Shown here: one piece after another, positions 1 to 64,000 of the stretch
Numbering within the stretch: position 1 is the stretch's first letter
Layout: each line of letters starts with the position of its first letter
Origin: an uncultured Flavobacteriaceae bacterium
GTDB lineage: Bacteria > Bacteroidota > Bacteroidia > Flavobacteriales > Flavobacteriaceae
NCBI GenBank assembly: GCA_947500385.1
Contig: CANMSA010000004.1
Location: forward strand, 248,001 to 312,000
Length of the DNA: 64,000 nt
Direction: 5' to 3'
Notes under the pieces: generated by a model
What the model was told of the DNA's origin: nothing
Database searches by the model: none
Seen by the model: the letters and a program-made list of their open reading frames with translations, nothing else
Translations under genes and position numbers: made by a program

Positions 1-136
1 AATGTTCAAGAACGTTTTTATATTTTTCCTTTATTTCTCCACGGTCGGAGACAAATACCCTGTATCCTTTTTGTTTGCCTAAAATGGCGGTTCCTACGCC
101 ACTTTCACCACCGCCCAATACGACCAAAAAAGCCAT
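1..136 (-). CDS. murD: UDP-N-acetylmuramoylalanine--D-glutamate ligase, N-terminal fragment (cut by window edge)
   Basis: Only the first 45 codons are present, reading leftwards off the window. The fragment begins MAFLVVLGGGESGVG, a glycine-rich nucleotide/UDP-binding start typical of MurD in Bacteroidota, and continues with a segment expected for the N-terminal Rossmann-like domain. MurD adds D-glutamate to UDP-MurNAc-L-Ala in the cytoplasm. Its ATG lies one base after the mraY stop codon, which fits the conserved order murE-mraY-murD and translational coupling. Identity rests on the short N-terminus plus gene order; the catalytic part is outside the window. Confidence 0.85.
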   Translation of the reverse strand, partial: MAFLVVLGGGESGVGTAILGKQKGYRVFVSDRGEIKEKYKNVLEH

Positions 137-137
137 T

Positions 138-1358
138 CTATCGAATCTTTAAAGTCACGAACGTAATGATGGCCAAAATGATTCCGACTACCCAAAACCG
201 CGTGACAATTTTACTTTCATGGTATCCCTTTTTCTGAAAATGGTGATGTAAAGGCGCCATTAAAAAAATACGCCTGCCTTCTCCAAACTTCTTTTTCGTA
301 TACTTGAAATAGCCTACTTGAAACATAACCGACAACGATTCTGCGAAAAAAATACCGCACAAAAGGGGAATCAAAAGTTCTTTGCGAATGATAATGGCAA
401 TCACGGCAATGACCCCACCTATGGTTAAACTGCCCGTATCGCCCATGAACACCTGGGCAGGGAACGCATTGTACCATAAGAAACCCACCAAGGCCCCGAG
501 AAATGCCGCAATGAACACCACGAGTTCGGCCACGTTGGGAATGAACATAATATCCAAGTAGTCAGAAAAAATATAATTTCCCGAAATCCACGTGAACACC
601 CCAAGGGTGAACACGATAATTGCCGAGGTACCTCCCGCCAGACCATCAATCCCATCGGTAAGATTCGCTCCGTTCGATACGCCCGAAACAATCAAAATGA
701 CTATGGGAATAAAAACCAGCCAAGCGTAACCAGTGGCTCCTTCACCCGTCCATGCAATGAACTCACTATAATCGAGTTCGTTGTTCTTAAAAAAAGGAAC
801 CGTCGTACGAGTCGACTTAATTTCTTCCCCTTGTACCAATTCTACCTGAAAATCGTCCGTAATCTTTGTACTGTTTCTTTCTCGCATGGTCACCTCTGGA
901 TGAAAATAGAGGACCGCACCTACCATTAAACCCAAAACCACTTGGCCCAAAACCTTAAAGCGGCCTTTGAGCCCCCCCTTATCTTTTTTAAAGATTTTGA
1001 TATAATCATCGGCAAAGCCAATTAAGCCCATCCACAAAGTGGTCACTATTAATAGTATTACGTAGATGTTATCGAGCTTGGAGAATAACAGCACAGGAAT
1101 CAAAGTCGCCATGATGATGATCAAACCGCCCATGGTAGGGGTACCTGCCTTCTGTTTTTGTCCTTCCAGTCCTAAATCGCGGATTGTTTCACCTATCTGT
1201 TTTTTTTGTAGGAAGAGGATGATCCGTTTCCCGTATGCCGCGGCAATTATCAAGGAGAACAATACCGCCATAGCCGCCCGAAAGGTGTAGTAGCTAAATA
1301 AGCTTGCACCCGGGAACTGGTACTGTTTTTCTAAATAATCAAATAGGTAATATAGCAT
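138..1358 (-). CDS. mraY: phospho-N-acetylmuramoyl-pentapeptide-transferase MraY
   Basis: MraY transfers phospho-MurNAc-pentapeptide to undecaprenyl phosphate, making lipid I at the inner membrane. The protein is almost entirely membrane helices and carries the family signatures FADDYIK (Asp pair), [18 protein letters not shown] and the cytoplasmic [11 protein letters not shown] motif. The frame is open to 1385, but I place the start at the ATG at 1358 ([10 protein letters not shown]), the usual start of flavobacterial MraY, giving about 406 residues and a 16-base gap after murE instead of an overlap. It has an extra loop of about 60 residues near residues 160-220, a feature I believe is common in Bacteroidota. 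It lies in the mraZ-headed operon. Confidence 0.96.
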
Positions 1359-1374
1359 TCTTACGTTTTCTATT

Positions 1375-2838
1375 TTATTTATCAAGCGCCGCCAATAGCT
1401 CTTTTACAATTTTAAAATCATCAAAATCTACACGAGTGCCATTGGTTTCCTGATAGGTTTCATGCCCTTTTCCTGCCACCAAAATGATGTCATGGGCAGC
1501 GGCCATCTGACAAGCCGCCTTAATCGCCTGTTTTCGATTTTCGATAGACAAGATCTTCATGGAATTTTGGGGCTGTACCCCTGCTTCCATTTCCTCGATA
1601 ATACTGTTGGGCGATTCTGTTCTCGGGTTGTCCGACGTGAAAATGGCCCTGTTGCTCATTTCAGAGGCGATATGACCCATAACCGGACGCTTAGACCTGT
1701 CTCTATCGCCACCACACCCCACAACGGTGATGACGTTTTCATTTCCAGTTCTCAATGTGTTGATAGTATCAAGCACATTTTTTAGCGCATCCGGTGTATG
1801 GGCATAATCAACTATAGCTGTTATTTTTTCTTTCGATATGAAGTATTGAAATCGTCCATCTACATTGTCCAATTCACTTAACAATCGCAGTACTTCAAAC
1901 TGTTCGAGTCCCAGAAGATCTGCCGTGGCATAAATGGCAAGCATGTTATAGGCATTAAAATGCCCTATGAGCTTTGACCAAAGTTCACTTTCATTGATCT
2001 TTAGAAGCTGCCCGTCAAATTGATTTTCCAATACCTGTCCACGATAATCCGCATAGTTCTGAAGTGCATAGGTATATTTTCGCGCACTCGTATTCTGCAA
2101 CATTACCAAGCCGTTCTTATCGTCAATATTAGTCAGTGCAAAGGCCTTTTTAGGCAATTCGTCGAATAAGATCTTCTTCGTATCCCGATACTCGGCAAAG
2201 CTGTTATGGTAGTCTAAATGGTCGTGCGACAAATTGGTGAAAATAGCACCTTCGAATACCAAACCTTGGGTACGTTTTTGATCTATTCCATGGGAACTGA
2301 CCTCCATAAAACAATATTCGACGCCCGCCTCGCTCATTAGATTTAGATGGTAATTAATGGCCAAAGCATCGGGCGTTGTGTGGGTTGTTTTGTATTCTTG
2401 TTCATCCACCATTATTTTAATGGTCGATAACAGGCCCACCTTATACCCCGCCTTTTTGAACAACTGATAGAGAAGGCTGCTTATGGTCGTCTTTCCATTG
2501 GTTCCGGTAATTCCCACCAATCGTAGGTTTTTGGATGGATTGTCATAAAAGTTAGAAGCCATTACCGCAAGGGCGGTATGCCCGTTTCGTACCGCTACAT
2601 ACGTAATTTCATTTACCAAATTCTCGGGCATATCTTCACATACGATGGCCTTTGCACCACTGTGGATCGCTTGGTCTATGTACTTATGCCCGTCTGTTAA
2701 GGTGCCTTTGATCGCTACGAACACATCGTCCATTCCTACGACCCTAGAATCAAAGCACACGGCATTCACCATCATGTTAGTGGTGCCGCTAACCGCAGTG
2801 AGACCTACGCCATACAATATGTCCTTTAAAGACTTCAT
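1375..2838 (-). CDS. murE: UDP-N-acetylmuramoyl-L-alanyl-D-glutamate--2,6-diaminopimelate ligase MurE
   Basis: MurE is an ATP-dependent Mur ligase that adds the third amino acid of the peptidoglycan stem. The ATP-binding loop TGTNGKT is at residues 111-117, after an N-terminal UDP-sugar domain. The C-terminal domain contains DNPRTE near residue 405; the DNPR motif is the known signature of meso-diaminopimelate rather than lysine use. At 487 residues it is of normal length. The ATG overlaps the end of the upstream penicillin-binding protein gene by four bases, so the two are probably translationally coupled. Confidence 0.96.
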
Positions 2839-4841
2839 GACAACTCCAATACTATTTTATCTACTTTTTCGATATCCGTTCCGTGTGATATAGACTGTTT
2901 CCGTACTTTTCCATTTCCGTGAATTTCTACCTGCAATCCCAAATTCTCCAAAATTGAAATGGCATCCATACCGCTCATCCCTTTTACATTTGGCACTTTA
3001 CTATGCGTTTTCTGTGCCTCGGCATAGTACTTTTGAAAGTTTTCTTCTAGACGTTCATTGATATTCCCTGGCATTTCCACCTCATCGATCAAGGGAGAAT
3101 TTGCATATACTTTTTGAGCCACTGATTTGAACACCGGCCCTGAAACATCTGCCCCATAATACCCCACGCTTTTGTCCGGTTCATGTATAATTACGATGCA
3201 AGAGTACTTGGGGTCTTCCACGGGGAAGTACCCGGCGAAGGTTGAGATATACCCCAGTTTATCTTTATCTTTTGCTTCATAGTTTTTCTGGGCCGTCCCT
3301 GTTTTTCCTGCCATAGAAAAATTGGGCGAATACAGCTTATGTCCGGTGCCATGGTCTTTCGCTACCACATTTTTTAATAACTCCTGCACTTTGTACGCAG
3401 TTTCTTTGGAACAAATAGCCTCATCGATTACTTCTTTTTCAAATTTTAGAATCGTACGGTCCCATTCGCGCACTTCTTTGATCAAGCGGGGCTTTACCAT
3501 CTCCCCATCATTCGCAATGGCATTATAAAAGGTGAGCGTTTGCAAGGGCGTTAACGCCACCTCGTACCCATATGCCATTTGAGCCAAAGAAAGTCCGGAC
3601 CAGCCTTTATCCCCAGGGTAGCGAAGCACAGGAATGCCTTCTCCCTTAATGGGAAGGCCCAATTCTTTATGCAAGTTCATGGCCATTAATCGGTTTACGT
3701 ATTTCTCCGGAGCTTCTTTGTACCCGTGATGGATCATTTTGGCGAAGGCCGTATTGGAAGACACTTCAAAAGCCTTACCAATAGAAATCTTCCCGTACCC
3801 GCCATGTTTTGAATCCCGGACCCGGTGCCGGTAAATTTTCCAAATCCCTTTTTCCGTGTCAATGACATCACTGGTGTCGATTACTTTATCTTCAAGGGCG
3901 GCAACGAGATTCATTAACTTAAAGGTAGACCCGGGTTCGTGCGATTCACCTATGGCATAATTTAAACGTTCGTAGTACTTCCCATCGGTTGTTCTTCCTA
4001 GGTTGGAAATGGCTTTTACCTCCCCTGTTTTGGTTTCCATAACGATGACCGTACCATGTTCCGCTTTGTAGTGCTCCAATTGTTTTAACAAGGCATGGTG
4101 CGCGATATCCTGAATATTGATATCAATGGTAGAGACTACGTCATACCCATCCTTGGGTTCTACGATGTTGTCCTGCCCGATCGGTTTCCATTGTCCTTTT
4201 GCTATTTTCTGCTTTAAGCGCTTGCCTTCGGTACCTCTTAAATACTCACCAAAAGCTCCTTCAAGGCCTACGCGTGTGTAGTACCCATTTTCATCAACCC
4301 GTTCATACCCGACGCTGCGCTCGGCTATTTTTCCCAAAGGGTGTTCGCGAACCGTTTTTTGTTCAATGATGAGACCTCCTTTATAGGGCCCTAAACGGAA
4401 TAAGGGGAACTCCTTTACCGCGATATAGTCCGAATAGTCCAAATTGCGTGCAATCAAAGCATACCGATGCTGGTTCTCTTTGGCTTTTCGCAATAGTTGT
4501 TGGTAATGAGAAGATGAGTTCCCGAACAATTTTGACAATTTGTTACTAAGCGGTACTAAAAACTCCTTAAAGTTTTCATCGCTCACCGTCACCGCATCAA
4601 ACCGCACGGTATACCGCGATACGGAAGTTGCCAGCAGGCTACCATCGTCGGAATACAAGTTTCCACGATTGGGAACGATCGTAAACATTTTCGATGTGCG
4701 ATCCGTGGCCAACGATCGATACCGGTCACCATCGACCACCTGAATACTCACCAACTTCACCATCACGGCAAGGGCAAATAAAAATAGGCATGCCGCTACG
4801 ATATAGAGGCGAGAAAGTATGTTCTTATCGGTTACTGCCAC
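2835..4841 (-). CDS. ftsI: division-specific penicillin-binding protein (FtsI/PBP3-like transpeptidase) with PASTA domain
   Basis: A class B high-molecular-weight penicillin-binding protein that cross-links septal peptidoglycan. One membrane helix lies at residues 12-33. The transpeptidase domain has the active-site STFK at 305-308, SSN at 361-363 and KTG at 513-515. The last 55 or so residues (KVPNVKGMSGMDA onward) look like a single PASTA domain; PASTA domains bind muropeptides. Position between ftsL and murE in the division and cell wall cluster supports the FtsI role. The start is two bases from the ftsL stop. Length is 668 residues. Confidence 0.93.
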   Translation of the reverse strand: MAVTDKNILSRLYIVAACLFLFALAVMVKLVSIQVVDGDRYRSLATDRTSKMFTIVPNRGNLYSDDGSLLATSVSRYTVRFDAVTVSDENFKEFLVPLSNKLSKLFGNSSSHYQQLLRKAKENQHRYALIARNLDYSDYIAVKEFPLFRLGPYKGGLIIEQKTVREHPLGKIAERSVGYERVDENGYYTRVGLEGAFGEYLRGTEGKRLKQKIAKGQWKPIGQDNIVEPKDGYDVVSTIDINIQDIAHHALLKQLEHYKAEHGTVIVMETKTGEVKAISNLGRTTDGKYYERLNYAIGESHEPGSTFKLMNLVAALEDKVIDTSDVIDTEKGIWKIYRHRVRDSKHGGYGKISIGKAFEVSSNTAFAKMIHHGYKEAPEKYVNRLMAMNLHKELGLPIKGEGIPVLRYPGDKGWSGLSLAQMAYGYEVALTPLQTLTFYNAIANDGEMVKPRLIKEVREWDRTILKFEKEVIDEAICSKETAYKVQELLKNVVAKDHGTGHKLYSPNFSMAGKTGTAQKNYEAKDKDKLGYISTFAGYFPVEDPKYSCIVIIHEPDKSVGYYGADVSGPVFKSVAQKVYANSPLIDEVEMPGNINERLEENFQKYYAEAQKTHSKVPNVKGMSGMDAISILENLGLQVEIHGNGKVRKQSISHGTDIEKVDKIVLELS

Positions 4842-4842
4842 T

Positions 4843-5163
4843 TTATTCTACTTCAGATTTTACACGGATTTTACGGGGAGGCACCTCTGACGGGTACATT
4901 TCCTTTTTTTGCACAGAGTCTGTGATAGTCGATTCCAATTTGAGACGCTGCACATCTTTATGCACGTCTATAAAGTGGCTGCGCAATTCCTTTACCTCCT
5001 CGTTTAAGGCCGCTATTTGATGCACTTTCCGATCTGCGCTATGACTGCTTCCGATCATAACGGTGGCCAAAAAAGAGACGAAAATGATAAAAAGCCAGTT
5101 TTTGGGGGCATCATCGCTCACCAAAAACTTTCCTCTCAAAATGTCTAATATTCCGTTTTTCAA
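4843..5163 (-). CDS. ftsL: FtsL-like cell division protein
   Basis: A 106-residue bitopic membrane protein with a cytoplasmic N-terminus of about 21 residues, one membrane helix (NWLFIIFVSFLATVMIGSS, about 22-40), and a heptad-like segment from 45 to 80 expected to form a periplasmic coiled coil. That architecture and its position between rsmH and the FtsI-like gene match the Bacteroidota FtsL-like family. FtsL scaffolds the divisome in complex with FtsB and FtsQ. Sequence alone is weak because FtsL diverges strongly; gene order carries most of the assignment. Confidence 0.85.
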   Translation of the reverse strand: MKNGILDILRGKFLVSDDAPKNWLFIIFVSFLATVMIGSSHSADRKVHQIAALNEEVKELRSHFIDVHKDVQRLKLESTITDSVQKKEMYPSEVPPRKIRVKSEVE

Positions 5164-5183
5164 AATCCGCTATTCTAAATTCC

Positions 5184-6077
5184 TCAAAGGCGTTTCGCGA
5201 TTCGTAATTTGGCACTACGCGCCCTGTTGTTCAATGCTATTTCTTCGTTCGAGGGCACAATCAGGGAACCTACTTTTTTAAAGGGCACATCAATGTTCCC
5301 ATAAAAGTCTTTTTCAGGCTCTCCCTGGAACCGCCCGGCCCTGATGTACCTTTTCACCAAACGATCTTCAAGCGAGTGATAACTAATGATGCTCAATCGC
5401 CCATTTGGTTCCAAAAGCTCCTGTGTTTGAAGCAAAAATTCTTTGATCGACTCGATCTCTTGGTTCACTTCAATACGGATCGCCTGATACACCTGCGCCA
5501 ATATTTTATGCTCTTTGGCATTTGGTAAAAAGGGCTTCAAGACCGTTTTCAATGCCACTGATGTTTTTATTGGCTGCGCTGTTCGGGCCGTTTCGATTGC
5601 CTTGGCCATCGCATTGGCATTTCGTAGCTCTCCATACTCGAACAATACCTTGCGGAGATCGTCATAACCATACTTGTTCACCACATTATATGCGGAAATG
5701 GGATTACGCCGACTCATTCTCATATCCAAATCAGCTTCGAACCGTGTTGAAAAACCACGTTCAGCCTTATCAAATTGATGCGAGGACACCCCAAAATCTG
5801 CCAGGATACCATCTACTTTACGAATGCCATAGAACTTCAAAAACTGTTTGATGTAGCGATAGTTCTCATTGATCAATACAAACCGATCATCAATGATCGC
5901 GTTATTCAATGCATCTTCATCTTGATCAAAGGCGAACAATTTTCCATGGTCGCCCAACCGCTCCATTATTTCTTTGGAATGCCCTCCGCCCCCGAAGGTC
6001 ACATCCACATACACACCATCCTCTTTAATCTCGAGCCCGTTCACCGACTCTTGCAACAATACCGGGTTATGATACAT
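5184..6077 (-). CDS. rsmH: 16S rRNA (cytosine(1402)-N(4))-methyltransferase RsmH
   Basis: RsmH (MraW) methylates N4 of C1402 in the 16S rRNA P-site region using S-adenosylmethionine. The N-terminal motif YHNPVLLQESVNGL is followed by the SAM-binding loop DVTFGGGGHSKEI, and the C-terminal part has ISYHSLEDRLVKRYI, the standard family signature. Length (297 residues) is typical. The ATG lies inside the end of mraZ, an 11-base overlap, so translation is probably coupled to mraZ. Downstream ftsL begins 20 bases after the stop. Confidence 0.96.
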   Translation of the reverse strand: MYHNPVLLQESVNGLEIKEDGVYVDVTFGGGGHSKEIMERLGDHGKLFAFDQDEDALNNAIIDDRFVLINENYRYIKQFLKFYGIRKVDGILADFGVSSHQFDKAERGFSTRFEADLDMRMSRRNPISAYNVVNKYGYDDLRKVLFEYGELRNANAMAKAIETARTAQPIKTSVALKTVLKPFLPNAKEHKILAQVYQAIRIEVNQEIESIKEFLLQTQELLEPNGRLSIISYHSLEDRLVKRYIRAGRFQGEPEKDFYGNIDVPFKKVGSLIVPSNEEIALNNRARSAKLRIAKRL

Positions 6078-6540
6078 TATCCGTTTCGTCTCCGTCCATT
6101 CCCATTACCTCTTCGGTAAGCGCTTCAAAATCTATGGCAGTCTCTTCCAATACCTGCTCGTAACTTTCCTTATCCCAGATTTCCACAATATTGATCGCAG
6201 AACTGAGTACAATCTCTTTTTTAATATTCGCAACCGCTATTAGGTTCTTAGGAATCAACAAACGCCCTGTGGAATCAATATCGATTACTTTTACCCCGGC
6301 GGTAAAACGGCGAATGAAATCGTTGTTCTTTTTAATAAAGCGGTTTTTCTTGTTCATCTTCTCCATCATCAAATTATACTCCTGCATGGGATACAGCTCC
6401 AAACAATTTCGAAAGACCGACCTTTTGATTACAAACCCTTCATTCAACAAAGGAGTCATCTGATTTTTTAGGGCAACAGGTAACATTACCCTACCTTTGG
6501 CATCAGCTTTACAATCGTATGACCCTATGAAATTAATCAC
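6067..6540 (-). CDS. mraZ: division/cell wall cluster transcriptional repressor MraZ
   Basis: MraZ is a DNA-binding protein of the SpoVT/AbrB fold that represses its own division and cell wall operon in characterised bacteria. Two related halves are visible: CKADAKGRVMLP (residues 10-21) and DIDSTGRLLIPKNL (near 87-100), each carrying the D-x-x-GR motif. The start is GTG at 6540. It is first in the operon with rsmH, ftsL, ftsI, murE, mraY and murD. Three 10-bp-spaced repeats and a -7-like box directly upstream look like its own operator-promoter, so autoregulation is likely. Confidence 0.95.
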   Translation of the reverse strand: MINFIGSYDCKADAKGRVMLPVALKNQMTPLLNEGFVIKRSVFRNCLELYPMQEYNLMMEKMNKKNRFIKKNNDFIRRFTAGVKVIDIDSTGRLLIPKNLIAVANIKKEIVLSSAINIVEIWDKESYEQVLEETAIDFEALTEEVMGMDGDETDNVS

Positions 6541-6570
6541 CTTAAATGGCTGGTTTTTGGTTTAATAACT

Positions 6571-6578
6571 CAAAACTA
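6571..6578 (-). promoter_or_regulatory. -7 box of the mraZ operon promoter
   Basis: On the minus strand this reads TAGTTTTG, an exact match to the Bacteroidota -7 consensus TAnnTTTG. Transcription would start about 24 bases before the mraZ GTG. No clear TTTG -33 element is found at normal spacing; the repeats at 6588-6617 occupy that position. Confidence 0.55.
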
Positions 6579-6587
6579 CAAATTTTA

Positions 6588-6617
6588 TTACCACATTTTA
6601 CCACAAATTACCACTTT
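6588..6617 (-). promoter_or_regulatory. MraZ operator: three direct repeats with 10-bp period
   Basis: The minus strand reads GTGGTAA three times at an exact 10-base spacing (CCAC on the plus strand at 6591, 6601 and 6611). Each repeat is preceded by AAA, TTT or AAT. Characterised MraZ proteins bind arrays of short GTG/TGGG-containing boxes with about one helical turn per repeat, so this is a textbook position and geometry for mraZ autoregulation, covering the -33 region. Confidence 0.75.
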
Positions 6618-6732
6618 GTTGATAATTTTAGTCTCTTTGGTATGCTTTCTTGCGTCGAAAGTCGATTAGCAAGAAGCTTTTTAAATCGCCATTTCGGTTT
6701 TTTTCTGGTGAGGCTATTCTATGTTAAATACC

Positions 6733-6740
6733 TATATTTG
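6733..6740 (+). promoter_or_regulatory. -7 box of the alpha/beta hydrolase promoter
   Basis: TATATTTG exactly matches TAnnTTTG. It lies inside the longest reading frame of the next gene but 26 bases before the ATG at 6766, which argues that 6766 is the real start. No convincing -33 element is visible. Confidence 0.45.
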
Positions 6741-6765
6741 CCCAAAAGCCATCAAGTTTCCGTAC

Positions 6766-7530
6766 ATGGAGGAGCAACTGATCACAGAAGGAAAATACCG
6801 GTATATTGAAATAGGGGAAGGTGCTCCTATTATCATATTGCACGGGCTTATGGGTGGTTTGAGCAACTTCCACGGTGTCTCCCAACACTTTCCTCCCAAG
6901 GGATATAAGGTGCTGATCCCGGAATTGCCTATTTACGACATGCCGGTAATCAAGACCAACGTGAAGCAATTCGCCAAGTTTCTTGAGAAATTTATTGAGT
7001 TCAAAGGCTTGAAAGATGTCATCCTATTGGGCAATTCCCTAGGTGGGCATATCGGTCTTTTACACACCAAGATGTATCCAGAAATGGTAAAGGCCCTTGT
7101 AATAACGGGAAGCTCCGGGCTTTACGAGAGTGCCATGGGAGATGGCTACCCTAGAAGAGGGGACTATGATTTTATTAAAAAGAAGGCGGAAGATGTTTTT
7201 TACGACCCAGCGGTCGCGACTAAGGACATTGTAGACGAGGTGTTCGAAACCGTGAACGATCGCAACAAGGTAATTCGCACCTTGGCCATCGCAAAAAGCG
7301 CTATTCGCCATAATATGGCAAAAGACCTGCCGAAAATGCAAACCCCTACTTGTATCATTTGGGGAGAAAATGACAACGTCACCCCTCCGGATGTTGCCGA
7401 ACTATTTCATGAACTGCTTCCCGATTCCGATTTGTTCTGGGTGAAGGAATGTGGGCATGCCCCCATGATGGAGCACCCAAAGGAATTCAATGAAATACTG
7501 GATGTTTGGCTAGAAAAGAGAGGCTTCTAA
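6766..7530 (+). CDS. alpha/beta hydrolase
   Basis: A 254-residue hydrolase of the alpha/beta fold. The oxyanion-hole segment HGLMGGLSNF is near residue 24, the nucleophile elbow GNSLGG has the catalytic serine, GENDNVTPP probably supplies the acidic residue, and ECGHAPMMEHP the histidine. The substrate cannot be told from sequence. The frame is open from 6721, but MEEQLITEGKYRYIE at 6766 is the likely N-terminus given the internal promoter-like box. The gene is divergent from mraZ and lies ahead of engB, an arrangement I associate with flavobacteria. Confidence 0.85.
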   Translation: MEEQLITEGKYRYIEIGEGAPIIILHGLMGGLSNFHGVSQHFPPKGYKVLIPELPIYDMPVIKTNVKQFAKFLEKFIEFKGLKDVILLGNSLGGHIGLLHTKMYPEMVKALVITGSSGLYESAMGDGYPRRGDYDFIKKKAEDVFYDPAVATKDIVDEVFETVNDRNKVIRTLAIAKSAIRHNMAKDLPKMQTPTCIIWGENDNVTPPDVAELFHELLPDSDLFWVKECGHAPMMEHPKEFNEILDVWLEKRGF

Positions 7531-7656
7531 GCCCTATCTATGGATGTATCGGAAGTGTTGTTCCTATTGATCAAATCCCTTACCATTACTTATACAATAG
7601 CGACATTTGAAAGGATGGCATAAGGAATACCGACAACTCCTTGTAAAAACGACCTT

Positions 7657-8271
7657 GTGAAAATAAAATCTGCCAATTTTGTAATGAGCAACTCCAATGT
7701 GGAGAAATGTCCTAATGAGAATATTCCCGAGTACGCGTTTATCGGCCGATCGAATGTGGGGAAATCTTCTTTGATCAATATGCTCACAGACCGTAAAAGC
7801 CTGGCCAAAACTTCTGGCAGACCGGGAAAGACCCAACTCATTAACCACTTTAAAATCAACGAAAATTGGTTTTTAGTGGATTTGCCGGGCTACGGATATG
7901 CGCGGGTATCCAAAAAAGATAAAAAAACCTTTCAAAAATATATTACCAATTATTTTGAACAACGCGCACAGCTTGTTTGCTCTTTTGTCCTAGTCGATAT
8001 TCGCCACGAACCGCAAAAAATAGACATGGAGTTTATGCAGTGGCTGGGTGAAAATGGTATTCCTTTCTGTATTATTTTTACGAAAGCCGACAAACTAAAA
8101 CCTGCAATAATCGAAACCAACGTCAACGCCTATCTAAAAACAATGACCGAGGGAATGTGGGAAGAAGCTCCCCAGTACTTTGTCACTTCCTCTTCCAAAA
8201 AAATCGGGCGCGAGGCGCTGCTTCAATTTGTAGATCAAGTGAATACCGATTTTTTTGCAAGACAGTCGTAA
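7657..8271 (+). CDS. engB: ribosome biogenesis GTP-binding protein EngB/YsxC
   Basis: EngB is a TRAFAC-class GTPase needed for assembly of the large ribosomal subunit. G motifs are clear: G1 GRSNVGKSS, G3 DLPGYGYA, G4 TKAD and a G5-like SSSKKIG near the C-terminus. The start is GTG, giving MKIKSANFVMSNSNV, the usual flavobacterial N-terminus. Length is 204 residues. The preceding 126 bases have no gene and no clear promoter. It converges on the next gene with one base between stop codons. Confidence 0.95.
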   Translation: MKIKSANFVMSNSNVEKCPNENIPEYAFIGRSNVGKSSLINMLTDRKSLAKTSGRPGKTQLINHFKINENWFLVDLPGYGYARVSKKDKKTFQKYITNYFEQRAQLVCSFVLVDIRHEPQKIDMEFMQWLGENGIPFCIIFTKADKLKPAIIETNVNAYLKTMTEGMWEEAPQYFVTSSSKKIGREALLQFVDQVNTDFFARQS

Positions 8272-8272
8272 C

Positions 8273-8665
8273 TTACGGTACTTTCAAAATTGAAATTCGC
8301 CTTGATAACAGCTCTATTAAATCTGTAGCCCGCTTCATGGTATCGAGTTCTTGGGTCTTTACCGCTACCTCAAGCGATTCATTCCGTGAAACCAGCACAA
8401 TGGGATACGTAAACTTATATCCAAATTTGGACTTGTACGTTTTTGCGAACTCATCTTTATGGAGAAATTCCATTTCAATAGCGCTCTTCTTTCGAAACTT
8501 TTTCCAAATCGTATTCTCGGTAAACGCGCCATAGGTGATATCGCAAAGACTACATTCGTACGTACTGGGGCTAAAGATCTTATGGGCGCTATCGAATACC
8601 ATATTCCGCAAACCGGAATCGGCATTGTAAACGAAAATTAACTTTTCAAAGGAATCGTTATACAT
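8273..8665 (-). CDS. conserved hypothetical protein with YECSLC motif
   Basis: A 130-residue soluble protein beginning MYNDSFEKLIFVYNADSG. It contains SAHKIFSPSTYECSLCDITYG, with two cysteines spaced C-x-x-C, and ends in a helical region (residues 100-130). Similar proteins occur in flavobacteria and are sometimes labelled GTPase, but no G motifs are present, so I do not accept that name. The frame is open to 8719; I prefer the ATG at 8665 because the longer form would overlap the divergent beta-lactamase gene. Confidence 0.65.
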   Translation of the reverse strand: MYNDSFEKLIFVYNADSGLRNMVFDSAHKIFSPSTYECSLCDITYGAFTENTIWKKFRKKSAIEMEFLHKDEFAKTYKSKFGYKFTYPIVLVSRNESLEVAVKTQELDTMKRATDLIELLSRRISILKVP

Positions 8666-8712
8666 TTTTGAAAGGTAAAGTTTTATCTTTAGGTACGCTA
8701 AATCCCAATCCT

Positions 8713-9468
8713 GTGCCATACACCAAAAAGCATCCCTATTTTGTTTGCATCACGTTCGTTTTCTTAATTCTAGGATGTAAGTCTACCAAAAAATCCATTG
8801 CTTACAGTTCCGAAACCCTTAAAATCATCGCCTTGTCCAAGAATAGCTTTCAGCATATCAGCTATCTAGATACCAAAGAGTACGGCAAGGTACCCTGTAA
8901 CGGATATGTTTATTTGAATAATAAGGAAGCCTTGGTGGTCGACACCCCTTCGGATGACGCGACCGCAGCGGAATTAATACGCTGGATATCGGAAGAAAAG
9001 AAGCATACTCCAAAGGCGGTGGTCATCAACCATTTTCACGAGGATTGCTTGGGCGGGCTGGCCTACTTTCATAAAAAAAATGTGCCATCGTACGCCAACA
9101 AAGCAACGATCATGCTTGCTAAAAAAGAAGGTGTTATACTTCCCAAGAACGGTTTTAATGAACAAATGACACTCACTATCGGAGAAACCGCCGTATCGAA
9201 TCGTTATTTTGGCGAAGCACATACCTCGGATAATATCGTGACCTATGTAGCGTCGGAAAATCTTCTTTTTGGGGGATGCATGGTAAAATCCGTAAATGCA
9301 AAAAAAGGCTACCTAGGAGATGCCAATACCGATGAATGGAGCACCACAATCGCCAAAATCAAAAAAGCCTATCCAAATTTGAAAATTGTAATTCCCGGAC
9401 ATGGAAACCCGGGAGGGATGGAACTACTGAACTATACGGAAACCCTGTTCAAGCAAGTATCTCCTTAA
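8713..9468 (+). CDS. subclass B1 metallo-beta-lactamase, predicted lipoprotein
   Basis: A metallo-beta-lactamase fold protein with every zinc ligand of subclass B1. Zn1 is held by HFH (His107, His109) and His170 in GEAHTSDN; Zn2 by Asp111, Cys189 in FGGCMVKS and His230 in IPGHGNPGG. Presence of the cysteine and of FGGC-K separates it from glyoxalase II-like hydrolases. B1 enzymes hydrolyse penicillins and carbapenems in the periplasm. The N-terminus has a lipobox (LILGC), so it may be membrane-attached. No ATG is available: TTG at 8668 or GTG at 8713; I chose GTG because it starts just before the signal peptide. Actual beta-lactam activity is inferred. Confidence 0.82.
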   Translation: MPYTKKHPYFVCITFVFLILGCKSTKKSIAYSSETLKIIALSKNSFQHISYLDTKEYGKVPCNGYVYLNNKEALVVDTPSDDATAAELIRWISEEKKHTPKAVVINHFHEDCLGGLAYFHKKNVPSYANKATIMLAKKEGVILPKNGFNEQMTLTIGETAVSNRYFGEAHTSDNIVTYVASENLLFGGCMVKSVNAKKGYLGDANTDEWSTTIAKIKKAYPNLKIVIPGHGNPGGMELLNYTETLFKQVSP

Positions 9469-9478
9469 AACCTTTAAA

Positions 9479-11098
9479 ATGAAAAAACACCTAGGCCTTA
9501 TTGTGTTTCTAGCATTCATTTTCGGATGTGCAGAAACAAAAAAAGAACGGATTGCCACCTTCACGGCCCCTTTCTCAGATGTAGACACCCTGGCAATCAA
9601 TGATTGGTGGAACCGGGGGGAAAACCCCATCATTGACCTAAAGGTTCCACGCGATAGCGTTGTGGCCTTTGGACTTTACACCGTTTCCAAAAACACCCTA
9701 AAATTAAGCGCTCAGCTATACCCGTTATACGCTGATGAGAGTCGAGAAATTCGTTTAGAAATACAAGATGGAAACCACTGGAAACCGATTCAAGAACAGC
9801 AGGTAAACGAACTTGGTTGGTCGGCGCTGTTCCGAATCGAAAATTGGGACAGTTCTAAAGACCATCATTACCGTATTCGTCATGGAAAACATGCTTATTT
9901 TCAAGGGCGCATTCGAAAAGACCCCAAAGACAAGGATGAAATTGTAATGGCGGCCCTATCCTGCAACTCTAACAAAGACCGCGGAATGCGTGCGAATTAT
10001 GTGCGCAATATTAATCATCAAAATCCCGACTTGGTCTTCTTTGCAGGCGATCAATCGTACGACCACACCGAACACACGGCGGCATGGTTAAAGTTCGGGC
10101 TTCAATTTCGGGAAATATTCCGAAACCGGCCTTGTATCACCATACCCGACGACCACGATATTGGCCAGGGAAACCTATGGGGGGAAAACGGTAAAATTTC
10201 AAAAACCAAAGGAAGTCCCGATGGTGGGTATCGGTACCATCCCGAATATGTAAAAATGGTAGAGCGCTGCCAAACGGCCCATCTGCCCGACCCTTTTGAT
10301 CCGACCCCTATACAAAGAGGCATTGGAGTGTATTATACCAATCTGTTACTGGGAGGTATCGACTTCGCCATTTTGGAAGACCGCAAGTTTAAGTCCGGGC
10401 CCGAAGGAAAAATACCGCAACAGGGACCAAGACCCGATCATATTCGCAATCCGGAGTATGACCCGGCGTCTATCGATTTAGAGGGGCTTAAACTTTTGGG
10501 CGACCGCCAATTAGCTTTCCTGGAGACCTGGGGCAGTCTTCGTCCAAAAACGCCCAAAGTGGTATTATCGCAAACGGGTTTTTGCGGGGGAGCGCACATT
10601 CATGGCTCTTTGGACAACCGATTGCATGCCGACCTCGATAGCAATGGTTGGCCACAAACGGGCAGAAAAAAAGCATTGCGCCTCATACAAAAGGCGAATG
10701 CCGTACACATTGCCGGTGACCAGCACTTGGCAACGGTCGTTAAACATGGCATTGATGCGTTTGGTGATGGCCCATGGGCCTTTGTGGTGCCCGCTATCGT
10801 AAACGACTACTACAGTCGATGGTGGTGGCCCGAAGACGAAAAGGCGGGCGAGCGCCCCAACACCCATACAACACTTCCCTGGACCGGTGATTACCTCGAT
10901 GGATTTGATAACAAAATAAGCATGATGGCCTATGTAAACCCCGAAAGCCCCTCAAAGGGAAGTGGCTATGGCCTAATTCGTTTTAACAAGGACAAAAATG
11001 AGGTTACCTTTGAGTGTTGGGCCCGAGATGTAGACGTTACGAAAGAACATGCGAAACAGTTTGAAGGATGGCCCATTACCATCCCTATGGCAAATTAA
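9479..11098 (+). CDS. PhoD-like alkaline phosphatase/metallophosphoesterase lipoprotein
   Basis: A 539-residue predicted lipoprotein (lipobox near residue 17, FIFGC). The central and C-terminal part is a metallophosphoesterase of the PhoD type: CNSNKDRGM, FFAGDQSYD, IPDDHDIGQGN and HIAGDQHLATV provide the expected Asp, Asn and His metal ligands. PhoD enzymes release phosphate from esters or diesters outside the cytoplasm; the substrate here is unknown. An N-terminal beta-rich domain (about 40-150) precedes the catalytic core. It starts 10 bases after the beta-lactamase gene, so the two are probably co-transcribed. Confidence 0.85.
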   Translation: MKKHLGLIVFLAFIFGCAETKKERIATFTAPFSDVDTLAINDWWNRGENPIIDLKVPRDSVVAFGLYTVSKNTLKLSAQLYPLYADESREIRLEIQDGNHWKPIQEQQVNELGWSALFRIENWDSSKDHHYRIRHGKHAYFQGRIRKDPKDKDEIVMAALSCNSNKDRGMRANYVRNINHQNPDLVFFAGDQSYDHTEHTAAWLKFGLQFREIFRNRPCITIPDDHDIGQGNLWGENGKISKTKGSPDGGYRYHPEYVKMVERCQTAHLPDPFDPTPIQRGIGVYYTNLLLGGIDFAILEDRKFKSGPEGKIPQQGPRPDHIRNPEYDPASIDLEGLKLLGDRQLAFLETWGSLRPKTPKVVLSQTGFCGGAHIHGSLDNRLHADLDSNGWPQTGRKKALRLIQKANAVHIAGDQHLATVVKHGIDAFGDGPWAFVVPAIVNDYYSRWWWPEDEKAGERPNTHTTLPWTGDYLDGFDNKISMMAYVNPESPSKGSGYGLIRFNKDKNEVTFECWARDVDVTKEHAKQFEGWPITIPMAN

Positions 11099-11979
11099 TT
11101 TGTGGTCATACTACGATACTTATTGGGTGAATCACCCATATGGCGTTTGAAAAATTTAATAAAGTAAGACGTATCCTCAAAACCCAATCGAAAGGCAATT
11201 TCTCCTATTTGTAGGGTGGTATAACGCAATAACCGTTGCGATTCCAATAGGAGGCGTTCCGAAATTATTACCGAAGGGGTTTTCCCGGCAACCGTTTTGG
11301 CTATGGTGGTCAAAGTCTTTGAAGAAACGTTCAAGGCTTCGGCATAAGCGTGTACGGTACAATGGTTCTCAAAGTGCTCCTCGACCAATTCCTTGAACTT
11401 ATAAAACTGTAAATCATAAGCACTATTTAGGTTCATTGTTCTCACATCTTCATCTCCCTTTTGGTGCATACGTTCCAAATTGATCAAAAAGGCTTTCAAC
11501 AAAAACCGAATAACCGCTTCATATCCAAAAGAACCCCTTTTAGAAAGTTCTTCCCGCATTAATAAAATATACGATGTGGCAATTTTCGCTGTCTTGGCAT
11601 CGATCTCATAACAAGGGTTTTGGTTGGAATTAAAGATGTTGTATTTCAGAAAAATATCCACCTCCGAATGCATAAAGAAACTTTCATTGAAGTGAATTAA
11701 CCAACCATTTACTGCTAGGTTCTCGTCGAAAGCATGTACCTGATCTTTTGCAATGAATAAAAGAGTACCCGCTTTTATATCAAAGGTTTTAAAATCGACC
11801 GTATGGCTTCCTCCCTCCTCAAAAAACCAGATAATCTGATAGTAACTGTGGGAATGGGGCCTTGCCGCTGGCTTACCGCTTCTTTTGCGGTATGTATTTA
11901 AATCATACAGTTCGAACTGCAACTTTTCTGGATGCGCCTTATGAAGATGGTATTGTTCAATTTTGTTTTTCTTTTCCAT
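11095..11979 (-). CDS. AraC family transcriptional regulator
   Basis: A 294-residue regulator. Residues 1-110 form a cupin-like AraC ligand-binding domain (HSHSYYQIIWFFEEG, then AGTLLFIAKDQVHAF). Residues 190-290 hold two helix-turn-helix motifs ending with the AraC signature IGEIAFRLGFEDTSYFIKFFKRHMGDSPNKYR. The ATG lies one base after the stop of the amine oxidase gene, so it is the last gene of the SDR/AhpD-like/oxidase operon and may control it. The stop overlaps the convergent PhoD-like gene by four bases. The inducer is not evident. Confidence 0.9.
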   Translation of the reverse strand: MEKKNKIEQYHLHKAHPEKLQFELYDLNTYRKRSGKPAARPHSHSYYQIIWFFEEGGSHTVDFKTFDIKAGTLLFIAKDQVHAFDENLAVNGWLIHFNESFFMHSEVDIFLKYNIFNSNQNPCYEIDAKTAKIATSYILLMREELSKRGSFGYEAVIRFLLKAFLINLERMHQKGDEDVRTMNLNSAYDLQFYKFKELVEEHFENHCTVHAYAEALNVSSKTLTTIAKTVAGKTPSVIISERLLLESQRLLRYTTLQIGEIAFRLGFEDTSYFIKFFKRHMGDSPNKYRSMTTN

Positions 11980-11980
11980 T

Positions 11981-13033
11981 TTATACTGCTCCTTCGATTG
12001 CTTGGGCAGCAGCTCTCAAACCGCTGGCGATGGCACCATCCATATATCCGCCATAGACGGTTGCGGTCTCTGCTCCTGAAAAAAATAATCTGCTCCCCAT
12101 ATACCCCTTTTGAAACAATGAATTTCCATAAGACGGACTCATATAAATAGATTTAATGGCTTCGCAAGAGGTATGCCAATCCTGAGACCAGTCTTTTTCT
12201 TCATACGTACGGTAATCCATTATCGCCGATCCCAAATACTTCGTTAAATATGACAAGACCCGTTCCTTTCGCACGTCATTTGAATACTCTCGTAGCCCCT
12301 CGTTCATAAATCCCATTAAGGCATATTGTCGATCGGCCACATCGGTATGATCATAAAGTTCGGTCACGGCCCCCACCTGACCTATCAAAGTACCCGAGAA
12401 TTTTTTGTCTTTCCAAAATGGTTTTGAGAAAGTGAGTCCAACTTTCATTGCATTGCTCATCCAAGTATGGGTTTTGCTCATTGCCAAGATCAACTCTTCG
12501 GGAAGTGCTGGTTCAAAATTAATACGGGTCGCAATCTTTGGGGGAATGGTCATAATTACTTTTTCTGCGCTAAAAAACCCTTGATCGGTTTTAAGGGTCA
12601 GCGACCTATCTGTCCTTTCAACAGCGATCACTTTGGTATTGCACCGTATGTCGGCATCCACCACTCCCAACAAACCGTTGATCATCGCCATAGAACCACC
12701 AGCTACGCGGTAGGCCACAGAAGCTTTGGGATCGTTTTCAAAGTAATGCTCTGGCGCCATCGTGCTATAGACCAATACACTCTTTCCCTTGGTATATTGA
12801 TGAAACTTTTCAACACCTAATTCTTCTAAAAGTGTTAAGACGTGTTGGTGGTGCGCTTGAAACCAAGTGGCGCCAAAATCGATGCCATTACTTTCCATAA
12901 TTCGCCCACCAATCCTAGCTCTCGATTCTAGTACTGTCACATCGGTAGCACCGGCTTTTTGCAAGGCAAAGGCGGCCGTTAAACCCGACAGCCCTGCACC
13001 CACAATAAGATACTTTGAAAAAGTAGTTGCCAT
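11981..13033 (-). CDS. flavin-containing amine oxidase family FAD-dependent oxidoreductase
   Basis: A 350-residue FAD enzyme of the monoamine oxidase family. The dinucleotide-binding motif VGAGLSGLTAAFALQKAG is at residues 12-29, followed by VLESRARIGGR, the usual second FAD contact. Near the C-terminus, FSGAETATVYGGYMDGAIASG is the conserved FAD-binding end motif. It probably oxidises an amine or a related C-N or C-C bond; the substrate cannot be read from sequence. It follows the AhpD-like gene by two bases in a four-gene operon. Confidence 0.87.
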   Translation of the reverse strand: MATTFSKYLIVGAGLSGLTAAFALQKAGATDVTVLESRARIGGRIMESNGIDFGATWFQAHHQHVLTLLEELGVEKFHQYTKGKSVLVYSTMAPEHYFENDPKASVAYRVAGGSMAMINGLLGVVDADIRCNTKVIAVERTDRSLTLKTDQGFFSAEKVIMTIPPKIATRINFEPALPEELILAMSKTHTWMSNAMKVGLTFSKPFWKDKKFSGTLIGQVGAVTELYDHTDVADRQYALMGFMNEGLREYSNDVRKERVLSYLTKYLGSAIMDYRTYEEKDWSQDWHTSCEAIKSIYMSPSYGNSLFQKGYMGSRLFFSGAETATVYGGYMDGAIASGLRAAAQAIEGAV

Positions 13034-13035
13034 TT

Positions 13036-13362
13036 TTACGATCGTAAATGGGTGCCATGTACGACAGCGGCGCCCGCGCGCAATGCTGTTGCAAAAAACG
13101 TCACCTCGGCGAGTTCCTCAGTTGTCGCGCCCGCCTTTAGTGCATTCGTTTTATGAATCCCTAAACAATAAGGGCATTGTGTTGTTAACGCTACCGCAAT
13201 AGCCATTAGTTCTTTGTATTTCTTCGGAATCGCACCATCTGCAAGCGCAGCCCTATCCAGCTTCTGAAATGCTTTCATAGCATCTGGTACGTGCCCCCCT
13301 AAAGTACCTAATTTTTTTAGGTTATCCATGTGATACATAATTTCTTGTTTTTGGTTTACCAT
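13036..13362 (-). CDS. carboxymuconolactone decarboxylase/AhpD-like protein
   Basis: A 108-residue member of the carboxymuconolactone decarboxylase family, with the redox motif CPYCLGIH (C-x-x-C-x-x-x-H) seen in AhpD-type peroxidase partners, then the family helix ATTEELAEVTFFATALRAGAAVVHG. It probably reduces peroxides or a partner disulfide in the cytoplasm. The frame is open to 13428, overlapping the SDR gene, but the ATG at 13362 (MVNQKQEIMYHMDNLKK) with a GAAAGAAA ribosome-site-like stretch gives a normal length. It may remove peroxide made by the neighbouring flavin oxidase; that is inference from context. Confidence 0.85.
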   Translation of the reverse strand: MVNQKQEIMYHMDNLKKLGTLGGHVPDAMKAFQKLDRAALADGAIPKKYKELMAIAVALTTQCPYCLGIHKTNALKAGATTEELAEVTFFATALRAGAAVVHGTHLRS

Positions 13363-13370
13363 TGTTTCTT

Positions 13371-14120
13371 TCAGTTTCTCCCAGACATGACGCCGCCATC
13401 GGTATCCCATATAGCACCGGTTACCCAAGACGCCTGATCCGAAAGCAAAAAGCCAATGGTACTGGCAACATCTTCGGGGGTACCATATCTGCCTATTGGA
13501 TGAAAGCCATGAAAAGCCTGTAAACCTTTATACGCTTCCTCTTTTCCTCCAAAAACTCCCTCATATACGGGGGTCTCTACTACTGCTGGCGAAACCGCGT
13601 TGACCCGTATTTTATGATCTGCCAATTCCATTGCCAAATGCTGTGTAAGGGAATGCAAACCGGCCTTTTGCATTGAGTATGCCGAGGATGGTGTTGCTTT
13701 TATTGCCTGTTTGGCCCACATAGAACCTACATTTACGATAGCCCCGCCCTGGGTATCGGCCATTTTTCTTGCCGCCGTCTGCGTAATAAAAAAGAACCCC
13801 TTGTTCAAGTTCATGTAGGAATCGTAGTCAGCCTCCGAATGATCTAAAAATGGCTTAGGTCCAAAAATACCTGATGCGTTTACCAGGTAATCTAGATTGT
13901 CCCATCCATCAATAGTTGCCTTTAAAGCGGACAGTTCATCCTTGTTGGTAATATCGACCTTGTGTGTCACTAAAACGCCGGATGCTTCATTTTCAAATGC
14001 CTTTAGCTTTTCTGGTTTGGTGCCAACTATATGTACTTGAACACCCTTGTTCAATAAATGCTCGGCAGTCGCTTTTCCGATACCACTGCTTCCTCCTATA
14101 ATCAATGCTCTTTTGCTCAT
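13371..14120 (-). CDS. SDR family NAD(P)-dependent oxidoreductase
   Basis: A 249-residue classical short-chain dehydrogenase. The cofactor loop GGSSGIGKA is at residues 8-16, NASG near 83, and the catalytic Ser and YSMQK (Y-x-x-x-K) pair near 140-160. The C-terminal [10 protein letters not shown] is the usual end of the fold. The substrate is unknown. It is first in the operon with AhpD-like, amine oxidase and AraC genes, preceded by an exact -7 box and, further up, by a palindrome in the divergent promoter region. Confidence 0.9.
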
Positions 14121-14145
14121 ATGAATTGTTTTAGTAATTGAACAA

Positions 14146-14153
14146 CAAAGGTA
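14146..14153 (-). promoter_or_regulatory. -7 box of the SDR operon promoter
   Basis: The minus strand reads TACCTTTG, an exact TAnnTTTG match, 26 bases before the SDR ATG. A matching -33 TTTG is not seen at normal spacing, which would fit an activator-dependent promoter. Confidence 0.5.
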
Positions 14154-14197
14154 TTTTGCACTTCAAAGAGAATGTAGTCCGTATCGGAGAATGAATG

Positions 14198-14215
14198 GTA
14201 CTTTTCGGAAAGTAC
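14198..14215. promoter_or_regulatory. palindromic candidate operator between divergent promoters
   Basis: GTACTTTTCGGAAAGTAC is an 18-base inverted repeat with 16 of 18 bases symmetric. It sits 45 bases upstream of the SDR operon -7 box and 38 bases upstream of the VOC gene -7 box, where one regulator could act on both. The regulator is unknown; the operon's own AraC protein is one candidate, although AraC sites are more often direct repeats. Confidence 0.45.
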
Positions 14216-14252
14216 TTTTTAGGGAAGAGGTAGCTTCCTATTTTGTGGTCTA

Positions 14253-14260
14253 TAAATTTG
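14253..14260 (+). promoter_or_regulatory. -7 box of the VOC gene promoter
   Basis: TAAATTTG matches TAnnTTTG exactly. A start about six bases later would give a leader of roughly 45 bases to the ATG at 14313, and would place the ATG-less upstream codons outside the gene. Confidence 0.45.
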
Positions 14261-14312
14261 CCTCTACTATATTCAAATGGCAATATACCATACCTTTACA
14301 ATGCTAAAAGGA

Positions 14313-14948
14313 ATGAACATCAAAAAACAGATAGACCATATCGTGTATACCGTTTCTGATTTGGACGCGGCAATGGACACCTTTGAAACCCTGTTAGGTG
14401 TACGGCCAATCTTTGGGGGTATCCACCACCATTTTGGCACCAAAAATGCCTTGATAAATCTAGACAATGGCATATATCTGGAACTATTGGCCGCCGATAC
14501 GAACAATACCGCAGTCCCAAGACCAAGGTGGATGGGAGTAGATTGTTTGACCAAAAATCAAATTACACGATGGGCCCTTAGATCGAACCACTTGCATACG
14601 GATAGTAGGGTACTACAAGAATTCCATCCACAAATGGGCCTACTTAAAAAAGGGGAAAGAAAGACGATCGATGATATTCTTTTAAGTTGGGAGCTTTCAA
14701 TGCCCTTGCCAAATCCTGAGGTAGCGTTGGCGCCATTTCTAATAGATTGGAGCAAAACCGAACAACACCCTACCGAAATGCTTCCAGATATGAATTGTTC
14801 CTTTAAAGGGCTTTCGGGAATACACCCCCATCCAGAAGTCTTTGATGAATTGTTTGAAAAGTTAGGATTTGAACTGCGTATCGACAAAGGAACGGCACCG
14901 GCCCTTAAATTGCAATTGCAATGTCCAAACGGATCGGTTACCGTATAA
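14313..14948 (+). CDS. VOC/glyoxalase-like domain protein
   Basis: A 211-residue protein starting MNIKKQIDHIVYTVSDLDAAM, the standard first beta-alpha unit of the vicinal oxygen chelate fold, with the His of IDHIVY as likely first metal ligand and YLELLAAD as the second (Glu). It resembles glyoxalase-3-like proteins (one VOC domain plus a longer C-terminal region). The reaction is unknown. Starts at 14277 and 14301 are also possible, but the chosen one best fits the fold. The next gene follows after 15 bases. Confidence 0.75.
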   Translation: MNIKKQIDHIVYTVSDLDAAMDTFETLLGVRPIFGGIHHHFGTKNALINLDNGIYLELLAADTNNTAVPRPRWMGVDCLTKNQITRWALRSNHLHTDSRVLQEFHPQMGLLKKGERKTIDDILLSWELSMPLPNPEVALAPFLIDWSKTEQHPTEMLPDMNCSFKGLSGIHPHPEVFDELFEKLGFELRIDKGTAPALKLQLQCPNGSVTV

Positions 14949-14963
14949 CCCAAACCCATAGTA

Positions 14964-15752
14964 ATGACCCATTTATCCAAATCCGCGTCCATCATCTTTT
15001 TAGTACTACTAAGCGCCTGCCAAACCACTACAAAAAAGCAAGCCTCGCCGAATTCGGAAGTTTTGGAAACCGTTTCCATGACTGAAAAAGAACAACTTCT
15101 TTTAGACGAAACCATTGAGGCACATGGGGGCGCGCTATATGAGCAAGCACATTTTGCCTTTCAGTTTCGAAAAAAACAATACACCTTTAAAAACAACAAC
15201 GGACGGTATCGCTATACCGTAAAAAGCAGCAAAGAAGGGAGTGAGATTTATGATGTACTCGAAAACGGAAGGCTCACCCGCACTGTAAACGACAACGAAG
15301 TAAGTTTGTCGAACAAAGACATTGCCAAGTATTCCGAAGCATTAAACTCAGTGGTGTATTTTGCAACCCTTCCGCACAAATTAAACGACCAGGCCGTCAT
15401 TAAATCATATGAAGGCACTACCCTTATAAAGGGAGTGCAATATGATGTGCTAGGGGTTACCTTTAAACAGGAAGGGGGCGGTACCGATTTTGACGATGCC
15501 TTTCATTACTGGATTCACCATGAGAAAAAAACCATCGACTACTTGGCCTACAGTTATAGCACAAATGACGGAGGGGTGCGATTCAGAAGCGCGTACAACC
15601 CTCGTACCATAGACGGTGTTCGCTTTCAAGATTATATCAACTACGAAGCACCTATAGGAACCGCATTGCGAGATTTGCCGACACTTTTCGAGAAAAACCG
15701 TTTGAAGGAACTATCGAGAATCATAACTGAAGATGTTCGCAACCTTCAATAG
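14964..15752 (+). CDS. DUF6503-like lipoprotein
   Basis: A 262-residue predicted lipoprotein with lipobox LLSAC at the end of the signal peptide (Cys19). The mature part begins with a Thr/Lys-rich linker and then a beta-rich domain with the ETIEAHGGALYEQAHFAFQFR segment, which I associate with the DUF6503 family of Bacteroidota (a LolA/LolB-like outer envelope fold). No catalytic motif is visible and function is unknown. It probably shares a transcript with the VOC gene. Confidence 0.7.
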   Translation: MTHLSKSASIIFLVLLSACQTTTKKQASPNSEVLETVSMTEKEQLLLDETIEAHGGALYEQAHFAFQFRKKQYTFKNNNGRYRYTVKSSKEGSEIYDVLENGRLTRTVNDNEVSLSNKDIAKYSEALNSVVYFATLPHKLNDQAVIKSYEGTTLIKGVQYDVLGVTFKQEGGGTDFDDAFHYWIHHEKKTIDYLAYSYSTNDGGVRFRSAYNPRTIDGVRFQDYINYEAPIGTALRDLPTLFEKNRLKELSRIITEDVRNLQ

Positions 15753-15796
15753 TTTTATGCGGCCTATGCAAGATTTTTGGTACTTTTATCCGAAGC

Positions 15797-16339
15797 ATGC
15801 CAACGCATAAGCTTTTCCCCATGCATGAAATCTCCATTCAAAAACCACCGGTTACAGATGCTTTAAGAATATCGCTCCTCTTTAAGCAAGTATATTTACA
15901 GACCTACGCAAAAGAGGGTATTAGCCATGAGTTTGCCAATTTTATATCTCGAAAATTTTCACCGGAAGCCGTGGCGGACAACATTGAAAAGGCAAGCCAG
16001 TCTTTGCTTATCGCTTATTTCAAGGACAACCCTATCGGCGTGGTACAGGTTATTCACGACAGTACCTGCCGTATTGACAAGGTTCAAATGCCCGAACTTG
16101 ACAAATTATATGTTTTAGAGCGATTTCATGGCAAGGCTATCGGACACTTATTGCTCAAAGAGATTGAAAAAATAGTAGTGCGGAAGGGGTATACACAAAT
16201 GTGCTTGGAAGTTTATTCAAAAAACCCGCGTGCCATCGCATTCTATGAATCAAAAGGATATCAGAATAGGGGTATCGTAGATTTTGTAATGGAGACGAAT
16301 ACCTATGAGAATTTTGTAATGACCAAAAAACTGGTCTAA
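15797..16339 (+). CDS. GNAT family N-acetyltransferase
   Basis: A 180-residue acetyltransferase. The acetyl-CoA binding loop is in LERFHGKAIGHLLLKEIE (Q/RxxGxG/A type), preceded by the strand ELDKLYVLE and followed by MCLEVYSKNPRAIAFYESKGY, the usual C-terminal GNAT motif B. The acceptor substrate is unknown. The start at 15797 is used; the ATG at 15821 (MHEISIQKPPVTDA) is equally plausible and would give 172 residues. It converges on gldC. Confidence 0.85.
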   Translation: MPTHKLFPMHEISIQKPPVTDALRISLLFKQVYLQTYAKEGISHEFANFISRKFSPEAVADNIEKASQSLLIAYFKDNPIGVVQVIHDSTCRIDKVQMPELDKLYVLERFHGKAIGHLLLKEIEKIVVRKGYTQMCLEVYSKNPRAIAFYESKGYQNRGIVDFVMETNTYENFVMTKKLV

Positions 16340-16350
16340 CCGAGACCCGT

Positions 16351-16686
16351 TTATTGCTTCAGTTCCATCTTTTCTTCAAAATATGCGCAAAAGTCTTTCA
16401 TGGTTGCCGTCATCTTTTCGTCCTGTGTTGCCTTCATAAAAGTATCCGACATGGCTACCAAGGTCTGATGGAAAAATATTTTCATCTCATCTACGGGCAT
16501 ATCTTTGGTCCAGAGGTCAATTTTTAGCGACTCTTTATTTTTACTATCCCAAACGGAAAGAAACAGTGCTTTTGCCTCTTCGTTATCGATACCGCCGTCT
16601 TCAGCGGACCAATTGAGCGTTTCCGGTACGCGATTATCATCCAACCCTACGCGAAGGGTGATTTCCGAGTTATGTAATTTTGCCAT
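16351..16686 (-). CDS. gldC: gliding motility protein GldC
   Basis: GldC is a small cytoplasmic protein (111 residues) required for full gliding motility in Flavobacterium. The sequence begins MAKLHNSEITLRVGLDDNRVPE and includes LSVWDSKNKESLKIDLWTKDMPVDEMK, matching my memory of the family closely. Its ATG overlaps the gldB stop codon by one base (TAATG), so it is the second gene of a gldBC operon, the known arrangement. Confidence 0.93.
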   Translation of the reverse strand: MAKLHNSEITLRVGLDDNRVPETLNWSAEDGGIDNEEAKALFLSVWDSKNKESLKIDLWTKDMPVDEMKIFFHQTLVAMSDTFMKATQDEKMTATMKDFCAYFEEKMELKQ

Positions 16687-17684
16687 TATCTTTTTGGTTT
16701 GTAGTTGCTTCTTTTGAAAATATCATCTGCCGGTAAATTCAGCAACTGGGCCAAGGTAACCGAGTTTTTATCCATGAATGCCTTTACGATCTGCCAACCG
16801 ATATACCTTCCTATTCTCCCTGGGGAGTCATTATCCAGTTCCAACCCGAATTTGGAAAAAGGTGCCGGATCTAAAAAACGCGCACTTAGTTTGGCGTCGG
16901 TACTATAGAGGTATTCATTCTCGATGTAATTGCGCCAAATAGGTTCCTCATTCACTGTGGCCCAATCTAATTGGCTTTGCGAATAGTTGATTTTCTTCGC
17001 ATCTTCCAGCATCGGTAGTAGCTGATCCTTGAGGTAAAGCTCCTTCCCATAATAAATCATTTGTGCCAGAAAACTGCGATCTCTAGGTCTGGGCACGACT
17101 TTTTTCACCAAAGACGCCGCAAGATCGGAAACGATAAGGGCTTTGTCAAAATCGGCCGCAATATAGGTTGACATGCCTTGATAGAATTCATGGTCGGGAC
17201 CCAAATAATTATCCAACCCGATCAGGACCAAAGTATCCGTGGCAATAATTCTATTTTGATACTCCACATTATTGGTCATGGTAATGACCTTCGGCTCCTT
17301 GAATTTGGGAAAATAATACTTCATATGCTTAAACAGCCGCTCCAATTCCTCCTCGTGTACTTTAAAATCAGGGAAAGCACGATTCACTTCGGCACGAACA
17401 ACCCGTTGTAGCGAATCGGTCAGCATCGCCTCCCAGATACTATCGGCAAATCGTTCGGGAAACAAGTACGGGTATTTTTTTTTCAATGCGGGAATATCGC
17501 CTGGGCCCGCGTTATCAAATTCCCGATCAAACCGTACCACTTCGAAATCTACCGGAATTGCCGCAATCTCATTGGCGACCTTTGTATCATCACCACAGCT
17601 TAAAACAGCAACAAACAATGCCAAAGTGGTAAAAATTCTTCCAAACCGGCCAAGAAATAGCGTATTGATTTTCGTTTTAGGCAT
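16686..17684 (-). CDS. gldB: gliding motility lipoprotein GldB
   Basis: GldB is an essential gliding/T9SS-associated lipoprotein of Flavobacteriia. The 332-residue product has a signal peptide ending in a lipobox (AVLSC, Cys30) and the conserved segments PVDFEVVRFDREF and YPYLFPERFADSIW. The C-terminal half has a zincin-like helical arrangement (VPRPRDRSFLAQMIYYGKELYL), but no full HExxH motif is seen. It is followed directly by gldC. An exact -7 box lies 22-29 bases before the ATG. Confidence 0.93.
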   Translation of the reverse strand: MPKTKINTLFLGRFGRIFTTLALFVAVLSCGDDTKVANEIAAIPVDFEVVRFDREFDNAGPGDIPALKKKYPYLFPERFADSIWEAMLTDSLQRVVRAEVNRAFPDFKVHEEELERLFKHMKYYFPKFKEPKVITMTNNVEYQNRIIATDTLVLIGLDNYLGPDHEFYQGMSTYIAADFDKALIVSDLAASLVKKVVPRPRDRSFLAQMIYYGKELYLKDQLLPMLEDAKKINYSQSQLDWATVNEEPIWRNYIENEYLYSTDAKLSARFLDPAPFSKFGLELDNDSPGRIGRYIGWQIVKAFMDKNSVTLAQLLNLPADDIFKRSNYKPKR

Positions 17685-17705
17685 CTACACTTTATTTTTA
17701 CGGGG

Positions 17706-17713
17706 CAAAGTTA
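17706..17713 (-). promoter_or_regulatory. -7 box of the gldBC promoter
   Basis: The minus strand reads TAACTTTG, an exact TAnnTTTG match 22 bases upstream of the gldB ATG and divergent from nadE. A -33 element is not clear. Confidence 0.5.
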
Positions 17714-17738
17714 ATCGTTTTAAACTACAAGCCATTCC

Positions 17739-18527
17739 ATGCAAACTGAAAAAGTAACCGACCATATCGTAGATTGGTTGAAATCATATGCCACGAAAGC
17801 CAATATGAAGGGCTTTGTAATCGGTATCTCTGGTGGTATCGATTCTGCGGTCACCTCTACCTTATGTGCCAAAACCGGACTCGACCTTTTGTGCCTCGAA
17901 ATGCCCATACACCAAGCAGCCAATCAAGCCAGTAGGGCATCGCGTCATATTGAATGGCTCCAGGACAATTTTGATCATGTACAAAGACAGGAAGTAAACC
18001 TAACCCCGGTTTTTGATAGTTTGGTGGCCTCCTTTCCCGCCGTACAAAATGAAGAAGAACGCTTTATGTCGTTGGCGAATACCAGGGCAAGGCTTCGGAT
18101 GACAAGTTTGTATTATTTTGCCGCGCTTCAGGGCTATCTGGTCGCGGGTACCGGAAACAAAGTGGAAGATTTTGGGGTAGGTTTCTATACCAAATACGGT
18201 GATGGCGGTGTTGACCTTAGCCCCATAGCCGACCTATTAAAGACCCAAGTATATGCCGTAGGGGAATACTTGGGCGTCAATGATGAAATCATTGCTGCAG
18301 CGCCTACCGATGGCCTTTGGGGGGACGACCGTACAGATGAAGATCAAATAGGCGCTTCCTATCCGGAACTGGAATGGGCCATGAAAATGAAGGACCTGGG
18401 AAAAACCGCGGAGAACTTTTCAGGGCGCGAAAAGGAAGTTTTTGTTATATTTACAAGATTCAACAATGCAAACCACCACAAGATGGTTCCTATACCTGTT
18501 TGTAGGATTCCTCTTTCATTTTTGTGA
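17739..18527 (+). CDS. nadE: NAD(+) synthase NadE
   Basis: NadE converts deamido-NAD to NAD with ATP and ammonia (or glutamine through a partner). The ATP pyrophosphatase loop GISGGIDSA is at residues 29-37, followed by NTRARLRMTSLYYFA, VAGTGNKVEDFGVGFYTKYGD and the typical PTDGLWGDDRTDEDQIGASY segment. No glutaminase domain is present, so it is the short ammonia-dependent form (262 residues). It is divergent from gldB, a neighbourhood also found in other flavobacteria. Confidence 0.95.
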   Translation: MQTEKVTDHIVDWLKSYATKANMKGFVIGISGGIDSAVTSTLCAKTGLDLLCLEMPIHQAANQASRASRHIEWLQDNFDHVQRQEVNLTPVFDSLVASFPAVQNEEERFMSLANTRARLRMTSLYYFAALQGYLVAGTGNKVEDFGVGFYTKYGDGGVDLSPIADLLKTQVYAVGEYLGVNDEIIAAAPTDGLWGDDRTDEDQIGASYPELEWAMKMKDLGKTAENFSGREKEVFVIFTRFNNANHHKMVPIPVCRIPLSFL

Positions 18528-18636
18528 CATCTCAACCTAAATTGTTGTGGTATAGTCGAATAAAATTGTAAAAATGGCAAATTGTGTAAAAAAAATTGCA
18601 TTTTTGATAAAGAGTTTAAGTATTAAGCCTTACATT

Positions 18637-18660
18637 GCATGTCAGTATTATGGGACATGC
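18637..18660. promoter_or_regulatory. inverted repeat upstream of the LuxR-type regulator
   Basis: GCATGTC and GACATGC form a perfect 7-base inverted repeat with a 10-base centre, 34 bases before the regulator ATG. It could be an operator, for example for autoregulation, or a hairpin in the 5' leader. A CATTTTTG sequence about 35 bases upstream is a one-mismatch -7 candidate, which would put the repeat in the transcript. Confidence 0.4.
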
Positions 18661-18693
18661 CAACCACGTACCAAATAGATATAAACCTGTATT

Positions 18694-19323
18694 ATGATTA
18701 AAGTTCTGATTGCCGACAATCATCCTATTATTCGGATGGGCGTAAAGCATGTGCTAGAAGCGGCATCTGGCATTCAAGTAATCGACGATGTCTCTACAAC
18801 GAACGAATTATTTGAAAAACTAGAAAAAGTTACCCCAGACGTAGTAATGTTGGAGATGGATATTCCAGAAATCAACGGTATTGCAGCTCTAAGAAAGATT
18901 AAAAAAGAGTTCCCAGATGTAAAAGTACTTATGTATAGCGGTCAGTCGGAAGACGTATATGCGCTCAGTACTATTCGTGCCGGTGCTTTTGGGTATCTTG
19001 CAAAATCATCCGATATTGATTATTTAATTTCTGCCGTTCGAAAAGTAGCTGAAGGCAACATGTTCATTACCAATGAACTAGCCCAGCGCCTTGCCTTTGA
19101 TGAAGGAACACAACGGCCCAGAAGATTCTTTAGAAAACTTTCTTCTAGAGAGGTAGAAGTGTTGAAATTATTGGCAAGCGGTAAACGTAATAAAGACGTT
19201 GCCCTTGGTCTTAATCTCAACGAAAAAACAGTAAGTACTTACAAAGCACGTTTAATGAAAAAGTTGAACGTTGACAATATGGTAGATTTGTTGCAACAAG
19301 CGAAAGCCTTGGAGCTTTACTAA
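18694..19323 (+). CDS. NarL/LuxR-type response regulator with Glu at the phosphorylation site
   Basis: A 209-residue two-domain regulator: receiver (1-120) and LuxR helix-turn-helix (about 145-205, LSSREVEVLKLLASGKRNKDVA then LNEKTVSTYKARLMKKLNV). The receiver keeps Asp8, the Ser of YSGQ and the Lys of YLAKSS, but the phospho-acceptor position is Glu54 (LEMDIPEING; a usual receiver has D-x-x-M-P with Asp there). It may therefore act without a kinase. No kinase gene adjoins it. A strong terminator follows. An inverted repeat lies in its upstream region. Confidence 0.9.
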   Translation: MIKVLIADNHPIIRMGVKHVLEAASGIQVIDDVSTTNELFEKLEKVTPDVVMLEMDIPEINGIAALRKIKKEFPDVKVLMYSGQSEDVYALSTIRAGAFGYLAKSSDIDYLISAVRKVAEGNMFITNELAQRLAFDEGTQRPRRFFRKLSSREVEVLKLLASGKRNKDVALGLNLNEKTVSTYKARLMKKLNVDNMVDLLQQAKALELY

Positions 19324-19340
19324 TATCTTCCAAACAATTC

Positions 19341-19373
19341 AAAAAAGCCCTAACAGTTGTTAGGGCTTTTTTT
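19341..19373 (+). terminator. intrinsic terminator after the LuxR-type regulator
   Basis: A near-perfect hairpin AAAAAAGCCCTAAC / GTTAGGGCTTTTTT with an AGTT loop and a run of T on the plus strand, 18 bases after the stop. The A-run on the other side makes it usable in the opposite direction for dnaG as well. Confidence 0.9.
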
Positions 19374-19406
19374 ATGCGGTAATCCCAGGTATACCAGCCT
19401 TTTCTA

Positions 19407-21386
19407 TCACGAAAGCACCCGGTTCAATTTTTGATTGAGCAGTTTATTCAAACTGATATAGTTCATAATCTCCTCCAAGGTCTCCCGATGGTCACCTTGC
19501 CCATCTTCCGTATCTTTTTGTAGTACGGCCATGCGTTTTTTAATTAAAAAACAACGCAAGGTCAAAATAGTTTCACTGACCAATTGTGCTATACCGGCAT
19601 CTTTTTCCTTGGGGTAGATATCCTTTCGCTCCCAATTGTGCAAGGTGTATTTCTCTTCTTCCATCAAAATAGTAGAAATCTGAGAAATCATCTCTTGATC
19701 CAGGCCCGTCATAAAACTATTGATAGAGAACTTTTCATTTGCGTTCAATTCTTCGATCAGCTTGGTGTAAATCTCCCTAAAATGTTCATTTGCAAGCTCT
19801 ATCTCATCTTCCTGTAAATCTAAAAACACCTTCTCATATACCTTGGCCTCAAAAGATTCAGGTTCTAACTCCAGATCGCCACTTTCATTTTCTTTCAGCA
19901 CCAAATCTTCGAACGATTCTTCTTTCAGACCGTACAGCAGTAGCATTTCTATGATTTTTCTTTCGAGCTCGTACTGCACGTCTACTTTTTCAACGGCAGG
20001 CTCACTTTTTACAACTTCGAACGCTCTTTGGGTTTGCGTCGGTTTTTTGGCCGCATCAGACAGTTCTTTCTTGCCAATCTGCGCCAAGGTACTAAACAAT
20101 ACCCCTTCGGAAACCTTCATAATATGGGCACACTCCTGAATATAAATTTCCCTTTTTATAGCATCCGGAATCTTGGAGATACTATTCACGATATCGCGCA
20201 CCGTATCGGCCCTTTTAATAGGATCATTGGCCGTCTCTTCGGCCAAAAGATTCGCTTTGAACTGAATAAAGTCCTTGCTATTCTCCTCGAGATAGGCGAC
20301 CACCGTTTCCAGTTCATTGTTTTTTGAAAAACTATCGGGATCCTCTCCTTCGGGAAATGTACAGACTTTTACATTCATTCCTTGCTCAAGAATAAGATCT
20401 ATTCCTCTCAAAGAGGCGCGTAACCCGGCAGCATCGCCATCAAACAACACCGTAATATTCTTTGTAAGCCTGTTGATCAAACGAATTTGCTCAGGAGTCA
20501 AGGCCGTACCGCTAGAAGATACCACATTGTGTATTCCTCTTTGATACAATTGAATTACATCGGTATAGCCCTCTACCAAATAACAATTGTCTTCCTTAGC
20601 AATGGCTTGTTTCGCATGATAAATACCATAAAGTACTTTGCTCTTATGATAAATGGCGCTCTCGGGGGAGTTCAGGTATTTTGCCGCTCGTTTGTCATTG
20701 GTCAAAATACGACCTCCAAAACCCAATACTCGACCGCTCATGGAATGTATCGGGAACAATACTCTGGCCTTAAAACGGTCAAAGGTTTTCTTTTTGGCAG
20801 GGTCTTGGCTATCTTCCTTTACAATGGTAAGTCCGGTTTTTTCAAGATACTCCAATTGGTATCCCTTTTCCAGCGCGGCCTTCGTGAAACCGTCCCATTG
20901 GTCCAAACAATAGCCTAAACTAAATTTACGGATGGTTTCATCGGTAAACCCTCTTTCTTTGAAATAGCTCAGACCAATCGCCTTGCCCAATTCGGTTTCC
21001 AACAACATTTCGGAAAAGTGTTTCTGCGCAAACTCAGAAACGAGATACATGCTTTCCCGTTCATTGGCCGCCTCTTTTTGCTCATCACTGCGTTCGGTTT
21101 CTTCTACCTCGATATTGTATTTTTTCGCCAAGTACTTAATTGCTTCCGGATAGGTAAAGTGTTCGTGTTCCATAAGAAAGGCGACCACGTTCCCTCCTTT
21201 TCCACTACTGAAGTCTTTCCAAATCTGTTTTACCGGCGATACCATAAAGCTGGGGGTACGTTCATCGCTAAACGGACTCAGCCCTTTGAAATTCGAACCC
21301 GATTTTTTAAGCTGTACAAAATCCCCGATTACCTCCTCTAGCCGGGCAGTTTCATATACTTGGTCTATGGTAGATTTTGAAATCAA
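19407..21386 (-). CDS. dnaG: DNA primase DnaG, zinc-ligand-less form
   Basis: DnaG synthesises RNA primers for replication. The frame is open from 21545, but I place the start at the TTG at 21386, giving MISKSTIDQVYETARLEEVI and 659 residues, the usual length. The N-terminal CHC2 zinc-binding region reads GLSPFSDERTPSF and WKDFSSGKGGN: the four positions that are Cys-His-Cys-Cys in E. coli-type primases are Ser, Ser, Asp and Ser, so zinc is not expected to bind. The catalytic TOPRIM part is intact (LVEGYTDVIQLYQ, SSSGTALT, VLFDGDAAGLRAS). The C-terminal 200 residues form the helicase-interaction region. Confidence 0.94.
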   Translation of the reverse strand: MISKSTIDQVYETARLEEVIGDFVQLKKSGSNFKGLSPFSDERTPSFMVSPVKQIWKDFSSGKGGNVVAFLMEHEHFTYPEAIKYLAKKYNIEVEETERSDEQKEAANERESMYLVSEFAQKHFSEMLLETELGKAIGLSYFKERGFTDETIRKFSLGYCLDQWDGFTKAALEKGYQLEYLEKTGLTIVKEDSQDPAKKKTFDRFKARVLFPIHSMSGRVLGFGGRILTNDKRAAKYLNSPESAIYHKSKVLYGIYHAKQAIAKEDNCYLVEGYTDVIQLYQRGIHNVVSSSGTALTPEQIRLINRLTKNITVLFDGDAAGLRASLRGIDLILEQGMNVKVCTFPEGEDPDSFSKNNELETVVAYLEENSKDFIQFKANLLAEETANDPIKRADTVRDIVNSISKIPDAIKREIYIQECAHIMKVSEGVLFSTLAQIGKKELSDAAKKPTQTQRAFEVVKSEPAVEKVDVQYELERKIIEMLLLYGLKEESFEDLVLKENESGDLELEPESFEAKVYEKVFLDLQEDEIELANEHFREIYTKLIEELNANEKFSINSFMTGLDQEMISQISTILMEEEKYTLHNWERKDIYPKEKDAGIAQLVSETILTLRCFLIKKRMAVLQKDTEDGQGDHRETLEEIMNYISLNKLLNQKLNRVLS

Positions 21387-21592
21387 AAACGAGTTCTTTA
21401 AAAGTTCAAAAGGCAGTCGGTAAATATAAGTTAAAATCCCAGTTTCCAAAAACGCACCCCCATTTTCAGGGAGTATATTTTCACTAGGCGAAGGGTATAC
21501 ACCCCTAGGGGAATCATGCAACTTTGTACCATACAAACACCACAACTGAGCATTTCAGTTAACCCTTTTTAATAACCTTAAAAACAAACATT

Positions 21593-22018
21593 ATGAGTTG
21601 GGGAATTTCACTTATCCTATTAAGCATTATTGCAGTACCATCATTACTTCTTTCAAAAAAACCAAACGCCAAAGAACTATTGGAAAAAATTGAACCGTAC
21701 CAAGGCTGGATCGGACTTGTATTCTGTTTCTGGGGCATCTGGGGTATTATTTCCGCCGTATTGAACGTCGGTTGGCTTAGTGTAGCGCCTATTTTGTGGG
21801 TCACCTACTTGGTAGGGAACCTACTTTCGGCTTTACTTGGTTTTATGCTGGGTATTGGTTTGATGAACAAATTGTTTCTTTCGAAAAACGAAGCTGCCAA
21901 AGAAAAAGCCGAAGAACTACGGGCAAAAATCGCACCCAAACAAGGCAAGCTTGGTATCATGGGATTGGCCGTAGGGGCATGGATGATCATTGCATCCTTC
22001 CTTTATACGATTGCCTAA
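21593..22018 (+). CDS. small membrane protein with internal duplication, unknown function
   Basis: A 141-residue protein with about four hydrophobic helices. Two segments are alike: [18 protein letters not shown] (residues 26-43) and [18 protein letters not shown] (107-124), each followed by a membrane helix ([22 protein letters not shown]). The product is thus a repeated unit of amphipathic helix plus membrane helix. I do not recognise a named family. It is followed after 25 bases by the SIMPL-domain gene, so they may work together in the envelope. The upstream 206 bases contain CCCCTAGGGG at 21502-21511 and a small inverted repeat (AACTGA/TCAGTT) at 21544-21560, neither clearly regulatory. 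Confidence 0.7.
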
Positions 22019-22043
22019 AAGATAAACCACTAAAATTAACATC

Positions 22044-22649
22044 ATGAAAAGACTTGTTGCCAGTATTGCTTTTATGTTCCTGTGCTGGAGTATGATGGCT
22101 CAGACCAATCCGAATCACATTACGGTGAATGGTACACATAAATACGCCATTGCCCCCGAGTACAGTGCCAAAATGACCGTAAGCATGGCCAATGTGTACT
22201 ACGATCAGCAAACCACCAGTTTGTCAGAAATCAAATCGAGCTATCTTGACAAACTTGCGAAAGTGGGTATTAGTAGCGATCGTTTAAAGCAAGACGATCT
22301 GTACTATGCGATGATGGGCTACGATAAAGAGGGTACCATTGTTGAGTTTAGCACCCGATCGGTAGAAGAAATGAAAAAGTTCCTACTGGTAAAATCGATC
22401 GGTGTCACCAAGACCGATGCCATCATGGAGGCCATGCTTTCGGAGGCCGAAATGGCTGAATACGCTAAAAAGGCTTTTGATCAAGCTAAAAGAAAGGCAG
22501 CCGGCATTGCCGCCAAGATTGGCAGAAAAATCGGAAAAGCGATTAGCATTAACGATTCAAACGGTCATAAGATCAATGAATCACTTTACTACGGGAGTAA
22601 CTTTAAGGAGAAAGAGTATTATATCACCGTTTCCTTTGAACTCTTATAA
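22044..22649 (+). CDS. SIMPL (DUF541) domain-containing periplasmic protein
   Basis: A 201-residue protein with a cleavable signal peptide (MKRLVASIAFMFLCWSMMAQ). The mature part starts NHITVNGTHKYAIAPEYSAKMTV, the typical first strand of SIMPL domains, and contains DQAKRKAAGIAAKIGRKIGKAISIND, the family's long helix followed by a strand. SIMPL proteins such as E. coli YggE are linked to oxidative stress in the periplasm or membrane; the role here is inferred only at that level. Confidence 0.82.
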   Translation: MKRLVASIAFMFLCWSMMAQTNPNHITVNGTHKYAIAPEYSAKMTVSMANVYYDQQTTSLSEIKSSYLDKLAKVGISSDRLKQDDLYYAMMGYDKEGTIVEFSTRSVEEMKKFLLVKSIGVTKTDAIMEAMLSEAEMAEYAKKAFDQAKRKAAGIAAKIGRKIGKAISINDSNGHKINESLYYGSNFKEKEYYITVSFELL

Positions 22650-22670
22650 CACATTTTAGTTGGTTGTTTT

Positions 22671-22736
22671 AGAACCCTTTTCACTATGAGAATTAGTTGT
22701 AATTTTCAATGTTGAATAGGGTTCTTTTTATTTTTA
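22671..22736 (+). terminator. possible terminator after the SIMPL gene
   Basis: AGAACCC (22671-22677) pairs with GGGTTCT (22719-22725), followed by TTTTATTTTT. The 41-base loop is long, so this is a weaker call than the other terminators. Confidence 0.4.
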
Positions 22737-22740
22737 AAGA

Positions 22741-23625
22741 ATGAAAGAAAAGTGTACAAAACTATGGGCCGGATTTGCATATCTATTGATTCCGTTTTTC
22801 GTCGCATGCGGACAAAAAAAACATCCGAAAAATATTATTGAAAACAACCCCTTGCTTGTAGAAGGGGCGGTCATTGATACTTCCGGGAGAACTATTTCCG
22901 ATAGATTTACCCCCCCAATGGGCTTTGAACGCACGGTAAAAGATCGTTCAAGCTTTGCCCAATACCTAAGAAACCTTCCTTTGAAACCAGCAGACGCCCT
23001 TGTTCACTATTATGATGGGACCCTAAAACCGAAAAGGGACGTCTACACGGCGGTCATCGATCTTCCCATCGGCAAAAGAGACTTGCACCAATGTGCCGAT
23101 GCCGTAATGCGTTTGCGTGCCGAATATCTATTCGCCCAAAAAAAATATGACAGCATCCATTTTAACTTCACCAACGGGTTTCGGGCAGACTATGCCAAAT
23201 GGCGCACGGGACAACGAATAGTGGTAGACGACAACCGGGTATTTTGGAAACGGAGCGCAACTGCCTCAGACAAACCCAGCGACTTTTGGAAATACCTCCA
23301 AATGGTATTCAGTTATGCCGGCACGGCTTCCTTATCAAAGGAACTAACAAAAATAGCACTGGCAGACATGCAAATCGGAGATGTTTTTATTCAGGGGGGC
23401 TTCCCAGGGCATGCCGTTATTGTAGTAGACATGGCGACCCATGCCTCTACGGGCGAGCGAGTATTCCTTTTGGCGCAAAGTTATATGCCGGCACAAGAGC
23501 TGCAGCTACTAATTAATCCGAATTCCCCAGCGAACAGTCCGTGGTATTCAGCAACCTTCGAAGGAAACCTTGTTACCCCTGAATGGGTTTTTAAGCAAAC
23601 CGATTTGAAACGATTCATGAATTGA
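22741..23625 (+). CDS. DUF4846 domain-containing lipoprotein
   Basis: A 294-residue predicted lipoprotein (lipobox FVAC near residue 22). The body matches DUF4846 in its characteristic order: SFAQYLRNLPLKP, VHYYDGTLKP, DLHQCADAVMRLRAEYLF, FTNGFRADYAKWRTGQR, YAGTASLSKEL and DVFIQGGFPGHAVIVVDMA, then LLAQSYMPAQELQ. Residues in GGFPGHAV and LAQSYMPAQE look like a conserved active-site-type cluster. The family is common in Bacteroidota and uncharacterised as far as I know. Confidence 0.88.
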   Translation: MKEKCTKLWAGFAYLLIPFFVACGQKKHPKNIIENNPLLVEGAVIDTSGRTISDRFTPPMGFERTVKDRSSFAQYLRNLPLKPADALVHYYDGTLKPKRDVYTAVIDLPIGKRDLHQCADAVMRLRAEYLFAQKKYDSIHFNFTNGFRADYAKWRTGQRIVVDDNRVFWKRSATASDKPSDFWKYLQMVFSYAGTASLSKELTKIALADMQIGDVFIQGGFPGHAVIVVDMATHASTGERVFLLAQSYMPAQELQLLINPNSPANSPWYSATFEGNLVTPEWVFKQTDLKRFMN

Positions 23626-23631
23626 GATCGT

Positions 23632-23652
23632 TTCAACATGCCATGTGTTGAA
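23632..23652 (+). terminator. hairpin after the DUF4846 gene
   Basis: TTCAACA and TGTTGAA form a perfect 7-base stem with a 7-base loop starting seven bases after the stop codon. No T-run follows, so terminator function is uncertain. The remaining bases to 23763 show nothing else clear. Confidence 0.3.
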
Positions 23653-23763
23653 CTACCCGGTTGTTAATTGGTCACCGCAACAAAAAGGTTCTTAACGAAC
23701 TTCCCATTAATTGCACACGACCTAAACGCATTACGATGGATTCATCTTCAGTTTTGAGTACAT

Positions 23764-24150
23764 TTAGCCCCGCTTTGGGGCATGATTTTTTTTCCCGCCC
23801 GCACGAGCCGCCTGTTGTGCTTCGAAGGAAGGAACTCTTGGTTTGCCCTCCTTGTTTTGGGCCCGCGAAACGGCGTCCAAATGGTCCCTTTCCGTCCATT
23901 TGGGTGGCAATAACGGGGCACCTGCCAAAACACGGGCCCAAGAAGCCTTACTGGCTCTCTCGTGCTCTTTCCCCTTTTGGTAATCGTTTGGTCCCAAGGC
24001 ACTGCCATAATCGTAAACGGTTCCGGCATCGCTGATTTCATCTTCGCTTTGCTCATCTTCTTTTTGCCCTTCTATGCTTTGCCCCGCATTTTTCTGCTCT
24101 TCTTTCTCTTCTTCTTTCTCTTCTTCTTTACTTGGATCTTTATCATCCAT
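23764..24150 (-). CDS. acidic low-complexity protein, third member of a local paralogous trio
   Basis: I do not recognise a named family. The 128-residue product begins with a very acidic, Glu/Lys-rich tail (residues 1-42), has a short middle region (YDYGSALGPNDYQKG), then the motif PKWTERDHLDAVSRAQNK (residues 83-100) and a basic end (RAGGKKNHAPKRG). The motif TE-x-DH-x-x-AV-x-RA is shared with the two genes upstream at 24204 and 25151, so the three are paralogues. No signal peptide or membrane helix is seen; much of the chain is probably disordered. It follows the second member by 53 bases in the same direction and is probably co-transcribed with it. Confidence 0.7.
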   Translation of the reverse strand: MDDKDPSKEEEKEEEKEEQKNAGQSIEGQKEDEQSEDEISDAGTVYDYGSALGPNDYQKGKEHERASKASWARVLAGAPLLPPKWTERDHLDAVSRAQNKEGKPRVPSFEAQQAARAGGKKNHAPKRG

Positions 24151-24203
24151 TTCAACACCTATTAAAAGTAAGACAGCTATAAACCATTTTCAAATGCGAT
24201 TTC

Positions 24204-24722
24204 CTATCGTGTTTTGCCGCGTGGCATTTTACGGTCATCGAAAGAACGACCTTCGCCTTGGCCTTTGCCCTCGGATTGAGTCCGTCTTAATGCCCTTTCC
24301 ACGGCATCTTTATGGTCTTGCTCTGTCATGGGGGATTTTCCTAGTGCATCCAGATTTCTTACATACTGCCTATGTTCCAATTTTTCACGCTCCCAGTTTA
24401 GCTTGCTTTCAGCGTATTCGGGCAACCTATCATCCCCCATTGCGATGGGACTGCGATTCATGGTATCGCGCTCGGACTCATCTCTGGGTTCCACTCTTTC
24501 CAACGGTTTAAATTTAAACGCGTCAGGCCATTCTCTTTCCAAGTCGGAACCTTTCAAGTAATCACCGCCAGGAATTGTACTGTTGCCATCCTCTCTTAGA
24601 CTACTGTCTTGATCCTCTTGGCCTTGGCCTTTCTGTTCTTCTACTCCTTCGTCTTGCTTATCTCCTTCAGGTACTCTTTTCCCTTTTTGCTGTTCATCAT
24701 CGCTTGACCCTGTATCCTCCAT
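24204..24722 (-). CDS. acidic low-complexity protein, second member of the paralogous trio
   Basis: A 172-residue hydrophilic protein of unknown function. The first 50 residues are rich in Asp, Glu, Gln, Lys and Gly and probably disordered. A middle region (DLEREWPDAFKFKPLERVEP) is unlike the other two members. The conserved part is DALGKSPMTEQDHKDAVERA (about residues 125-144), and the C-terminus is basic (DDRKMPRGKTR). ATG at 24722 is preferred to the TTG six bases earlier. A shared promoter-like motif lies 163-194 bases upstream, and an ACTAGT sequence 42 bases upstream. Confidence 0.7.
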   Translation of the reverse strand: MEDTGSSDDEQQKGKRVPEGDKQDEGVEEQKGQGQEDQDSSLREDGNSTIPGGDYLKGSDLEREWPDAFKFKPLERVEPRDESERDTMNRSPIAMGDDRLPEYAESKLNWEREKLEHRQYVRNLDALGKSPMTEQDHKDAVERALRRTQSEGKGQGEGRSFDDRKMPRGKTR

Positions 24723-25150
24723 TTTCAATATCTTTTAAAAGATTAATACTAAGTTTTAAAACAACTAGTATCCCTATATCCATTCAAAGCCTAAACCTTT
24801 TCAAGCTGCCATAAAATGCTTCTTTTGCAACTGGTAAGAAAATTCGTGTTCTTATCATGAAGGGAGACCATTCGCATTTACTTACCTTAGAGTGTCCTAA
24901 TTGGTTGAATTCCCCCAAACCCACACAAAGTTTAACAAACGCTTAGGAAGCCTATCTGCCTTAAACCAGAAGTTCAAAACCATTGGGAAACTTTGGAAAA
25001 AACAATCGAATTCGCTCGCACGTCTACCGACTTTAATTGGTTCATGCTCAACTTCGCAATAGCTTCAAAAACAAAAGGCAGTTTAAAACCCATGGTTTAT
25101 ACCACTGTTCCAATCGGAACCCGTAAAATCATGGTTCCGTTTGCGTACCA
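24723..25150. other. 428-base gene-free stretch inside the paralogous trio
   Basis: No supportable gene on either strand. It holds a promoter-like motif at 24885-24916 pointing left, an ACTAGT sequence at 24764-24769, and a hairpin CGGAACC/GGTTCCG at 25115-25139 just after the stop of the 25151 gene, which may end that transcript although no T-run follows. The plus-strand open frame that runs through 25262 is antisense to the 25151 gene and is not convincing. Confidence 0.55.
24885..24916 (-). promoter_or_regulatory. promoter-like motif upstream of trio member 2
   Basis: On the minus strand: TTTGGGGGAATT, then a 16-base spacer, then TCTAAGG. The same arrangement (TTGGGGGAATT, 16 bases, TATAGAGG) precedes trio member 1 at 25652-25684. 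It is unlike the TAnnTTTG promoters elsewhere in the window and resembles an alternative-sigma (ECF-type) site in layout. The leader to 24722 would be about 155 bases. Confidence 0.4.
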
Positions 25151-25621
25151 TTACTTGGGGCCATACATTCGCTTACCGGCAGCACGCGCCGCTCCTCTTG
25201 TAAGGGATGTATCACTCTTCTGGGCAGCTTTCCTTTGGGCCCTTGCCACAGCCGCTAAATGATCTTCCTCGGTCATCTTAGGTTGTGCGTCCGCACCCAA
25301 GGCGCCCAAATCCGGTCCACCGCTATTATTTCGGCGTGCTGCATGTTTTTCGTAGGCATCCCATATGGCATCCATTTCTTTTCGCATACCTGCAGCGCTA
25401 TCTACTTCTTGGTCACCACCCGATACGTGATTTGAGAAACTTTCTTCAGAACCATTTGATTGTTCCCTACCCAATGCTGTATCTTCAGACTTTGCTTCAC
25501 GGACGGTAGGATTATCTTCTGCTGCTTTTCCTTTCCCTTTTTTTTCTTTTTGGTCTTTTTTCTCATCCTCACTTGAAGATTCATTATCCGAGGCATAACC
25601 TTTGTCATCATTGTTCTTCAT
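25151..25621 (-). CDS. acidic low-complexity protein, first member of the paralogous trio
   Basis: A 156-residue hydrophilic protein of unknown function. Residues 1-75 are highly charged (Asp, Glu, Lys, Ser) and probably disordered; a helix EMDAIWDAYEKHAARR follows at 82-97. The conserved motif PKMTEEDHLAAVARAQRK is at 114-131 and the end is Ala/Lys/Arg-rich (AARAAGKRMYGPK). No signal peptide. The motif, acidic head and basic tail are shared with the genes at 24204 and 23764. The ATG is 24 bases from the predicted start of transcription at the GGGGGAATT-type motif. Confidence 0.72.
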   Translation of the reverse strand: MKNNDDKGYASDNESSSEDEKKDQKEKKGKGKAAEDNPTVREAKSEDTALGREQSNGSEESFSNHVSGGDQEVDSAAGMRKEMDAIWDAYEKHAARRNNSGGPDLGALGADAQPKMTEEDHLAAVARAQRKAAQKSDTSLTRGAARAAGKRMYGPK

Positions 25622-25651
25622 ATTCTTATATTTAATAGTTCATATTGTACT

Positions 25652-25684
25652 CCTCTATAGTGAAGAAAGCCGGTAAATTCCCCC
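25652..25684 (-). promoter_or_regulatory. promoter-like motif upstream of trio member 1
   Basis: Minus-strand GGGGGAATT (25676-25684), 16-base spacer, TATAGAGG (25652-25659). Shares 11 consecutive bases and the spacing with the site at 24885-24916. Placed 31-63 bases before the ATG, a natural promoter position. Confidence 0.45.
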
Positions 25685-25779
25685 AATGTATGGATACTTC
25701 TTTTTAAGGTGTTTTTTGGGGATATTTTGAAGAAAATGTATGGTACAGCAGCCCAGTACGGTGTAGTGGGGGTCCAAAC

Positions 25780-25825
25780 AAGCAGGGCGAAATCGACCCC
25801 TTCAATGGTTGACCTCGCCCTTGCT
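25780..25825 (-). terminator. long hairpin after the outer membrane protein gene
   Basis: AGCAGGGCGA (25781-25790) pairs with TCGCCCTTGCT (25815-25825) with one bulged base, enclosing a smaller GACC/GGTT stem. It lies 60 bases after the stop of the 25886 gene in its direction of transcription, so it may end that operon. The T-tract is poor, so a different role such as a small RNA or a repeat is possible. Confidence 0.35.
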
Positions 25826-25885
25826 TTCTACAATTGGTATTGCTATGTATTCACCATAATTGGCAGTCCAAAAACCTTTTTTTAA

Positions 25886-26962
25886 CTAAAAATCAAAACG
25901 AAGTCCTAAGGAAACATTGCGTTGTTCTATGGTCGCATCCTGAAAAATGGGACTTAAATCGTATTTGGCATACACTTGCATTCCGCCCACTCCGATATAG
26001 CCACTTAATCCATAAACGAAATCGGTGGTATTATACCCTCTTTTTAGCTTGTCCTTTACCGTCTCCCCGTCCCTATTATACTTTAATTTTTGCCGTGTAC
26101 CCAAATTGAACCCGGCATATCCTCCCAGACCAATTCTAAATTTACGATCGATCGAGTACCGAATTCGTTCTTCGGTCTCTTTTACACGGGAAGGACCAAA
26201 TTCCAAATGCAAGGGAAAGACCAAATTATCCATCCGGAATTTTGATTTACTCAGTTCAAAATCGAATTCCTGCAAAGTGGCTTCCCCATCTACCAGCTCA
26301 AAGTATTGGTTTCCCTTTGGTTTCAACCCATTGAATTGGAAGGAGAATCCGTAATTGAAGCGTAGAAAATTTGAATTTTTGAACACCCGCGTCCGCCAAT
26401 TCCAACCGAGTTCCACAAAACGGCTTCCTCCAATTTTATAGGGGGAATCCTCTAAAGACTGCCCTTTTATGATTGCATTGTTCAACCCAAAGGCAATTAC
26501 AAAATCAGAATAGGTGCGACGATCGTATTTCACGTCCCTACGCCATACTTGTTTCTTGTTCCATATGAATTCGGAACCGTCCTTGCCCGATAAATCGATC
26601 CCGAAACGCACGGCCACCTCATTTGTATCCGTTTCCACGACATTCATGACCTGCCCTTTGTTGCGATCCAAAAGGGCAATCCTGTTATCAATGATGGCCA
26701 AGCGATCTTCGATATTCAACGCCCTTTTTTTTGCGGCGTTTTCTTTTAGAATCTTTGCTTCTTCCAAGGTAATTACCTTTGATTCCAAACGCTTGTTGAT
26801 ATCCTCAACTTCTTGCTTCAGTGCTTTCTTCTCCTGTTCGGCGATTTCTTTCTTAAGGGATTTTAAACGCTCTATTTTATTTTCATAGTCCTCTTGCGCC
26901 TGTAATTTAGCGGTCATCCCCGTAAGCAATAATGCGATAATATAAAGTGTTACTGTTCTCAT
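25886..26962 (-). CDS. outer membrane beta-barrel protein with N-terminal coiled coil
   Basis: A 358-residue exported protein (signal peptide to about residue 22, KLQAQ). Residues 24-85 are a charged heptad-like coiled coil (ENKIERLKSLKKEIAEQEKKA). From about 115 to the end, alternating strands such as RFVELGWNWRTRVF, FLRFNYGFSFQFNGL and VGGMQVYAKYDLSPI, finishing in NVSLGLRFDF with a C-terminal Phe, indicate a beta barrel. It lies 133 bases downstream of the anti-sigma-like gene and is probably the envelope output of the ECF sigma operon. No specific function is apparent. Confidence 0.78.
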   Translation of the reverse strand: MRTVTLYIIALLLTGMTAKLQAQEDYENKIERLKSLKKEIAEQEKKALKQEVEDINKRLESKVITLEEAKILKENAAKKRALNIEDRLAIIDNRIALLDRNKGQVMNVVETDTNEVAVRFGIDLSGKDGSEFIWNKKQVWRRDVKYDRRTYSDFVIAFGLNNAIIKGQSLEDSPYKIGGSRFVELGWNWRTRVFKNSNFLRFNYGFSFQFNGLKPKGNQYFELVDGEATLQEFDFELSKSKFRMDNLVFPLHLEFGPSRVKETEERIRYSIDRKFRIGLGGYAGFNLGTRQKLKYNRDGETVKDKLKRGYNTTDFVYGLSGYIGVGGMQVYAKYDLSPIFQDATIEQRNVSLGLRFDF

Positions 26963-26988
26963 TTCTACTTGGTTTTTTGCCTCTACAA

Positions 26989-27006
26989 CCTCCCCTTTCG
27001 GGGAGG
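26989..27006 (-). terminator. GC-rich hairpin between anti-sigma and outer membrane protein genes
   Basis: CCTCCCC and GGGGAGG form a perfect stem; on the minus-strand RNA the loop is GAAA, a stable GNRA tetraloop. It may partly terminate or protect the transcript between the two genes. No T-run follows. Confidence 0.4.
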
Positions 27007-27095
27007 ATTAGAAGGCTCGATTAATGATTGATGAATAAACTTCTCCCTGCTCCATTGTAAAACAATGAAGTACTTGGTATGCTATTTAGATTAGA

Positions 27096-27863
27096 TTAGT
27101 CGTTGCGTTGGGCCACCGCAGTGCGCACTTTAAGGAAACCCGTTTTTAGTTTGTCAAAGATTTGATCTCGGAACGATTGGTCGAGCTCGTCTTCTACATT
27201 TGCGAGCAAGGCCATGGCATCTACCTTATTACTATGATTAAAAATATCATCTGATAACAACTCTTCTTGTGCCCTTAGCAGTAAGGAATCCACTTCCGCA
27301 TCTGAAAGTGCTTTAGCATTTTCTTCCATGCTCGTTACCTGCGCCAGTACTTCGGCAATCTTACTATCTATACTTTTTTCCCGATCATCAAAGAGAACGA
27401 GTGAAGCGGTGCCTACCGGTGCAGATACTTCTGCCAAGTTGTCTTCCAAAATTATTTCGGCTACCTTCCGATTCGTTGTTTTAGAGGATTCTTTTCGGAT
27501 TTCTTTGTAGTTGTCATCGTTTTCGACCAAATCGCTTTCGGCGGGCAGCGCAACGTTCAGATCAATCTGCTCCTTTGGAACTTTAGGCGATTTCTTTGAT
27601 CGAACATCCAATTTTTGCTCAGGTACGTTCACTATTTGAGGAGTCGCTTTAGGTACCGTATCCGAACCGTTCCAAAACCATAGGGAAAAAATCAAGAGGC
27701 CGGTAACACTTGCCGCAAGGGCCAACCAGAAATAACTAGAAGGTGTTTTTTTCTGCTCGGTATCCAAGCGTGCGCTTACCTTTTCCCAGGCACTTGCCGA
27801 AGGCTGTATTTCACGCCCCTGCAATTGCTTTTTAATACTATCTTCAAATTTATTCGGTTCCAT
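27096..27863 (-). CDS. anti-sigma factor-like membrane protein
   Basis: A 255-residue protein beginning MEPNKFEDSIKKQLQGREIQPSASAWEKVSARLD, the usual cytoplasmic head of Bacteroidota anti-sigma-like proteins, with one membrane helix (FWLALAASVTGLLIFSLWFW, about 46-65) and a charged periplasmic part. It directly follows, and overlaps by 14 bases, the ECF sigma gene, so it is probably its regulator. ATG at 27863 is used; the TTG six bases upstream is less likely. No zinc-binding ZAS motif is seen. Confidence 0.78.
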   Translation of the reverse strand: MEPNKFEDSIKKQLQGREIQPSASAWEKVSARLDTEQKKTPSSYFWLALAASVTGLLIFSLWFWNGSDTVPKATPQIVNVPEQKLDVRSKKSPKVPKEQIDLNVALPAESDLVENDDNYKEIRKESSKTTNRKVAEIILEDNLAEVSAPVGTASLVLFDDREKSIDSKIAEVLAQVTSMEENAKALSDAEVDSLLLRAQEELLSDDIFNHSNKVDAMALLANVEDELDQSFRDQIFDKLKTGFLKVRTAVAQRND

Positions 27864-28413
27864 AACCAATAATATTTTGTTTTCTTAACTCCTTTTGCAA
27901 GAGCCTTCTGGCCTTGAACAATTGTGACTTCGAGGTATTCTCGGTAATAGCCAACAAACTTGCGATTTCTTGATGTTTGTAGCCTTCAACCGCATAGAGT
28001 ACAAATACTGTACGGTAGCCATCGGGCAGGGCATCGATCAATGATTGAATGTGATCCGCGTCTAACTCAACACTCAAAGGTTCATTTTTATTCGCTGTTT
28101 CCTCATACAACTCCCCGTCGTATACCACAAACTGCTGCTTTCGAAGGTGCGAAATGCTTTCACGTACCATAATCCTCCGTATCCAACCCTCAAAACTACC
28201 CTCGAACCGAAAAGTACCCAGGCTATTAAAAACCTTTACAAAGCCGTTGATCATTACATCTTCGGCAAATTGAAGGTCCTTGACATAACGCCTGCAAACA
28301 CCCAACATTTTAGGGGCATAGGTATCGTATAAGCGTTGTTGTGCTTCCCGGTTGCCCGCGGCCGATTTTTTAATCAGCTGCTTTTCGTTCTTATAAAATG
28401 GTATGATCTTCAA
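27850..28413 (-). CDS. ECF-type RNA polymerase sigma factor
   Basis: A 187-residue sigma-70 family protein with only regions 2 and 4. Region 2 includes QRLYDTYAPKMLGVCRRYVKD and AEDVMINGFVKVFNSLGTFRFEGSFEGWIRRIMVRESI; region 4 includes LPDGYRTVFVLYAVEGYKHQEIASLLAITENTSKSQLFKARRLLQ, with the helix-turn-helix. It heads an operon with the anti-sigma-like gene and an outer membrane protein, typical of envelope stress or surface-signalling regulation. The 115 bases upstream show no clear promoter. Confidence 0.92.
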   Translation of the reverse strand: MKIIPFYKNEKQLIKKSAAGNREAQQRLYDTYAPKMLGVCRRYVKDLQFAEDVMINGFVKVFNSLGTFRFEGSFEGWIRRIMVRESISHLRKQQFVVYDGELYEETANKNEPLSVELDADHIQSLIDALPDGYRTVFVLYAVEGYKHQEIASLLAITENTSKSQLFKARRLLQKELRKQNIIGYGTE

Positions 28414-28528
28414 AACGGTTTTGGTTGTCTTCTATTTGGATAGACGCATGAATGGTTCCAAAGGTTGCCCAAGGGATAATAAAAATTGAAAATAAATTAC
28501 AATAAACTGAATAACAGAAATTTACAAT

Positions 28529-29506
28529 TTATTTTTTTCTGTCTACCACATAGTTTACCATGAGTTCAAGGGCACTTTTATAATCCGATTGGGGATAATT
28601 GGCCAATAACTCAAGCGCTTGGGTCTTAAAAGAAATCATTTTTTGAACAGCATACTCGAGCCCTCCATTTTTTTTCACAAAGGTGATTACCTCTTTGACA
28701 CGCTTTTTGTCCTTGTTGTGGTTTTTAATGGAGTTGATCAACCAGCTTTTTTCTTGCTTCGTACACTGATTTAATACATGGATCAACGGCAAGGTCATTT
28801 TCTGTTCCTTGATATCGATACCGGTGGGTTTGCCAATCTGCTCCTGTCCGTAGTCGAACAAATCGTCTTTTATTTGAAATGCCATGCCGCAGAGTTCCCC
28901 GAATTTCTTAAAGGTAGCTACTTCCCCTGAATCGGGTTTTACCGACTGCGCGCCCATTGCACAGCAAGCGGCTATAAGGGTGGCCGTTTTTTGCCTTATA
29001 ATATCATAGTAGACCGCTTCGGTAATATCAAGCCGGCGTGCTTTTTCAATTTGAAGTAATTCGCCCTCACTGATCTCGCGCACCGCCTCCGAAATAATCT
29101 TTAAGAGATCAATATCGTCATGTTCAATACATAGGAGCAGTCCTTTTGAAAAAAAGAAATCGCCTACCAGGACCGCAATCTTATTTTTCCAAAGGGCATT
29201 GATCGAGAAGAAGCCTCTTCTTTTATAGCTTTCATCTACCACATCGTCATGAACCAAGGAGGCGGTGTGAATTAATTCGATCACCGAAGCTCCGCGATAG
29301 GTGCGCTCGTTCACCTGCCCGTTGTTCAATAATTTCGCGGTTAAAAACACGAACATAGGCCGCATTTGTTTTCCCTTTCTATTGACTATGTAGTGGGTAA
29401 TACGATTAAACAACGCCACTTTTGAGGACATCGAATCGCGGAACTTTGTTTCAAAAAGTTCCATTTCAGGACGTATAGGGTCTTTTATCTGCGATACAAC
29501 TTTCAA
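28529..29506 (-). CDS. polyprenyl (octaprenyl-type) diphosphate synthase
   Basis: A 325-residue trans-isoprenyl diphosphate synthase, making the side chain of menaquinone or a similar lipid from IPP. The two Asp-rich motifs are LVHDDVVDES (first, near residue 84) and FQIKDDLFDYG (second, near 212), with GKQMRPMFVFL before the first. The start is a TTG (MKVVSQIKDPIRPEMELF), preceded by an AGAAGA ribosome-site-like stretch; the N-terminal sequence continues the conserved family start, so TTG is likely real. Chain length cannot be fixed from sequence. Confidence 0.92.
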   Translation of the reverse strand: MKVVSQIKDPIRPEMELFETKFRDSMSSKVALFNRITHYIVNRKGKQMRPMFVFLTAKLLNNGQVNERTYRGASVIELIHTASLVHDDVVDESYKRRGFFSINALWKNKIAVLVGDFFFSKGLLLCIEHDDIDLLKIISEAVREISEGELLQIEKARRLDITEAVYYDIIRQKTATLIAACCAMGAQSVKPDSGEVATFKKFGELCGMAFQIKDDLFDYGQEQIGKPTGIDIKEQKMTLPLIHVLNQCTKQEKSWLINSIKNHNKDKKRVKEVITFVKKNGGLEYAVQKMISFKTQALELLANYPQSDYKSALELMVNYVVDRKK

Positions 29507-29602
29507 GCGATCTTCTTTTGTGCGTTGTGGCTCGGTAGGGGATGCTAAAATTAGGGAAAAGATGACACTAATTCGATAGGAGACACCCAGTAATCGCTGT
29601 TT

Positions 29603-30652
29603 TTACGATTTATTGGCCAATTGACCACAGGCGGCATCGATATCCTTACCGCGCGAACGTCTTACGGTCACCGTGATCTGATTTCTTTCCAAGGTATTCA
29701 CATACATATCGATCGCTTTGTTCCCGGCTTGTTGAAACGCCCCATCATCAATAGGATTGTACTCGATCAAGTTGACCTTTGAAGGAGCAAATTTGCAAAA
29801 ATCGACCAAGGCGTTCACATCTTTTTGGGTATCATTAATTCCTTTCCAAACGACGTATTCATAGGTGATCCTGCTCTTTGTTTTTTCATACCAATACTCC
29901 AAAGCCGCCCTAAGGTCGGCCAGGGTAAAAGTCGCATTAAAAGGCATAATGGAAGTGCGCACACTATCGATAGCGGAGTGCAAAGAAACCGCCAGTTTAA
30001 ACTTTACTTGCTCATCGGCCATTTTACGGATCATCTTAGGTACCCCGGAGGTAGAAACGGTAATTCGTTTTGATGACATTCCCAGGCCCTCTGGAGAGGT
30101 AATTTTATCAATTGCCTTGAGTACATTTTTATAGTTCATAAGTGGTTCGCCCATTCCCATGAACACTATATTGCTCAAAGGCCTATCAAAATACAACCTA
30201 CTTTCATTGTCGATGGCCACCACTTGATCATAGATTTCATCCGGATTGAGGTTCCGCATTCTTTTTAGGCGCGCGGTAGCACAAAATTTACAATCAAGAC
30301 TGCATCCTACCTGGCTAGAAACACAGGCCGTGGTCCGCGTACTTGTGGGAATCAATACCGATTCTACTACCAGGCCGTCGTGAAGGCGTACCGCATTCTT
30401 AATGGTACCGTCATTACTGCGCTGCATTTGGTCGACACGAATATGGTTGATTACGAAATGTGCGTCTAACACTGCCCTCGTCTCCTTCGAGATATTGGTC
30501 ATTGCCTCAAACGAATGCGCACCCTTTTGCCACAACCATTCGTAAACCTGGTTACCTCTAAAGGCCTTATCGCCTTGCGCCACAAAAAAATCGCGCAGCT
30601 GCTGTTTGGTAAGTGCCCGTATGTCTTTTTTCTTAACGGTCATTGGTTCCAT
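29603..30652 (-). CDS. rlmN: dual-specificity 23S rRNA/tRNA (adenine-C2)-methyltransferase RlmN
   Basis: A radical SAM methyltransferase that makes 2-methyladenosine at A2503 of 23S rRNA and at A37 of some tRNAs. The iron-sulfur cluster motif is CSLDCKFC (C-x3-C-x2-C) near residue 120, preceded by TACVSSQVG. FMGMGEPLMN is the SAM-binding GEP motif. The C-terminal AACGQLA supplies the second catalytic Cys. Length 349 is normal. A stable 13-base-pair hairpin ends just before the start codon. Confidence 0.96.
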   Translation of the reverse strand: MEPMTVKKKDIRALTKQQLRDFFVAQGDKAFRGNQVYEWLWQKGAHSFEAMTNISKETRAVLDAHFVINHIRVDQMQRSNDGTIKNAVRLHDGLVVESVLIPTSTRTTACVSSQVGCSLDCKFCATARLKRMRNLNPDEIYDQVVAIDNESRLYFDRPLSNIVFMGMGEPLMNYKNVLKAIDKITSPEGLGMSSKRITVSTSGVPKMIRKMADEQVKFKLAVSLHSAIDSVRTSIMPFNATFTLADLRAALEYWYEKTKSRITYEYVVWKGINDTQKDVNALVDFCKFAPSKVNLIEYNPIDDGAFQQAGNKAIDMYVNTLERNQITVTVRRSRGKDIDAACGQLANKS

Positions 30653-30657
30653 GTACG

Positions 30658-30701
30658 CAAACCCCTCTTTCTATTCTATTCAAAATACAAAGAGGGGTTT
30701 G
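30658..30701 (-). terminator. strong hairpin between queA and rlmN
   Basis: CAAACCCCTCTTT (30658-30670) pairs perfectly with AAAGAGGGGTTTG (30689-30701) around an 18-base loop. It sits between the queA stop and the rlmN ATG, ending five bases before the latter. It may terminate queA, though no T-run follows, or it may hinder or set rlmN translation, since it covers the ribosome-binding region. Confidence 0.55.
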
Positions 30702-30777
30702 GTGTTGTTGTGTCATCCACTGCTTGGATGATGCTATTTTTAAATGCTCTTTCCGGCCTTACGGTAACGATAGTACC

Positions 30778-31827
30778 TTACAATATCAACATTGCATCGC
30801 CATAGGAGTAGAATTTATACTGCTCCAAAATCGCTTCTTTATAAGCTCTTTTCATTAAATCATGGCCGATAAAGGCAGACACCATCATTAATAGGGTTGA
30901 TTTGGGCAAGTGAAAATTGGTCACCATTGCATTGGCAATACTAAATTCATAGGGAGGAAATACGAACTTGTTCGTCCATCCATCAAATGTATTCAACATA
31001 TGATCCGAAGAAACCGCACTTTCCAAACCTCTCATTGCAGTTGTACCAACAGCACAGATTCTTCGTTTGTGATTCTTGGCGTTGTTAACGATCTCGGTCG
31101 CCTTTTCGTCGATAATGAGCTCTTCACTATCCATTTTATGTTTGGAAAGGTCTTCAACCTCCACAGGGTTGAACGTCCCTAAACCAACATGGAGCGTAAG
31201 TTCGGCAAAATCGATTCCTTTGATCTCCAAACGCTTTAATAGATGTTTTGAGAAATGCAGACCGGCCGTGGGGGCCGCAACGGCACCTTCGTGTTTTGCA
31301 TAGATGGTCTGGTAGCGGTCTTCATCTTCGGGCTCCACCGTTCTTTTGATGTACTTTGGCAAGGGGGTTTCCCCAAGCTCTCTCAACTTTCTCCTAAAAT
31401 CGATATACGACCCATCATATAGGAAACGCAACGTTCTACCTCTTGAGGTCGTATTATCTATCACTTCCGCCACCAAGGTTTCGTCCTCCCCAAAATAAAG
31501 CTTGTTTCCGATTCGGATCTTACGTGCAGGATCTACCAACACATCCCAAAGACGTTGTTCTTCGTTCAGCTCACGAAGCAAGAACACCTCGATGCGTGCA
31601 CCGGTTTTTTCTTTGTTTCCGTACAAGCGCGCCGGAAACACCTTGGTGTTGTTCAGGACCATTACGTCCCCTTCATCAAAATAGGTGATAAGGTCCTTAA
31701 ACATTTTGTGTTCGATTTTTCCAGTCTCACGATGTATGACCATTAACTTGGACTCATCTCTATTTTCAGCTGGATACTCTGCCAATAAATTCTCTGGAAG
31801 TTCAAAATTGAAATGCGATAATTTCAT
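30778..31827 (-). CDS. queA: tRNA preQ1(34) S-adenosylmethionine ribosyltransferase-isomerase QueA
   Basis: QueA transfers the ribosyl group of SAM to preQ1 in tRNA, forming epoxyqueuosine. Diagnostic segments are [29 protein letters not shown] (N-terminus), [31 protein letters not shown] and [11 protein letters not shown], ending [18 protein letters not shown]. Length is 349. A -7-like TATATTTG box lies about 138 bases upstream, giving a leader of about 130 bases with no riboswitch that I recognise. Confidence 0.96.
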
Positions 31828-31964
31828 TTAGTCTTTTTTATTGTTTTTGTGCGGTTGTTACGGTTCCATAAAGAATCAAGCGCAATTCCCATTTAGTACT
31901 AAAATCGCAATGACGCTCTATTTAAGTACAAAAACCCACTACAGGAGTAAGGCTTTTGCGGCTG

Positions 31965-31996
31965 CAAATATACAACCCTGAAATAGGGGATGTCAA
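31965..31996 (-). promoter_or_regulatory. queA promoter (TTG-N21-TATATTTG)
   Basis: On the minus strand TTG (31994-31996), 21 bases, then TATATTTG (31965-31972), an exact TAnnTTTG with acceptable -33 spacing. This is one of the few sites here with both elements. Confidence 0.5.
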
Positions 31997-32019
31997 GTAA
32001 ATATGGTATTAATTGAAAA

Positions 32020-33249
32020 TTACAAACCGTCTATGATGAAACCCAAGTGCCTCATATCTTTCCAAAAATCCGGATACGATTTTGAAACAACTTCCGCATC
32101 GTTTACATATAAGGGTACTTTTAAGGCCAAAGGGGCAAATGCCATTGCCATTCTATGATCGTTATAGGTATCAATGGCAACATTTTGATTCTTTTCATCG
32201 GATGCTTCCAAGCTCAAACTCTTATCTGTAACCGTTATGGAAGCGCCTAATTTTGTCAATTCTATATACAGGGCTTCCAAGCGATCGGTCTCTTTGATCT
32301 TTAATGTATGCAACCCGGTCAAATGGCACCCTCTTCCTAGTCCAAAGCAGGTAACCACAATCGTTTGGGCAATGTCCGGGGCATTTGCAAGATCCTCTTC
32401 AAGTATCCCCAGGGAACCATTGCCAGTTTTTTTGAGTTGAACGGTATTCTCTGAGTAGATCGTCTCAACCCCAAAGTCCCGGTAAATTTCCGAAAGTACG
32501 CTATCGCCCTGAAGACTATCTTTTTTATAAGCCGATAAGGTGATGGAAGTACCCACTTTACAGAGGGCCACTACGCTATAAAAATAACTGGCAGAACTCC
32601 AATCTGATTCTACGACCAACATGGTGGCGGTAACGGCTTCTTGAGGTGCTACCTTGATGCGATTCCCTTCAAAAAAACAGGAAACGCCTATTTCATTTAA
32701 CAACCCCAGTGTCATTTTAATATAGGGGACCGAGGTGATTTTCCCTATCAATTCAAGTTCCAGCCCATTGGGTAGGCTGGGGGCTATCAACAACAAAGCG
32801 GAAATATATTGACTGCTTACGTCGGCGGGCAAACTTACTTTTTTTCCCGTCAGGCGTTTCCCGTTTATTTTAATGGGCGGGTATCCCTCATCTTTCCCAT
32901 AGGTAATATCGGCTCCCAATGTCTGCAACGCTTCCACCAAAATTCGAATAGGACGTTCCGTCATCCGTTTGGACCCGGTCAATGTTACTTGTTTTCCTTC
33001 TTGGGAAGCAAAGTAAGCGGTTAAAAAGCGCATCGCGGTACCCGCATGGTGTATATCGACCACACCGTTCGAAATAGCCAAGCCTTTTTGCATCACCTGC
33101 GCATCGTCCGAATTGGATACGTTATCAATGGTGATGGAAGGAAATAACGCCTGGAGCAATAGTGAACGGTTCGATTCACTTTTGGAACCCGTAATCTGAA
33201 TGGTGGATTGCAGTTTGGTATTTGCCGGACCGGAAAGATGTAGCTTCAA
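32020..33249 (-). CDS. aroA: 3-phosphoshikimate 1-carboxyvinyltransferase (EPSP synthase)
   Basis: AroA makes 5-enolpyruvylshikimate 3-phosphate in the shikimate pathway. Seen here: ITGSKSESNRSLLLQAL (substrate loop), HAGTAMRFLTAYFA, ISALLLIAPSL and the C-terminal TYNDHRMAMAFAPLAL. The frame is open from a GTG at 33294, but an exact -7 box lies at 33283-33290, so I choose the TTG at 33249, giving MKLHLSGPANTKL and 409 residues. It is not in the main aromatic operon at 39442-43493. Confidence 0.94.
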   Translation of the reverse strand: MKLHLSGPANTKLQSTIQITGSKSESNRSLLLQALFPSITIDNVSNSDDAQVMQKGLAISNGVVDIHHAGTAMRFLTAYFASQEGKQVTLTGSKRMTERPIRILVEALQTLGADITYGKDEGYPPIKINGKRLTGKKVSLPADVSSQYISALLLIAPSLPNGLELELIGKITSVPYIKMTLGLLNEIGVSCFFEGNRIKVAPQEAVTATMLVVESDWSSASYFYSVVALCKVGTSITLSAYKKDSLQGDSVLSEIYRDFGVETIYSENTVQLKKTGNGSLGILEEDLANAPDIAQTIVVTCFGLGRGCHLTGLHTLKIKETDRLEALYIELTKLGASITVTDKSLSLEASDEKNQNVAIDTYNDHRMAMAFAPLALKVPLYVNDAEVVSKSYPDFWKDMRHLGFIIDGL

Positions 33250-33282
33250 AATATTGTGTTTTAGCGCATAAAAAAGAAAGCC

Positions 33283-33290
33283 CAAAGATA
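33283..33290 (-). promoter_or_regulatory. -7 box of the aroA promoter
   Basis: Minus-strand TATCTTTG, an exact TAnnTTTG, 34 bases before the chosen TTG start. It would lie inside the longest open frame, so it helps decide the start. Confidence 0.45.
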
Positions 33291-33386
33291 GCACTAAGAA
33301 CGCATGTTAAGTTCTTCTTTTCCCTATGAATTTCGTGTTTTTAGCATCAAGTTCAAGAATTCTTGCCGCAACCTGTATTGCAAAAG

Positions 33387-33428
33387 GCAAAAAACCGAAA
33401 ACAATGAGGGTTGTTTTCGGTTTTTTGC
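33387..33428 (-). terminator. intrinsic terminator after the MazG-type gene
   Basis: GCAAAAAACCGAAAACAA (33387-33404) pairs with TTGTTTTCGGTTTTTTGC (33411-33428), an 18-base perfect stem with a 6-base loop. It has T-runs in both directions and separates aroA from the gene at 33443. Confidence 0.9.
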
Positions 33429-33442
33429 TTGTCGAAAGTCAA

Positions 33443-33769
33443 TTATTTTAACTTTTCATTTTGCTGATGACGGTCATGGTCTCGTTTTGCTTTTAAATCC
33501 AGTTTCTTATCGAACGCTTCCTGCAGATCTATTCCGGTCTGATTTGCCAAACAGAGTACCACGAAAAGTACGTCGGCCAGTTCTTCACCCAGGTCTTTGT
33601 CTTTATCGGACTCTTTTTCGCTTTGTTCCCCATACCGACGGGCTATGATTCTTGCCACTTCGCCCACCTCCTCTGTTAGTTGGGCCATATTGGTCAATTC
33701 ATTGAAGTAACGCACCCCATGTTGATTGATCCATGCATCGACCGCCTTTTGGGCATTTTGAATATCCAT
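33443..33769 (-). CDS. MazG-like nucleotide pyrophosphohydrolase
   Basis: A 108-residue all-alpha NTP pyrophosphatase of the MazG family. The metal-binding pairs are in LTEEVGEVARIIAR (E-x-x-E) and DLGEELADVLFVVLCLAN (E-x-x-D). Such single-domain enzymes hydrolyse nucleoside triphosphates or modified dNTPs to the monophosphate. The ATG is three bases from the stop of the upstream DUF3857 gene, so co-transcription is likely. The exact substrate is unknown. Confidence 0.9.
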   Translation of the reverse strand: MDIQNAQKAVDAWINQHGVRYFNELTNMAQLTEEVGEVARIIARRYGEQSEKESDKDKDLGEELADVLFVVLCLANQTGIDLQEAFDKKLDLKAKRDHDRHQQNEKLK

Positions 33770-33772
33770 GAT

Positions 33773-35797
33773 CTAAGCTTTTGACAAAACTACCTTTTCA
33801 TTCGTTTTTTCAATCATTTTCTTAAAATATTCTTTTAAAGTAGCATAGTATTCAGCCGAAATAATAGGCTCATTGATGGTACTGGTTACCTTTAATTGCA
33901 ACATGGCACCCTTATTCTGGATTTCGTACTTGAAACTTCCCAATGAATTGGGCATTCCTATCGACATGGGTTCCGGTAAACTCTCAACCGCATACCCTTC
34001 TGGTAAATTTACCGAGCAAACATAGTTGGAAGTCGAGGGGTATCCAAAATCTACCGGAAACTGTCTGTCATCCGATTTAAAGGGATTTTCTGAACTCGCC
34101 AGAAACAGTAGGGGGCTAAAATAAATTTTATCGCCGATCACGTCCACGCCCTCTTCTACATAAAAGTCATAGGAAGCAATGACCGATTTGCCCAAATCTT
34201 TTTCATTCTTGACAGCAAAGTTTTCGATTTCCAGGTCACCGTTATCTTGCTCCAACTCCTCAAGATAGGTGTCCTGATTTCCGATATACTCAGACCTAAA
34301 ATTGACCGCATGATGGTTGGAATACGCCTTTCGAATTTTACCTTTAAGCTCCCCATTCTCGGCAAGGGTCGTATTCATAAAAACCTTGGTGCTACTCTTT
34401 TTTCTTGGATAAAGATTCACCGTAGCGGAAGAGCCGTCTTTTTTAATAATCCTACCGACCCAGTTCAAGGCTCTAAAGGGCAATACATTCGCTGAGCTAA
34501 AGGCACTTGTAGCATCCAATAAGACCGTGCCATTTTCGAGCTGTACACTGCTTACCACATAGTTGTATCCTTCCCGGGTAGGAAACAAGGGCACCCCATT
34601 TTTTCGGGTACTGACCAATACGGGGTTCGCATCCAGGCCTGCATGGCGAAGCATTGCGGTGAGCATTAAATTTATTTCGGCTACGTTTCCTGTTCCATCC
34701 TTATAAGCCTTTTTCACCCCGTCAGACGTATACTTGCCATAAAACTCGTTCCATTTCACTTTCGATTTCACAAAATTGAAAATCATGCCGATTTTTTCGG
34801 CATCACTCGTAGCGGAACCTAAAAGGGCATCCACATCTTTTTCAAAATATCCTTTCTTCTTCAATTCGCCGCCAAAACTCGCACTCTTGTAAATGGTTTT
34901 TACCACGGCTTCCCAATCGGTCGAATATTGCTTCATGGGGGAGTTGGGAAACTTGGTAAAACTTAGCTCATATTTCATCCCGGCCCGATAGTTATTGATA
35001 CCATTTACATAGGGTTCTTCCTTCAGCGCCGGCACATTGTTCAGTTCATAATTGGTAATCGTGCTTATATACGTTAGGGTACTCCGCTCTTGCTTAGTAG
35101 TTACCCCGCCACCCAAACCATTTCCTGATTTTTGTGTCACTCTTTGTGACATATTGAGGGTTTTACTTTTGCGTTCGGTTTTTGGAACGATTTTCAAAAA
35201 GCCCTTCCCACTCATCCTAAAATTAAAATATTCGGGAGTATCCATACGGGCTACCAATCTTTTGATCGGAATATCATGTTGAAAGACGAACTCATCTACA
35301 TTGGAGACATAGGGCGAAACTATTTTGTATTTATATTCGATCACCGAACCTTCCTTTAAATTGGGCATCGTAAAAGACTGCTCATTCCAATATTCGGAAA
35401 GCTCAGTGTTAAATTGACTGTCTTTTCCAATTTTTGTACTCGCTACTTTTCCATTTTCCAAGTTGTACGTATAGGCCTTGAACCCATTTACGGCTTCTTT
35501 TTCACTGCCGTTCTTATAAAGCTTTATTTTTTTTGTCGCATAATCAAATCCTTCTTTGTTATAGATTTTGATCCGTTCATGTACTTCTGTAATCAGTTCA
35601 AAACCTTCCCCGTTCGCATATTGAAAATAGGTACTCCTATATTTATAGAGAAAGGTTGCCGCAGCAGCACTATCTTGCGGGTTAAACTTCTCTTGTAATT
35701 CTTCTTTCGATACTTTGCCGAACTTTAGTTCTTGTGATTTCAAGGAACTGCCGATAAAAAGCAGTACTGTTAGAAGTGCCAGGGGGATTCGTTTCAT
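33773..35797 (-). CDS. DUF3857 protein with degenerate transglutaminase domain
   Basis: A 674-residue exported protein (signal peptide MKRIPLALLTVLLFIGSSLKSQ). Residues 60-260 are the DUF3857 beta domain. A transglutaminase-like region follows (about 330-430), but the catalytic Cys site reads GNVAEINLMLTAML with no Cys and the His site reads YNYVVSSVQ, with only the Asp (LLDATSAF) kept, so it is not expected to be enzymatic. A C-terminal beta domain follows. It lies 28 bases downstream of a paralogue that keeps its triad; both occur together in flavobacteria. Function unknown. Confidence 0.85.
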   Translation of the reverse strand: MKRIPLALLTVLLFIGSSLKSQELKFGKVSKEELQEKFNPQDSAAAATFLYKYRSTYFQYANGEGFELITEVHERIKIYNKEGFDYATKKIKLYKNGSEKEAVNGFKAYTYNLENGKVASTKIGKDSQFNTELSEYWNEQSFTMPNLKEGSVIEYKYKIVSPYVSNVDEFVFQHDIPIKRLVARMDTPEYFNFRMSGKGFLKIVPKTERKSKTLNMSQRVTQKSGNGLGGGVTTKQERSTLTYISTITNYELNNVPALKEEPYVNGINNYRAGMKYELSFTKFPNSPMKQYSTDWEAVVKTIYKSASFGGELKKKGYFEKDVDALLGSATSDAEKIGMIFNFVKSKVKWNEFYGKYTSDGVKKAYKDGTGNVAEINLMLTAMLRHAGLDANPVLVSTRKNGVPLFPTREGYNYVVSSVQLENGTVLLDATSAFSSANVLPFRALNWVGRIIKKDGSSATVNLYPRKKSSTKVFMNTTLAENGELKGKIRKAYSNHHAVNFRSEYIGNQDTYLEELEQDNGDLEIENFAVKNEKDLGKSVIASYDFYVEEGVDVIGDKIYFSPLLFLASSENPFKSDDRQFPVDFGYPSTSNYVCSVNLPEGYAVESLPEPMSIGMPNSLGSFKYEIQNKGAMLQLKVTSTINEPIISAEYYATLKEYFKKMIEKTNEKVVLSKA

Positions 35798-35825
35798 AAA
35801 ATAAATAGTTTAGTAATAGTGAAGG

Positions 35826-37742
35826 TTATGGGTTGTTTTTTATTAGGACCACTTGCGACTTGTCGCCACGAGCCACTTGTTTTCTGAAGTCTCTATACAG
35901 GTTGTACTTTTCTTTTGCATAGGAACCTTTTTTTACAAGCAAGCTTCGTTTATACGCCAATGTATTGGCTTCGCTATCGTGCGATATGCTTATGGTATAA
36001 CGCCCGAACTCGGTATCGGTTTCTTGATCTTTTGGCAATGCCTCTATTGTAAACCCTTCAGGGAGTTGTATTAAAAAATCATCCTCATCTAAAAACCCAC
36101 GCTGTATCTCAAACGGTTGTTTTCGGTTGCGGTACCGTTCAGGGACATACGAATTTTTATTTAAGGCATTGATGCCGAACAGTATGCGTTCTCCACTGAT
36201 CGATGCATAGTTTACGGCTTCAAAAGCAACGGTTTCTTTAAAAATGACTGCATCGCGATCATTTTCAAAAACATAGTTACCAATCGTAAGGTTATTGATA
36301 TTGTCCCAATATTCCTTGTAATGGTCGATCACATCTTCTCGGTTCTGAGTCTCTAAACGGAATCGGTTATCATACTGCACCCCTTGAGTGGCAATACTTG
36401 CTTCTCCCGAGATACTTCCTTGGGAAGTAAGCATGTATGTAGCCTTGGTCAACTGCGAATTTTGTTCATTTAGATAGGCAACCGTTTTCACAATTTCGCC
36501 CCCATTCGGTGTTACCACCAATGCCTTTCTATCGTCTGTAAAATCGCCCACAAAACCAAAAGGGTGTACCTGCGAGGTACAATCGATCCAATAGTAGGAG
36601 TCTTTGTAAGGGATTGCCAAGATGGCGTGATTCCCCTGTCTTAAATCTGCGAATTCAGTATCAAAATCTACCTTATCGTTCCCTGCCTCGATTACCGTAT
36701 AGTAGGCTGGTACCCCTACCACTTCTAAAAGGGCCTTTGTATAATTGGAAAGCCCTTTGCAATCCCCGTACTTTACGCGATCCACATCGATAGCACTTAT
36801 AGGTTGAAAACCTCCGATTCCTATTTGAACACTGATATAGCGTGTGTTGTCTTGTACGTATTTGTATACGATCTTCGCTTTTTCCAAATCATCGGTGACC
36901 CCTTCGACCAATCCCTTCACTTTGTTCATAGTGGCTTCCGGCAGGTTCGTTCGGCCTTGTAATAATTCCCTATCTATCCAGGTACCCAATTGTTTCCAAT
37001 CGTCGACCTTGGCATTATGACCTTTGTAATGAAAGTTTGGAAGGCGAAGCAATAGTTTGGGAACTATTTTGGCAAGCCCTGGACTAAGACTTTCCGGCTT
37101 TATGGCAGGAATATTATCCGTAATGTAGGTCAAATGGCCCGTTTCATCGGATTTAACTACATTCAAAGACGCTAAATTCACTTCTTTTACGACCGGTTTG
37201 AGGGCATTGGAACTATACTTCAACGAATACCGGCTCTTTTCAACACTGGTCATATAACTCGACTGGAAATACCATGGTCTGAGTACCCCCGTATCGGTGG
37301 TCTCAATCTCATAGGTAAACGACAAGGTATAAGGATATTGAGAGGGTTTATAATCATAATATAACAACCGATCATCGATATAGAGGGAGAAACCATCGGC
37401 GGCACTTACATCTTGAAAGTCTTTTTTCTTGATATGCTCGATCTCTTTTCCCAAGCGATCATATACAAACACCTCAAGCTTTTTAATTTTGGTTTCCTTG
37501 TCATACCCTATCACCGTTCGTGCGTGTTCCCTTCCCGATTTGCTTAATACCGTCACTACCTTTTTGGCCGTATAGGTCATTTGGCTTTGTGAGATGACAT
37601 TCACATCCATTTGATCCAAACGCACCACGGCATCGGCATTTTCGGTAAGTGACTTATCTAGTAAAAGTGATTGATATACCCCTTCTTGTGCCGAAGCATA
37701 AAAAAGGCAACAAAGGGAACTTAGCAAAAAAAGAAAACGCAT
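35826..37742 (-). CDS. DUF3857 and transglutaminase domain protein
   Basis: A 638-residue exported protein (signal peptide ending SAQ). DUF3857 occupies about residues 50-220 and a transglutaminase-like domain about 290-390. The catalytic triad appears complete: Cys in KYGDCKGLSNYTKALL, His in QGNHAILAIPY and Asp in WIDCTSQVHPFG. It may act as a periplasmic peptidase or transpeptidase-type enzyme, but no substrate is known. The next gene is a paralogue without the Cys and His, so an active/inactive pair is likely. Confidence 0.87.
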   Translation of the reverse strand: MRFLFLLSSLCCLFYASAQEGVYQSLLLDKSLTENADAVVRLDQMDVNVISQSQMTYTAKKVVTVLSKSGREHARTVIGYDKETKIKKLEVFVYDRLGKEIEHIKKKDFQDVSAADGFSLYIDDRLLYYDYKPSQYPYTLSFTYEIETTDTGVLRPWYFQSSYMTSVEKSRYSLKYSSNALKPVVKEVNLASLNVVKSDETGHLTYITDNIPAIKPESLSPGLAKIVPKLLLRLPNFHYKGHNAKVDDWKQLGTWIDRELLQGRTNLPEATMNKVKGLVEGVTDDLEKAKIVYKYVQDNTRYISVQIGIGGFQPISAIDVDRVKYGDCKGLSNYTKALLEVVGVPAYYTVIEAGNDKVDFDTEFADLRQGNHAILAIPYKDSYYWIDCTSQVHPFGFVGDFTDDRKALVVTPNGGEIVKTVAYLNEQNSQLTKATYMLTSQGSISGEASIATQGVQYDNRFRLETQNREDVIDHYKEYWDNINNLTIGNYVFENDRDAVIFKETVAFEAVNYASISGERILFGINALNKNSYVPERYRNRKQPFEIQRGFLDEDDFLIQLPEGFTIEALPKDQETDTEFGRYTISISHDSEANTLAYKRSLLVKKGSYAKEKYNLYRDFRKQVARGDKSQVVLIKNNP

Positions 37743-37821
37743 TGTTGGTTGGTTGGTTACTGACAGAGGATTGGTAAATTCCTACGGTGCAAACGCGAAA
37801 TTATAAAAATTATTTGAAATA

Positions 37822-38274
37822 CTATTCTTTGTTTTTTGTATCCACGATAATCGTCACCGGACCATCGTTCAACAGCGATACTTTCATATCTGCACCAAAG
37901 ATTCCAGTTGCTACCGTGCGTTCTAAGTGCGCTTCCAATTGCTTTACAAAAGCCTCATAGATGGGAACCGCCGTCATGGGTTTGGCCGCTTTGATATAAG
38001 AAGGGCGATTTCCTTTTTTAATCGCCGCGTGCAGGGTGAACTGGCTTACCACCAAGGCATCGCCCTCAACTTCAAGAAGCGACTTGTTCATGACCCCATC
38101 TCCATCATTGAAAATGCGCAAGTTTGTTATTTTACGACTAAGCCATTCGATATCTTCTTGGGTATCCGCCGTTTCTATACCCAATAAGATCAAGAGTCCG
38201 GTTCCGATCTCCGAAACCAATCTACTTTCGACGGTAACACTGGCTTCAGAAACCCTTTGTAATATAGCACGCAT
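37822..38274 (-). CDS. dtd: D-aminoacyl-tRNA deacylase
   Basis: Dtd hydrolyses D-amino acids wrongly attached to tRNA. The 150-residue product begins MRAILQRVSEASVTV and contains VVSQFTLHAAIKKGNRPSY (the SQFTL motif) and NDGPVTIIVDT (the GP motif), both diagnostic. It follows rsgA after 53 bases, with a hairpin between. Confidence 0.96.
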   Translation of the reverse strand: MRAILQRVSEASVTVESRLVSEIGTGLLILLGIETADTQEDIEWLSRKITNLRIFNDGDGVMNKSLLEVEGDALVVSQFTLHAAIKKGNRPSYIKAAKPMTAVPIYEAFVKQLEAHLERTVATGIFGADMKVSLLNDGPVTIIVDTKNKE

Positions 38275-38290
38275 TCTTTTTATATTGGCA

Positions 38291-38311
38291 AAACACTCCC
38301 AGAAAGTGTTT
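38291..38311 (-). terminator. hairpin between rsgA and dtd
   Basis: AAACACT (38291-38297) pairs with AGTGTTT (38305-38311); on the minus strand it is followed by TTTTGCC. Short stem and short T-run, so a partial or attenuating terminator at most. Confidence 0.35.
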
Positions 38312-38327
38312 GGTAATGAACATTCGT

Positions 38328-39284
38328 TTATTGATCCTTGTTTGCATATTCGTCAATGCGGTAATTCCCCTCTTCTCCGCTCACCATTTGCACGTAGCTT
38401 TTATAACGGCTCCAAGCCACCTCATTCGTATCCAAAGCATTTTTCACGGCACATTTTGGTTCATCCAAGTGTAGGCAGTTGTTGAATTTACAACCGCCCT
38501 TTAACCGGAAGAATTCGGGAAAATAATCGCCTATTTCCTCCTTCTCCATATCTACGATACCAAAACCCTTGATGCCCGGGGTATCGATGATTCGTGCCCC
38601 AAATTCTAAATCGTACATCTCGGCAAAGGTAGTGGTGTGCTGCCCTTGCAAATGTTGGTTCGATATCTCGGCCGTCTTCAGCTTTAAATCGGGTTCAAGG
38701 GCATTGACCAACGTTGACTTCCCGACCCCTGAATGGCCGGCGAACATACTCACCGTATCTTTCATTAATACCTGAACTTTTTCAACATTTTTCCCTGTCT
38801 TTGCTGAAATACCGATACACTGGTACCCTATTTCACGATAAAGATCCGCCAGGTATTTTACCTCATCCAGCTCCTCAGGTTCATAGGTGTCTATTTTATT
38901 AAAAAGCAATACCACAGGAATATCATATGCCTCCGCAGTCGCCAAAAAACGATCAATAAAAACCGTAAAAGTGGTGGGATTGTTCAAGGTGACCATCAAA
39001 AAAACCCGGTCAAGATTTGCAGCAATAATATGGGTCTGTTTCGAAAGGTTCACCGACTTGCGTATGATGTAGTTCTTGCGGTCGCCAATGGCCGAAATGG
39101 TGCCGACCTCGACATCTGCTTGCTGTTCCAACGCAAAAGAAACTTCATCACCGACGGCAATGGGATTGGTACTTTTAATCCCTTGAATACGAAACTTACC
39201 TTTTATACGGCATTCATAGAACCTACCATTGGTAGCCTTTACGGTATACCAACTGCCCGTTGATTTATAAACGATGCCCTTCAT
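38328..39284 (-). CDS. rsgA: small ribosomal subunit biogenesis GTPase RsgA
   Basis: RsgA is a circularly permuted GTPase that matures the 30S subunit. An OB domain (residues 1-75) is followed by G4 LLFNKID, G1 GHSGVGKSTLVNAL and G3 DTPGIKGFG in permuted order, then a C-terminal zinc finger (GGCKFNNCLHLDEPKC). Length 318 is normal. The plus-strand overlap frames are shadows. Confidence 0.96.
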   Translation of the reverse strand: MKGIVYKSTGSWYTVKATNGRFYECRIKGKFRIQGIKSTNPIAVGDEVSFALEQQADVEVGTISAIGDRKNYIIRKSVNLSKQTHIIAANLDRVFLMVTLNNPTTFTVFIDRFLATAEAYDIPVVLLFNKIDTYEPEELDEVKYLADLYREIGYQCIGISAKTGKNVEKVQVLMKDTVSMFAGHSGVGKSTLVNALEPDLKLKTAEISNQHLQGQHTTTFAEMYDLEFGARIIDTPGIKGFGIVDMEKEEIGDYFPEFFRLKGGCKFNNCLHLDEPKCAVKNALDTNEVAWSRYKSYVQMVSGEEGNYRIDEYANKDQ

Positions 39285-39355
39285 TCGCTAAGACGATTTC
39301 GTATCATTTGCACAAAATAACGGTTTTTAGGCGTACTATGGACGATTCTAACATG

Positions 39356-39382
39356 AAAAGGGCAACTGCCGTTGCCCTTTTT
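39356..39382 (-). terminator. intrinsic terminator of the aromatic amino acid operon
   Basis: AAAAGGGCAAC and GTTGCCCTTTT form an 11-base perfect stem with a TGCC loop, 60 bases after the stop of the last operon gene; T-runs on both strands. Confidence 0.88.
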
Positions 39383-39441
39383 ACTTCTTCTACGAGCGGT
39401 TGCATAGATTCAACCTCTTCACCGCCACACCGACATACCGT

Positions 39442-40524
39442 TTACCCTTTAATAATTTTCTCCTGGTGGCGAATCGATTCTTGGTGAATTGCTTTGAACA
39501 TGCGTAGCACGAACTCTTCACTTAAGCCCTGCGTTTCCCCTTCTAGGATCATTTTTCCCAAAATCTCGTTCCATCGGTTCGATTGCAACACTGCCACGTT
39601 CCGTTGCTTTTTCAAACCTCCGATTCCGTCAGAAATTTTCATTCGTTTCCCCAAGGTATCGATCAATTGATTATCTATCACATCAATTTGCGCCCTTAGG
39701 TTGCTCAACTTACTATTGTATTCGGCCTCCACATCGGTTTCTTTTCGAATGCGCAGGTCCTGCATAATCTGTACCAAGCGATCTGGGGTTACTTGCTGGG
39801 CGGCATCGCTCCAAGCATTGTCCGGGTCGTGATGTGTTTCGATCATCAATCCATCAAAGTTAAGATCCAGGGCCGTCTGGGAAACATCAAAGATCATATC
39901 GCGTTTCCCCGTAATATGGGAAGGATCGTTTATGATAGGCAGATCGGGGAATTTCGTCTGTAAATCAATGGCCAATTGCCATTCCGGAATATTGCGATAT
40001 TTGGTTTTCTCATAGGTTGAAAACCCTCTATGTATAACGCCCAATTTTTTAATATCGGCCGTATATAAACGTTCAACCGCTCCCAACCACAAGGCCAAAT
40101 CAGGATTTACCGGATTTTTGATCAGGACTACTTTATCGGTCCCTTCCAAGGCATCTGCGATCTCCTGAACAATAAATGGGCTTACCGTTGAACGTGCGCC
40201 GATCCATAACAAATCAATATCATGTTCCAAAGCCAATTCAACATGGGCACGGTTGGCAACTTCGGTAGCGGTTTTCATACCGGTTTCCGCCTTCACTTTT
40301 TGGAGCCATTTTAGGCCCAAGGCACCAACGCCTTCAAAATTCCCCGGACGGGTACGGGGTTTCCATATACCCGCGCGGTAGTAATTTACATCGGTATCCT
40401 TTAAGTCGTTGGCAATACGCATTACCTGGTCTTCGGTTTCAGCACTGCATGGTCCCGCGATTACCAAAGGATGGTCCAATCCCATCGTATCTAACCACGA
40501 CCTCATTTCTTTTGTATTTTCCAT
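39442..40524 (-). CDS. bifunctional 3-deoxy-7-phosphoheptulonate synthase/chorismate mutase type II
   Basis: A 360-residue fusion. Residues 1-260 form a DAHP synthase of the KDPS-like type (PLVIAGPCSAETEDQV, YRAGIWKPRTRPGNFEGVG, PIINDPSHITGKR), catalysing the first shikimate step. Residues 265-350 form an AroQ-type chorismate mutase (LRAQIDVIDNQLIDTLGKRM, EFVLRMFKAIHQESIRHQ). It is the last gene of the pheA-aminotransferase-tyrA operon, joining entry to the pathway with its branch point. The 115-base gap before it has no clear signal. Confidence 0.94.
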   Translation of the reverse strand: MENTKEMRSWLDTMGLDHPLVIAGPCSAETEDQVMRIANDLKDTDVNYYRAGIWKPRTRPGNFEGVGALGLKWLQKVKAETGMKTATEVANRAHVELALEHDIDLLWIGARSTVSPFIVQEIADALEGTDKVVLIKNPVNPDLALWLGAVERLYTADIKKLGVIHRGFSTYEKTKYRNIPEWQLAIDLQTKFPDLPIINDPSHITGKRDMIFDVSQTALDLNFDGLMIETHHDPDNAWSDAAQQVTPDRLVQIMQDLRIRKETDVEAEYNSKLSNLRAQIDVIDNQLIDTLGKRMKISDGIGGLKKQRNVAVLQSNRWNEILGKMILEGETQGLSEEFVLRMFKAIHQESIRHQEKIIKG

Positions 40525-40639
40525 TTTTACTCTTGATTTATCTTTTTTGTTTTATACTATTTTGTCCATTTAACTTGTGCAGTCGAGGGGCACTTTCGTT
40601 TCAAAAGTAGTTAGCTTCCTTTGTGCGCCTGCTCCCTTG

Positions 40640-41497
40640 CTATTTATTTAATGGTATTCCGTTTAAAATCTCCCTAATCTTATTAGTATTGTACATTTCG
40701 TTGTAAATACCTTCATAATCATCGCTCAACAACAATTGTTTAAATGCCTCCAAGTTGTTGATATACTCATTCAAAGTTTCCACTACATTCTCCTTGTTCT
40801 GCTTGAATATCGGGGTCCACATGGCGGGAGAGCTTTTCGCCAAGCGTACCGTACTTTCAAAACCACTACCCGCCATATCAAAAATATCACGTTCATTTTT
40901 CTCTTTCTCTATAACGGTCTTTCCCAACATAAACGAGCTGATGTGTGACAAATGCGACACATAGGCAATATGCTTATCATGCGCTTCAGGATTCATGTAC
41001 CGAATACGCATACCCATTTCGCGAAAAAGCTCGATCGTCTTCTCCTGCAGTTTAAAGGCCGTTTTTTCAACTTCGCAAATGATATTGGTTTTGCCTTTGT
41101 AGAGCGATTCAATCGCCGCGCTTGGTCCCGAAAACTCGGTTCCGGCGATGGGGTGGCAAGAAAGATAATTACGCCGTTTAGGGTGCTTTTCCAATACCTT
41201 GCAAACATGACTTTTTGTAGAGCCGCCATCGAATACGACACAATCATCATTTACGAGATCCAGAATTTTAGGAAGCTCGTTCAACATGGCATCTACGGGA
41301 ACTCCAACAATCACCATATCGGCACTACCGAGCGCATCATAAGTTGATTTTGCATCGATAATATTTAACGCCAATGCTTCCTCCAAATGCTCCGGATTCG
41401 TATCAATACCATACACCTTGGTCTCGGGGCGTAGTCGTTTGATATCTTTCCCAAAAGAACCTCCTATAAGACCTATACCGATGATAAAAACGTTCAT
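40640..41497 (-). CDS. tyrA: prephenate dehydrogenase
   Basis: TyrA oxidises prephenate to 4-hydroxyphenylpyruvate for tyrosine. The NAD-binding loop IGIGLIGGSFG is at residues 6-16, followed by GIDTNPEH, VGVPVD, HPIAGTEFSGPSAA and the helical C-terminal domain (HISSFMLGKTVI, AGSGFESTVRLAKSSPAMW). No ACT domain is attached. It lies 26 bases after the aminotransferase gene in the attenuator-controlled operon. Confidence 0.94.
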   Translation of the reverse strand: MNVFIIGIGLIGGSFGKDIKRLRPETKVYGIDTNPEHLEEALALNIIDAKSTYDALGSADMVIVGVPVDAMLNELPKILDLVNDDCVVFDGGSTKSHVCKVLEKHPKRRNYLSCHPIAGTEFSGPSAAIESLYKGKTNIICEVEKTAFKLQEKTIELFREMGMRIRYMNPEAHDKHIAYVSHLSHISSFMLGKTVIEKEKNERDIFDMAGSGFESTVRLAKSSPAMWTPIFKQNKENVVETLNEYINNLEAFKQLLLSDDYEGIYNEMYNTNKIREILNGIPLNK

Positions 41498-41523
41498 GCT
41501 ATCTCTGCGTTAATTTTTGTTAT

Positions 41524-42669
41524 TTAAAACCTATTGATCGCTTCCTGTATTTTTTCTTCGGTAACACAGAGCGAAAAACGAATATATCCTTCTCCATTAC
41601 TGCCGAAAATAGTTCCTGGGGTAATAAATATATTCTTATCGTATAATATCGCGTCGATAAACGCCTCCGCCGCGTTGCTATTCGACGGCAATTTGGCCCA
41701 AACGAACATTCCTACGGCCTTCGTATCATAGGTACACTGAAGTGCATCGGCCAATTTGAAAATCAATTTTCTACGCGAAGCATAGGTTTTGTTTAATTCA
41801 TCGAACCATTTTTGAGGGCTTTTTAAAGCGGCGATGGCCCCTTTTTGAATTCCGTAGAACATACCGGAATCCATATTACTTTTCACTTTTAGCACTGCAT
41901 TGATGTGGTCTGCGCTTCCCAAAACCATCCCCACACGCCAACCCGCCATGTTAAAGGTCTTGCTCAACGAATTCAATTCCAATACCACTTCTTTTGCCCC
42001 TTCAACCGCCAGCATGCTTATAGGTGCATTGTTCAAGACGAAACTGTATGGGTTATCATTGACCAATAAAATATCATTCTTTTTTGCGAAAGCGATCAAC
42101 GCTTCGAACTGCGCCTCGCCCGCCACGGCCCCGGTGGGCATATGAGGGTACCCGACCCACATCAGTTTCACCTTATTCAAATCAAGTTCTTGTAAGGCCT
42201 CTAAATCCGGGAACCAACCATTGGCATCGCTAAGGTTGTAATACTTGGGAGTTGCCCCTACTAGTTTGGTTACAGCGGTATAGGTAGGGTAGCCGGGATT
42301 TGGAACAAGCACCTCATCACCAGGGTTCAGGAAGGCCATACTGATATGCATAATTCCTTCTTTAGATCCCATTAAGGGCAAAACTTCATTTAGTGGATTT
42401 ACTTCCACATCGAATTTCTTCGAATAAAAATCCGCAATCGCCTCCCGAAGCGCGGGGAGCCCTTGGTAGCTTTGGTACTGATGTGCCCCGGGATCCGCCA
42501 TCGCCTGTTGCATACTATTCATAATTTCTTCCGAGGGCTCCAAATCAGGGCTTCCTATACCCATATTGATTATGGGGCGCCCTTCGGCAATTAAGCCCCG
42601 AACCTCTCTTAGTTTTTTTGAGAAGTAATATTCTTCTACTGTATGCAAACGATCTGCGGTACGTATCAT
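41524..42669 (-). CDS. class I/II pyridoxal phosphate aminotransferase
   Basis: A 381-residue fold-type I aminotransferase. PLP-binding features are NPGYPTYTAV, NDNPYSFVLNN and the lysine in LNSLSKTFNMAGWRVGM, with the phosphate-binding Arg next to it and a substrate-binding Arg in GYIRFSLCV. In this operon it very probably supplies the final transamination of phenylalanine and tyrosine (phenylpyruvate and hydroxyphenylpyruvate). Its ATG overlaps the pheA stop by four bases. Confidence 0.9.
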   Translation of the reverse strand: MIRTADRLHTVEEYYFSKKLREVRGLIAEGRPIINMGIGSPDLEPSEEIMNSMQQAMADPGAHQYQSYQGLPALREAIADFYSKKFDVEVNPLNEVLPLMGSKEGIMHISMAFLNPGDEVLVPNPGYPTYTAVTKLVGATPKYYNLSDANGWFPDLEALQELDLNKVKLMWVGYPHMPTGAVAGEAQFEALIAFAKKNDILLVNDNPYSFVLNNAPISMLAVEGAKEVVLELNSLSKTFNMAGWRVGMVLGSADHINAVLKVKSNMDSGMFYGIQKGAIAALKSPQKWFDELNKTYASRRKLIFKLADALQCTYDTKAVGMFVWAKLPSNSNAAEAFIDAILYDKNIFITPGTIFGSNGEGYIRFSLCVTEEKIQEAINRF

Positions 42670-43493
42670 AGCCTTCCGTTTTTGTATTCTCCCAGTACTT
42701 TAAAATCCTCCGCCATGATGTTCAAAAGTGATTTTGCTTTTTTAAAATTTCCGTATTCCTCAAAAGTAACGTCTACAAAAAAGGCATATTTCCACGGAGT
42801 TTCGATAATCGGGAGTGATTGTATTTTCGTTAAATTCAACAGACAATCGCTCATTACGTTTAGGATAGTCGCTAGACTGCCCCTTTTGTGGTCGGTAATA
42901 AACCGTATCGAGGCCTTGTTAATGTCGGCCTCGGGCAATTCTTTATTCTTTGTTTTCACAATAATAAAGCGAGTGGCATTATTCTTAATGGTCTGTATGC
43001 TCGGCGCTACGATGTTCAACGCGTATAAATCGGCTGCCACGTTCGGTGCAATCGCTGCAACCTTGGTCAATTGTTGTTCCTGTATACGCCTGGCCGTTTC
43101 CGCAGTATCTACATCTTCAACCAGTTTTATATGCGGGTACGCCTTAAAAAACTCTTTGCATTGCAATAAGGCCATCGGATGCGATCGTACTTCCTCGATA
43201 TCGGTAATTTCCTGCCCATCCAAGGCCATCATATTATGGTTGATCGTAAGGTAGTATTCGCCAATAATATGTAAGTTGTTATGATAGATAAGCGCATAAT
43301 TGGGAATAATAGATCCCGCAATGGAATTCTCAATGGCCATTACTCCTTTGTCCGCAGTGGCATCGAGCAGACGGTCTACCAGGTAATCAAAAGACAAGCA
43401 TTCGACCAACTGCACATCATCACCGAAGTATTCACGGGTCACTTGATGATGGTTTGAACCTTTTATTCCCTGTATGGCTATCTTCAAATTCAT
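42666..43493 (-). CDS. pheA: prephenate dehydratase
   Basis: PheA converts prephenate to phenylpyruvate. The 275-residue protein has MNLKIAIQGIKGSNHHQVTREYF, GVMAIENSIAGSIIPNY (the catalytic ENS motif), HPMALLQCKEF and, from about residue 195, an ACT regulatory domain (TDHKRGSLATILNVMSDCLLNLTKIQSLPI), so feedback by phenylalanine is likely. No chorismate mutase domain is attached. It is the first enzyme gene after the Phe/Tyr leader attenuator. Confidence 0.95.
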   Translation of the reverse strand: MNLKIAIQGIKGSNHHQVTREYFGDDVQLVECLSFDYLVDRLLDATADKGVMAIENSIAGSIIPNYALIYHNNLHIIGEYYLTINHNMMALDGQEITDIEEVRSHPMALLQCKEFFKAYPHIKLVEDVDTAETARRIQEQQLTKVAAIAPNVAADLYALNIVAPSIQTIKNNATRFIIVKTKNKELPEADINKASIRFITDHKRGSLATILNVMSDCLLNLTKIQSLPIIETPWKYAFFVDVTFEEYGNFKKAKSLLNIMAEDFKVLGEYKNGRL

Positions 43494-43564
43494 TCGCTTG
43501 TTCGTTTTGAAATTACTTAATGTCTTTTTACAATCAAGAACATCTCAAAAAATGTAAAACAAAA

Positions 43565-43587
43565 AAGTCCCGCTTTTTGCGGGACTT
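43565..43587 (-). terminator. attenuator terminator of the phe/tyr operon
   Basis: On the minus strand GAAGTCCCGC, AAAAA loop, GCGGGACTT, then TTTTTT. The stem has nine perfect pairs and lies between the leader peptide stop codon and pheA, 72 bases before the pheA start, so readthrough is needed for pheA expression. Confidence 0.9.
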
Positions 43588-43651
43588 CAATATCATATCA
43601 ATTTTCAATATACTATGACAGCCCCGTTTCACTTCTAAAAAAGAAGTAAAA
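43580..43651 (-). promoter_or_regulatory. attenuator competing hairpins (1:2 and 2:3)
   Basis: Minus-strand TTTTACTTCT (43642-43651, within Phe/Tyr codons) pairs with AGAAGTGAAA (43627-43636) over ten pairs including one G-U. The next seven bases, CGGGGCT (43620-43626), pair with AGTCCCG of the terminator's first arm (43580-43586), six Watson-Crick pairs and one G-U. A ribosome stalled on Phe/Tyr codons would melt the first hairpin and favour the second, preventing termination. Confidence 0.7.
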
Positions 43652-43684
43652 GTAAAAACCGTTATAGAAATATTGTTTGATCAT
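43613..43684 (-). CDS. phenylalanine/tyrosine operon leader peptide
   Basis: A 23-codon open frame (ATG to TAG) too short for ordinary gene calling. Of its residues six are Phe and four Tyr, concentrated in FYFYFFF (residues 10-16); the peptide starts MIKQYFYNG and ends RSETGLS. It lies ten bases or so after the predicted transcription start, ahead of competing hairpins and an intrinsic terminator, and upstream of the Phe/Tyr biosynthetic genes. This is the organisation of enterobacterial pheL-type attenuators, arrived at here in a Bacteroidota genome. Role: ribosome position on it senses charged Phe- and Tyr-tRNA. Confidence 0.85.
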   Translation of the reverse strand: MIKQYFYNGFYFYFFFRSETGLS

Positions 43685-43702
43685 TGTACACTTAAACTTT
43701 GG

Positions 43703-43732
43703 CTAAAGTAACAATTAAATTCAATAATCAAA
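43703..43732 (-). promoter_or_regulatory. promoter of the phe/tyr operon
   Basis: Minus-strand TTTG (43729-43732), 18 bases, TACTTTAG (43703-43710). The -7 element differs from TAnnTTTG at one position. Transcription would begin about 12-15 bases before the leader peptide ATG. Confidence 0.6.
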
Positions 43733-43867
43733 TTGCAGCCTGCATTTTTTTTGGATTTTTCGAATTTATTGGAACATCGTTACGGATTATCGTTTCTGGC
43801 GGGCTATTTATGCGGAATACGCAATGAACTCGTGAAGTGTTCTCGAACGGGTTTAAACTTCATTATG

Positions 43868-43875
43868 TATTTTTG
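43868..43875 (+). promoter_or_regulatory. -7 box of the gldA promoter
   Basis: TATTTTTG matches TAnnTTTG exactly, 17 bases before the gldA ATG at 43892. It supports that start over the longer open frame from 43733. Confidence 0.5.
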
Positions 43876-43891
43876 GCTAAAATCTAAAAAG

Positions 43892-44785
43892 ATGTCGATA
43901 CAGGTTAAAAACATTTCAAAAACCTTTGGTGGTCAAAAGGCGCTAAACAATGTATCATTTGAATTGGGTCGCGGCGAAGTAGTCGGTTTCCTTGGGCCGA
44001 ACGGCGCTGGCAAATCTACTATGATGAAAGTATTGACCACATATCATGAGGCCGATGAAGGAGAGGCCTTTGTGAATACTTTCGACGTCCAAAAAAACAA
44101 AAAAGAGGTACAGCAAAGTATCGGCTACCTACCCGAACACAACCCTTTGTACCTAGACATGTATGTGAAGGAATATTTGACTTTCAATGCCGAGGTATAT
44201 AAAGTGGCGAAAAAGCGTATCGGGGCGGTAATCGACCAAACCGGTCTGACTCCCGAAGCGCATAAAAAGATTGGGCAATTATCGAAGGGATACCGACAAC
44301 GCGTAGGTCTGGCGGCCGCCTTATTGCATGAACCGGATGTATTGATCTTGGATGAGCCCACCACCGGCCTGGACCCCAATCAACTGCTTGAAATTCGAAA
44401 GCTTATTCGTGAAATAGGGAAAGAGAAGACCATTTTGCTTTCTACCCATATCATGAAAGAAGTGGAGGCCGTATGCGACCGGGTATTGATCATTAATAAA
44501 GGGATGTTGGTCGCAGACAAGAAGCTGTCGGACCTTCGGGAAGAACAGGAGCAACTTATTGAAGTAGAGTTCGATTATCGGGTGGAAGAGGCTTTTTTAA
44601 AACAATTGGATCACGTAACAAATGTTCGAAACGTATCGGGTTTTGTTTATGAGATACACTTCGATACTGCCAAAGATATGCGACCTGCCGTTTTTGATTT
44701 TGCCCATGACAATCAACTAAAGACACTACAACTAAGTCGCAAAAACAAAAACTTGGAAAGCTTGTTCACGGAACTTACCAGTTAA
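43892..44785 (+). CDS. gldA: gliding motility ABC transporter ATP-binding subunit GldA
   Basis: GldA is the ATPase of the GldA-GldF-GldG ABC transporter needed for gliding in Flavobacterium. The 298-residue protein has Walker A GPNGAGKST, the signature LSKGYRQRVGL, Walker B DVLILDEPTTGLD and the switch His in STHIMKE. The closely matching start MSIQVKNISKTFGGQKALNNV and internal GYLPEHNPLYLDMYV are characteristic. gldF and gldG are not adjacent in this window. A divergent promoter region is shared with the phe/tyr operon. Confidence 0.92.
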   Translation: MSIQVKNISKTFGGQKALNNVSFELGRGEVVGFLGPNGAGKSTMMKVLTTYHEADEGEAFVNTFDVQKNKKEVQQSIGYLPEHNPLYLDMYVKEYLTFNAEVYKVAKKRIGAVIDQTGLTPEAHKKIGQLSKGYRQRVGLAAALLHEPDVLILDEPTTGLDPNQLLEIRKLIREIGKEKTILLSTHIMKEVEAVCDRVLIINKGMLVADKKLSDLREEQEQLIEVEFDYRVEEAFLKQLDHVTNVRNVSGFVYEIHFDTAKDMRPAVFDFAHDNQLKTLQLSRKNKNLESLFTELTS

Positions 44786-44788
44786 TTT

Positions 44789-44822
44789 AAAAAAGCCCCC
44801 TATACCGGTAGATAAGGGCGAG
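44789..44822 (-). terminator. terminator after the 44824 gene
   Basis: Minus-strand GCCCTTAT, loop, ATAGGGGGC followed by TTTTTT. The stem has G-U pairs. It lies immediately after the stop codon of the small exported protein gene and separates it from convergent gldA. Confidence 0.5.
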
Positions 44823-44823
44823 G

Positions 44824-45291
44824 CTAAAATTTTAAGGCCAACCCTACTCCATTTTCATTGCTAGTAGGCATTAATTTAAAAGTGGTTTTCTTGTCAAGAC
44901 CATCATTGTACTCCAATATGGCATTCTTTTTTGATTTCGAAGAAAGGTAGTAAAAAATAGAACCTACCACCGCGGTACCGGCAAAACCAATGATAGGGGC
45001 CGTGGTAGACTTATCATTGTTATCATTGACCAGATACCAGATACCAAAACCTAGATTGGCAGTTTGGGCAGCAAAAGCACCCATAAACTGTTTCTTGGAT
45101 GTTTTCCAATGCTTGAGTGCTGTTGGATTGGTCTCCATTAGAGATTCAACCTGTTTCCAACCAATTTTCTCCTTGTCTTGATAAAAGTGTTCCCCAAAAA
45201 AAGTTGAGAAGGCTGTTATTTCCTGTGCATTTACAGTGGTGGTAAAAACACCAATAAAAAGGATGGGCAAAAAAGAGCGTAGCAATTTCAT
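44824..45291 (-). CDS. exported hypothetical protein
   Basis: A 155-residue protein with a signal peptide (MKLLRSFLPILFIGVFTTTVNAQ). The mature part has a conserved-looking acidic/aromatic start (ITAFSTFFGEHFYQDKEKIGWKQVESLM), then two hydrophobic Gly/Ala-rich helices (FMGAFAAQTANLGFGIWYLV and IIGFAGTAVVGSIFYYL) and a C-terminal strand (ENGVGLALKF). I do not recognise a family; small envelope proteins of this pattern are common in flavobacteria. It is 64 bases downstream of the PF14905-like gene. Confidence 0.65.
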   Translation of the reverse strand: MKLLRSFLPILFIGVFTTTVNAQEITAFSTFFGEHFYQDKEKIGWKQVESLMETNPTALKHWKTSKKQFMGAFAAQTANLGFGIWYLVNDNNDKSTTAPIIGFAGTAVVGSIFYYLSSKSKKNAILEYNDGLDKKTTFKLMPTSNENGVGLALKF

Positions 45292-45354
45292 TTTTTTTGT
45301 TTAAATATAATCATTAATAGTTAAACAAAAATGATTTTAACCTTGATCTAACAC

Positions 45355-47718
45355 TCATTTTATGCGATCCAACCCTTCATCTACATCCTTGTTTTTAAAG
45401 GTACCGTTCGTTCCTTTTGCAAAGGTGTACTTCAACGATAGCGCAATTTCCCTACCATCTGCAAAATATACCCCATCTGCATTGACCCCATTTATCTGGT
45501 ACGTTTCTCGAAAGTTCATCGCTCTAGTGATATCATTCAAACGCAACGAGCAATGCACCTTTTTAAACAAGGTGGTAGCAATGGACCCTTCCAAAACAAC
45601 CATTGCATTTCGAGTAAAAATTCCTTCTGAACGCTTTGTCAAGGCCCAGCAACCGAATCCAAAGGTGGTAGCTTTCCCTATTTTATATTGCTGATTGGTA
45701 TAGAAATAGCCATAAGGTTTTGCTTTTGCAATGACTGCTGTCGCATCTTGGATCTTTCTATACGAAACGGATACATAGTTCGAGGAAGTCCATTTTCCCC
45801 TTGTGATGGGTAGATTCAACGAAAGGTCTAAAAATGATTCCCGTTCCAAGTTTCTTTGGGAAAGCACCGCTCGTTCACTTTCATCTTCGTATGCGATCGT
45901 AAAATACGCAGGGTATCTGCTCCTTGAATAGCTTGCCGACAGGGTAGCGTTTTTTCTCTGAAAAACGGCTGAGAGTTCATCGGTAATCGTAGGGCGTAAG
46001 TTAACATTACCGGCTCCTTCCAACAAAGGGTTTATAAAAGACGATATGGAACTTGCCCTAGAATAATCGGGCCGGCGAATGCTCTTCGCATAGTTGAATG
46101 TAAGATTCTTGGTACTGTCTAGTGGCACGTTCAACAGGATCTTGGGAAAGAAGACCAACCGCTCTCGTTCTACAATCGGCGCAGTATCCTGCGTGATGGT
46201 TCCTTTCACTTTGTTGTATTCTGCTCTGAGGCCTAAGGTGTAGCCCAGTTTGTGAGCAATGTTCCCGGAACGTTGGGCATAACCGGCATACAAGAGCTCT
46301 GAATAATCGTATGCAAGTGTCGATTCCAACGAAGGATCAAAAAAATCGATTTGCGTTAGGGCATCGGCCTTGGCCCGGCTTAGATTTGTACCGAATTCCA
46401 ATGTTTCGCCTTCTTTGAAGGTCTTTGTGATGTCCAATCTATAGGCCAGGGCATTGATGCGGTACTTTTGAAATCGATTTTGGGAAAAAACAAAACCATC
46501 GCCGTTGTAGTTATTGGCGATATCGGTGCGCAACTCCTGAAAAAAGGAAGCATATTGTACGCCCGTAAAGAGCGCTAGGTGCTCTTTCACCTGTTTATTA
46601 TAATTAAAATTGGCAGTGACAAAGTCTTTGCTATTGTCATTAAAGGTCTCAGTGACCACCAGATCCTCGTTGCCGCTTTCTCTTAAGGTTGTATTCGTAT
46701 CGATGCGGAAATCATCGCCCTGTAATTTTCCCGTACCATTGAGCGACCAATAATCGGTTTCATTGATTTCATAAAAGAGACCCAAGCCAAGGTTGCGCTG
46801 CACCCTATCATTTTTATCGATCAAAACCGCATAGTCGGTAAAAACATCCTGGGTAGGAATTTCAAAGGCAAAGCTATTACTTTCCCAGGTCTGTAATCCA
46901 TTGTATCCAACGGTACTTTGCAAGGTCCATTTTCCCTTCTTAAAATTCATGTTCAGGCCATTATAGTTATTGAAATTCTGTTTCATCGATACAGTTTCCG
47001 TAAGGGCTATTGTAGTGCCCTCGGTCGCCAGTCGTTTTCTAGTTACCAACAATACCGCTCTGCCATCGGCCTCATATTTTGCCGAAGGGTTTCTTATAAT
47101 TTCTATACTCTCAATACCGTCTACCGCCAAGGCATTGAATTCTTCTATAGATATTTGTCGGTTGCCCATATAGATCAATGGGCTTCCTTTTCCTAAAACC
47201 GCTAGCGATTGCCTGTCGGCACTTACCTGAAGACCCGGGAATCTGGCCAATAACTCCATAGGTTCCGGTATTGACTCAAAGAGCGGGTTTGTTACATCTA
47301 TTTTCATATTCCCGTTTTTATTGGTAACGATAGGCTTGGCTGCGATAACCGCTACTTCATTCAATTCAGTGACTTTCGTACTCAACCGTATATTGAGCGC
47401 TATATTACCGGAAACATCCAAGGTGCGCTGCGCTTCTTGAAAGCCAATACAACTCACTTTCAAAACATACACCCCAGACGGAACTTCCTCAACCGAAAAG
47501 TGCCCCTCTTGTATTGTTGCATATTTAAACAAGCGCTCTTCTCCACTTTCATAGAGCAGTACATCCCCCACAACCACGGGACGGTCATCCGAATCGACCA
47601 CAGTGCCGGTAATGACAGCGCGTTGCTGCCCATAGGCAATTGTAGCATACAACAGAAATAGCTTTGTAATAAGTAAGCGCACGGGTAGTTTTGTTTTGCA
47701 AGTACGCATAGAAACCAT
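45355..47718 (-). CDS. TonB-receptor-like outer membrane beta-barrel protein (OMP_b-brl_3 type)
   Basis: A 787-residue exported protein (signal peptide to about residue 31, AYGQ). A carboxypeptidase-regulatory-like domain (AVITGTVVDSDDRPVVVGDV, about 34-110) precedes a plug-like region (IVTNKNGNMKIDVTNP, YMGNRQISIEEFNALAVDGIESIEIIRNPSAKYEADG), then a long outer membrane barrel. The plug sequence is typical of the PF14905-like family rather than SusC. No SusD partner is adjacent. Substrate unknown. An ACTAGT-centred box lies 30 bases upstream. Confidence 0.85.
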   Translation of the reverse strand: MVSMRTCKTKLPVRLLITKLFLLYATIAYGQQRAVITGTVVDSDDRPVVVGDVLLYESGEERLFKYATIQEGHFSVEEVPSGVYVLKVSCIGFQEAQRTLDVSGNIALNIRLSTKVTELNEVAVIAAKPIVTNKNGNMKIDVTNPLFESIPEPMELLARFPGLQVSADRQSLAVLGKGSPLIYMGNRQISIEEFNALAVDGIESIEIIRNPSAKYEADGRAVLLVTRKRLATEGTTIALTETVSMKQNFNNYNGLNMNFKKGKWTLQSTVGYNGLQTWESNSFAFEIPTQDVFTDYAVLIDKNDRVQRNLGLGLFYEINETDYWSLNGTGKLQGDDFRIDTNTTLRESGNEDLVVTETFNDNSKDFVTANFNYNKQVKEHLALFTGVQYASFFQELRTDIANNYNGDGFVFSQNRFQKYRINALAYRLDITKTFKEGETLEFGTNLSRAKADALTQIDFFDPSLESTLAYDYSELLYAGYAQRSGNIAHKLGYTLGLRAEYNKVKGTITQDTAPIVERERLVFFPKILLNVPLDSTKNLTFNYAKSIRRPDYSRASSISSFINPLLEGAGNVNLRPTITDELSAVFQRKNATLSASYSRSRYPAYFTIAYEDESERAVLSQRNLERESFLDLSLNLPITRGKWTSSNYVSVSYRKIQDATAVIAKAKPYGYFYTNQQYKIGKATTFGFGCWALTKRSEGIFTRNAMVVLEGSIATTLFKKVHCSLRLNDITRAMNFRETYQINGVNADGVYFADGREIALSLKYTFAKGTNGTFKNKDVDEGLDRIK

Positions 47719-47747
47719 GAAAATTAAAAAATGAAACGTACCGTTTA

Positions 47748-47761
47748 GGGACTAGTACCCC
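47748..47761 (-). promoter_or_regulatory. ACTAGT box upstream of the outer membrane protein gene
   Basis: Minus-strand GGGGTACTAGTCCC followed by TAAACGGTAC. The same 20-base pattern, with few changes, precedes the DUF2723 gene at 51110-51124. Located 30-44 bases before the start codon, where an activator or repressor could act. Confidence 0.5.
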
Positions 47762-47802
47762 TCAAATTTTGGTACAACGTTTAATACCTCGTTCTTATTT
47801 GT

Positions 47803-50800
47803 TTAAAGTGCACTTTCATTTGTGGCCAACAATGCTTGAAAGGTTTTGAGGTACGTATTGAACTGCCGAACTTCCGTTTCAATATAAGCAGCCGTTTCAT
47901 GGGCATCTATTACTTGAATAAGGTTGCCATATGCCTGCAGGTTGTCCAAGATATCTTCTATATGCTGTTGCTGGGCCTTCAACGATAGTCGGGACCGGCA
48001 TCGGAGCCTTTCGCGATACACCGTTCTCAGTTTTTCATACAATTTGCGTGCTTGGGTTGGTTGCCCTACTTTGTAATACCCTTCTAAAAAAGGGATTACC
48101 AACCTATGAAAACCGTAAAATGCTACTGGAATGTTCTTTTCAGCAATACGGAGTATGTGGGTCGCCTTATCCCACTTTTCTTCTTTCAGCAGTTCTTCCA
48201 ACAAGCGGGCCAATACCACTCGGTTCGATACCCCAAATTGTTTTCTGGTCTGTGTATCATGATATATGTTGGGATTCCCGGTAGCTCCCCAATCCCAGTT
48301 ACTAACTATCCTAAAGGCTAATTCGGTATCAATGCGGCCTTTTTCAAACATATCTTTATGCACTGTTTTGATCGGAACCAGTTTATAAATGAGTCCGTCT
48401 AATTGGAGGTAATCACTCATCCATAGGTACTCTTCTTCATCAAAGCTACCTCCCGAAAAATAAAGTGGTCTTTCCCAGTTGTTGTTGGCCAAAACATCTA
48501 ACATCAGCAGTCGTGATTTTCCTATGGCCGTTGTTGGTAGGTCAATGTCGATATAGTCAACGATATGGTTTGCATCCTCTTTCGTTACCAAGCCGCTCTT
48601 CAACACATTTGCTTTGTTCACCGGTACTCTGATCTTATTCGTGGGGTAAAAGGTCATGTCGAGATAGTTTTCGGAATACTGGCTTAAATCTGCCCCATTC
48701 TTTTCTAGAATGCTTCTCACTTTTGTTTCAGGACGATCGCTCCCGACCCATTTCAAGAAATCTTTGATTTGCCAGCGTTTCTCGGTCAACGGATGGTAGT
48801 ACAGCACATCGCGGGTACCGTAGCGATATTGTGCGTGTTCAAACTGCGAAGGAATGGGCTTACTTTTATACGCCCTTCGCTTCATTTGATCTATGTACCA
48901 ATCCGTGCCAAAATAGGTGGTACAAATGATTCTTGTATCGGTTCGATATCCTTCAATATCCTGTGCATACCACAGTGGAAAGGTATCGATGTCACCAATG
49001 GTAAACAGTATTGCACCCGCGTCTTCTTGGGTGGAATCAAGATACATTTTCGCCATTACCAAGGCCGTATCCCGATTCGAACGGTCATGATCATCCCAAT
49101 TTTGATACCCCATCAATACCGGAATCAACACTAATGCCGCCGTACCGATCCTTGATACTATGGGGCGTTTTTTAAACCAGCGTTGCAGCAGCACAAAAAA
49201 GGCATATACCCCTACCCCCATCCAAATGGCGAAAACGTAAAAAGATCCTACCAACGAATAATCCCGTTCGCGGGGCTGAAATATAGGAGGGTTGGTGTAA
49301 AATTGAATCGCGATTCCCGTGAACAAAAAAAACACCAATAGTACCCAAAAGTCTTTTAATCCCAAGTGTATTTGAAAACACACCCCTAGTAACCCTAGTA
49401 ACAAGGGCAAAAAGAAATAGGTATTTCTTCCCTTGTTCGAACGCTCTTCTTCCGTAAAGTGACCCTCATTCCCAAGCCGCAAACCATCTAGGAAATCTAT
49501 GCCACTGATCCAATTACCGTTGCCATTGTAACGCCCTTGTACATCATTTTGCCTGCCCACAAAATTCCACATAAAGTAGCGGACATACATATAGCCGAAT
49601 TGATAATCCAGCATATAGCGAACATTCTGCATCAGGGTTGGGGGTTGCACCGCAATGTATTCGTTCAATCTTTTCAATTCAGTGATGTAGGATGCTACTT
49701 CTATTCGATTTTCGGTATAGTCTTTCTTTAATTTTGCCACTGCGGATAGTAATTCCCGGCTTCCTTGAAATTCCGGTTTTACCGTAAATTCCAAGGGGCC
49801 ATAGTACCGCGCATAATTCTCGGCATTGGCACTGCTCCACATTCGTGGCAAAAAACCCATATGCGCCATATTTGCTCCCTTCCAAGCATCCTTTGGTTTG
49901 TTTACGATTTCATAGGTACCGGTCGTTTCGTTTCGTTCGTATTTGGGGCGATCGTCCCGGGCTTCTCCCGCGGGCGCAAACATATCTGTATAATAGGCTC
50001 CAAAAAACGGACTATCGGTACTGGGATATTGCTCCCTATTGTAGTACGCAAGTAGTGATCGGGCGTCGGAAGGGTCGTTCTCATTGATCACCACCTGTGC
50101 ACTTGCCCGGATCGGCAGCATCAGCCAAGATGAAAAACCCAATAAAAGAAAAAGCATGGCCAATAAAACCGTATGAAGCGCTGCATGATTTTTTTTCCTG
50201 GTGCCGTAAAGGCCGATGAAAAAAAGTAGTGCCAACCCAACGCCGACAATGATACTCCCGGAATTAAAGGGAAGTCCGAAGGTGTTCACAAAAAAAACTT
50301 CTCCCCATCCAAAAAGTTGAAGCACATAGGTCAAGGAAAACTTAAAGACCAGCAATAAAACAAGCACGGCAACTAGGTTTGCAAAAAGAAAGTTTTTGAT
50401 ATGTACCGTATGGGTTCGTTTAAAATAAAAGAGCAACACAATAGAGGGTATTGCCAAAAAACCCATAAACTGTATCCCGAAGGTGAGCCCTACGATAAAT
50501 GCAATTAAAAGAAGCCATTTATTACCTCTGGGCCTGTTTACATTATCTGTCCATTGCAACCCAAGCCATAGTAACAGGGCCATCACAAAACTGGCCATCG
50601 AGTATACTTCTGTCTCGGTAGCATTGAACCAAAAACTATCTGAAAAAGTGAATGCCAACGAACCCACCAACCCACTAAATAAAATCGCCGGACGGGAACG
50701 TTCCTTTCCATGATCCGTCTTTGGAAATATGCGTACTAGGAATTGGGTAATGGTCCAAAAAAGAAACAAGACGGTAAATGCACTCGACACCACCGAAACA

Positions 50801-51045
50801 TAGTTGACCCATTTGGCAATTTGATCAGGTGTCGTGGCAAATGAAGCAAAAACACTTCCGATCATTTGCATTAGGGGAGCTCCCGGAGGGTGTGCCACTT
50901 GCAATTTGGCCGCGGTGGCGATGTACTCCCCTGCATCCCAAAAACTAAGGGTCGGTTCCACGGTTAGGACGTATACCACCAGCGAAGTACCGAACACCAC
51001 CCAACCCAAAAGGGTATTCAAACGCTTAAAACGGCTTTCCGACAT
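47803..51045 (-). CDS. DUF2723 multi-pass membrane protein
   Basis: A 1080-residue membrane protein. The first 330 residues have about eight helices, including the conserved start VYVLTVEPTLSFWDAGEYIATAAKLQVAHPPGAPLMQMIG; this DUF2723 signature, with the Asp of DAGE, is glycosyltransferase-like and shared with eukaryotic TMEM260. A second membrane group lies near 520-640, then a large soluble C-terminal part with helical repeats. By family resemblance it may act as a lipid-linked sugar transferase, but that is inference. Very common in Bacteroidota. Confidence 0.88.
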   Translation of the reverse strand: MSESRFKRLNTLLGWVVFGTSLVVYVLTVEPTLSFWDAGEYIATAAKLQVAHPPGAPLMQMIGSVFASFATTPDQIAKWVNYVSVVSSAFTVLFLFWTITQFLVRIFPKTDHGKERSRPAILFSGLVGSLAFTFSDSFWFNATETEVYSMASFVMALLLWLGLQWTDNVNRPRGNKWLLLIAFIVGLTFGIQFMGFLAIPSIVLLFYFKRTHTVHIKNFLFANLVAVLVLLLVFKFSLTYVLQLFGWGEVFFVNTFGLPFNSGSIIVGVGLALLFFIGLYGTRKKNHAALHTVLLAMLFLLLGFSSWLMLPIRASAQVVINENDPSDARSLLAYYNREQYPSTDSPFFGAYYTDMFAPAGEARDDRPKYERNETTGTYEIVNKPKDAWKGANMAHMGFLPRMWSSANAENYARYYGPLEFTVKPEFQGSRELLSAVAKLKKDYTENRIEVASYITELKRLNEYIAVQPPTLMQNVRYMLDYQFGYMYVRYFMWNFVGRQNDVQGRYNGNGNWISGIDFLDGLRLGNEGHFTEEERSNKGRNTYFFLPLLLGLLGVCFQIHLGLKDFWVLLVFFLFTGIAIQFYTNPPIFQPRERDYSLVGSFYVFAIWMGVGVYAFFVLLQRWFKKRPIVSRIGTAALVLIPVLMGYQNWDDHDRSNRDTALVMAKMYLDSTQEDAGAILFTIGDIDTFPLWYAQDIEGYRTDTRIICTTYFGTDWYIDQMKRRAYKSKPIPSQFEHAQYRYGTRDVLYYHPLTEKRWQIKDFLKWVGSDRPETKVRSILEKNGADLSQYSENYLDMTFYPTNKIRVPVNKANVLKSGLVTKEDANHIVDYIDIDLPTTAIGKSRLLMLDVLANNNWERPLYFSGGSFDEEEYLWMSDYLQLDGLIYKLVPIKTVHKDMFEKGRIDTELAFRIVSNWDWGATGNPNIYHDTQTRKQFGVSNRVVLARLLEELLKEEKWDKATHILRIAEKNIPVAFYGFHRLVIPFLEGYYKVGQPTQARKLYEKLRTVYRERLRCRSRLSLKAQQQHIEDILDNLQAYGNLIQVIDAHETAAYIETEVRQFNTYLKTFQALLATNESAL

Positions 51046-51109
51046 CTAAAAGAATTTTATGCAAAAAACTTTTAGAAACGTACGAATTGAAACTTTTGAC
51101 GGTCCCATT

Positions 51110-51124
51110 TAAGGACTAGTCCCC
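51110..51124 (-). promoter_or_regulatory. ACTAGT box upstream of the DUF2723 gene
   Basis: Minus-strand GGGGACTAGTCCTTAAATGG, containing the perfect palindrome GGACTAGTCC (51113-51122). It lies 65-80 bases before the DUF2723 start and immediately after the LuxR regulator gene; near copy at 47748. Confidence 0.5.
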
Positions 51125-51127
51125 GGT

Positions 51128-52114
51128 TTAATTTTGAGATTTTCGAAACAGTTCTTTCCTGCTAGAAACTTGTAACTTACTGTAGATATTGGTAATATGT
51201 GTTTTCACGGTACTTAAACTAATAAAGAGTTCCCCTGCGATTTCCTTATTACTTTTTCCCTCCAAAATAAGGTGCTGAATGGTTCTTTCCTGGCGGCTTA
51301 AATCTGCGAGACCCCAGCTTTTCCTTTGACGCCTTTGACGAACAACAAGCCAACCCAAGCCTAGCAGGGCACTGCCCAGTACGATGTTCAAAATACTACT
51401 GAGCTTAAACTTCGCCTCCGCCGTTTCTGTGGTAAGGAACGCCAATTTATTTTCCAGGAACAAGTAATCGGCACGATCTAAATCGCTTTTTTTAAGCTCT
51501 TTCAACAAGGCGACATAATACTCCGAATTTTCGGCTATGTCTTTCTCCAAGAGATCTTTCGTATCGAGTTGTTTGATGCCGATCAGCTTCACCATCAAAA
51601 TACGCAAAGAGTCTTTGGCATATTTCTTAACCCCCTTCACGTAGGCGAAAGAAATACTATCCGAATCTTTGGCGTGGGTGCGAAATAGGGCCGACTCATA
51701 TTTTCGTAATCGTTTCCACTCGGCATCGGCTTTATTCGTATTGTAATAATGGGAGAAGGGATTCCCTTTTTTAGTAAAACGAATGCTATCGCGATTGGAG
51801 AGTAGAAAACGCTGCTCTGCCTTCAAGGTGCGTTCTAAAGCCCGTTCCACGGTATCTACATAAATACGATATACCGCATCTTTGTCCGCAATTTCCAAAG
51901 ATGGAAAAGCAAAAAAACCGTTTGCATCGATCGCTGCACTGCCAATGGGGGCCTTGAATACCTTTTGAGATAGTTCATCAACCGACACAAGGCCCAAATG
52001 AACCTGCTGACCCTTAGGAACCAATGCCGTATCAACCTGTCCTGAAATCAACGTTTGGGCAGTTGTAACAAGGCCGCATAAAAACAACCCCATAAGGATG
52101 ATTTTTGCTCTCAT
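51128..52114 (-). CDS. membrane-anchored LuxR-type transcriptional regulator
   Basis: A 328-residue protein with signal peptide (MRAKIILMGLFLCGLVTTAQ), an exported region of about 220 residues with a helical part, one membrane helix near residues 241-260 (ILNIVLGSALLGLGWLVV), and a cytoplasmic LuxR helix-turn-helix at about 272-322 (LSRQERTIQHLILEGKSNKEIAGEL, then SLSTVKTHITNIYSKLQVSSRK). It looks like a one-component transmembrane sensor that binds DNA directly, without a kinase. ACTAGT-type boxes upstream of the two following genes may be its targets. Confidence 0.85.
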   Translation of the reverse strand: MRAKIILMGLFLCGLVTTAQTLISGQVDTALVPKGQQVHLGLVSVDELSQKVFKAPIGSAAIDANGFFAFPSLEIADKDAVYRIYVDTVERALERTLKAEQRFLLSNRDSIRFTKKGNPFSHYYNTNKADAEWKRLRKYESALFRTHAKDSDSISFAYVKGVKKYAKDSLRILMVKLIGIKQLDTKDLLEKDIAENSEYYVALLKELKKSDLDRADYLFLENKLAFLTTETAEAKFKLSSILNIVLGSALLGLGWLVVRQRRQRKSWGLADLSRQERTIQHLILEGKSNKEIAGELFISLSTVKTHITNIYSKLQVSSRKELFRKSQN

Positions 52115-52190
52115 AAGCCTAAATTAATAGATTGCAAAAACAATGACAACTGTAACTCGCAAAAACTTCGTGAATTATGGCATACAAGGC

Positions 52191-53330
52191 CTAGGAGACC
52201 AAATCATCGCGCGTACCAAGAATAATGGCATCCACCAACTCATCCAATACTTCTTGAATCTTAGGATCTGTACAGTTGACCAAAATAGCACATACCAGTT
52301 GCTCTTTCGGATACACAAAAAAATTGGAATACCCTCCTACCCCATTGCCAACATGACCATAATACGGACGCCCTTTTGCATCTTCGCTTACTTGCCAACC
52401 CAGGCCGTAATAGGTTGATTTCCCTGCAACCGTCTGCGCGGTTAAAAAGGGTTCCAAGGCGTTTTGGTTTAGGATTGTCCCATTCAGATAGGCCTGGCCC
52501 AAACGCGCGATATCGGTGGTTGTAGAAAGGTAGCCGCCGCCCGCTAATTTGTAGAAATTGTCTACGGGAATGGCCGGTCGAAAGCCCCGTTTGTTTTTGG
52601 AGTAAAAAGTGGTGATTTGCGTCTGGTCTGCTTGCGCAATGGTATGTACCCCCTTATTGAAACTCCTTTCAGATACTTCGGTACGCAAAGCAGGCGTAAG
52701 CGTATTTTTCATTCCTAAAGGGTCTAGTACTTTTTCCTGAACATACCCTGCAAAGGGGAGACCACTTGCTTCCTGCATTGCCAAGGACAGCAATACCCAG
52801 TCGTAACTGTTATAATGATACCCCGTACCGGGTTCGAACAACAATGGATCATCTTTGAACAAGGCAATGCTCTCTTTGATGGTATAGGGTTTATTAAGAC
52901 CGTACTCGATACCCCGATATCCTCTGATCCCCGCAGTATGCCCTGCTAGTTGACGAATGGTAAAATCAAATTCTTTTTTCGGATAGTAAGGCACATAATC
53001 GTACAAAGAAGCATCCAACGCTATCATACCATCGGCGACCATATGTGCCAGGGCCGTGGCGGCTATCGGTTTTGAAACACTGGCAATTCGGAAAATAGTA
53101 TGCCCAGGGTCTATTGGGGCCTTCATATCCAAATTGCAATACCCCAACCCCCTTTGAAAGACGGTCTTCCCGGATTTTAAAACGGTGATTGCCAAACCGG
53201 GAACCTGTTCCTCATTGATCAATGCCGTCAAAAGGGCTTCTGCTTTCACCAAACCTGCTAGGGACGGGTCGGCACCTAGAAGTCGTTGCTTCGCAAAGAG
53301 ATTTTTCAGGTATTTTGTAATCGGGTTCAA
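52191..53330 (-). CDS. serine hydrolase of the beta-lactamase class C/D-alanyl-peptidase family
   Basis: A 379-residue serine hydrolase. The active-site motif is SVSK (in FRIASVSKPIAATALAHM), with the YHYNSYDWVLL segment in the YxN position and GHVGNGVGG in the HxG position. Such enzymes are peptidases, esterases or beta-lactamases; sequence does not tell which. The start is TTG (MNPITKYLKNLFAKQ) and no clear signal peptide is seen, so it may be cytoplasmic or the start may be wrong. The LuxR regulator gene begins 76 bases after its stop. Confidence 0.82.
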   Translation of the reverse strand: MNPITKYLKNLFAKQRLLGADPSLAGLVKAEALLTALINEEQVPGLAITVLKSGKTVFQRGLGYCNLDMKAPIDPGHTIFRIASVSKPIAATALAHMVADGMIALDASLYDYVPYYPKKEFDFTIRQLAGHTAGIRGYRGIEYGLNKPYTIKESIALFKDDPLLFEPGTGYHYNSYDWVLLSLAMQEASGLPFAGYVQEKVLDPLGMKNTLTPALRTEVSERSFNKGVHTIAQADQTQITTFYSKNKRGFRPAIPVDNFYKLAGGGYLSTTTDIARLGQAYLNGTILNQNALEPFLTAQTVAGKSTYYGLGWQVSEDAKGRPYYGHVGNGVGGYSNFFVYPKEQLVCAILVNCTDPKIQEVLDELVDAIILGTRDDLVS

Positions 53331-53376
53331 GTAAATGGAATCAACTTATGTATTGTTTGAATCTTGGTATGGACAG

Positions 53377-54201
53377 TTACTTAAATAGCAAACGACCTTT
53401 GTACAATAATTCGACCGCTATTTCTTCTGGCCGTGTTGTGGCAATGACGTCTCCGGTACCTCGAATGACCCCTTTGATCGATGCTTGCGGATCTACCAAA
53501 ATATCGTTCGACCCGCGATGGTTGAGCGTTACATTTTGAGCTACTACATTTTCGGCTTCGATGCGTGAATCACCTGCTGCGATGTTTACACTTAAATTGG
53601 TAACTGTTCCACGGAGTTTAAAATAAGCTATTCCGTTTACAAGCACACTTAGGTCTTCGCAAGCGACCGCCAAATCGAACTCCCCGTCGGTGGTTTCCGA
53701 TTCTGGGTTTATAAAACTCTCCGACAGCAACTGCAGACTTGTATATCCCAAGGTTCCATCACTTATAACCGGCCATCCCGAACTACTACGGATTTCCGTA
53801 ATATTGGGGGCGGTTACGTATATCGTTGTAAGTCCATACTCTCGAAAGAAATTACAGTCGTTGGTGTCTCGTAACAGCAAGCGTTGCCCTTCGACCGTAG
53901 CGCTCACTTCTTCTATAAGATTGTCTCCAGTTTGGATTTCAACTTTTTGGGTATCGCCTTGGGCCAACACCAAGGATACGTTTTCAAATACCGTGATTTG
54001 TGTAAACGGGGGCACCACCACCTCTTCTCGCACCAAATCTCCCGCACTTTGAAAACAGTCTGGCGCCGATTCCGAATTGCATCCAAGGAGCAGGCCCCAG
54101 CAAAGTATTGCAAGGAAAACCATCTTAATGACAGACAGCCACTTCCTGCCCTTTTTAGGAGGACCCTCTACCAGTTGTAATTTTAACTCTTTGTTCATCA
54201 T
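53377..54201 (-). CDS. GIN domain (DUF2807) lipoprotein
   Basis: A 274-residue protein with a 25-residue basic head, one hydrophobic helix and a lipobox (LLLGC near residue 41). The mature part is the repetitive right-handed beta structure of the head GIN domain family, beginning PPFTQITVFENVSLVLAQGD and continuing with GRLLL, IYVTAP, LSVLVNGIAYFKLRGTV and VIRGTGDVIATTRP. Role unknown; such proteins are abundant surface lipoproteins in Bacteroidota. The long basic head before the signal helix is unusual. Confidence 0.82.
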   Translation of the reverse strand: MMNKELKLQLVEGPPKKGRKWLSVIKMVFLAILCWGLLLGCNSESAPDCFQSAGDLVREEVVVPPFTQITVFENVSLVLAQGDTQKVEIQTGDNLIEEVSATVEGQRLLLRDTNDCNFFREYGLTTIYVTAPNITEIRSSSGWPVISDGTLGYTSLQLLSESFINPESETTDGEFDLAVACEDLSVLVNGIAYFKLRGTVTNLSVNIAAGDSRIEAENVVAQNVTLNHRGSNDILVDPQASIKGVIRGTGDVIATTRPEEIAVELLYKGRLLFK

Positions 54202-54269
54202 TCGTACGGGTAATTCAAAATAGCACCGTCCTATTTCATTTGCAATTATACTTTATTTCCTGTTTCGCC

Positions 54270-55367
54270 TCATAGACGAACTCCCACCCCGAATTCTACC
54301 GCTTCTGCTGCCGCGGCATGTGATTTTAGGGAAATCTCACCAAACCATTTGTCTCCAAAATAACGTTTCAGCCCCATTCTGTTGTACACTCTCCCCTCAA
54401 AATCAAAAGGATAATACACATAATACCCCAATTGCGAAGTAATACTTAGTTTGTTTATAAAAAGTTCATGCCCAATAAAAAGCCCTACCCTCTTATAATC
54501 GGTATCTGGAGACACGTTGTTTTCTGGAAAGGCAATGCTCTGAAATTCTATTAGTTCTTTTAAGAAATTACTAAAAAAGATATCGGTTCCCGCCTGCAGC
54601 GCACTTCGGCGTCCCACCCGTTTGTCAACATATCCCGAGATGATATAAAAAGGGTATTGCCCCGCGCCAATGTTATCGCTTTCGTTTACACCTCCCCTAA
54701 GTGCTACATTGTATCTAAAAGGCTCCACGACTTTGACCTTTTCCCTTTTTACGTAATCTGGTTCATTGGTTCCCAATGAGTAAATAAGCCCTGCATTGAA
54801 TGCCAATGTATTGGTAGAAGTATTAGGTGCCCTTACATTCGCATTCGAGTAATGTATGATCGAGATCCCTGCTTTTACTCCTAACCCTCTAAAAATACGT
54901 TCCTTTTGGTAGTTCAACATTAAATAGGTAGTACTGAGGAACTTTGAGCCATAGGCATTGTTTCGAAAATTGTCTATACGGTCATAAGGGTTGGTGGCAT
55001 ACGCAATTCCCTGAGCAACCCGTAGTTGTAGATTTCGTTTTAAGAAGTAGAAATTAAAATGGGCGAAGAGTCCGTAGGTTTCCCCCAAGGTTGTATTATG
55101 GGTGTCTTGATAAACAAAGGATGCACCTATATCCGGATAGTTATACAATTGTTCCCACTCTTGACCACCAAAGGTCTTTCGACTGTACCCTAAAATCAAG
55201 CCGGTCGGATGTTCCGTTATTAAATGTGAAATGTCTGTATTATGTAAAATAACCGACCCTTGGAAAGGGGTGGCTTCGAAAATGTACTGTTGTTCCTCTT
55301 TTACTTCTTGAGAAAAACCAACATTCGCGATCAGTAGTAAGAAAAGTAGGCATCCCCTTCGGCTCAT
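54270..55367 (-). CDS. PagL-like acyloxyacyl hydrolase (lipid A deacylase family)
   Basis: A 365-residue exported outer membrane protein (signal peptide MSRRGCLLFLLLIANVGFSQ). The active-site motif of lipid A 3-O-deacylases, H-x-S, is seen in IIHYSNANVRAPN near residue 190, and strands such as FNAGLIYSLGT and YNVALRGGVN indicate a beta barrel. It probably removes an acyl chain from lipid A or a similar lipid. ATG at 55367 is chosen; the longer frame begins at a TTG. A plus-strand overlap frame is a shadow. Confidence 0.8.
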   Translation of the reverse strand: MSRRGCLLFLLLIANVGFSQEVKEEQQYIFEATPFQGSVILHNTDISHLITEHPTGLILGYSRKTFGGQEWEQLYNYPDIGASFVYQDTHNTTLGETYGLFAHFNFYFLKRNLQLRVAQGIAYATNPYDRIDNFRNNAYGSKFLSTTYLMLNYQKERIFRGLGVKAGISIIHYSNANVRAPNTSTNTLAFNAGLIYSLGTNEPDYVKREKVKVVEPFRYNVALRGGVNESDNIGAGQYPFYIISGYVDKRVGRRSALQAGTDIFFSNFLKELIEFQSIAFPENNVSPDTDYKRVGLFIGHELFINKLSITSQLGYYVYYPFDFEGRVYNRMGLKRYFGDKWFGEISLKSHAAAAEAVEFGVGVRL

Positions 55368-55445
55368 AGAATTCAAAGGTAAAACTATTCCCAAATTAAT
55401 ATCAAAAGATGGCGCTCATTTTACGTGCCCAATATATGAAAACAA

Positions 55446-56399
55446 TTAGAAAAGTGCTTGCGCAATGGCTTTGACATTATCTGATTTCCCCATAGAATAA
55501 TAGTGTAATACAGGCACCCCTGCTGCTTTTAGTTCTTTCGATTGTGCAATGGCCCATTCTACTCCTACTTGTCGTACCGCCTTATTGTTTTGGCACCCTT
55601 CAACCGCATCGATCAGGTCTTGGGGTATATCGATCTTAAATACCTGAGGTAACAATTGCAAATGCTTTTTGATGGCTATCGGCTTTATGCCCGGAATGAT
55701 CGGTATGTTTATCCCCATCTCTTTGGCGGCGGCAACAAATTCAAAATATTTTTTATTATCAAAAAACATTTGGGTTACGATATAGTCGGCACCGGCGGCT
55801 ACTTTTTCCTTCAAACGTTTTAGATCCGATTTTAAGGAAGGGGCTTCTAGATGTTTTTCAGGGTAGCCTCCTACCCCGATGCAAAAATCGGCGCAATTAT
55901 CACCCTCCATTTTCTCGAGTAAGTACTGACCACAATTCAGATCCTTTATTTGCCGTACCAGATCGATCGTAAATTCGTGACCGCCTTTGGTAGGTATAAA
56001 GTATTTTTCCCCTTTCATGGCGTCACCACGTAGGGCCATCACATTATCAATCCCCAAATAATGGCAGTCTACCAATAAATATTCGGTTTCTTCTTTGGTG
56101 AAACCACCACATAGCACATGCGGTACGGTATCTACGTCATATTTGTGTTTGATAGAAGCACAAATACCCAAAGTACCCGGGCGCATGCGGGTAAGTTTTT
56201 TATCCAACAGTCCGTCGCGCTCAATATATACGTATTCTTCACGGGAGGTCGTTACATCTATGAAGGGAGGTTTGAACTCCATTAAAGGATCAATGTTATT
56301 ATAAAGTTCCTGTATATTGCGGCCTTTCAACGGGGGAATAATTTCGAACGAGAAAAGCGTATTACCCTCGGCACTCTTTATATGATCGGTTACTTTCAT
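55446..56399 (-). CDS. metF: methylenetetrahydrofolate reductase [NAD(P)H]
   Basis: MetF reduces 5,10-methylene-THF to 5-methyl-THF, the methyl donor for MetH. The 317-residue TIM barrel has TLFSFEIIPPLKGRN (catalytic Glu), DVTTSREEYVY, RGDAMKGEKYF, FCIGVGGYPEKH and TQMFFDNKKYF, all diagnostic. It is downstream of metH in the riboswitch-controlled operon; the 184-base gap between them has no obvious terminator or promoter. Confidence 0.96.
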   Translation of the reverse strand: MKVTDHIKSAEGNTLFSFEIIPPLKGRNIQELYNNIDPLMEFKPPFIDVTTSREEYVYIERDGLLDKKLTRMRPGTLGICASIKHKYDVDTVPHVLCGGFTKEETEYLLVDCHYLGIDNVMALRGDAMKGEKYFIPTKGGHEFTIDLVRQIKDLNCGQYLLEKMEGDNCADFCIGVGGYPEKHLEAPSLKSDLKRLKEKVAAGADYIVTQMFFDNKKYFEFVAAAKEMGINIPIIPGIKPIAIKKHLQLLPQVFKIDIPQDLIDAVEGCQNNKAVRQVGVEWAIAQSKELKAAGVPVLHYYSMGKSDNVKAIAQALF

Positions 56400-56583
56400 T
56401 CTTCTTCTTGTAAATTACTATTGTTGTTGGTAAGAAATTAATCTACTCAGTTGGTTCGTTCGCCCTTAGGTTTCTTCCTTTGGGAAATTTCTCGTAAAAT
56501 CATATATGGTATTCATACGCATTCTTACTTCTTTTTATACTTCCAATTCTATATATTCCATACCATTTTTTGACCAACATCAA

Positions 56584-59289
56584 TCAACCATCAACTAAAT
56601 TCGGTGCCAACCATTTGGTCGCTTTCGCAATCGATATTCCTTTTCGTTCCGCAAAATCGGCCACCTGATCTTTTTTTATTTTTCCGAGACCAAAATAACG
56701 CGCCTCCGGGCTTCCAAAATAATAGCCACTAACCGAAGCCGCCGGCCACATGGCCAAGCTTTCGGTCAACTGAACCCCGATGCGTTCTTCTACTTGAAGC
56801 AAGTCCCATATGGTCAATTTTTCCAAATGATCGGGACAGGCCGGATATCCCGGAGCTGGTCTAATTCCTTTATACGATTCGTTGATAAGTTCGTCATTGG
56901 TCAACTTTTCATCCGCGGCATACCCCCAGTGTTTTGTGCGCACTTCTTTATGCAAATACTCGGCAAAAGCTTCTGCCAAACGATCTGCCAAAGCCTTGAT
57001 CATAATCGAGCTATAATCATCTAGCTGCTTTTCATATTCCGCAGCGAGTTCGGCGGTACCAAAGCCCGTACTAACACAAAAACATCCTATATAGTCCTGT
57101 TTACCAGAAGTCTTTGGCGCTATAAAATCGGCCAAGGCGTAATCGGGCACCCCTTCCCTTCTCTGTAGCTGTTGTCGCAAGGTTCTAAACACATACCGTT
57201 CCTTATCACCTTCACCTTGGGGAACCGAAACTTCGATATCATCGTCATTAATACTGTTTGCCGGAAACAGTCCGAATACACCCCGAGCGGTTAGTTGCTT
57301 TTCGGAAAGCACTTTTTTAAGCATTGCCTGTGCATCGGCAAAAAGTTCGGTCGCTTGGGTTCCCACCACATCATCTTGTAAAATATCGGGATATTTTCCA
57401 TGTAATTCCCAGCTTCTGAAAAAAGGGGTCCAGTCGATAAACGGCAACAATTTTTCTAAATCCATCCTTTCGATGACTTGAATACCCAATTCTCTGGGCG
57501 GTACGATCTCGCTTGTGCCCCAATCAATCGCACATTTATTTTTCCTGGCCGCCTCAATAGACTTATATTCCTTTTTTACCGACCGTTTTAAAAATTTATC
57601 ACGAAAAACCTCGTAGTCCTCTTTCAGGTTTTGTTTATAGGCTACATTGGTGTCTTTCTTCAGCAAATCACCTACTACCGTTACTGCCCGAGAAGCGTCA
57701 TTTACATGCACCACCGCCTCCCTATATTGCGGGTCGATTTTCACGGCCGTATGTGCCTTACTCGTGGTGGCCCCGCCGATCAACAGTGGTACCGTAAAGT
57801 TTTTACGCTGCATCTCCTTTGCCAAATGTACCATTTCATCCAAAGAAGGGGTGATCAACCCACTTAAACCAATGATATCTACGTTATGTGTAATGGCCTC
57901 GGCGATGATTTTTTCTGGTGGTACCATTACACCTAAATCTACTATTTCATAGTTGTTGCAAGCGAGAACTACGCTTACAATATTTTTACCGATGTCGTGC
58001 ACATCTCCTTTTACGGTCGCCATAAGAATTTTACCGGCTCCCTCCGAGCCTTCCTTCTGGGGGTTTCGTAACTTTTCCTCTTCGATATATGGCAAGAGAT
58101 AGGCAACGGCCTTTTTCATGACCCTGGCGGACTTCACCACCTGCGGCAAAAACATTTTTCCACTTCCGAATAAATCACCCACCACATTCATTCCCGTCAT
58201 CAAATGCCCTTCGATGACTTCGATGGGTTTACTCACACTTAAACGCGCCGCTTCTACATCTTCCACAATATATTGATCAATACCTTTTACCAACGCTCGT
58301 GTAATACGTTCCTGCAACGAATCTTCTCGCCAAGAAAGGTCTACCTTACTTTCCTTCGCCTTCCCAACGACCGTCTCGGCAAAATCCAACAAGCGTTCCG
58401 TAGCATCATCGCGCCGGTTTAAAATAACATCTTCAACATGCTCCAATAAGTCTTTCGGAATATCGTCGTATACTTCGAGCATGGTGGGGTTTACAATGCC
58501 CATATTCATTCCTGCCTTGATGGCATGGTAGAGAAATACGGAATGCATGGCTTCCCGTACCGGGTTGTTTCCCCTAAAACTGAAAGACACATTACTAACA
58601 CCACCACTCACACTACAATATGGGAGGTTTTCGCGTACCCATCTAGTCGCTTCAATAAAATCGATTGCATTTAACTTATGCTCATCCATCCCCGTGGCGA
58701 CGGGAAAAATGTTTAAATCGAAAATGATGTCCTCGGGAGGAAAATTAACCTCGTTGACCAAAATATCATAGGATCGCTTCGAAATCTCGATTCTCCTGTC
58801 ATAGTTATCGGCCTGTCCCACCTCATCAAATGCCATTACAATAACCGCTGCACCATATCTCTTGATCAACTTGGCATGCTGCACAAATTGTTCTTTTCCT
58901 TCCTTTAAACTAATGGAGTTTACAACGCATTTTCCCTGTACAACGCGCAGTCCCGCTTCGATTATTTCCCATTTTGAACTGTCGATCATGATGGGCACCC
59001 TCGCGATATCGGGTTCGGCGATGACCAAATTCAAAAACTTTACCATGGCCTCCTTGCCATCTATGAGCCCATCGTCCATATTAATGTCGATGATCTGTGC
59101 CCCACCCTCGACTTGATTGCGCGCCACATCCAAGGCCTCTTCGAATTTTTCTTCTTTTACAAGCCTTAAAAACTTCTTCGAACCGGCTACATTGGTGCGT
59201 TCCCCAACATTGATAAAGTTGTTTTCAGGAGTTACGACCAAAGGTTCTAGTCCTGACAGTTTAAGGTATTTCGGTTTTGGTTCGTTCAT
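56584..59289 (-). CDS. metH: cobalamin-dependent methionine synthase, pterin/B12/reactivation part
   Basis: The larger part of a split MetH (901 residues): pterin-binding domain (1-300, [27 protein letters not shown]), helical cap and B12-binding domain ([16 protein letters not shown], the D-x-H-x-x-G cobalamin motif near residue 430), and C-terminal SAM-dependent reactivation domain ([26 protein letters not shown]). The homocysteine-binding barrel is encoded separately at 59567, so the two must assemble in trans. Such splitting is common in flavobacteria. ATG overlaps the ABM gene stop by one base. Confidence 0.95.
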
Positions 59290-59570
59290 CAGCTATAGTG
59301 CAATACTTCGGGAAACGGTTCGTAAAAATGATGTAATAATTTTTTCCACTCTTGATATTGGGGCGACTGGCGAAAACCGATCTCATGGTCTTCCAAGGTA
59401 TCCCATTGAACGAGCAGCAGGTATTGGTTCTCTTTCTCTAGACATTTTTTCAAATCATGTGAAACATACCCGTTCATCCCCATAATTATAGGTGCTGCCA
59501 AAGCAAAACTCTCCTCAAAATGTTGTGTTTGCCCTTTTTTGATATGTAAGATAGCCGTCTCTAAAATCAT
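59289..59570 (-). CDS. antibiotic biosynthesis monooxygenase (ABM) domain protein
   Basis: A 93-residue ferredoxin-like ABM-family protein ([25 protein letters not shown]; the strand [30 protein letters not shown] is typical). It sits between the two halves of metH, overlapping both (stop of metH-N side by four bases, metH-C start by one), so it is part of the operon and translationally coupled. ABM proteins include heme-degrading and small-molecule monooxygenases; a role in methionine or B12 metabolism is not known and is inferred from position only. Confidence 0.8.
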
Positions 59571-60577
59571 ACCGACATACTTATTTTTTCAACCTTTCTA
59601 GGCGCATACTGCTGCACCAATTTGGCGATGGCGGTAATATGTTCGGGCGTAGTGCCACAGCATCCCCCAACGATATTTACCAAGCCTTTTTCCACATATT
59701 CCTTTATTTGTTCCGCCATTTGTTCAGGAGATTCGTCATATTCCCCAAAAGCATTTGGCAAACCTGCATTCGGATGTGCCGACACGGCATAATCCGTTCT
59801 GCTCGATAGTACCTCTAAATGTGGCACCAATTGATTGGCTCCCAGCGCACAATTGAACCCAACGGAAAGTATTTGAATATGGGAGATCGAAATCAGGAAC
59901 GCCTCGGCCGTTTGTCCCGATAAGGTTCTGCCCGAAGCATCGGTAATAGTGCCACTTACCATGACCGGCACTTCGATGGTACGTTCTTCCTTGACCTCCT
60001 CTATGGCAAAAAGGGCTGCTTTTGCATTCAACGTATCAAAAATCGTTTCCACTAAGAGTATATCGGCACCCCCATCTAACAACGCTTCTATCTGCTGCTT
60101 ATACGCTATTCGAAGTTCCTCGAAAGAAATGGCACGAAACCCTGGGTCATTGACATCCGGAGACATGCTCGCCGTTTTATTCGTGGGGCCTATACTACCT
60201 GCTACAAAGCGTGGTTTGTGAGGTTCTTTGGCGGTAAACTCGTTCGCTACGCGCTTGGCGATGCTGGCTGATTCGTAGTTCAGTTCATACACCAATTCCT
60301 CCATATGGTAATCTGCCATTGCGATGGTGGTGCCAGAAAAGGTGTTCGTCTCCACAATGTCGGCTCCTGCGGCAAAGTATTTTCGATGCACTTCGGCAAT
60401 CGCTTCTGGCTGTGTCAATGACAGCAGGTCATTGTTGCCTTGCAATGGATGCGCCCAGTCTTTGAAACGTTCCCCTCTAAAATCGGTCTCCTGGAATTTA
60501 TATCGTTGCAACATGGTACCCATGGCGCCATCCAACACCAGAATTCGTTCTTTTAGTATTTCTTGAATATTGCTCAT
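59567..60577 (-). CDS. methionine synthase homocysteine-binding subunit (homocysteine S-methyltransferase family)
   Basis: A 336-residue betaine/homocysteine methyltransferase-type barrel, equal to the N-terminal module of MetH. LVLDGAMGTMLQ, ADIVETNTFSGTT, GSIGPTNKTAS and the zinc ligands VGFNCALGA and IVGGCCGTTPEHI are present. The frame is open to 60664, but the ATG at 60577 (MSNIQEILKERIL) lies after the riboswitch and fits the family start. It must act with the metH part at 56584. Confidence 0.93.
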   Translation of the reverse strand: MSNIQEILKERILVLDGAMGTMLQRYKFQETDFRGERFKDWAHPLQGNNDLLSLTQPEAIAEVHRKYFAAGADIVETNTFSGTTIAMADYHMEELVYELNYESASIAKRVANEFTAKEPHKPRFVAGSIGPTNKTASMSPDVNDPGFRAISFEELRIAYKQQIEALLDGGADILLVETIFDTLNAKAALFAIEEVKEERTIEVPVMVSGTITDASGRTLSGQTAEAFLISISHIQILSVGFNCALGANQLVPHLEVLSSRTDYAVSAHPNAGLPNAFGEYDESPEQMAEQIKEYVEKGLVNIVGGCCGTTPEHITAIAKLVQQYAPRKVEKISMSV

Positions 60578-60658
60578 TATTTTATCATTTTCATCACCAA
60601 AGTTGTTTGTATAACGCTTTTTTAAATGTAAGAGTATACATCGGTCTCTAGTAGAACA

Positions 60659-60796
60659 TATCAAGAAAGGAAAAGAAAGACATTCGTCTTTTTAAAGTTA
60701 TCTGTTACGCTTTACGCGTACTAGAATGTAGCACCTTCTTTTGGCAAAGGGTTGCTAAGGCTTCAAAGGGTCTATTCCCTCCACCTTTCTTGATAA
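60659..60796 (-). promoter_or_regulatory. SAM-I (S-box) riboswitch upstream of metH
   Basis: On the minus strand the leader begins TATCAAGAAAGGTGGAGGGA, then GACCC, TTTGAAGCC, TTAGCAACC and GGTGCTACATTC, the consensus core of the SAM-I aptamer. P1 is 12 perfect pairs: 60784-60795 with 60659-60670. A P4-like hairpin AAAGACGAATGTCTTT follows. It controls the methionine synthase-metF operon by S-adenosylmethionine. No clear intrinsic terminator lies between it and the ATG, so control may be translational. Confidence 0.93.
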
Positions 60797-60900
60797 CAAC
60801 TTACAGTTTGGTAATGAACTCGCTACAAAGTAACAGCACTACTTGCTCAAAAACAAGAAAAGTGAAAGAAATTAGCCCAATTCACCTAAAATAAAGGCAA

Positions 60901-60933
60901 TAAAAAACCTTCGCTATAGCAAATAGCAAAGGT
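60901..60933 (-). terminator. intrinsic terminator after the oxidoreductase gene
   Basis: Minus-strand ACCTTTGCTAT, TTGCT loop, ATAGCGAAGGT, then TTTTTT; stem of 11 with one mismatch, 26 bases after the stop of the gene at 60959. Confidence 0.82.
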
Positions 60934-60958
60934 CTCTATCACTTAAACCAAACAGGTA

Positions 60959-62020
60959 TTATGAAATACTCTGCACCACTTCTTTCTTGGCCTCTTTTTT
61001 TGAACCATCAAAACCTTCGACCCCCCCAACGGTAGTATACTTCATTACAAACCGCTTTCCGGGATTGATCAGTTGATACGCATATTGGCACATCACTGCG
61101 GCCTCGTGAAAGCCGGATAATATTAGCTTTAACTTCCCTTCATACGTATTTACATCGCCAATGGCAAACACACCCGGTATGTTGGTTTGGTAGTCTTTGG
61201 CGTTGTTCACCTTGATCGCATTTTTCTCAATTTCCAACCCCCAACTTCCGATGGGGCCAAGTTTTGGAGAAAGGCCGAACAAGGGTATAAAGGCATCGGT
61301 TTCTACATAGGTTTCCCCTTTGTCGGCATCATTGTGCTTAATGACCACAGCCTCCACATTTTCATCTCCATATATGTTCTTTACCTGGGCCTCCGTATAC
61401 AATTTTATCTTACCAACTTTGGCCAATTCAGCCGCTTTCTCAACAGAGTCCAAAGCACCTCTAAACTCATTTCTTCGATGTACCAACGAGACTTCCGAAG
61501 CCACTTCTGCAAGAAAAATGGACCAGTCCAACGCCGAATCACCGCCGCCGGCAATGACCACTTTTTTATCTCTATAGATTTCAGGGTCTTTGATCATATA
61601 GGCAACGCCCTTATCCTCAAAATCTACAATATTTTCGATCGGTGGTTTTCGCGGTTCAAAAGAACCGAGTCCGCCTGCTATGACCACTACCGGTGCCTGA
61701 TGCCGGGTTCCCTTGTTCGTGGTAACCACGAAAGAGCCATCTTCTTGCTTTTCCAATGTTTCAGCCCGTTCTCCCAAGGTAAATCCTGGTTCAAAAGGCT
61801 TGATCTGCTCCATCAGATTATCCACCAAATCTCCCGCCAATATTTCGGGAAAGGCGGGAATATCGTAAATGGGCTTTTTGGGATATATCTCCGAACATTG
61901 ACCGCCTGCTTGAGGCAGGGCATCGATCAAATGACATTTCAGTTTTAGCAAACCTGCTTCAAACACCGTAAACAGCCCTGTGGGCCCCGCTCCAATTATT
62001 AAAATATCTGTTTGTATCAT
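60959..62020 (-). CDS. ferredoxin--NADP reductase-like FAD/NAD(P)-dependent oxidoreductase
   Basis: A 353-residue flavoprotein of the thioredoxin reductase fold. FAD motif GAGPTGLFTVFEAG (residues 9-22) and NADPH motif VVIAGGGDSALDW (near 157) are clear, with GVFAIGDVNTYEGKLKLI for FAD near the end. The CxxC of thioredoxin reductases is missing at the usual place, which fits bacterial type 2 ferredoxin-NADP reductases. It probably supplies electrons from NADPH to ferredoxin for the nearby siroheme reductase; that partner link is inferred from neighbours. Confidence 0.85.
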   Translation of the reverse strand: MIQTDILIIGAGPTGLFTVFEAGLLKLKCHLIDALPQAGGQCSEIYPKKPIYDIPAFPEILAGDLVDNLMEQIKPFEPGFTLGERAETLEKQEDGSFVVTTNKGTRHQAPVVVIAGGLGSFEPRKPPIENIVDFEDKGVAYMIKDPEIYRDKKVVIAGGGDSALDWSIFLAEVASEVSLVHRRNEFRGALDSVEKAAELAKVGKIKLYTEAQVKNIYGDENVEAVVIKHNDADKGETYVETDAFIPLFGLSPKLGPIGSWGLEIEKNAIKVNNAKDYQTNIPGVFAIGDVNTYEGKLKLILSGFHEAAVMCQYAYQLINPGKRFVMKYTTVGGVEGFDGSKKEAKKEVVQSIS

Positions 62021-62075
62021 TTTTCTATTGTTTCAATTTGCTCCCGCGGGAGCTTCCTATTTAATTTAAGGACCG

Positions 62076-62823
<748 letters not shown>

Positions 62824-62831
<8 letters not shown>

Positions 62832-64000
62832 GTTGCAATTCTAATTTGCGAAAGTCCGCCACTTGTTTCAAAAAGGTCTGCGCATCTTTCAAATAACTTT
62901 CGGCAAAATTCTTGGTAGGGGCTTTCTTATTCAATTGCAACACCAAATCTTCAAAAGTTCCATTGATTTGGAGTCTGCCAGCAGCTATAAATTTCTCATT
63001 GAAATCGGAGATGATACCGGCATGCGTGTTCGTCTTGACATTCTCCGAGGTCAATAATGCTTTTGCGGAATTCACCATGGATGTATAGGAATAATAGATA
63101 CTGGCCGCCCAGTTTTCTTGTTCTAATTCACTTTGGGCATTTTGAATTTTTTCATCACTTTCGAACAAAAGGGTTGCAATCAAATCAATAACCACTCCCG
63201 CACATTCGCCTACGCCAATGGCTTTTTCATATCTTTTGCTCGTTCCCCAATCTATAAAGTCTTCCTCGGAAAGGGCCGTAATGTCGGCCAAGGGTTTTAA
63301 CAGATTATAGAAGTAGTGCTCTCCCTTTTCTTGGTAATAATCGGCATAGTTGGCACCTTTACCGTTCGCGTCAAAATCGTCGAGTATGCTTCGCAATGCC
63401 TCAGGGCCTCGCTTACTAGGAATCTTAATGACCTTGTCGGCAAAGCGACCTTCCCCATTCCCGATATTGCCACCGCCAAGCAGTACCTGCAATGCGGGCG
63501 CCACCAATTTGTCTTTGGTGCGGATACTCATTCCTTGAAAACCAATATGGGCCATATTGTGCTGCCCACAGGCATTCATACAACCGCTTATCTTAATGAC
63601 CACATCCGGATTGCTGATGTAATTGGAGTATTCTGCCTTGATCAGGCGCTCCAATTCCTCGGCAATACCCGTGCTGCTGGCAATTCCAAGATTACAAGTG
63701 TCCGTTCCCGGGCAAGCCGTAATATCTGCGGCAGTATTATAACCTGCTTCTACAAAGCCTAGTTTTTCCAATTCGGTATAGAAAAAGGGAATCGATGCTT
63801 CTTTCACAAATGGTATGATGATATTCTGTCGTAGTGAAAGTCGAATTTCCCCTGCGGCATACTTGGCGACCAAATCTGCCAACTTTCGGGCCTTGTCCGT
63901 GTAGAAATCTCCCAATAATACTTTTATACCAATGGCCACAAAACCGGGTTGCTTTTGGGGTATTAAGTTGGTAGTCTTCCACTGTTGAAATGCGTTCTCG
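62824..64000 (-). CDS. siroheme nitrite/sulfite reductase, C-terminal part (open at window edge), with HEPN-like end
   Basis: The frame runs off the right edge, so the N-terminus is missing; an internal GTG near 63939 is not the start. Siroheme/[4Fe-4S] ligands are TACPGTDTCNLG (C-x5-C) and SGCMNACGQH (C-x3-C), followed by HIGFQGM. The enzyme reduces sulfite or nitrite with six electrons from ferredoxin. The last 130 residues or so are helical (AIGVGECAGVVIDLIATLLFE onward) and resemble a HEPN-type domain, a feature I associate with flavobacterial versions. cobA follows with an overlap of eight bases. Confidence 0.88.

Follow-up and report, generated by a model that had tools for sequence, protein, structure and literature searches.

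A probable Phe/Tyr leader-peptide attenuator ahead of the pheA operon in Flavobacteriaceae and other Bacteroidia

The operon headed by pheA in an uncultured Flavobacteriaceae bacterium is very probably controlled by a ribosome-mediated transcription attenuator that senses charged tRNA-Phe and charged tRNA-Tyr together. The element lies upstream of pheA on the minus strand of the window, which here means the whole stretch of 64,000 nucleotides that was analysed. Its parts are present in the expected order and conserved in relatives, their pairing arms change together, and the position of a run of Phe and Tyr codons matches the computed footprint of a ribosome. From these observations we infer use of the promoter, translation of the leader, coupling and a response to Phe or Tyr. 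The initial annotation, made from the letters of this stretch alone, had read the region as a pheL-like attenuator for an operon making both Phe and Tyr, and this reading is supported by the comparative tests presented here.

The proposed gene content of the operon was borne out by family matches. All four genes are on the minus strand: pheA, encoding prephenate dehydratase (PF00800; 42666..43493), a class I/II aminotransferase gene (PF00155; 41524..42669), tyrA, encoding prephenate dehydrogenase (PF02153, and over the cut-off of NCBIfam NF006307; 40640..41497), and a gene for DAHP synthase fused to chorismate mutase (DAHP synthase/CM; PF00793 and PF01817; 39442..40524). The amino acids that would be sensed are the products of this operon.

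Read towards pheA on the minus strand, the sequence first shows promoter-like elements (43703..43732), TTTG at 43732-43729 and, after an 18-nt spacer, TACTTTAG at 43710-43703, for which the promoter consensus of Bacteroidota served as comparison. The leader peptide frame (43613..43684), an open reading frame kept in relatives, has 23 codons plus TAG and encodes MIKQYFYNGFYFYFFFRSETGLS, with six Phe (codons 6, 10, 12, 14, 15 and 16) and four Tyr (codons 5, 7, 11 and 13). Residues 10-16 are Phe or Tyr throughout, and these seven consecutive codons (43637..43657) are the putative regulatory codons. In the minimum free energy (MFE) fold, hairpin 1:2 (43606..43675; core arms 43662-43642 and 43636-43618, base out to 43675/43606) spans the Phe/Tyr codons and the heptamer CGGGGCT, and the terminator comes next. 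This heptamer (43620..43626), segment 2 and the predicted 5′ arm of an antiterminator, lies close to the end of the leader frame, with the TAG stop at 43615-43613 four bases past it. It is complementary to 43586-43580, that is to segment 3, AGTCCCG (43580..43586), which is common to antiterminator and terminator. A terminator scan placed the intrinsic terminator stem-loop at 43564..43588, with six of its 10 pairs G-C and a run of T6 reaching to 43561. The observation is confirmed in that all named parts lie where the initial annotation had put them: the promoter elements with their 18-base spacer, the 23-codon frame with its Phe and Tyr codons, the hairpin built from these codons and, at 43626-43620, the heptamer able to pair with the first arm of the terminator. 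For the terminator, the location and T6 held, and the nine pairs counted originally are 10 in the scan.

Such an arrangement is not expected by chance. The predicted fold of the 143-nt leader (43700-43558) has an energy of -43.3 kcal/mol, where shuffles average -22.6 (z -6.4) and none of 200 is as good, and an ATG frame with eight Phe/Tyr per 10 codons never arose when the 250 nt upstream of pheA were shuffled 2000 times. A 15-mer of the FYFYF type is not rare alone: it matches the genome at seven places, fewer than the 10 of the reversed control, and the other six of these places have no terminator within 120 nt past the frame. The unusual thing is the combination of parts, not the codon pattern.

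In the proposed mechanism, transcription would start just upstream of the 23-codon leader frame. When Phe or Tyr is short, a ribosome would wait within codons 10-16 and cover segment 1, leaving CGGGGCT (segment 2) to pair with AGTCCCG (segment 3); the terminator would then be blocked, and pheA, the aminotransferase gene, tyrA and the DAHP synthase/CM gene would be transcribed. When Phe and Tyr are both plentiful, the ribosome would reach the stop codon and cover segment 2, and the 3:4 hairpin would terminate transcription. If the ribosome were absent, 1:2 and 3:4 would form and transcription would stop as well.

The position of the codon run was compared with a model in which a ribosome is placed at each codon, 11 nt past the A-site codon are taken as covered and the RNA left free is folded as far as segment 3 extends. 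For the leader in the window, a ribosome at codons 10-15 leaves the antiterminator available (-16 kcal/mol); the value is slightly weaker at codon 16 (-14.2 kcal/mol), and the antiterminator is lost from codon 17 (-4.0 kcal/mol). Among 64 distinct leaders from the relatives described below, the end of the Phe/Tyr run is the last permissive codon in 53, one codon before it in 10 and four before it in one. The seven-codon stretch is Phe/Tyr at 406 of its 448 codons, against 180 of 1035 codons elsewhere in these leaders. The agreement withstands a change of the assumed footprint, and with values of 8-15 nt the offset is between -1 and +2 codons for 52-53 of the 54 distinct peptides. The distance from the end of segment 2 to the stop is 4 or 5 nt in most leaders and 8 or 10 in others, and in six leaders segment 2 reaches or passes the stop. 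In the computation segment 2 is left free by a stall in the run and hidden by a ribosome at the stop, as an attenuator demands, and the model predicts that a ribosome at the stop would cover or abut segment 2 in each leader.

The same folding model also indicates how the choice between the two structures would have to be made. With the full terminator present, 3:4 is always favoured at equilibrium in the window (P at least 0.96), and antitermination would therefore have to be kinetic. In RNA that ends with segment 3 the model permits 2:3 even with the ribosome at codon 1, from which it follows that the untranslated state depends on 1:2 forming first; 1:2 stands at -25.9 kcal/mol in slightly longer RNA, against -25.2 kcal/mol.

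Relatives were collected as 75 loci, 30 from one search, which yielded loci from 30 of 45 places and none from the other 15 (G040 among them), and 45 from another; removal of three duplicates left 72 distinct pheA loci. A locus was called positive when it held a terminator, a segment complementary to its first arm and a frame with at least five Phe/Tyr per 10 codons. The full set, with segment 2 complementary to segment 3, is present at 68 of the 72 loci, a count in which related rows are not independent, and a Saprospiraceae record (L073) is among the positives. The four loci without it are L023, L025, L075 (Clostridium) and L048, whose contig starts within the leader and retains the leader tail. 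After removal of four duplicates the positives comprise 64 distinct leaders, and every one of these has at least two Phe and at least two Tyr codons. The initial annotation had made its reading depend on conservation of the Phe/Tyr run and the terminator in relatives, and both are conserved, in these 68 loci as well as in the class sample described below.

The conservation extends to the putative promoter and to individual codons. In 61 of the 64 leaders the motif TAnnTTWG lies between 9 and 50 nt ahead of the start ATG, where shuffles would give 6.7, and it stands at -26 in 40 of them; an upstream TTG with a spacer of 17-22 is found in only 31. Of the 42 leaders that have 23 codons, 39, selected by a loose Phe/Tyr pattern at the positions concerned, show TTT/TTC and TAT/TAC swaps at codons 10-13, and at codons 14-16 no codon change is seen across the 39. 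A Trp codon is present in 39 of the 64 leaders. It stands at codon 7, just before the run, in 25 of the 39 group-I leaders (e.g. L042 and L050), and inside the run, as YFWFY, in L113, L127 and L226. Since DAHP synthase serves all three aromatics, the Trp codon is a possible third input. One member of the family, L106, has two matches to Flavo-1 RNA (RF01705) near the pheA region, at 2704-2781 and 91-166.

The leader peptide is rich in aromatic residues and much alike within Flavobacteriaceae, as it might be if the nascent chain itself arrested the ribosome, as in TnaC, and sensed free aromatic amino acids, not charged tRNA. An arrest peptide would be expected to fix the places of its residues; across the class, however, the run differs in order, spacing and length (FYFYFFF, FFFYFYN, YYFFFFY, YFWFY) while its Phe/Tyr content stays constant. 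Variation of the Phe/Tyr order between lineages with constant content fits codon starvation. Furthermore, in the known cases of arrest an abundant amino acid leads to induction, which would be the wrong sign for a biosynthetic operon. We therefore consider nascent-chain arrest very unlikely here, and codon-dependent stalling at Phe and Tyr remains the preferred reading.

The pairing arms change together between relatives. Matched arm sets among the 64 leaders are CGGGACT/AGTCCCG/CGGGACT, CGGAACT/AGTTCCG/CGGAACT, CGAGAC/GTCTCG/CGAGAC, AGGACT/AGTCCT/AGGACT, ATCGGGA/TCCCGAT/ATCGGGA, GGACC/GGTCC/GGACC and others, and one core position is G-C in 11 and A-T in 11 of 22 distinct arm sets. Segment 2 and the antiterminator helices were chosen in each sequence for pairing, so these sets lean toward pairing and broken pairs are invisible in them. 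In alignment A1, made with MAFFT from 55 of the 64 leaders, the terminator is paired in 99.5% of cells and shows double changes in seven of eight pairs, which none of 500 shuffles matched; consensus folding of A1 returned the terminator only. On the raw alignment the antiterminator 2:3 is weak: 76.9% of its cells pair, a value that 20 of 500 shuffles reach, the reason being that one clade sits one base, and hence one column, out of register. In a test free of columns, where the 2:3 pairing of a leader's own arms was compared with that obtained with the arms of another species, own arms were better in 2533 cases, worse in 549 and equal in 490. Against shuffles of single sequences the signal for 2:3 is modest, with p up to 0.05 in 40 of 64 leaders and up to 0.01 in 11. 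The arms at the base of hairpin 1:2 also vary together between lineages (CAATAT:ATATTG, ACGTA:TACGT, ATTATACATAT:GTATGTATAAT), with own arms better than foreign arms in 2807 comparisons, worse in 771 and equal in 396, and this base is significant in only 25 of 64 single sequences. Covariation of the pairing segments, which had been named at the outset as a check, is thus evident in the matched sets, in the comparison of own with foreign arms and in the terminator on A1. Antiterminator and terminator are mutually exclusive, share a common arm and change jointly, the column test of the antiterminator being the weak element.

A fixed terminator could also end a separate gene for a small RNA or small protein, with pheA served by its own promoter downstream. 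Some room for such a promoter is given by the distance from terminator to pheA, which is 70 nt in the window and 9 to 104 nt among the 64 leaders. The end of the terminator stem nevertheless lies within 26 nt of the pheA match in 37 of the 64 and within 12 nt in 10, leaving no room for a second promoter in the latter, where pheA is presumably reached by read-through, as judged from the spacing. Against a separate gene speak also that segment 2 has kept its complementarity to the terminator arm and that in three genomes the element precedes a DAHP synthase gene instead of pheA (see below). We regard such a gene as highly improbable.

The distribution of the attenuator beyond close relatives was surveyed in a class sample of 119 Bacteroidia genomes, of which 33 have a match to the window PheA, 32 besides the source genome; the search for leaders reached no further than 420 nt before pheA. 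A leader and terminator precede pheA in 24 of the 32 other genomes (22 of a first 29 and two of three further), with four weak cases among the 22: L113, L115 and L127 need Trp in the count to reach the threshold of five, and L128 has its terminator far from the frame. The antiterminator limit lies within two codons of the run end in 21 of these 22 leaders. Under the loosest rule, five Phe/Tyr/Trp in 420 nt, 22 of 29 real regions and 192 of 2900 shuffles qualify, and at least seven Phe/Tyr per 10 codons are found in 17 of 29 real regions against 7 of 2900 shuffles of equal length. It is scarcely credible that T-rich sequence was selected for folding alone, bringing the Phe/Tyr codons with it as a side effect, and that a protein or ligand runs the switch: the run does lie within hairpin 1:2 and codons 14-16 are unchanged in 39 leaders, but such runs are rare in shuffles, codons 10-13 undergo synonymous swaps, the run position tracks the footprint limit across leaders of different lengths, and in the 20 loci searched the leader gave no Rfam match at gathering score. 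A search with PF00800 in a largely overlapping sample matched 31 of 109 genomes, one of which (G453) was new relative to the PheA search; its leader has five Phe/Tyr/Trp and a terminator that is unlisted by the finder but plain in the sequence. In a phylum sample of 30 loci, the best 30 of 258 genomes with PF00800 and comprising 29 loci from other classes and one from the order, none had at least five Phe/Tyr per 10 codons.

The presence of the leader goes along with that of the DAHP synthase/CM gene. Of the 24 loci with a leader, 23 have this gene downstream within the stretch read, the contig of L113 ending first, and it was not found downstream in the eight loci without a leader (Fisher p 5e-6 for the first 29 loci, ignoring kinship). 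All eight genomes with a leaderless pheA have a DAHP synthase/CM gene elsewhere, and in three of them (G134, G168 and G369) a Phe/Tyr leader and terminator precede that gene. In G134 and G168 it is located upstream of pheA on the same strand, and the gene directly before pheA is one that we take to be aroA; G168 has a second DAHP synthase/CM gene, without a leader. The DAHP synthase/CM loci that have such a leader and terminator, and that lie upstream of pheA or apart from it, are L233, L235 and L234. In five genomes, four of them from one family, a leader was found at neither pheA nor the DAHP synthase/CM gene. With L113 counted, the leader precedes the unit holding the DAHP synthase gene in 27 of 32 genomes. 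Less expected than the attenuator itself, the leader seems to follow the DAHP synthase gene through operon rearrangements, in few independent lineages. Our judgement is evenly balanced on a broader reading, in which an ancestral Bacteroidia attenuator of the entry to the aromatic pathway reads Phe and Tyr at once, and in many lineages perhaps Trp, with its codon in or beside the run. On that reading the attenuator would be tied to the DAHP synthase/CM gene and not to pheA, would precede the unit of that gene after rearrangement, and would be missing in some lineages with the gene outside the pheA operon.

Two further leaders are present in the source genome. A His leader, MRTINVHHHFYHCAQAR, followed by a terminator (GACCCG..CGGGTT) stands before hisG (L152, G000:C28), and a Trp leader, MNNLNINTWWWYNSRNKS, also followed by a terminator, stands before trpE (L153, G000:C4:47500-50500) and scores 48 bits to Rfam Bacteroid-trp, for which the cut-off is 49. 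To judge by these leaders and their terminators, leader-peptide attenuation looks to be used more than once in this genome. The ilvD and homoserine dehydrogenase genes of the same genome have no clear leader.

Leaders that read more than one amino acid are known from enterobacterial ilvGMEDA and thr, and the leader in the window resembles them in this respect while differing in the amino acids read. Enterobacterial pheL is not known to have Tyr codons, whereas Tyr and Phe alternate here, and the operon in the window, unlike pheA of enterobacteria, also makes Tyr and holds DAHP synthase. The enterobacterial pheL/pheA leader (Rfam RF01859, Phe_leader) is alike in having a leader with a Phe run, the hairpins 1:2, 2:3 and 3:4, a terminator and pheA downstream; it matches weakly in the window, at 31.3 bits, under its gathering score of 55. 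Bacteroid-trp (RF01692), which is listed in PMC2864571, is likewise a leader-peptide attenuator of Bacteroidota but has a Trp leader, and it is absent among the 12 matches listed (E up to 5) around the pheA leader.

Attenuation ahead of this kind of operon has been indicated before. In Bacteroides thetaiotaomicron, of the same phylum, a putative attenuator was tabulated in 2005 ahead of an operon of the same kind, pheA > hisHb > aroAIbeta-aroQ > tyrA (PMC1173090, Table 7), where the passages concerned name neither a leader peptide nor what is sensed. For Flavobacterium psychrophilum, strong clues for leader-peptide attenuation of amino-acid operons were reported in 2021, together with a structured 5′ element before pheA that is conserved in Flavobacteriaceae and has no Rfam match (PMC9723704); the section on the pheA element names neither a leader peptide nor Phe/Tyr codons. 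By its position and conservation, that element is very probably the same as the one described here. In PMC6429828, shikimate genes are shown with two preceding uORFs that contain Phe and Tyr and are alike in being leader frames with both amino acids; the passages concerned state no host. In 2010, leader peptides were said to have been shown only in Proteobacteria and Actinobacteria, apart from the authors' own case in Firmicutes and the atypical ermC leader (PMC2965389). The initial annotation knew of no attenuator in Bacteroidota sensing both aromatic amino acids. In the open-licence literature searched nothing was recognised as describing dual Phe/Tyr sensing in Bacteroidota. The statement needs qualifying in view of the putative attenuator before the same operon (PMC1173090), the 5′ element before pheA (PMC9723704) and the Trp leader of Bacteroidota (RF01692).

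The kind of switch is long known; what the present analysis adds is the dual Phe/Tyr anatomy, the extent of its spread and the link to DAHP synthase. The finding belongs to an ordinary kind, has good support and reaches further than the first reading. At the level of sequence it provides evidence for leader-peptide attenuation of the aromatic pathway in a class outside the Proteobacteria, and there in many genomes. As far as is known, Bacteroidota hardly use Shine-Dalgarno sites, and if the attenuator operates as proposed, ribosomes in these bacteria would follow RNA polymerase closely enough for such control. The element would constitute a simple sensor that serves two end products through a single leader, and is a candidate for annotation.
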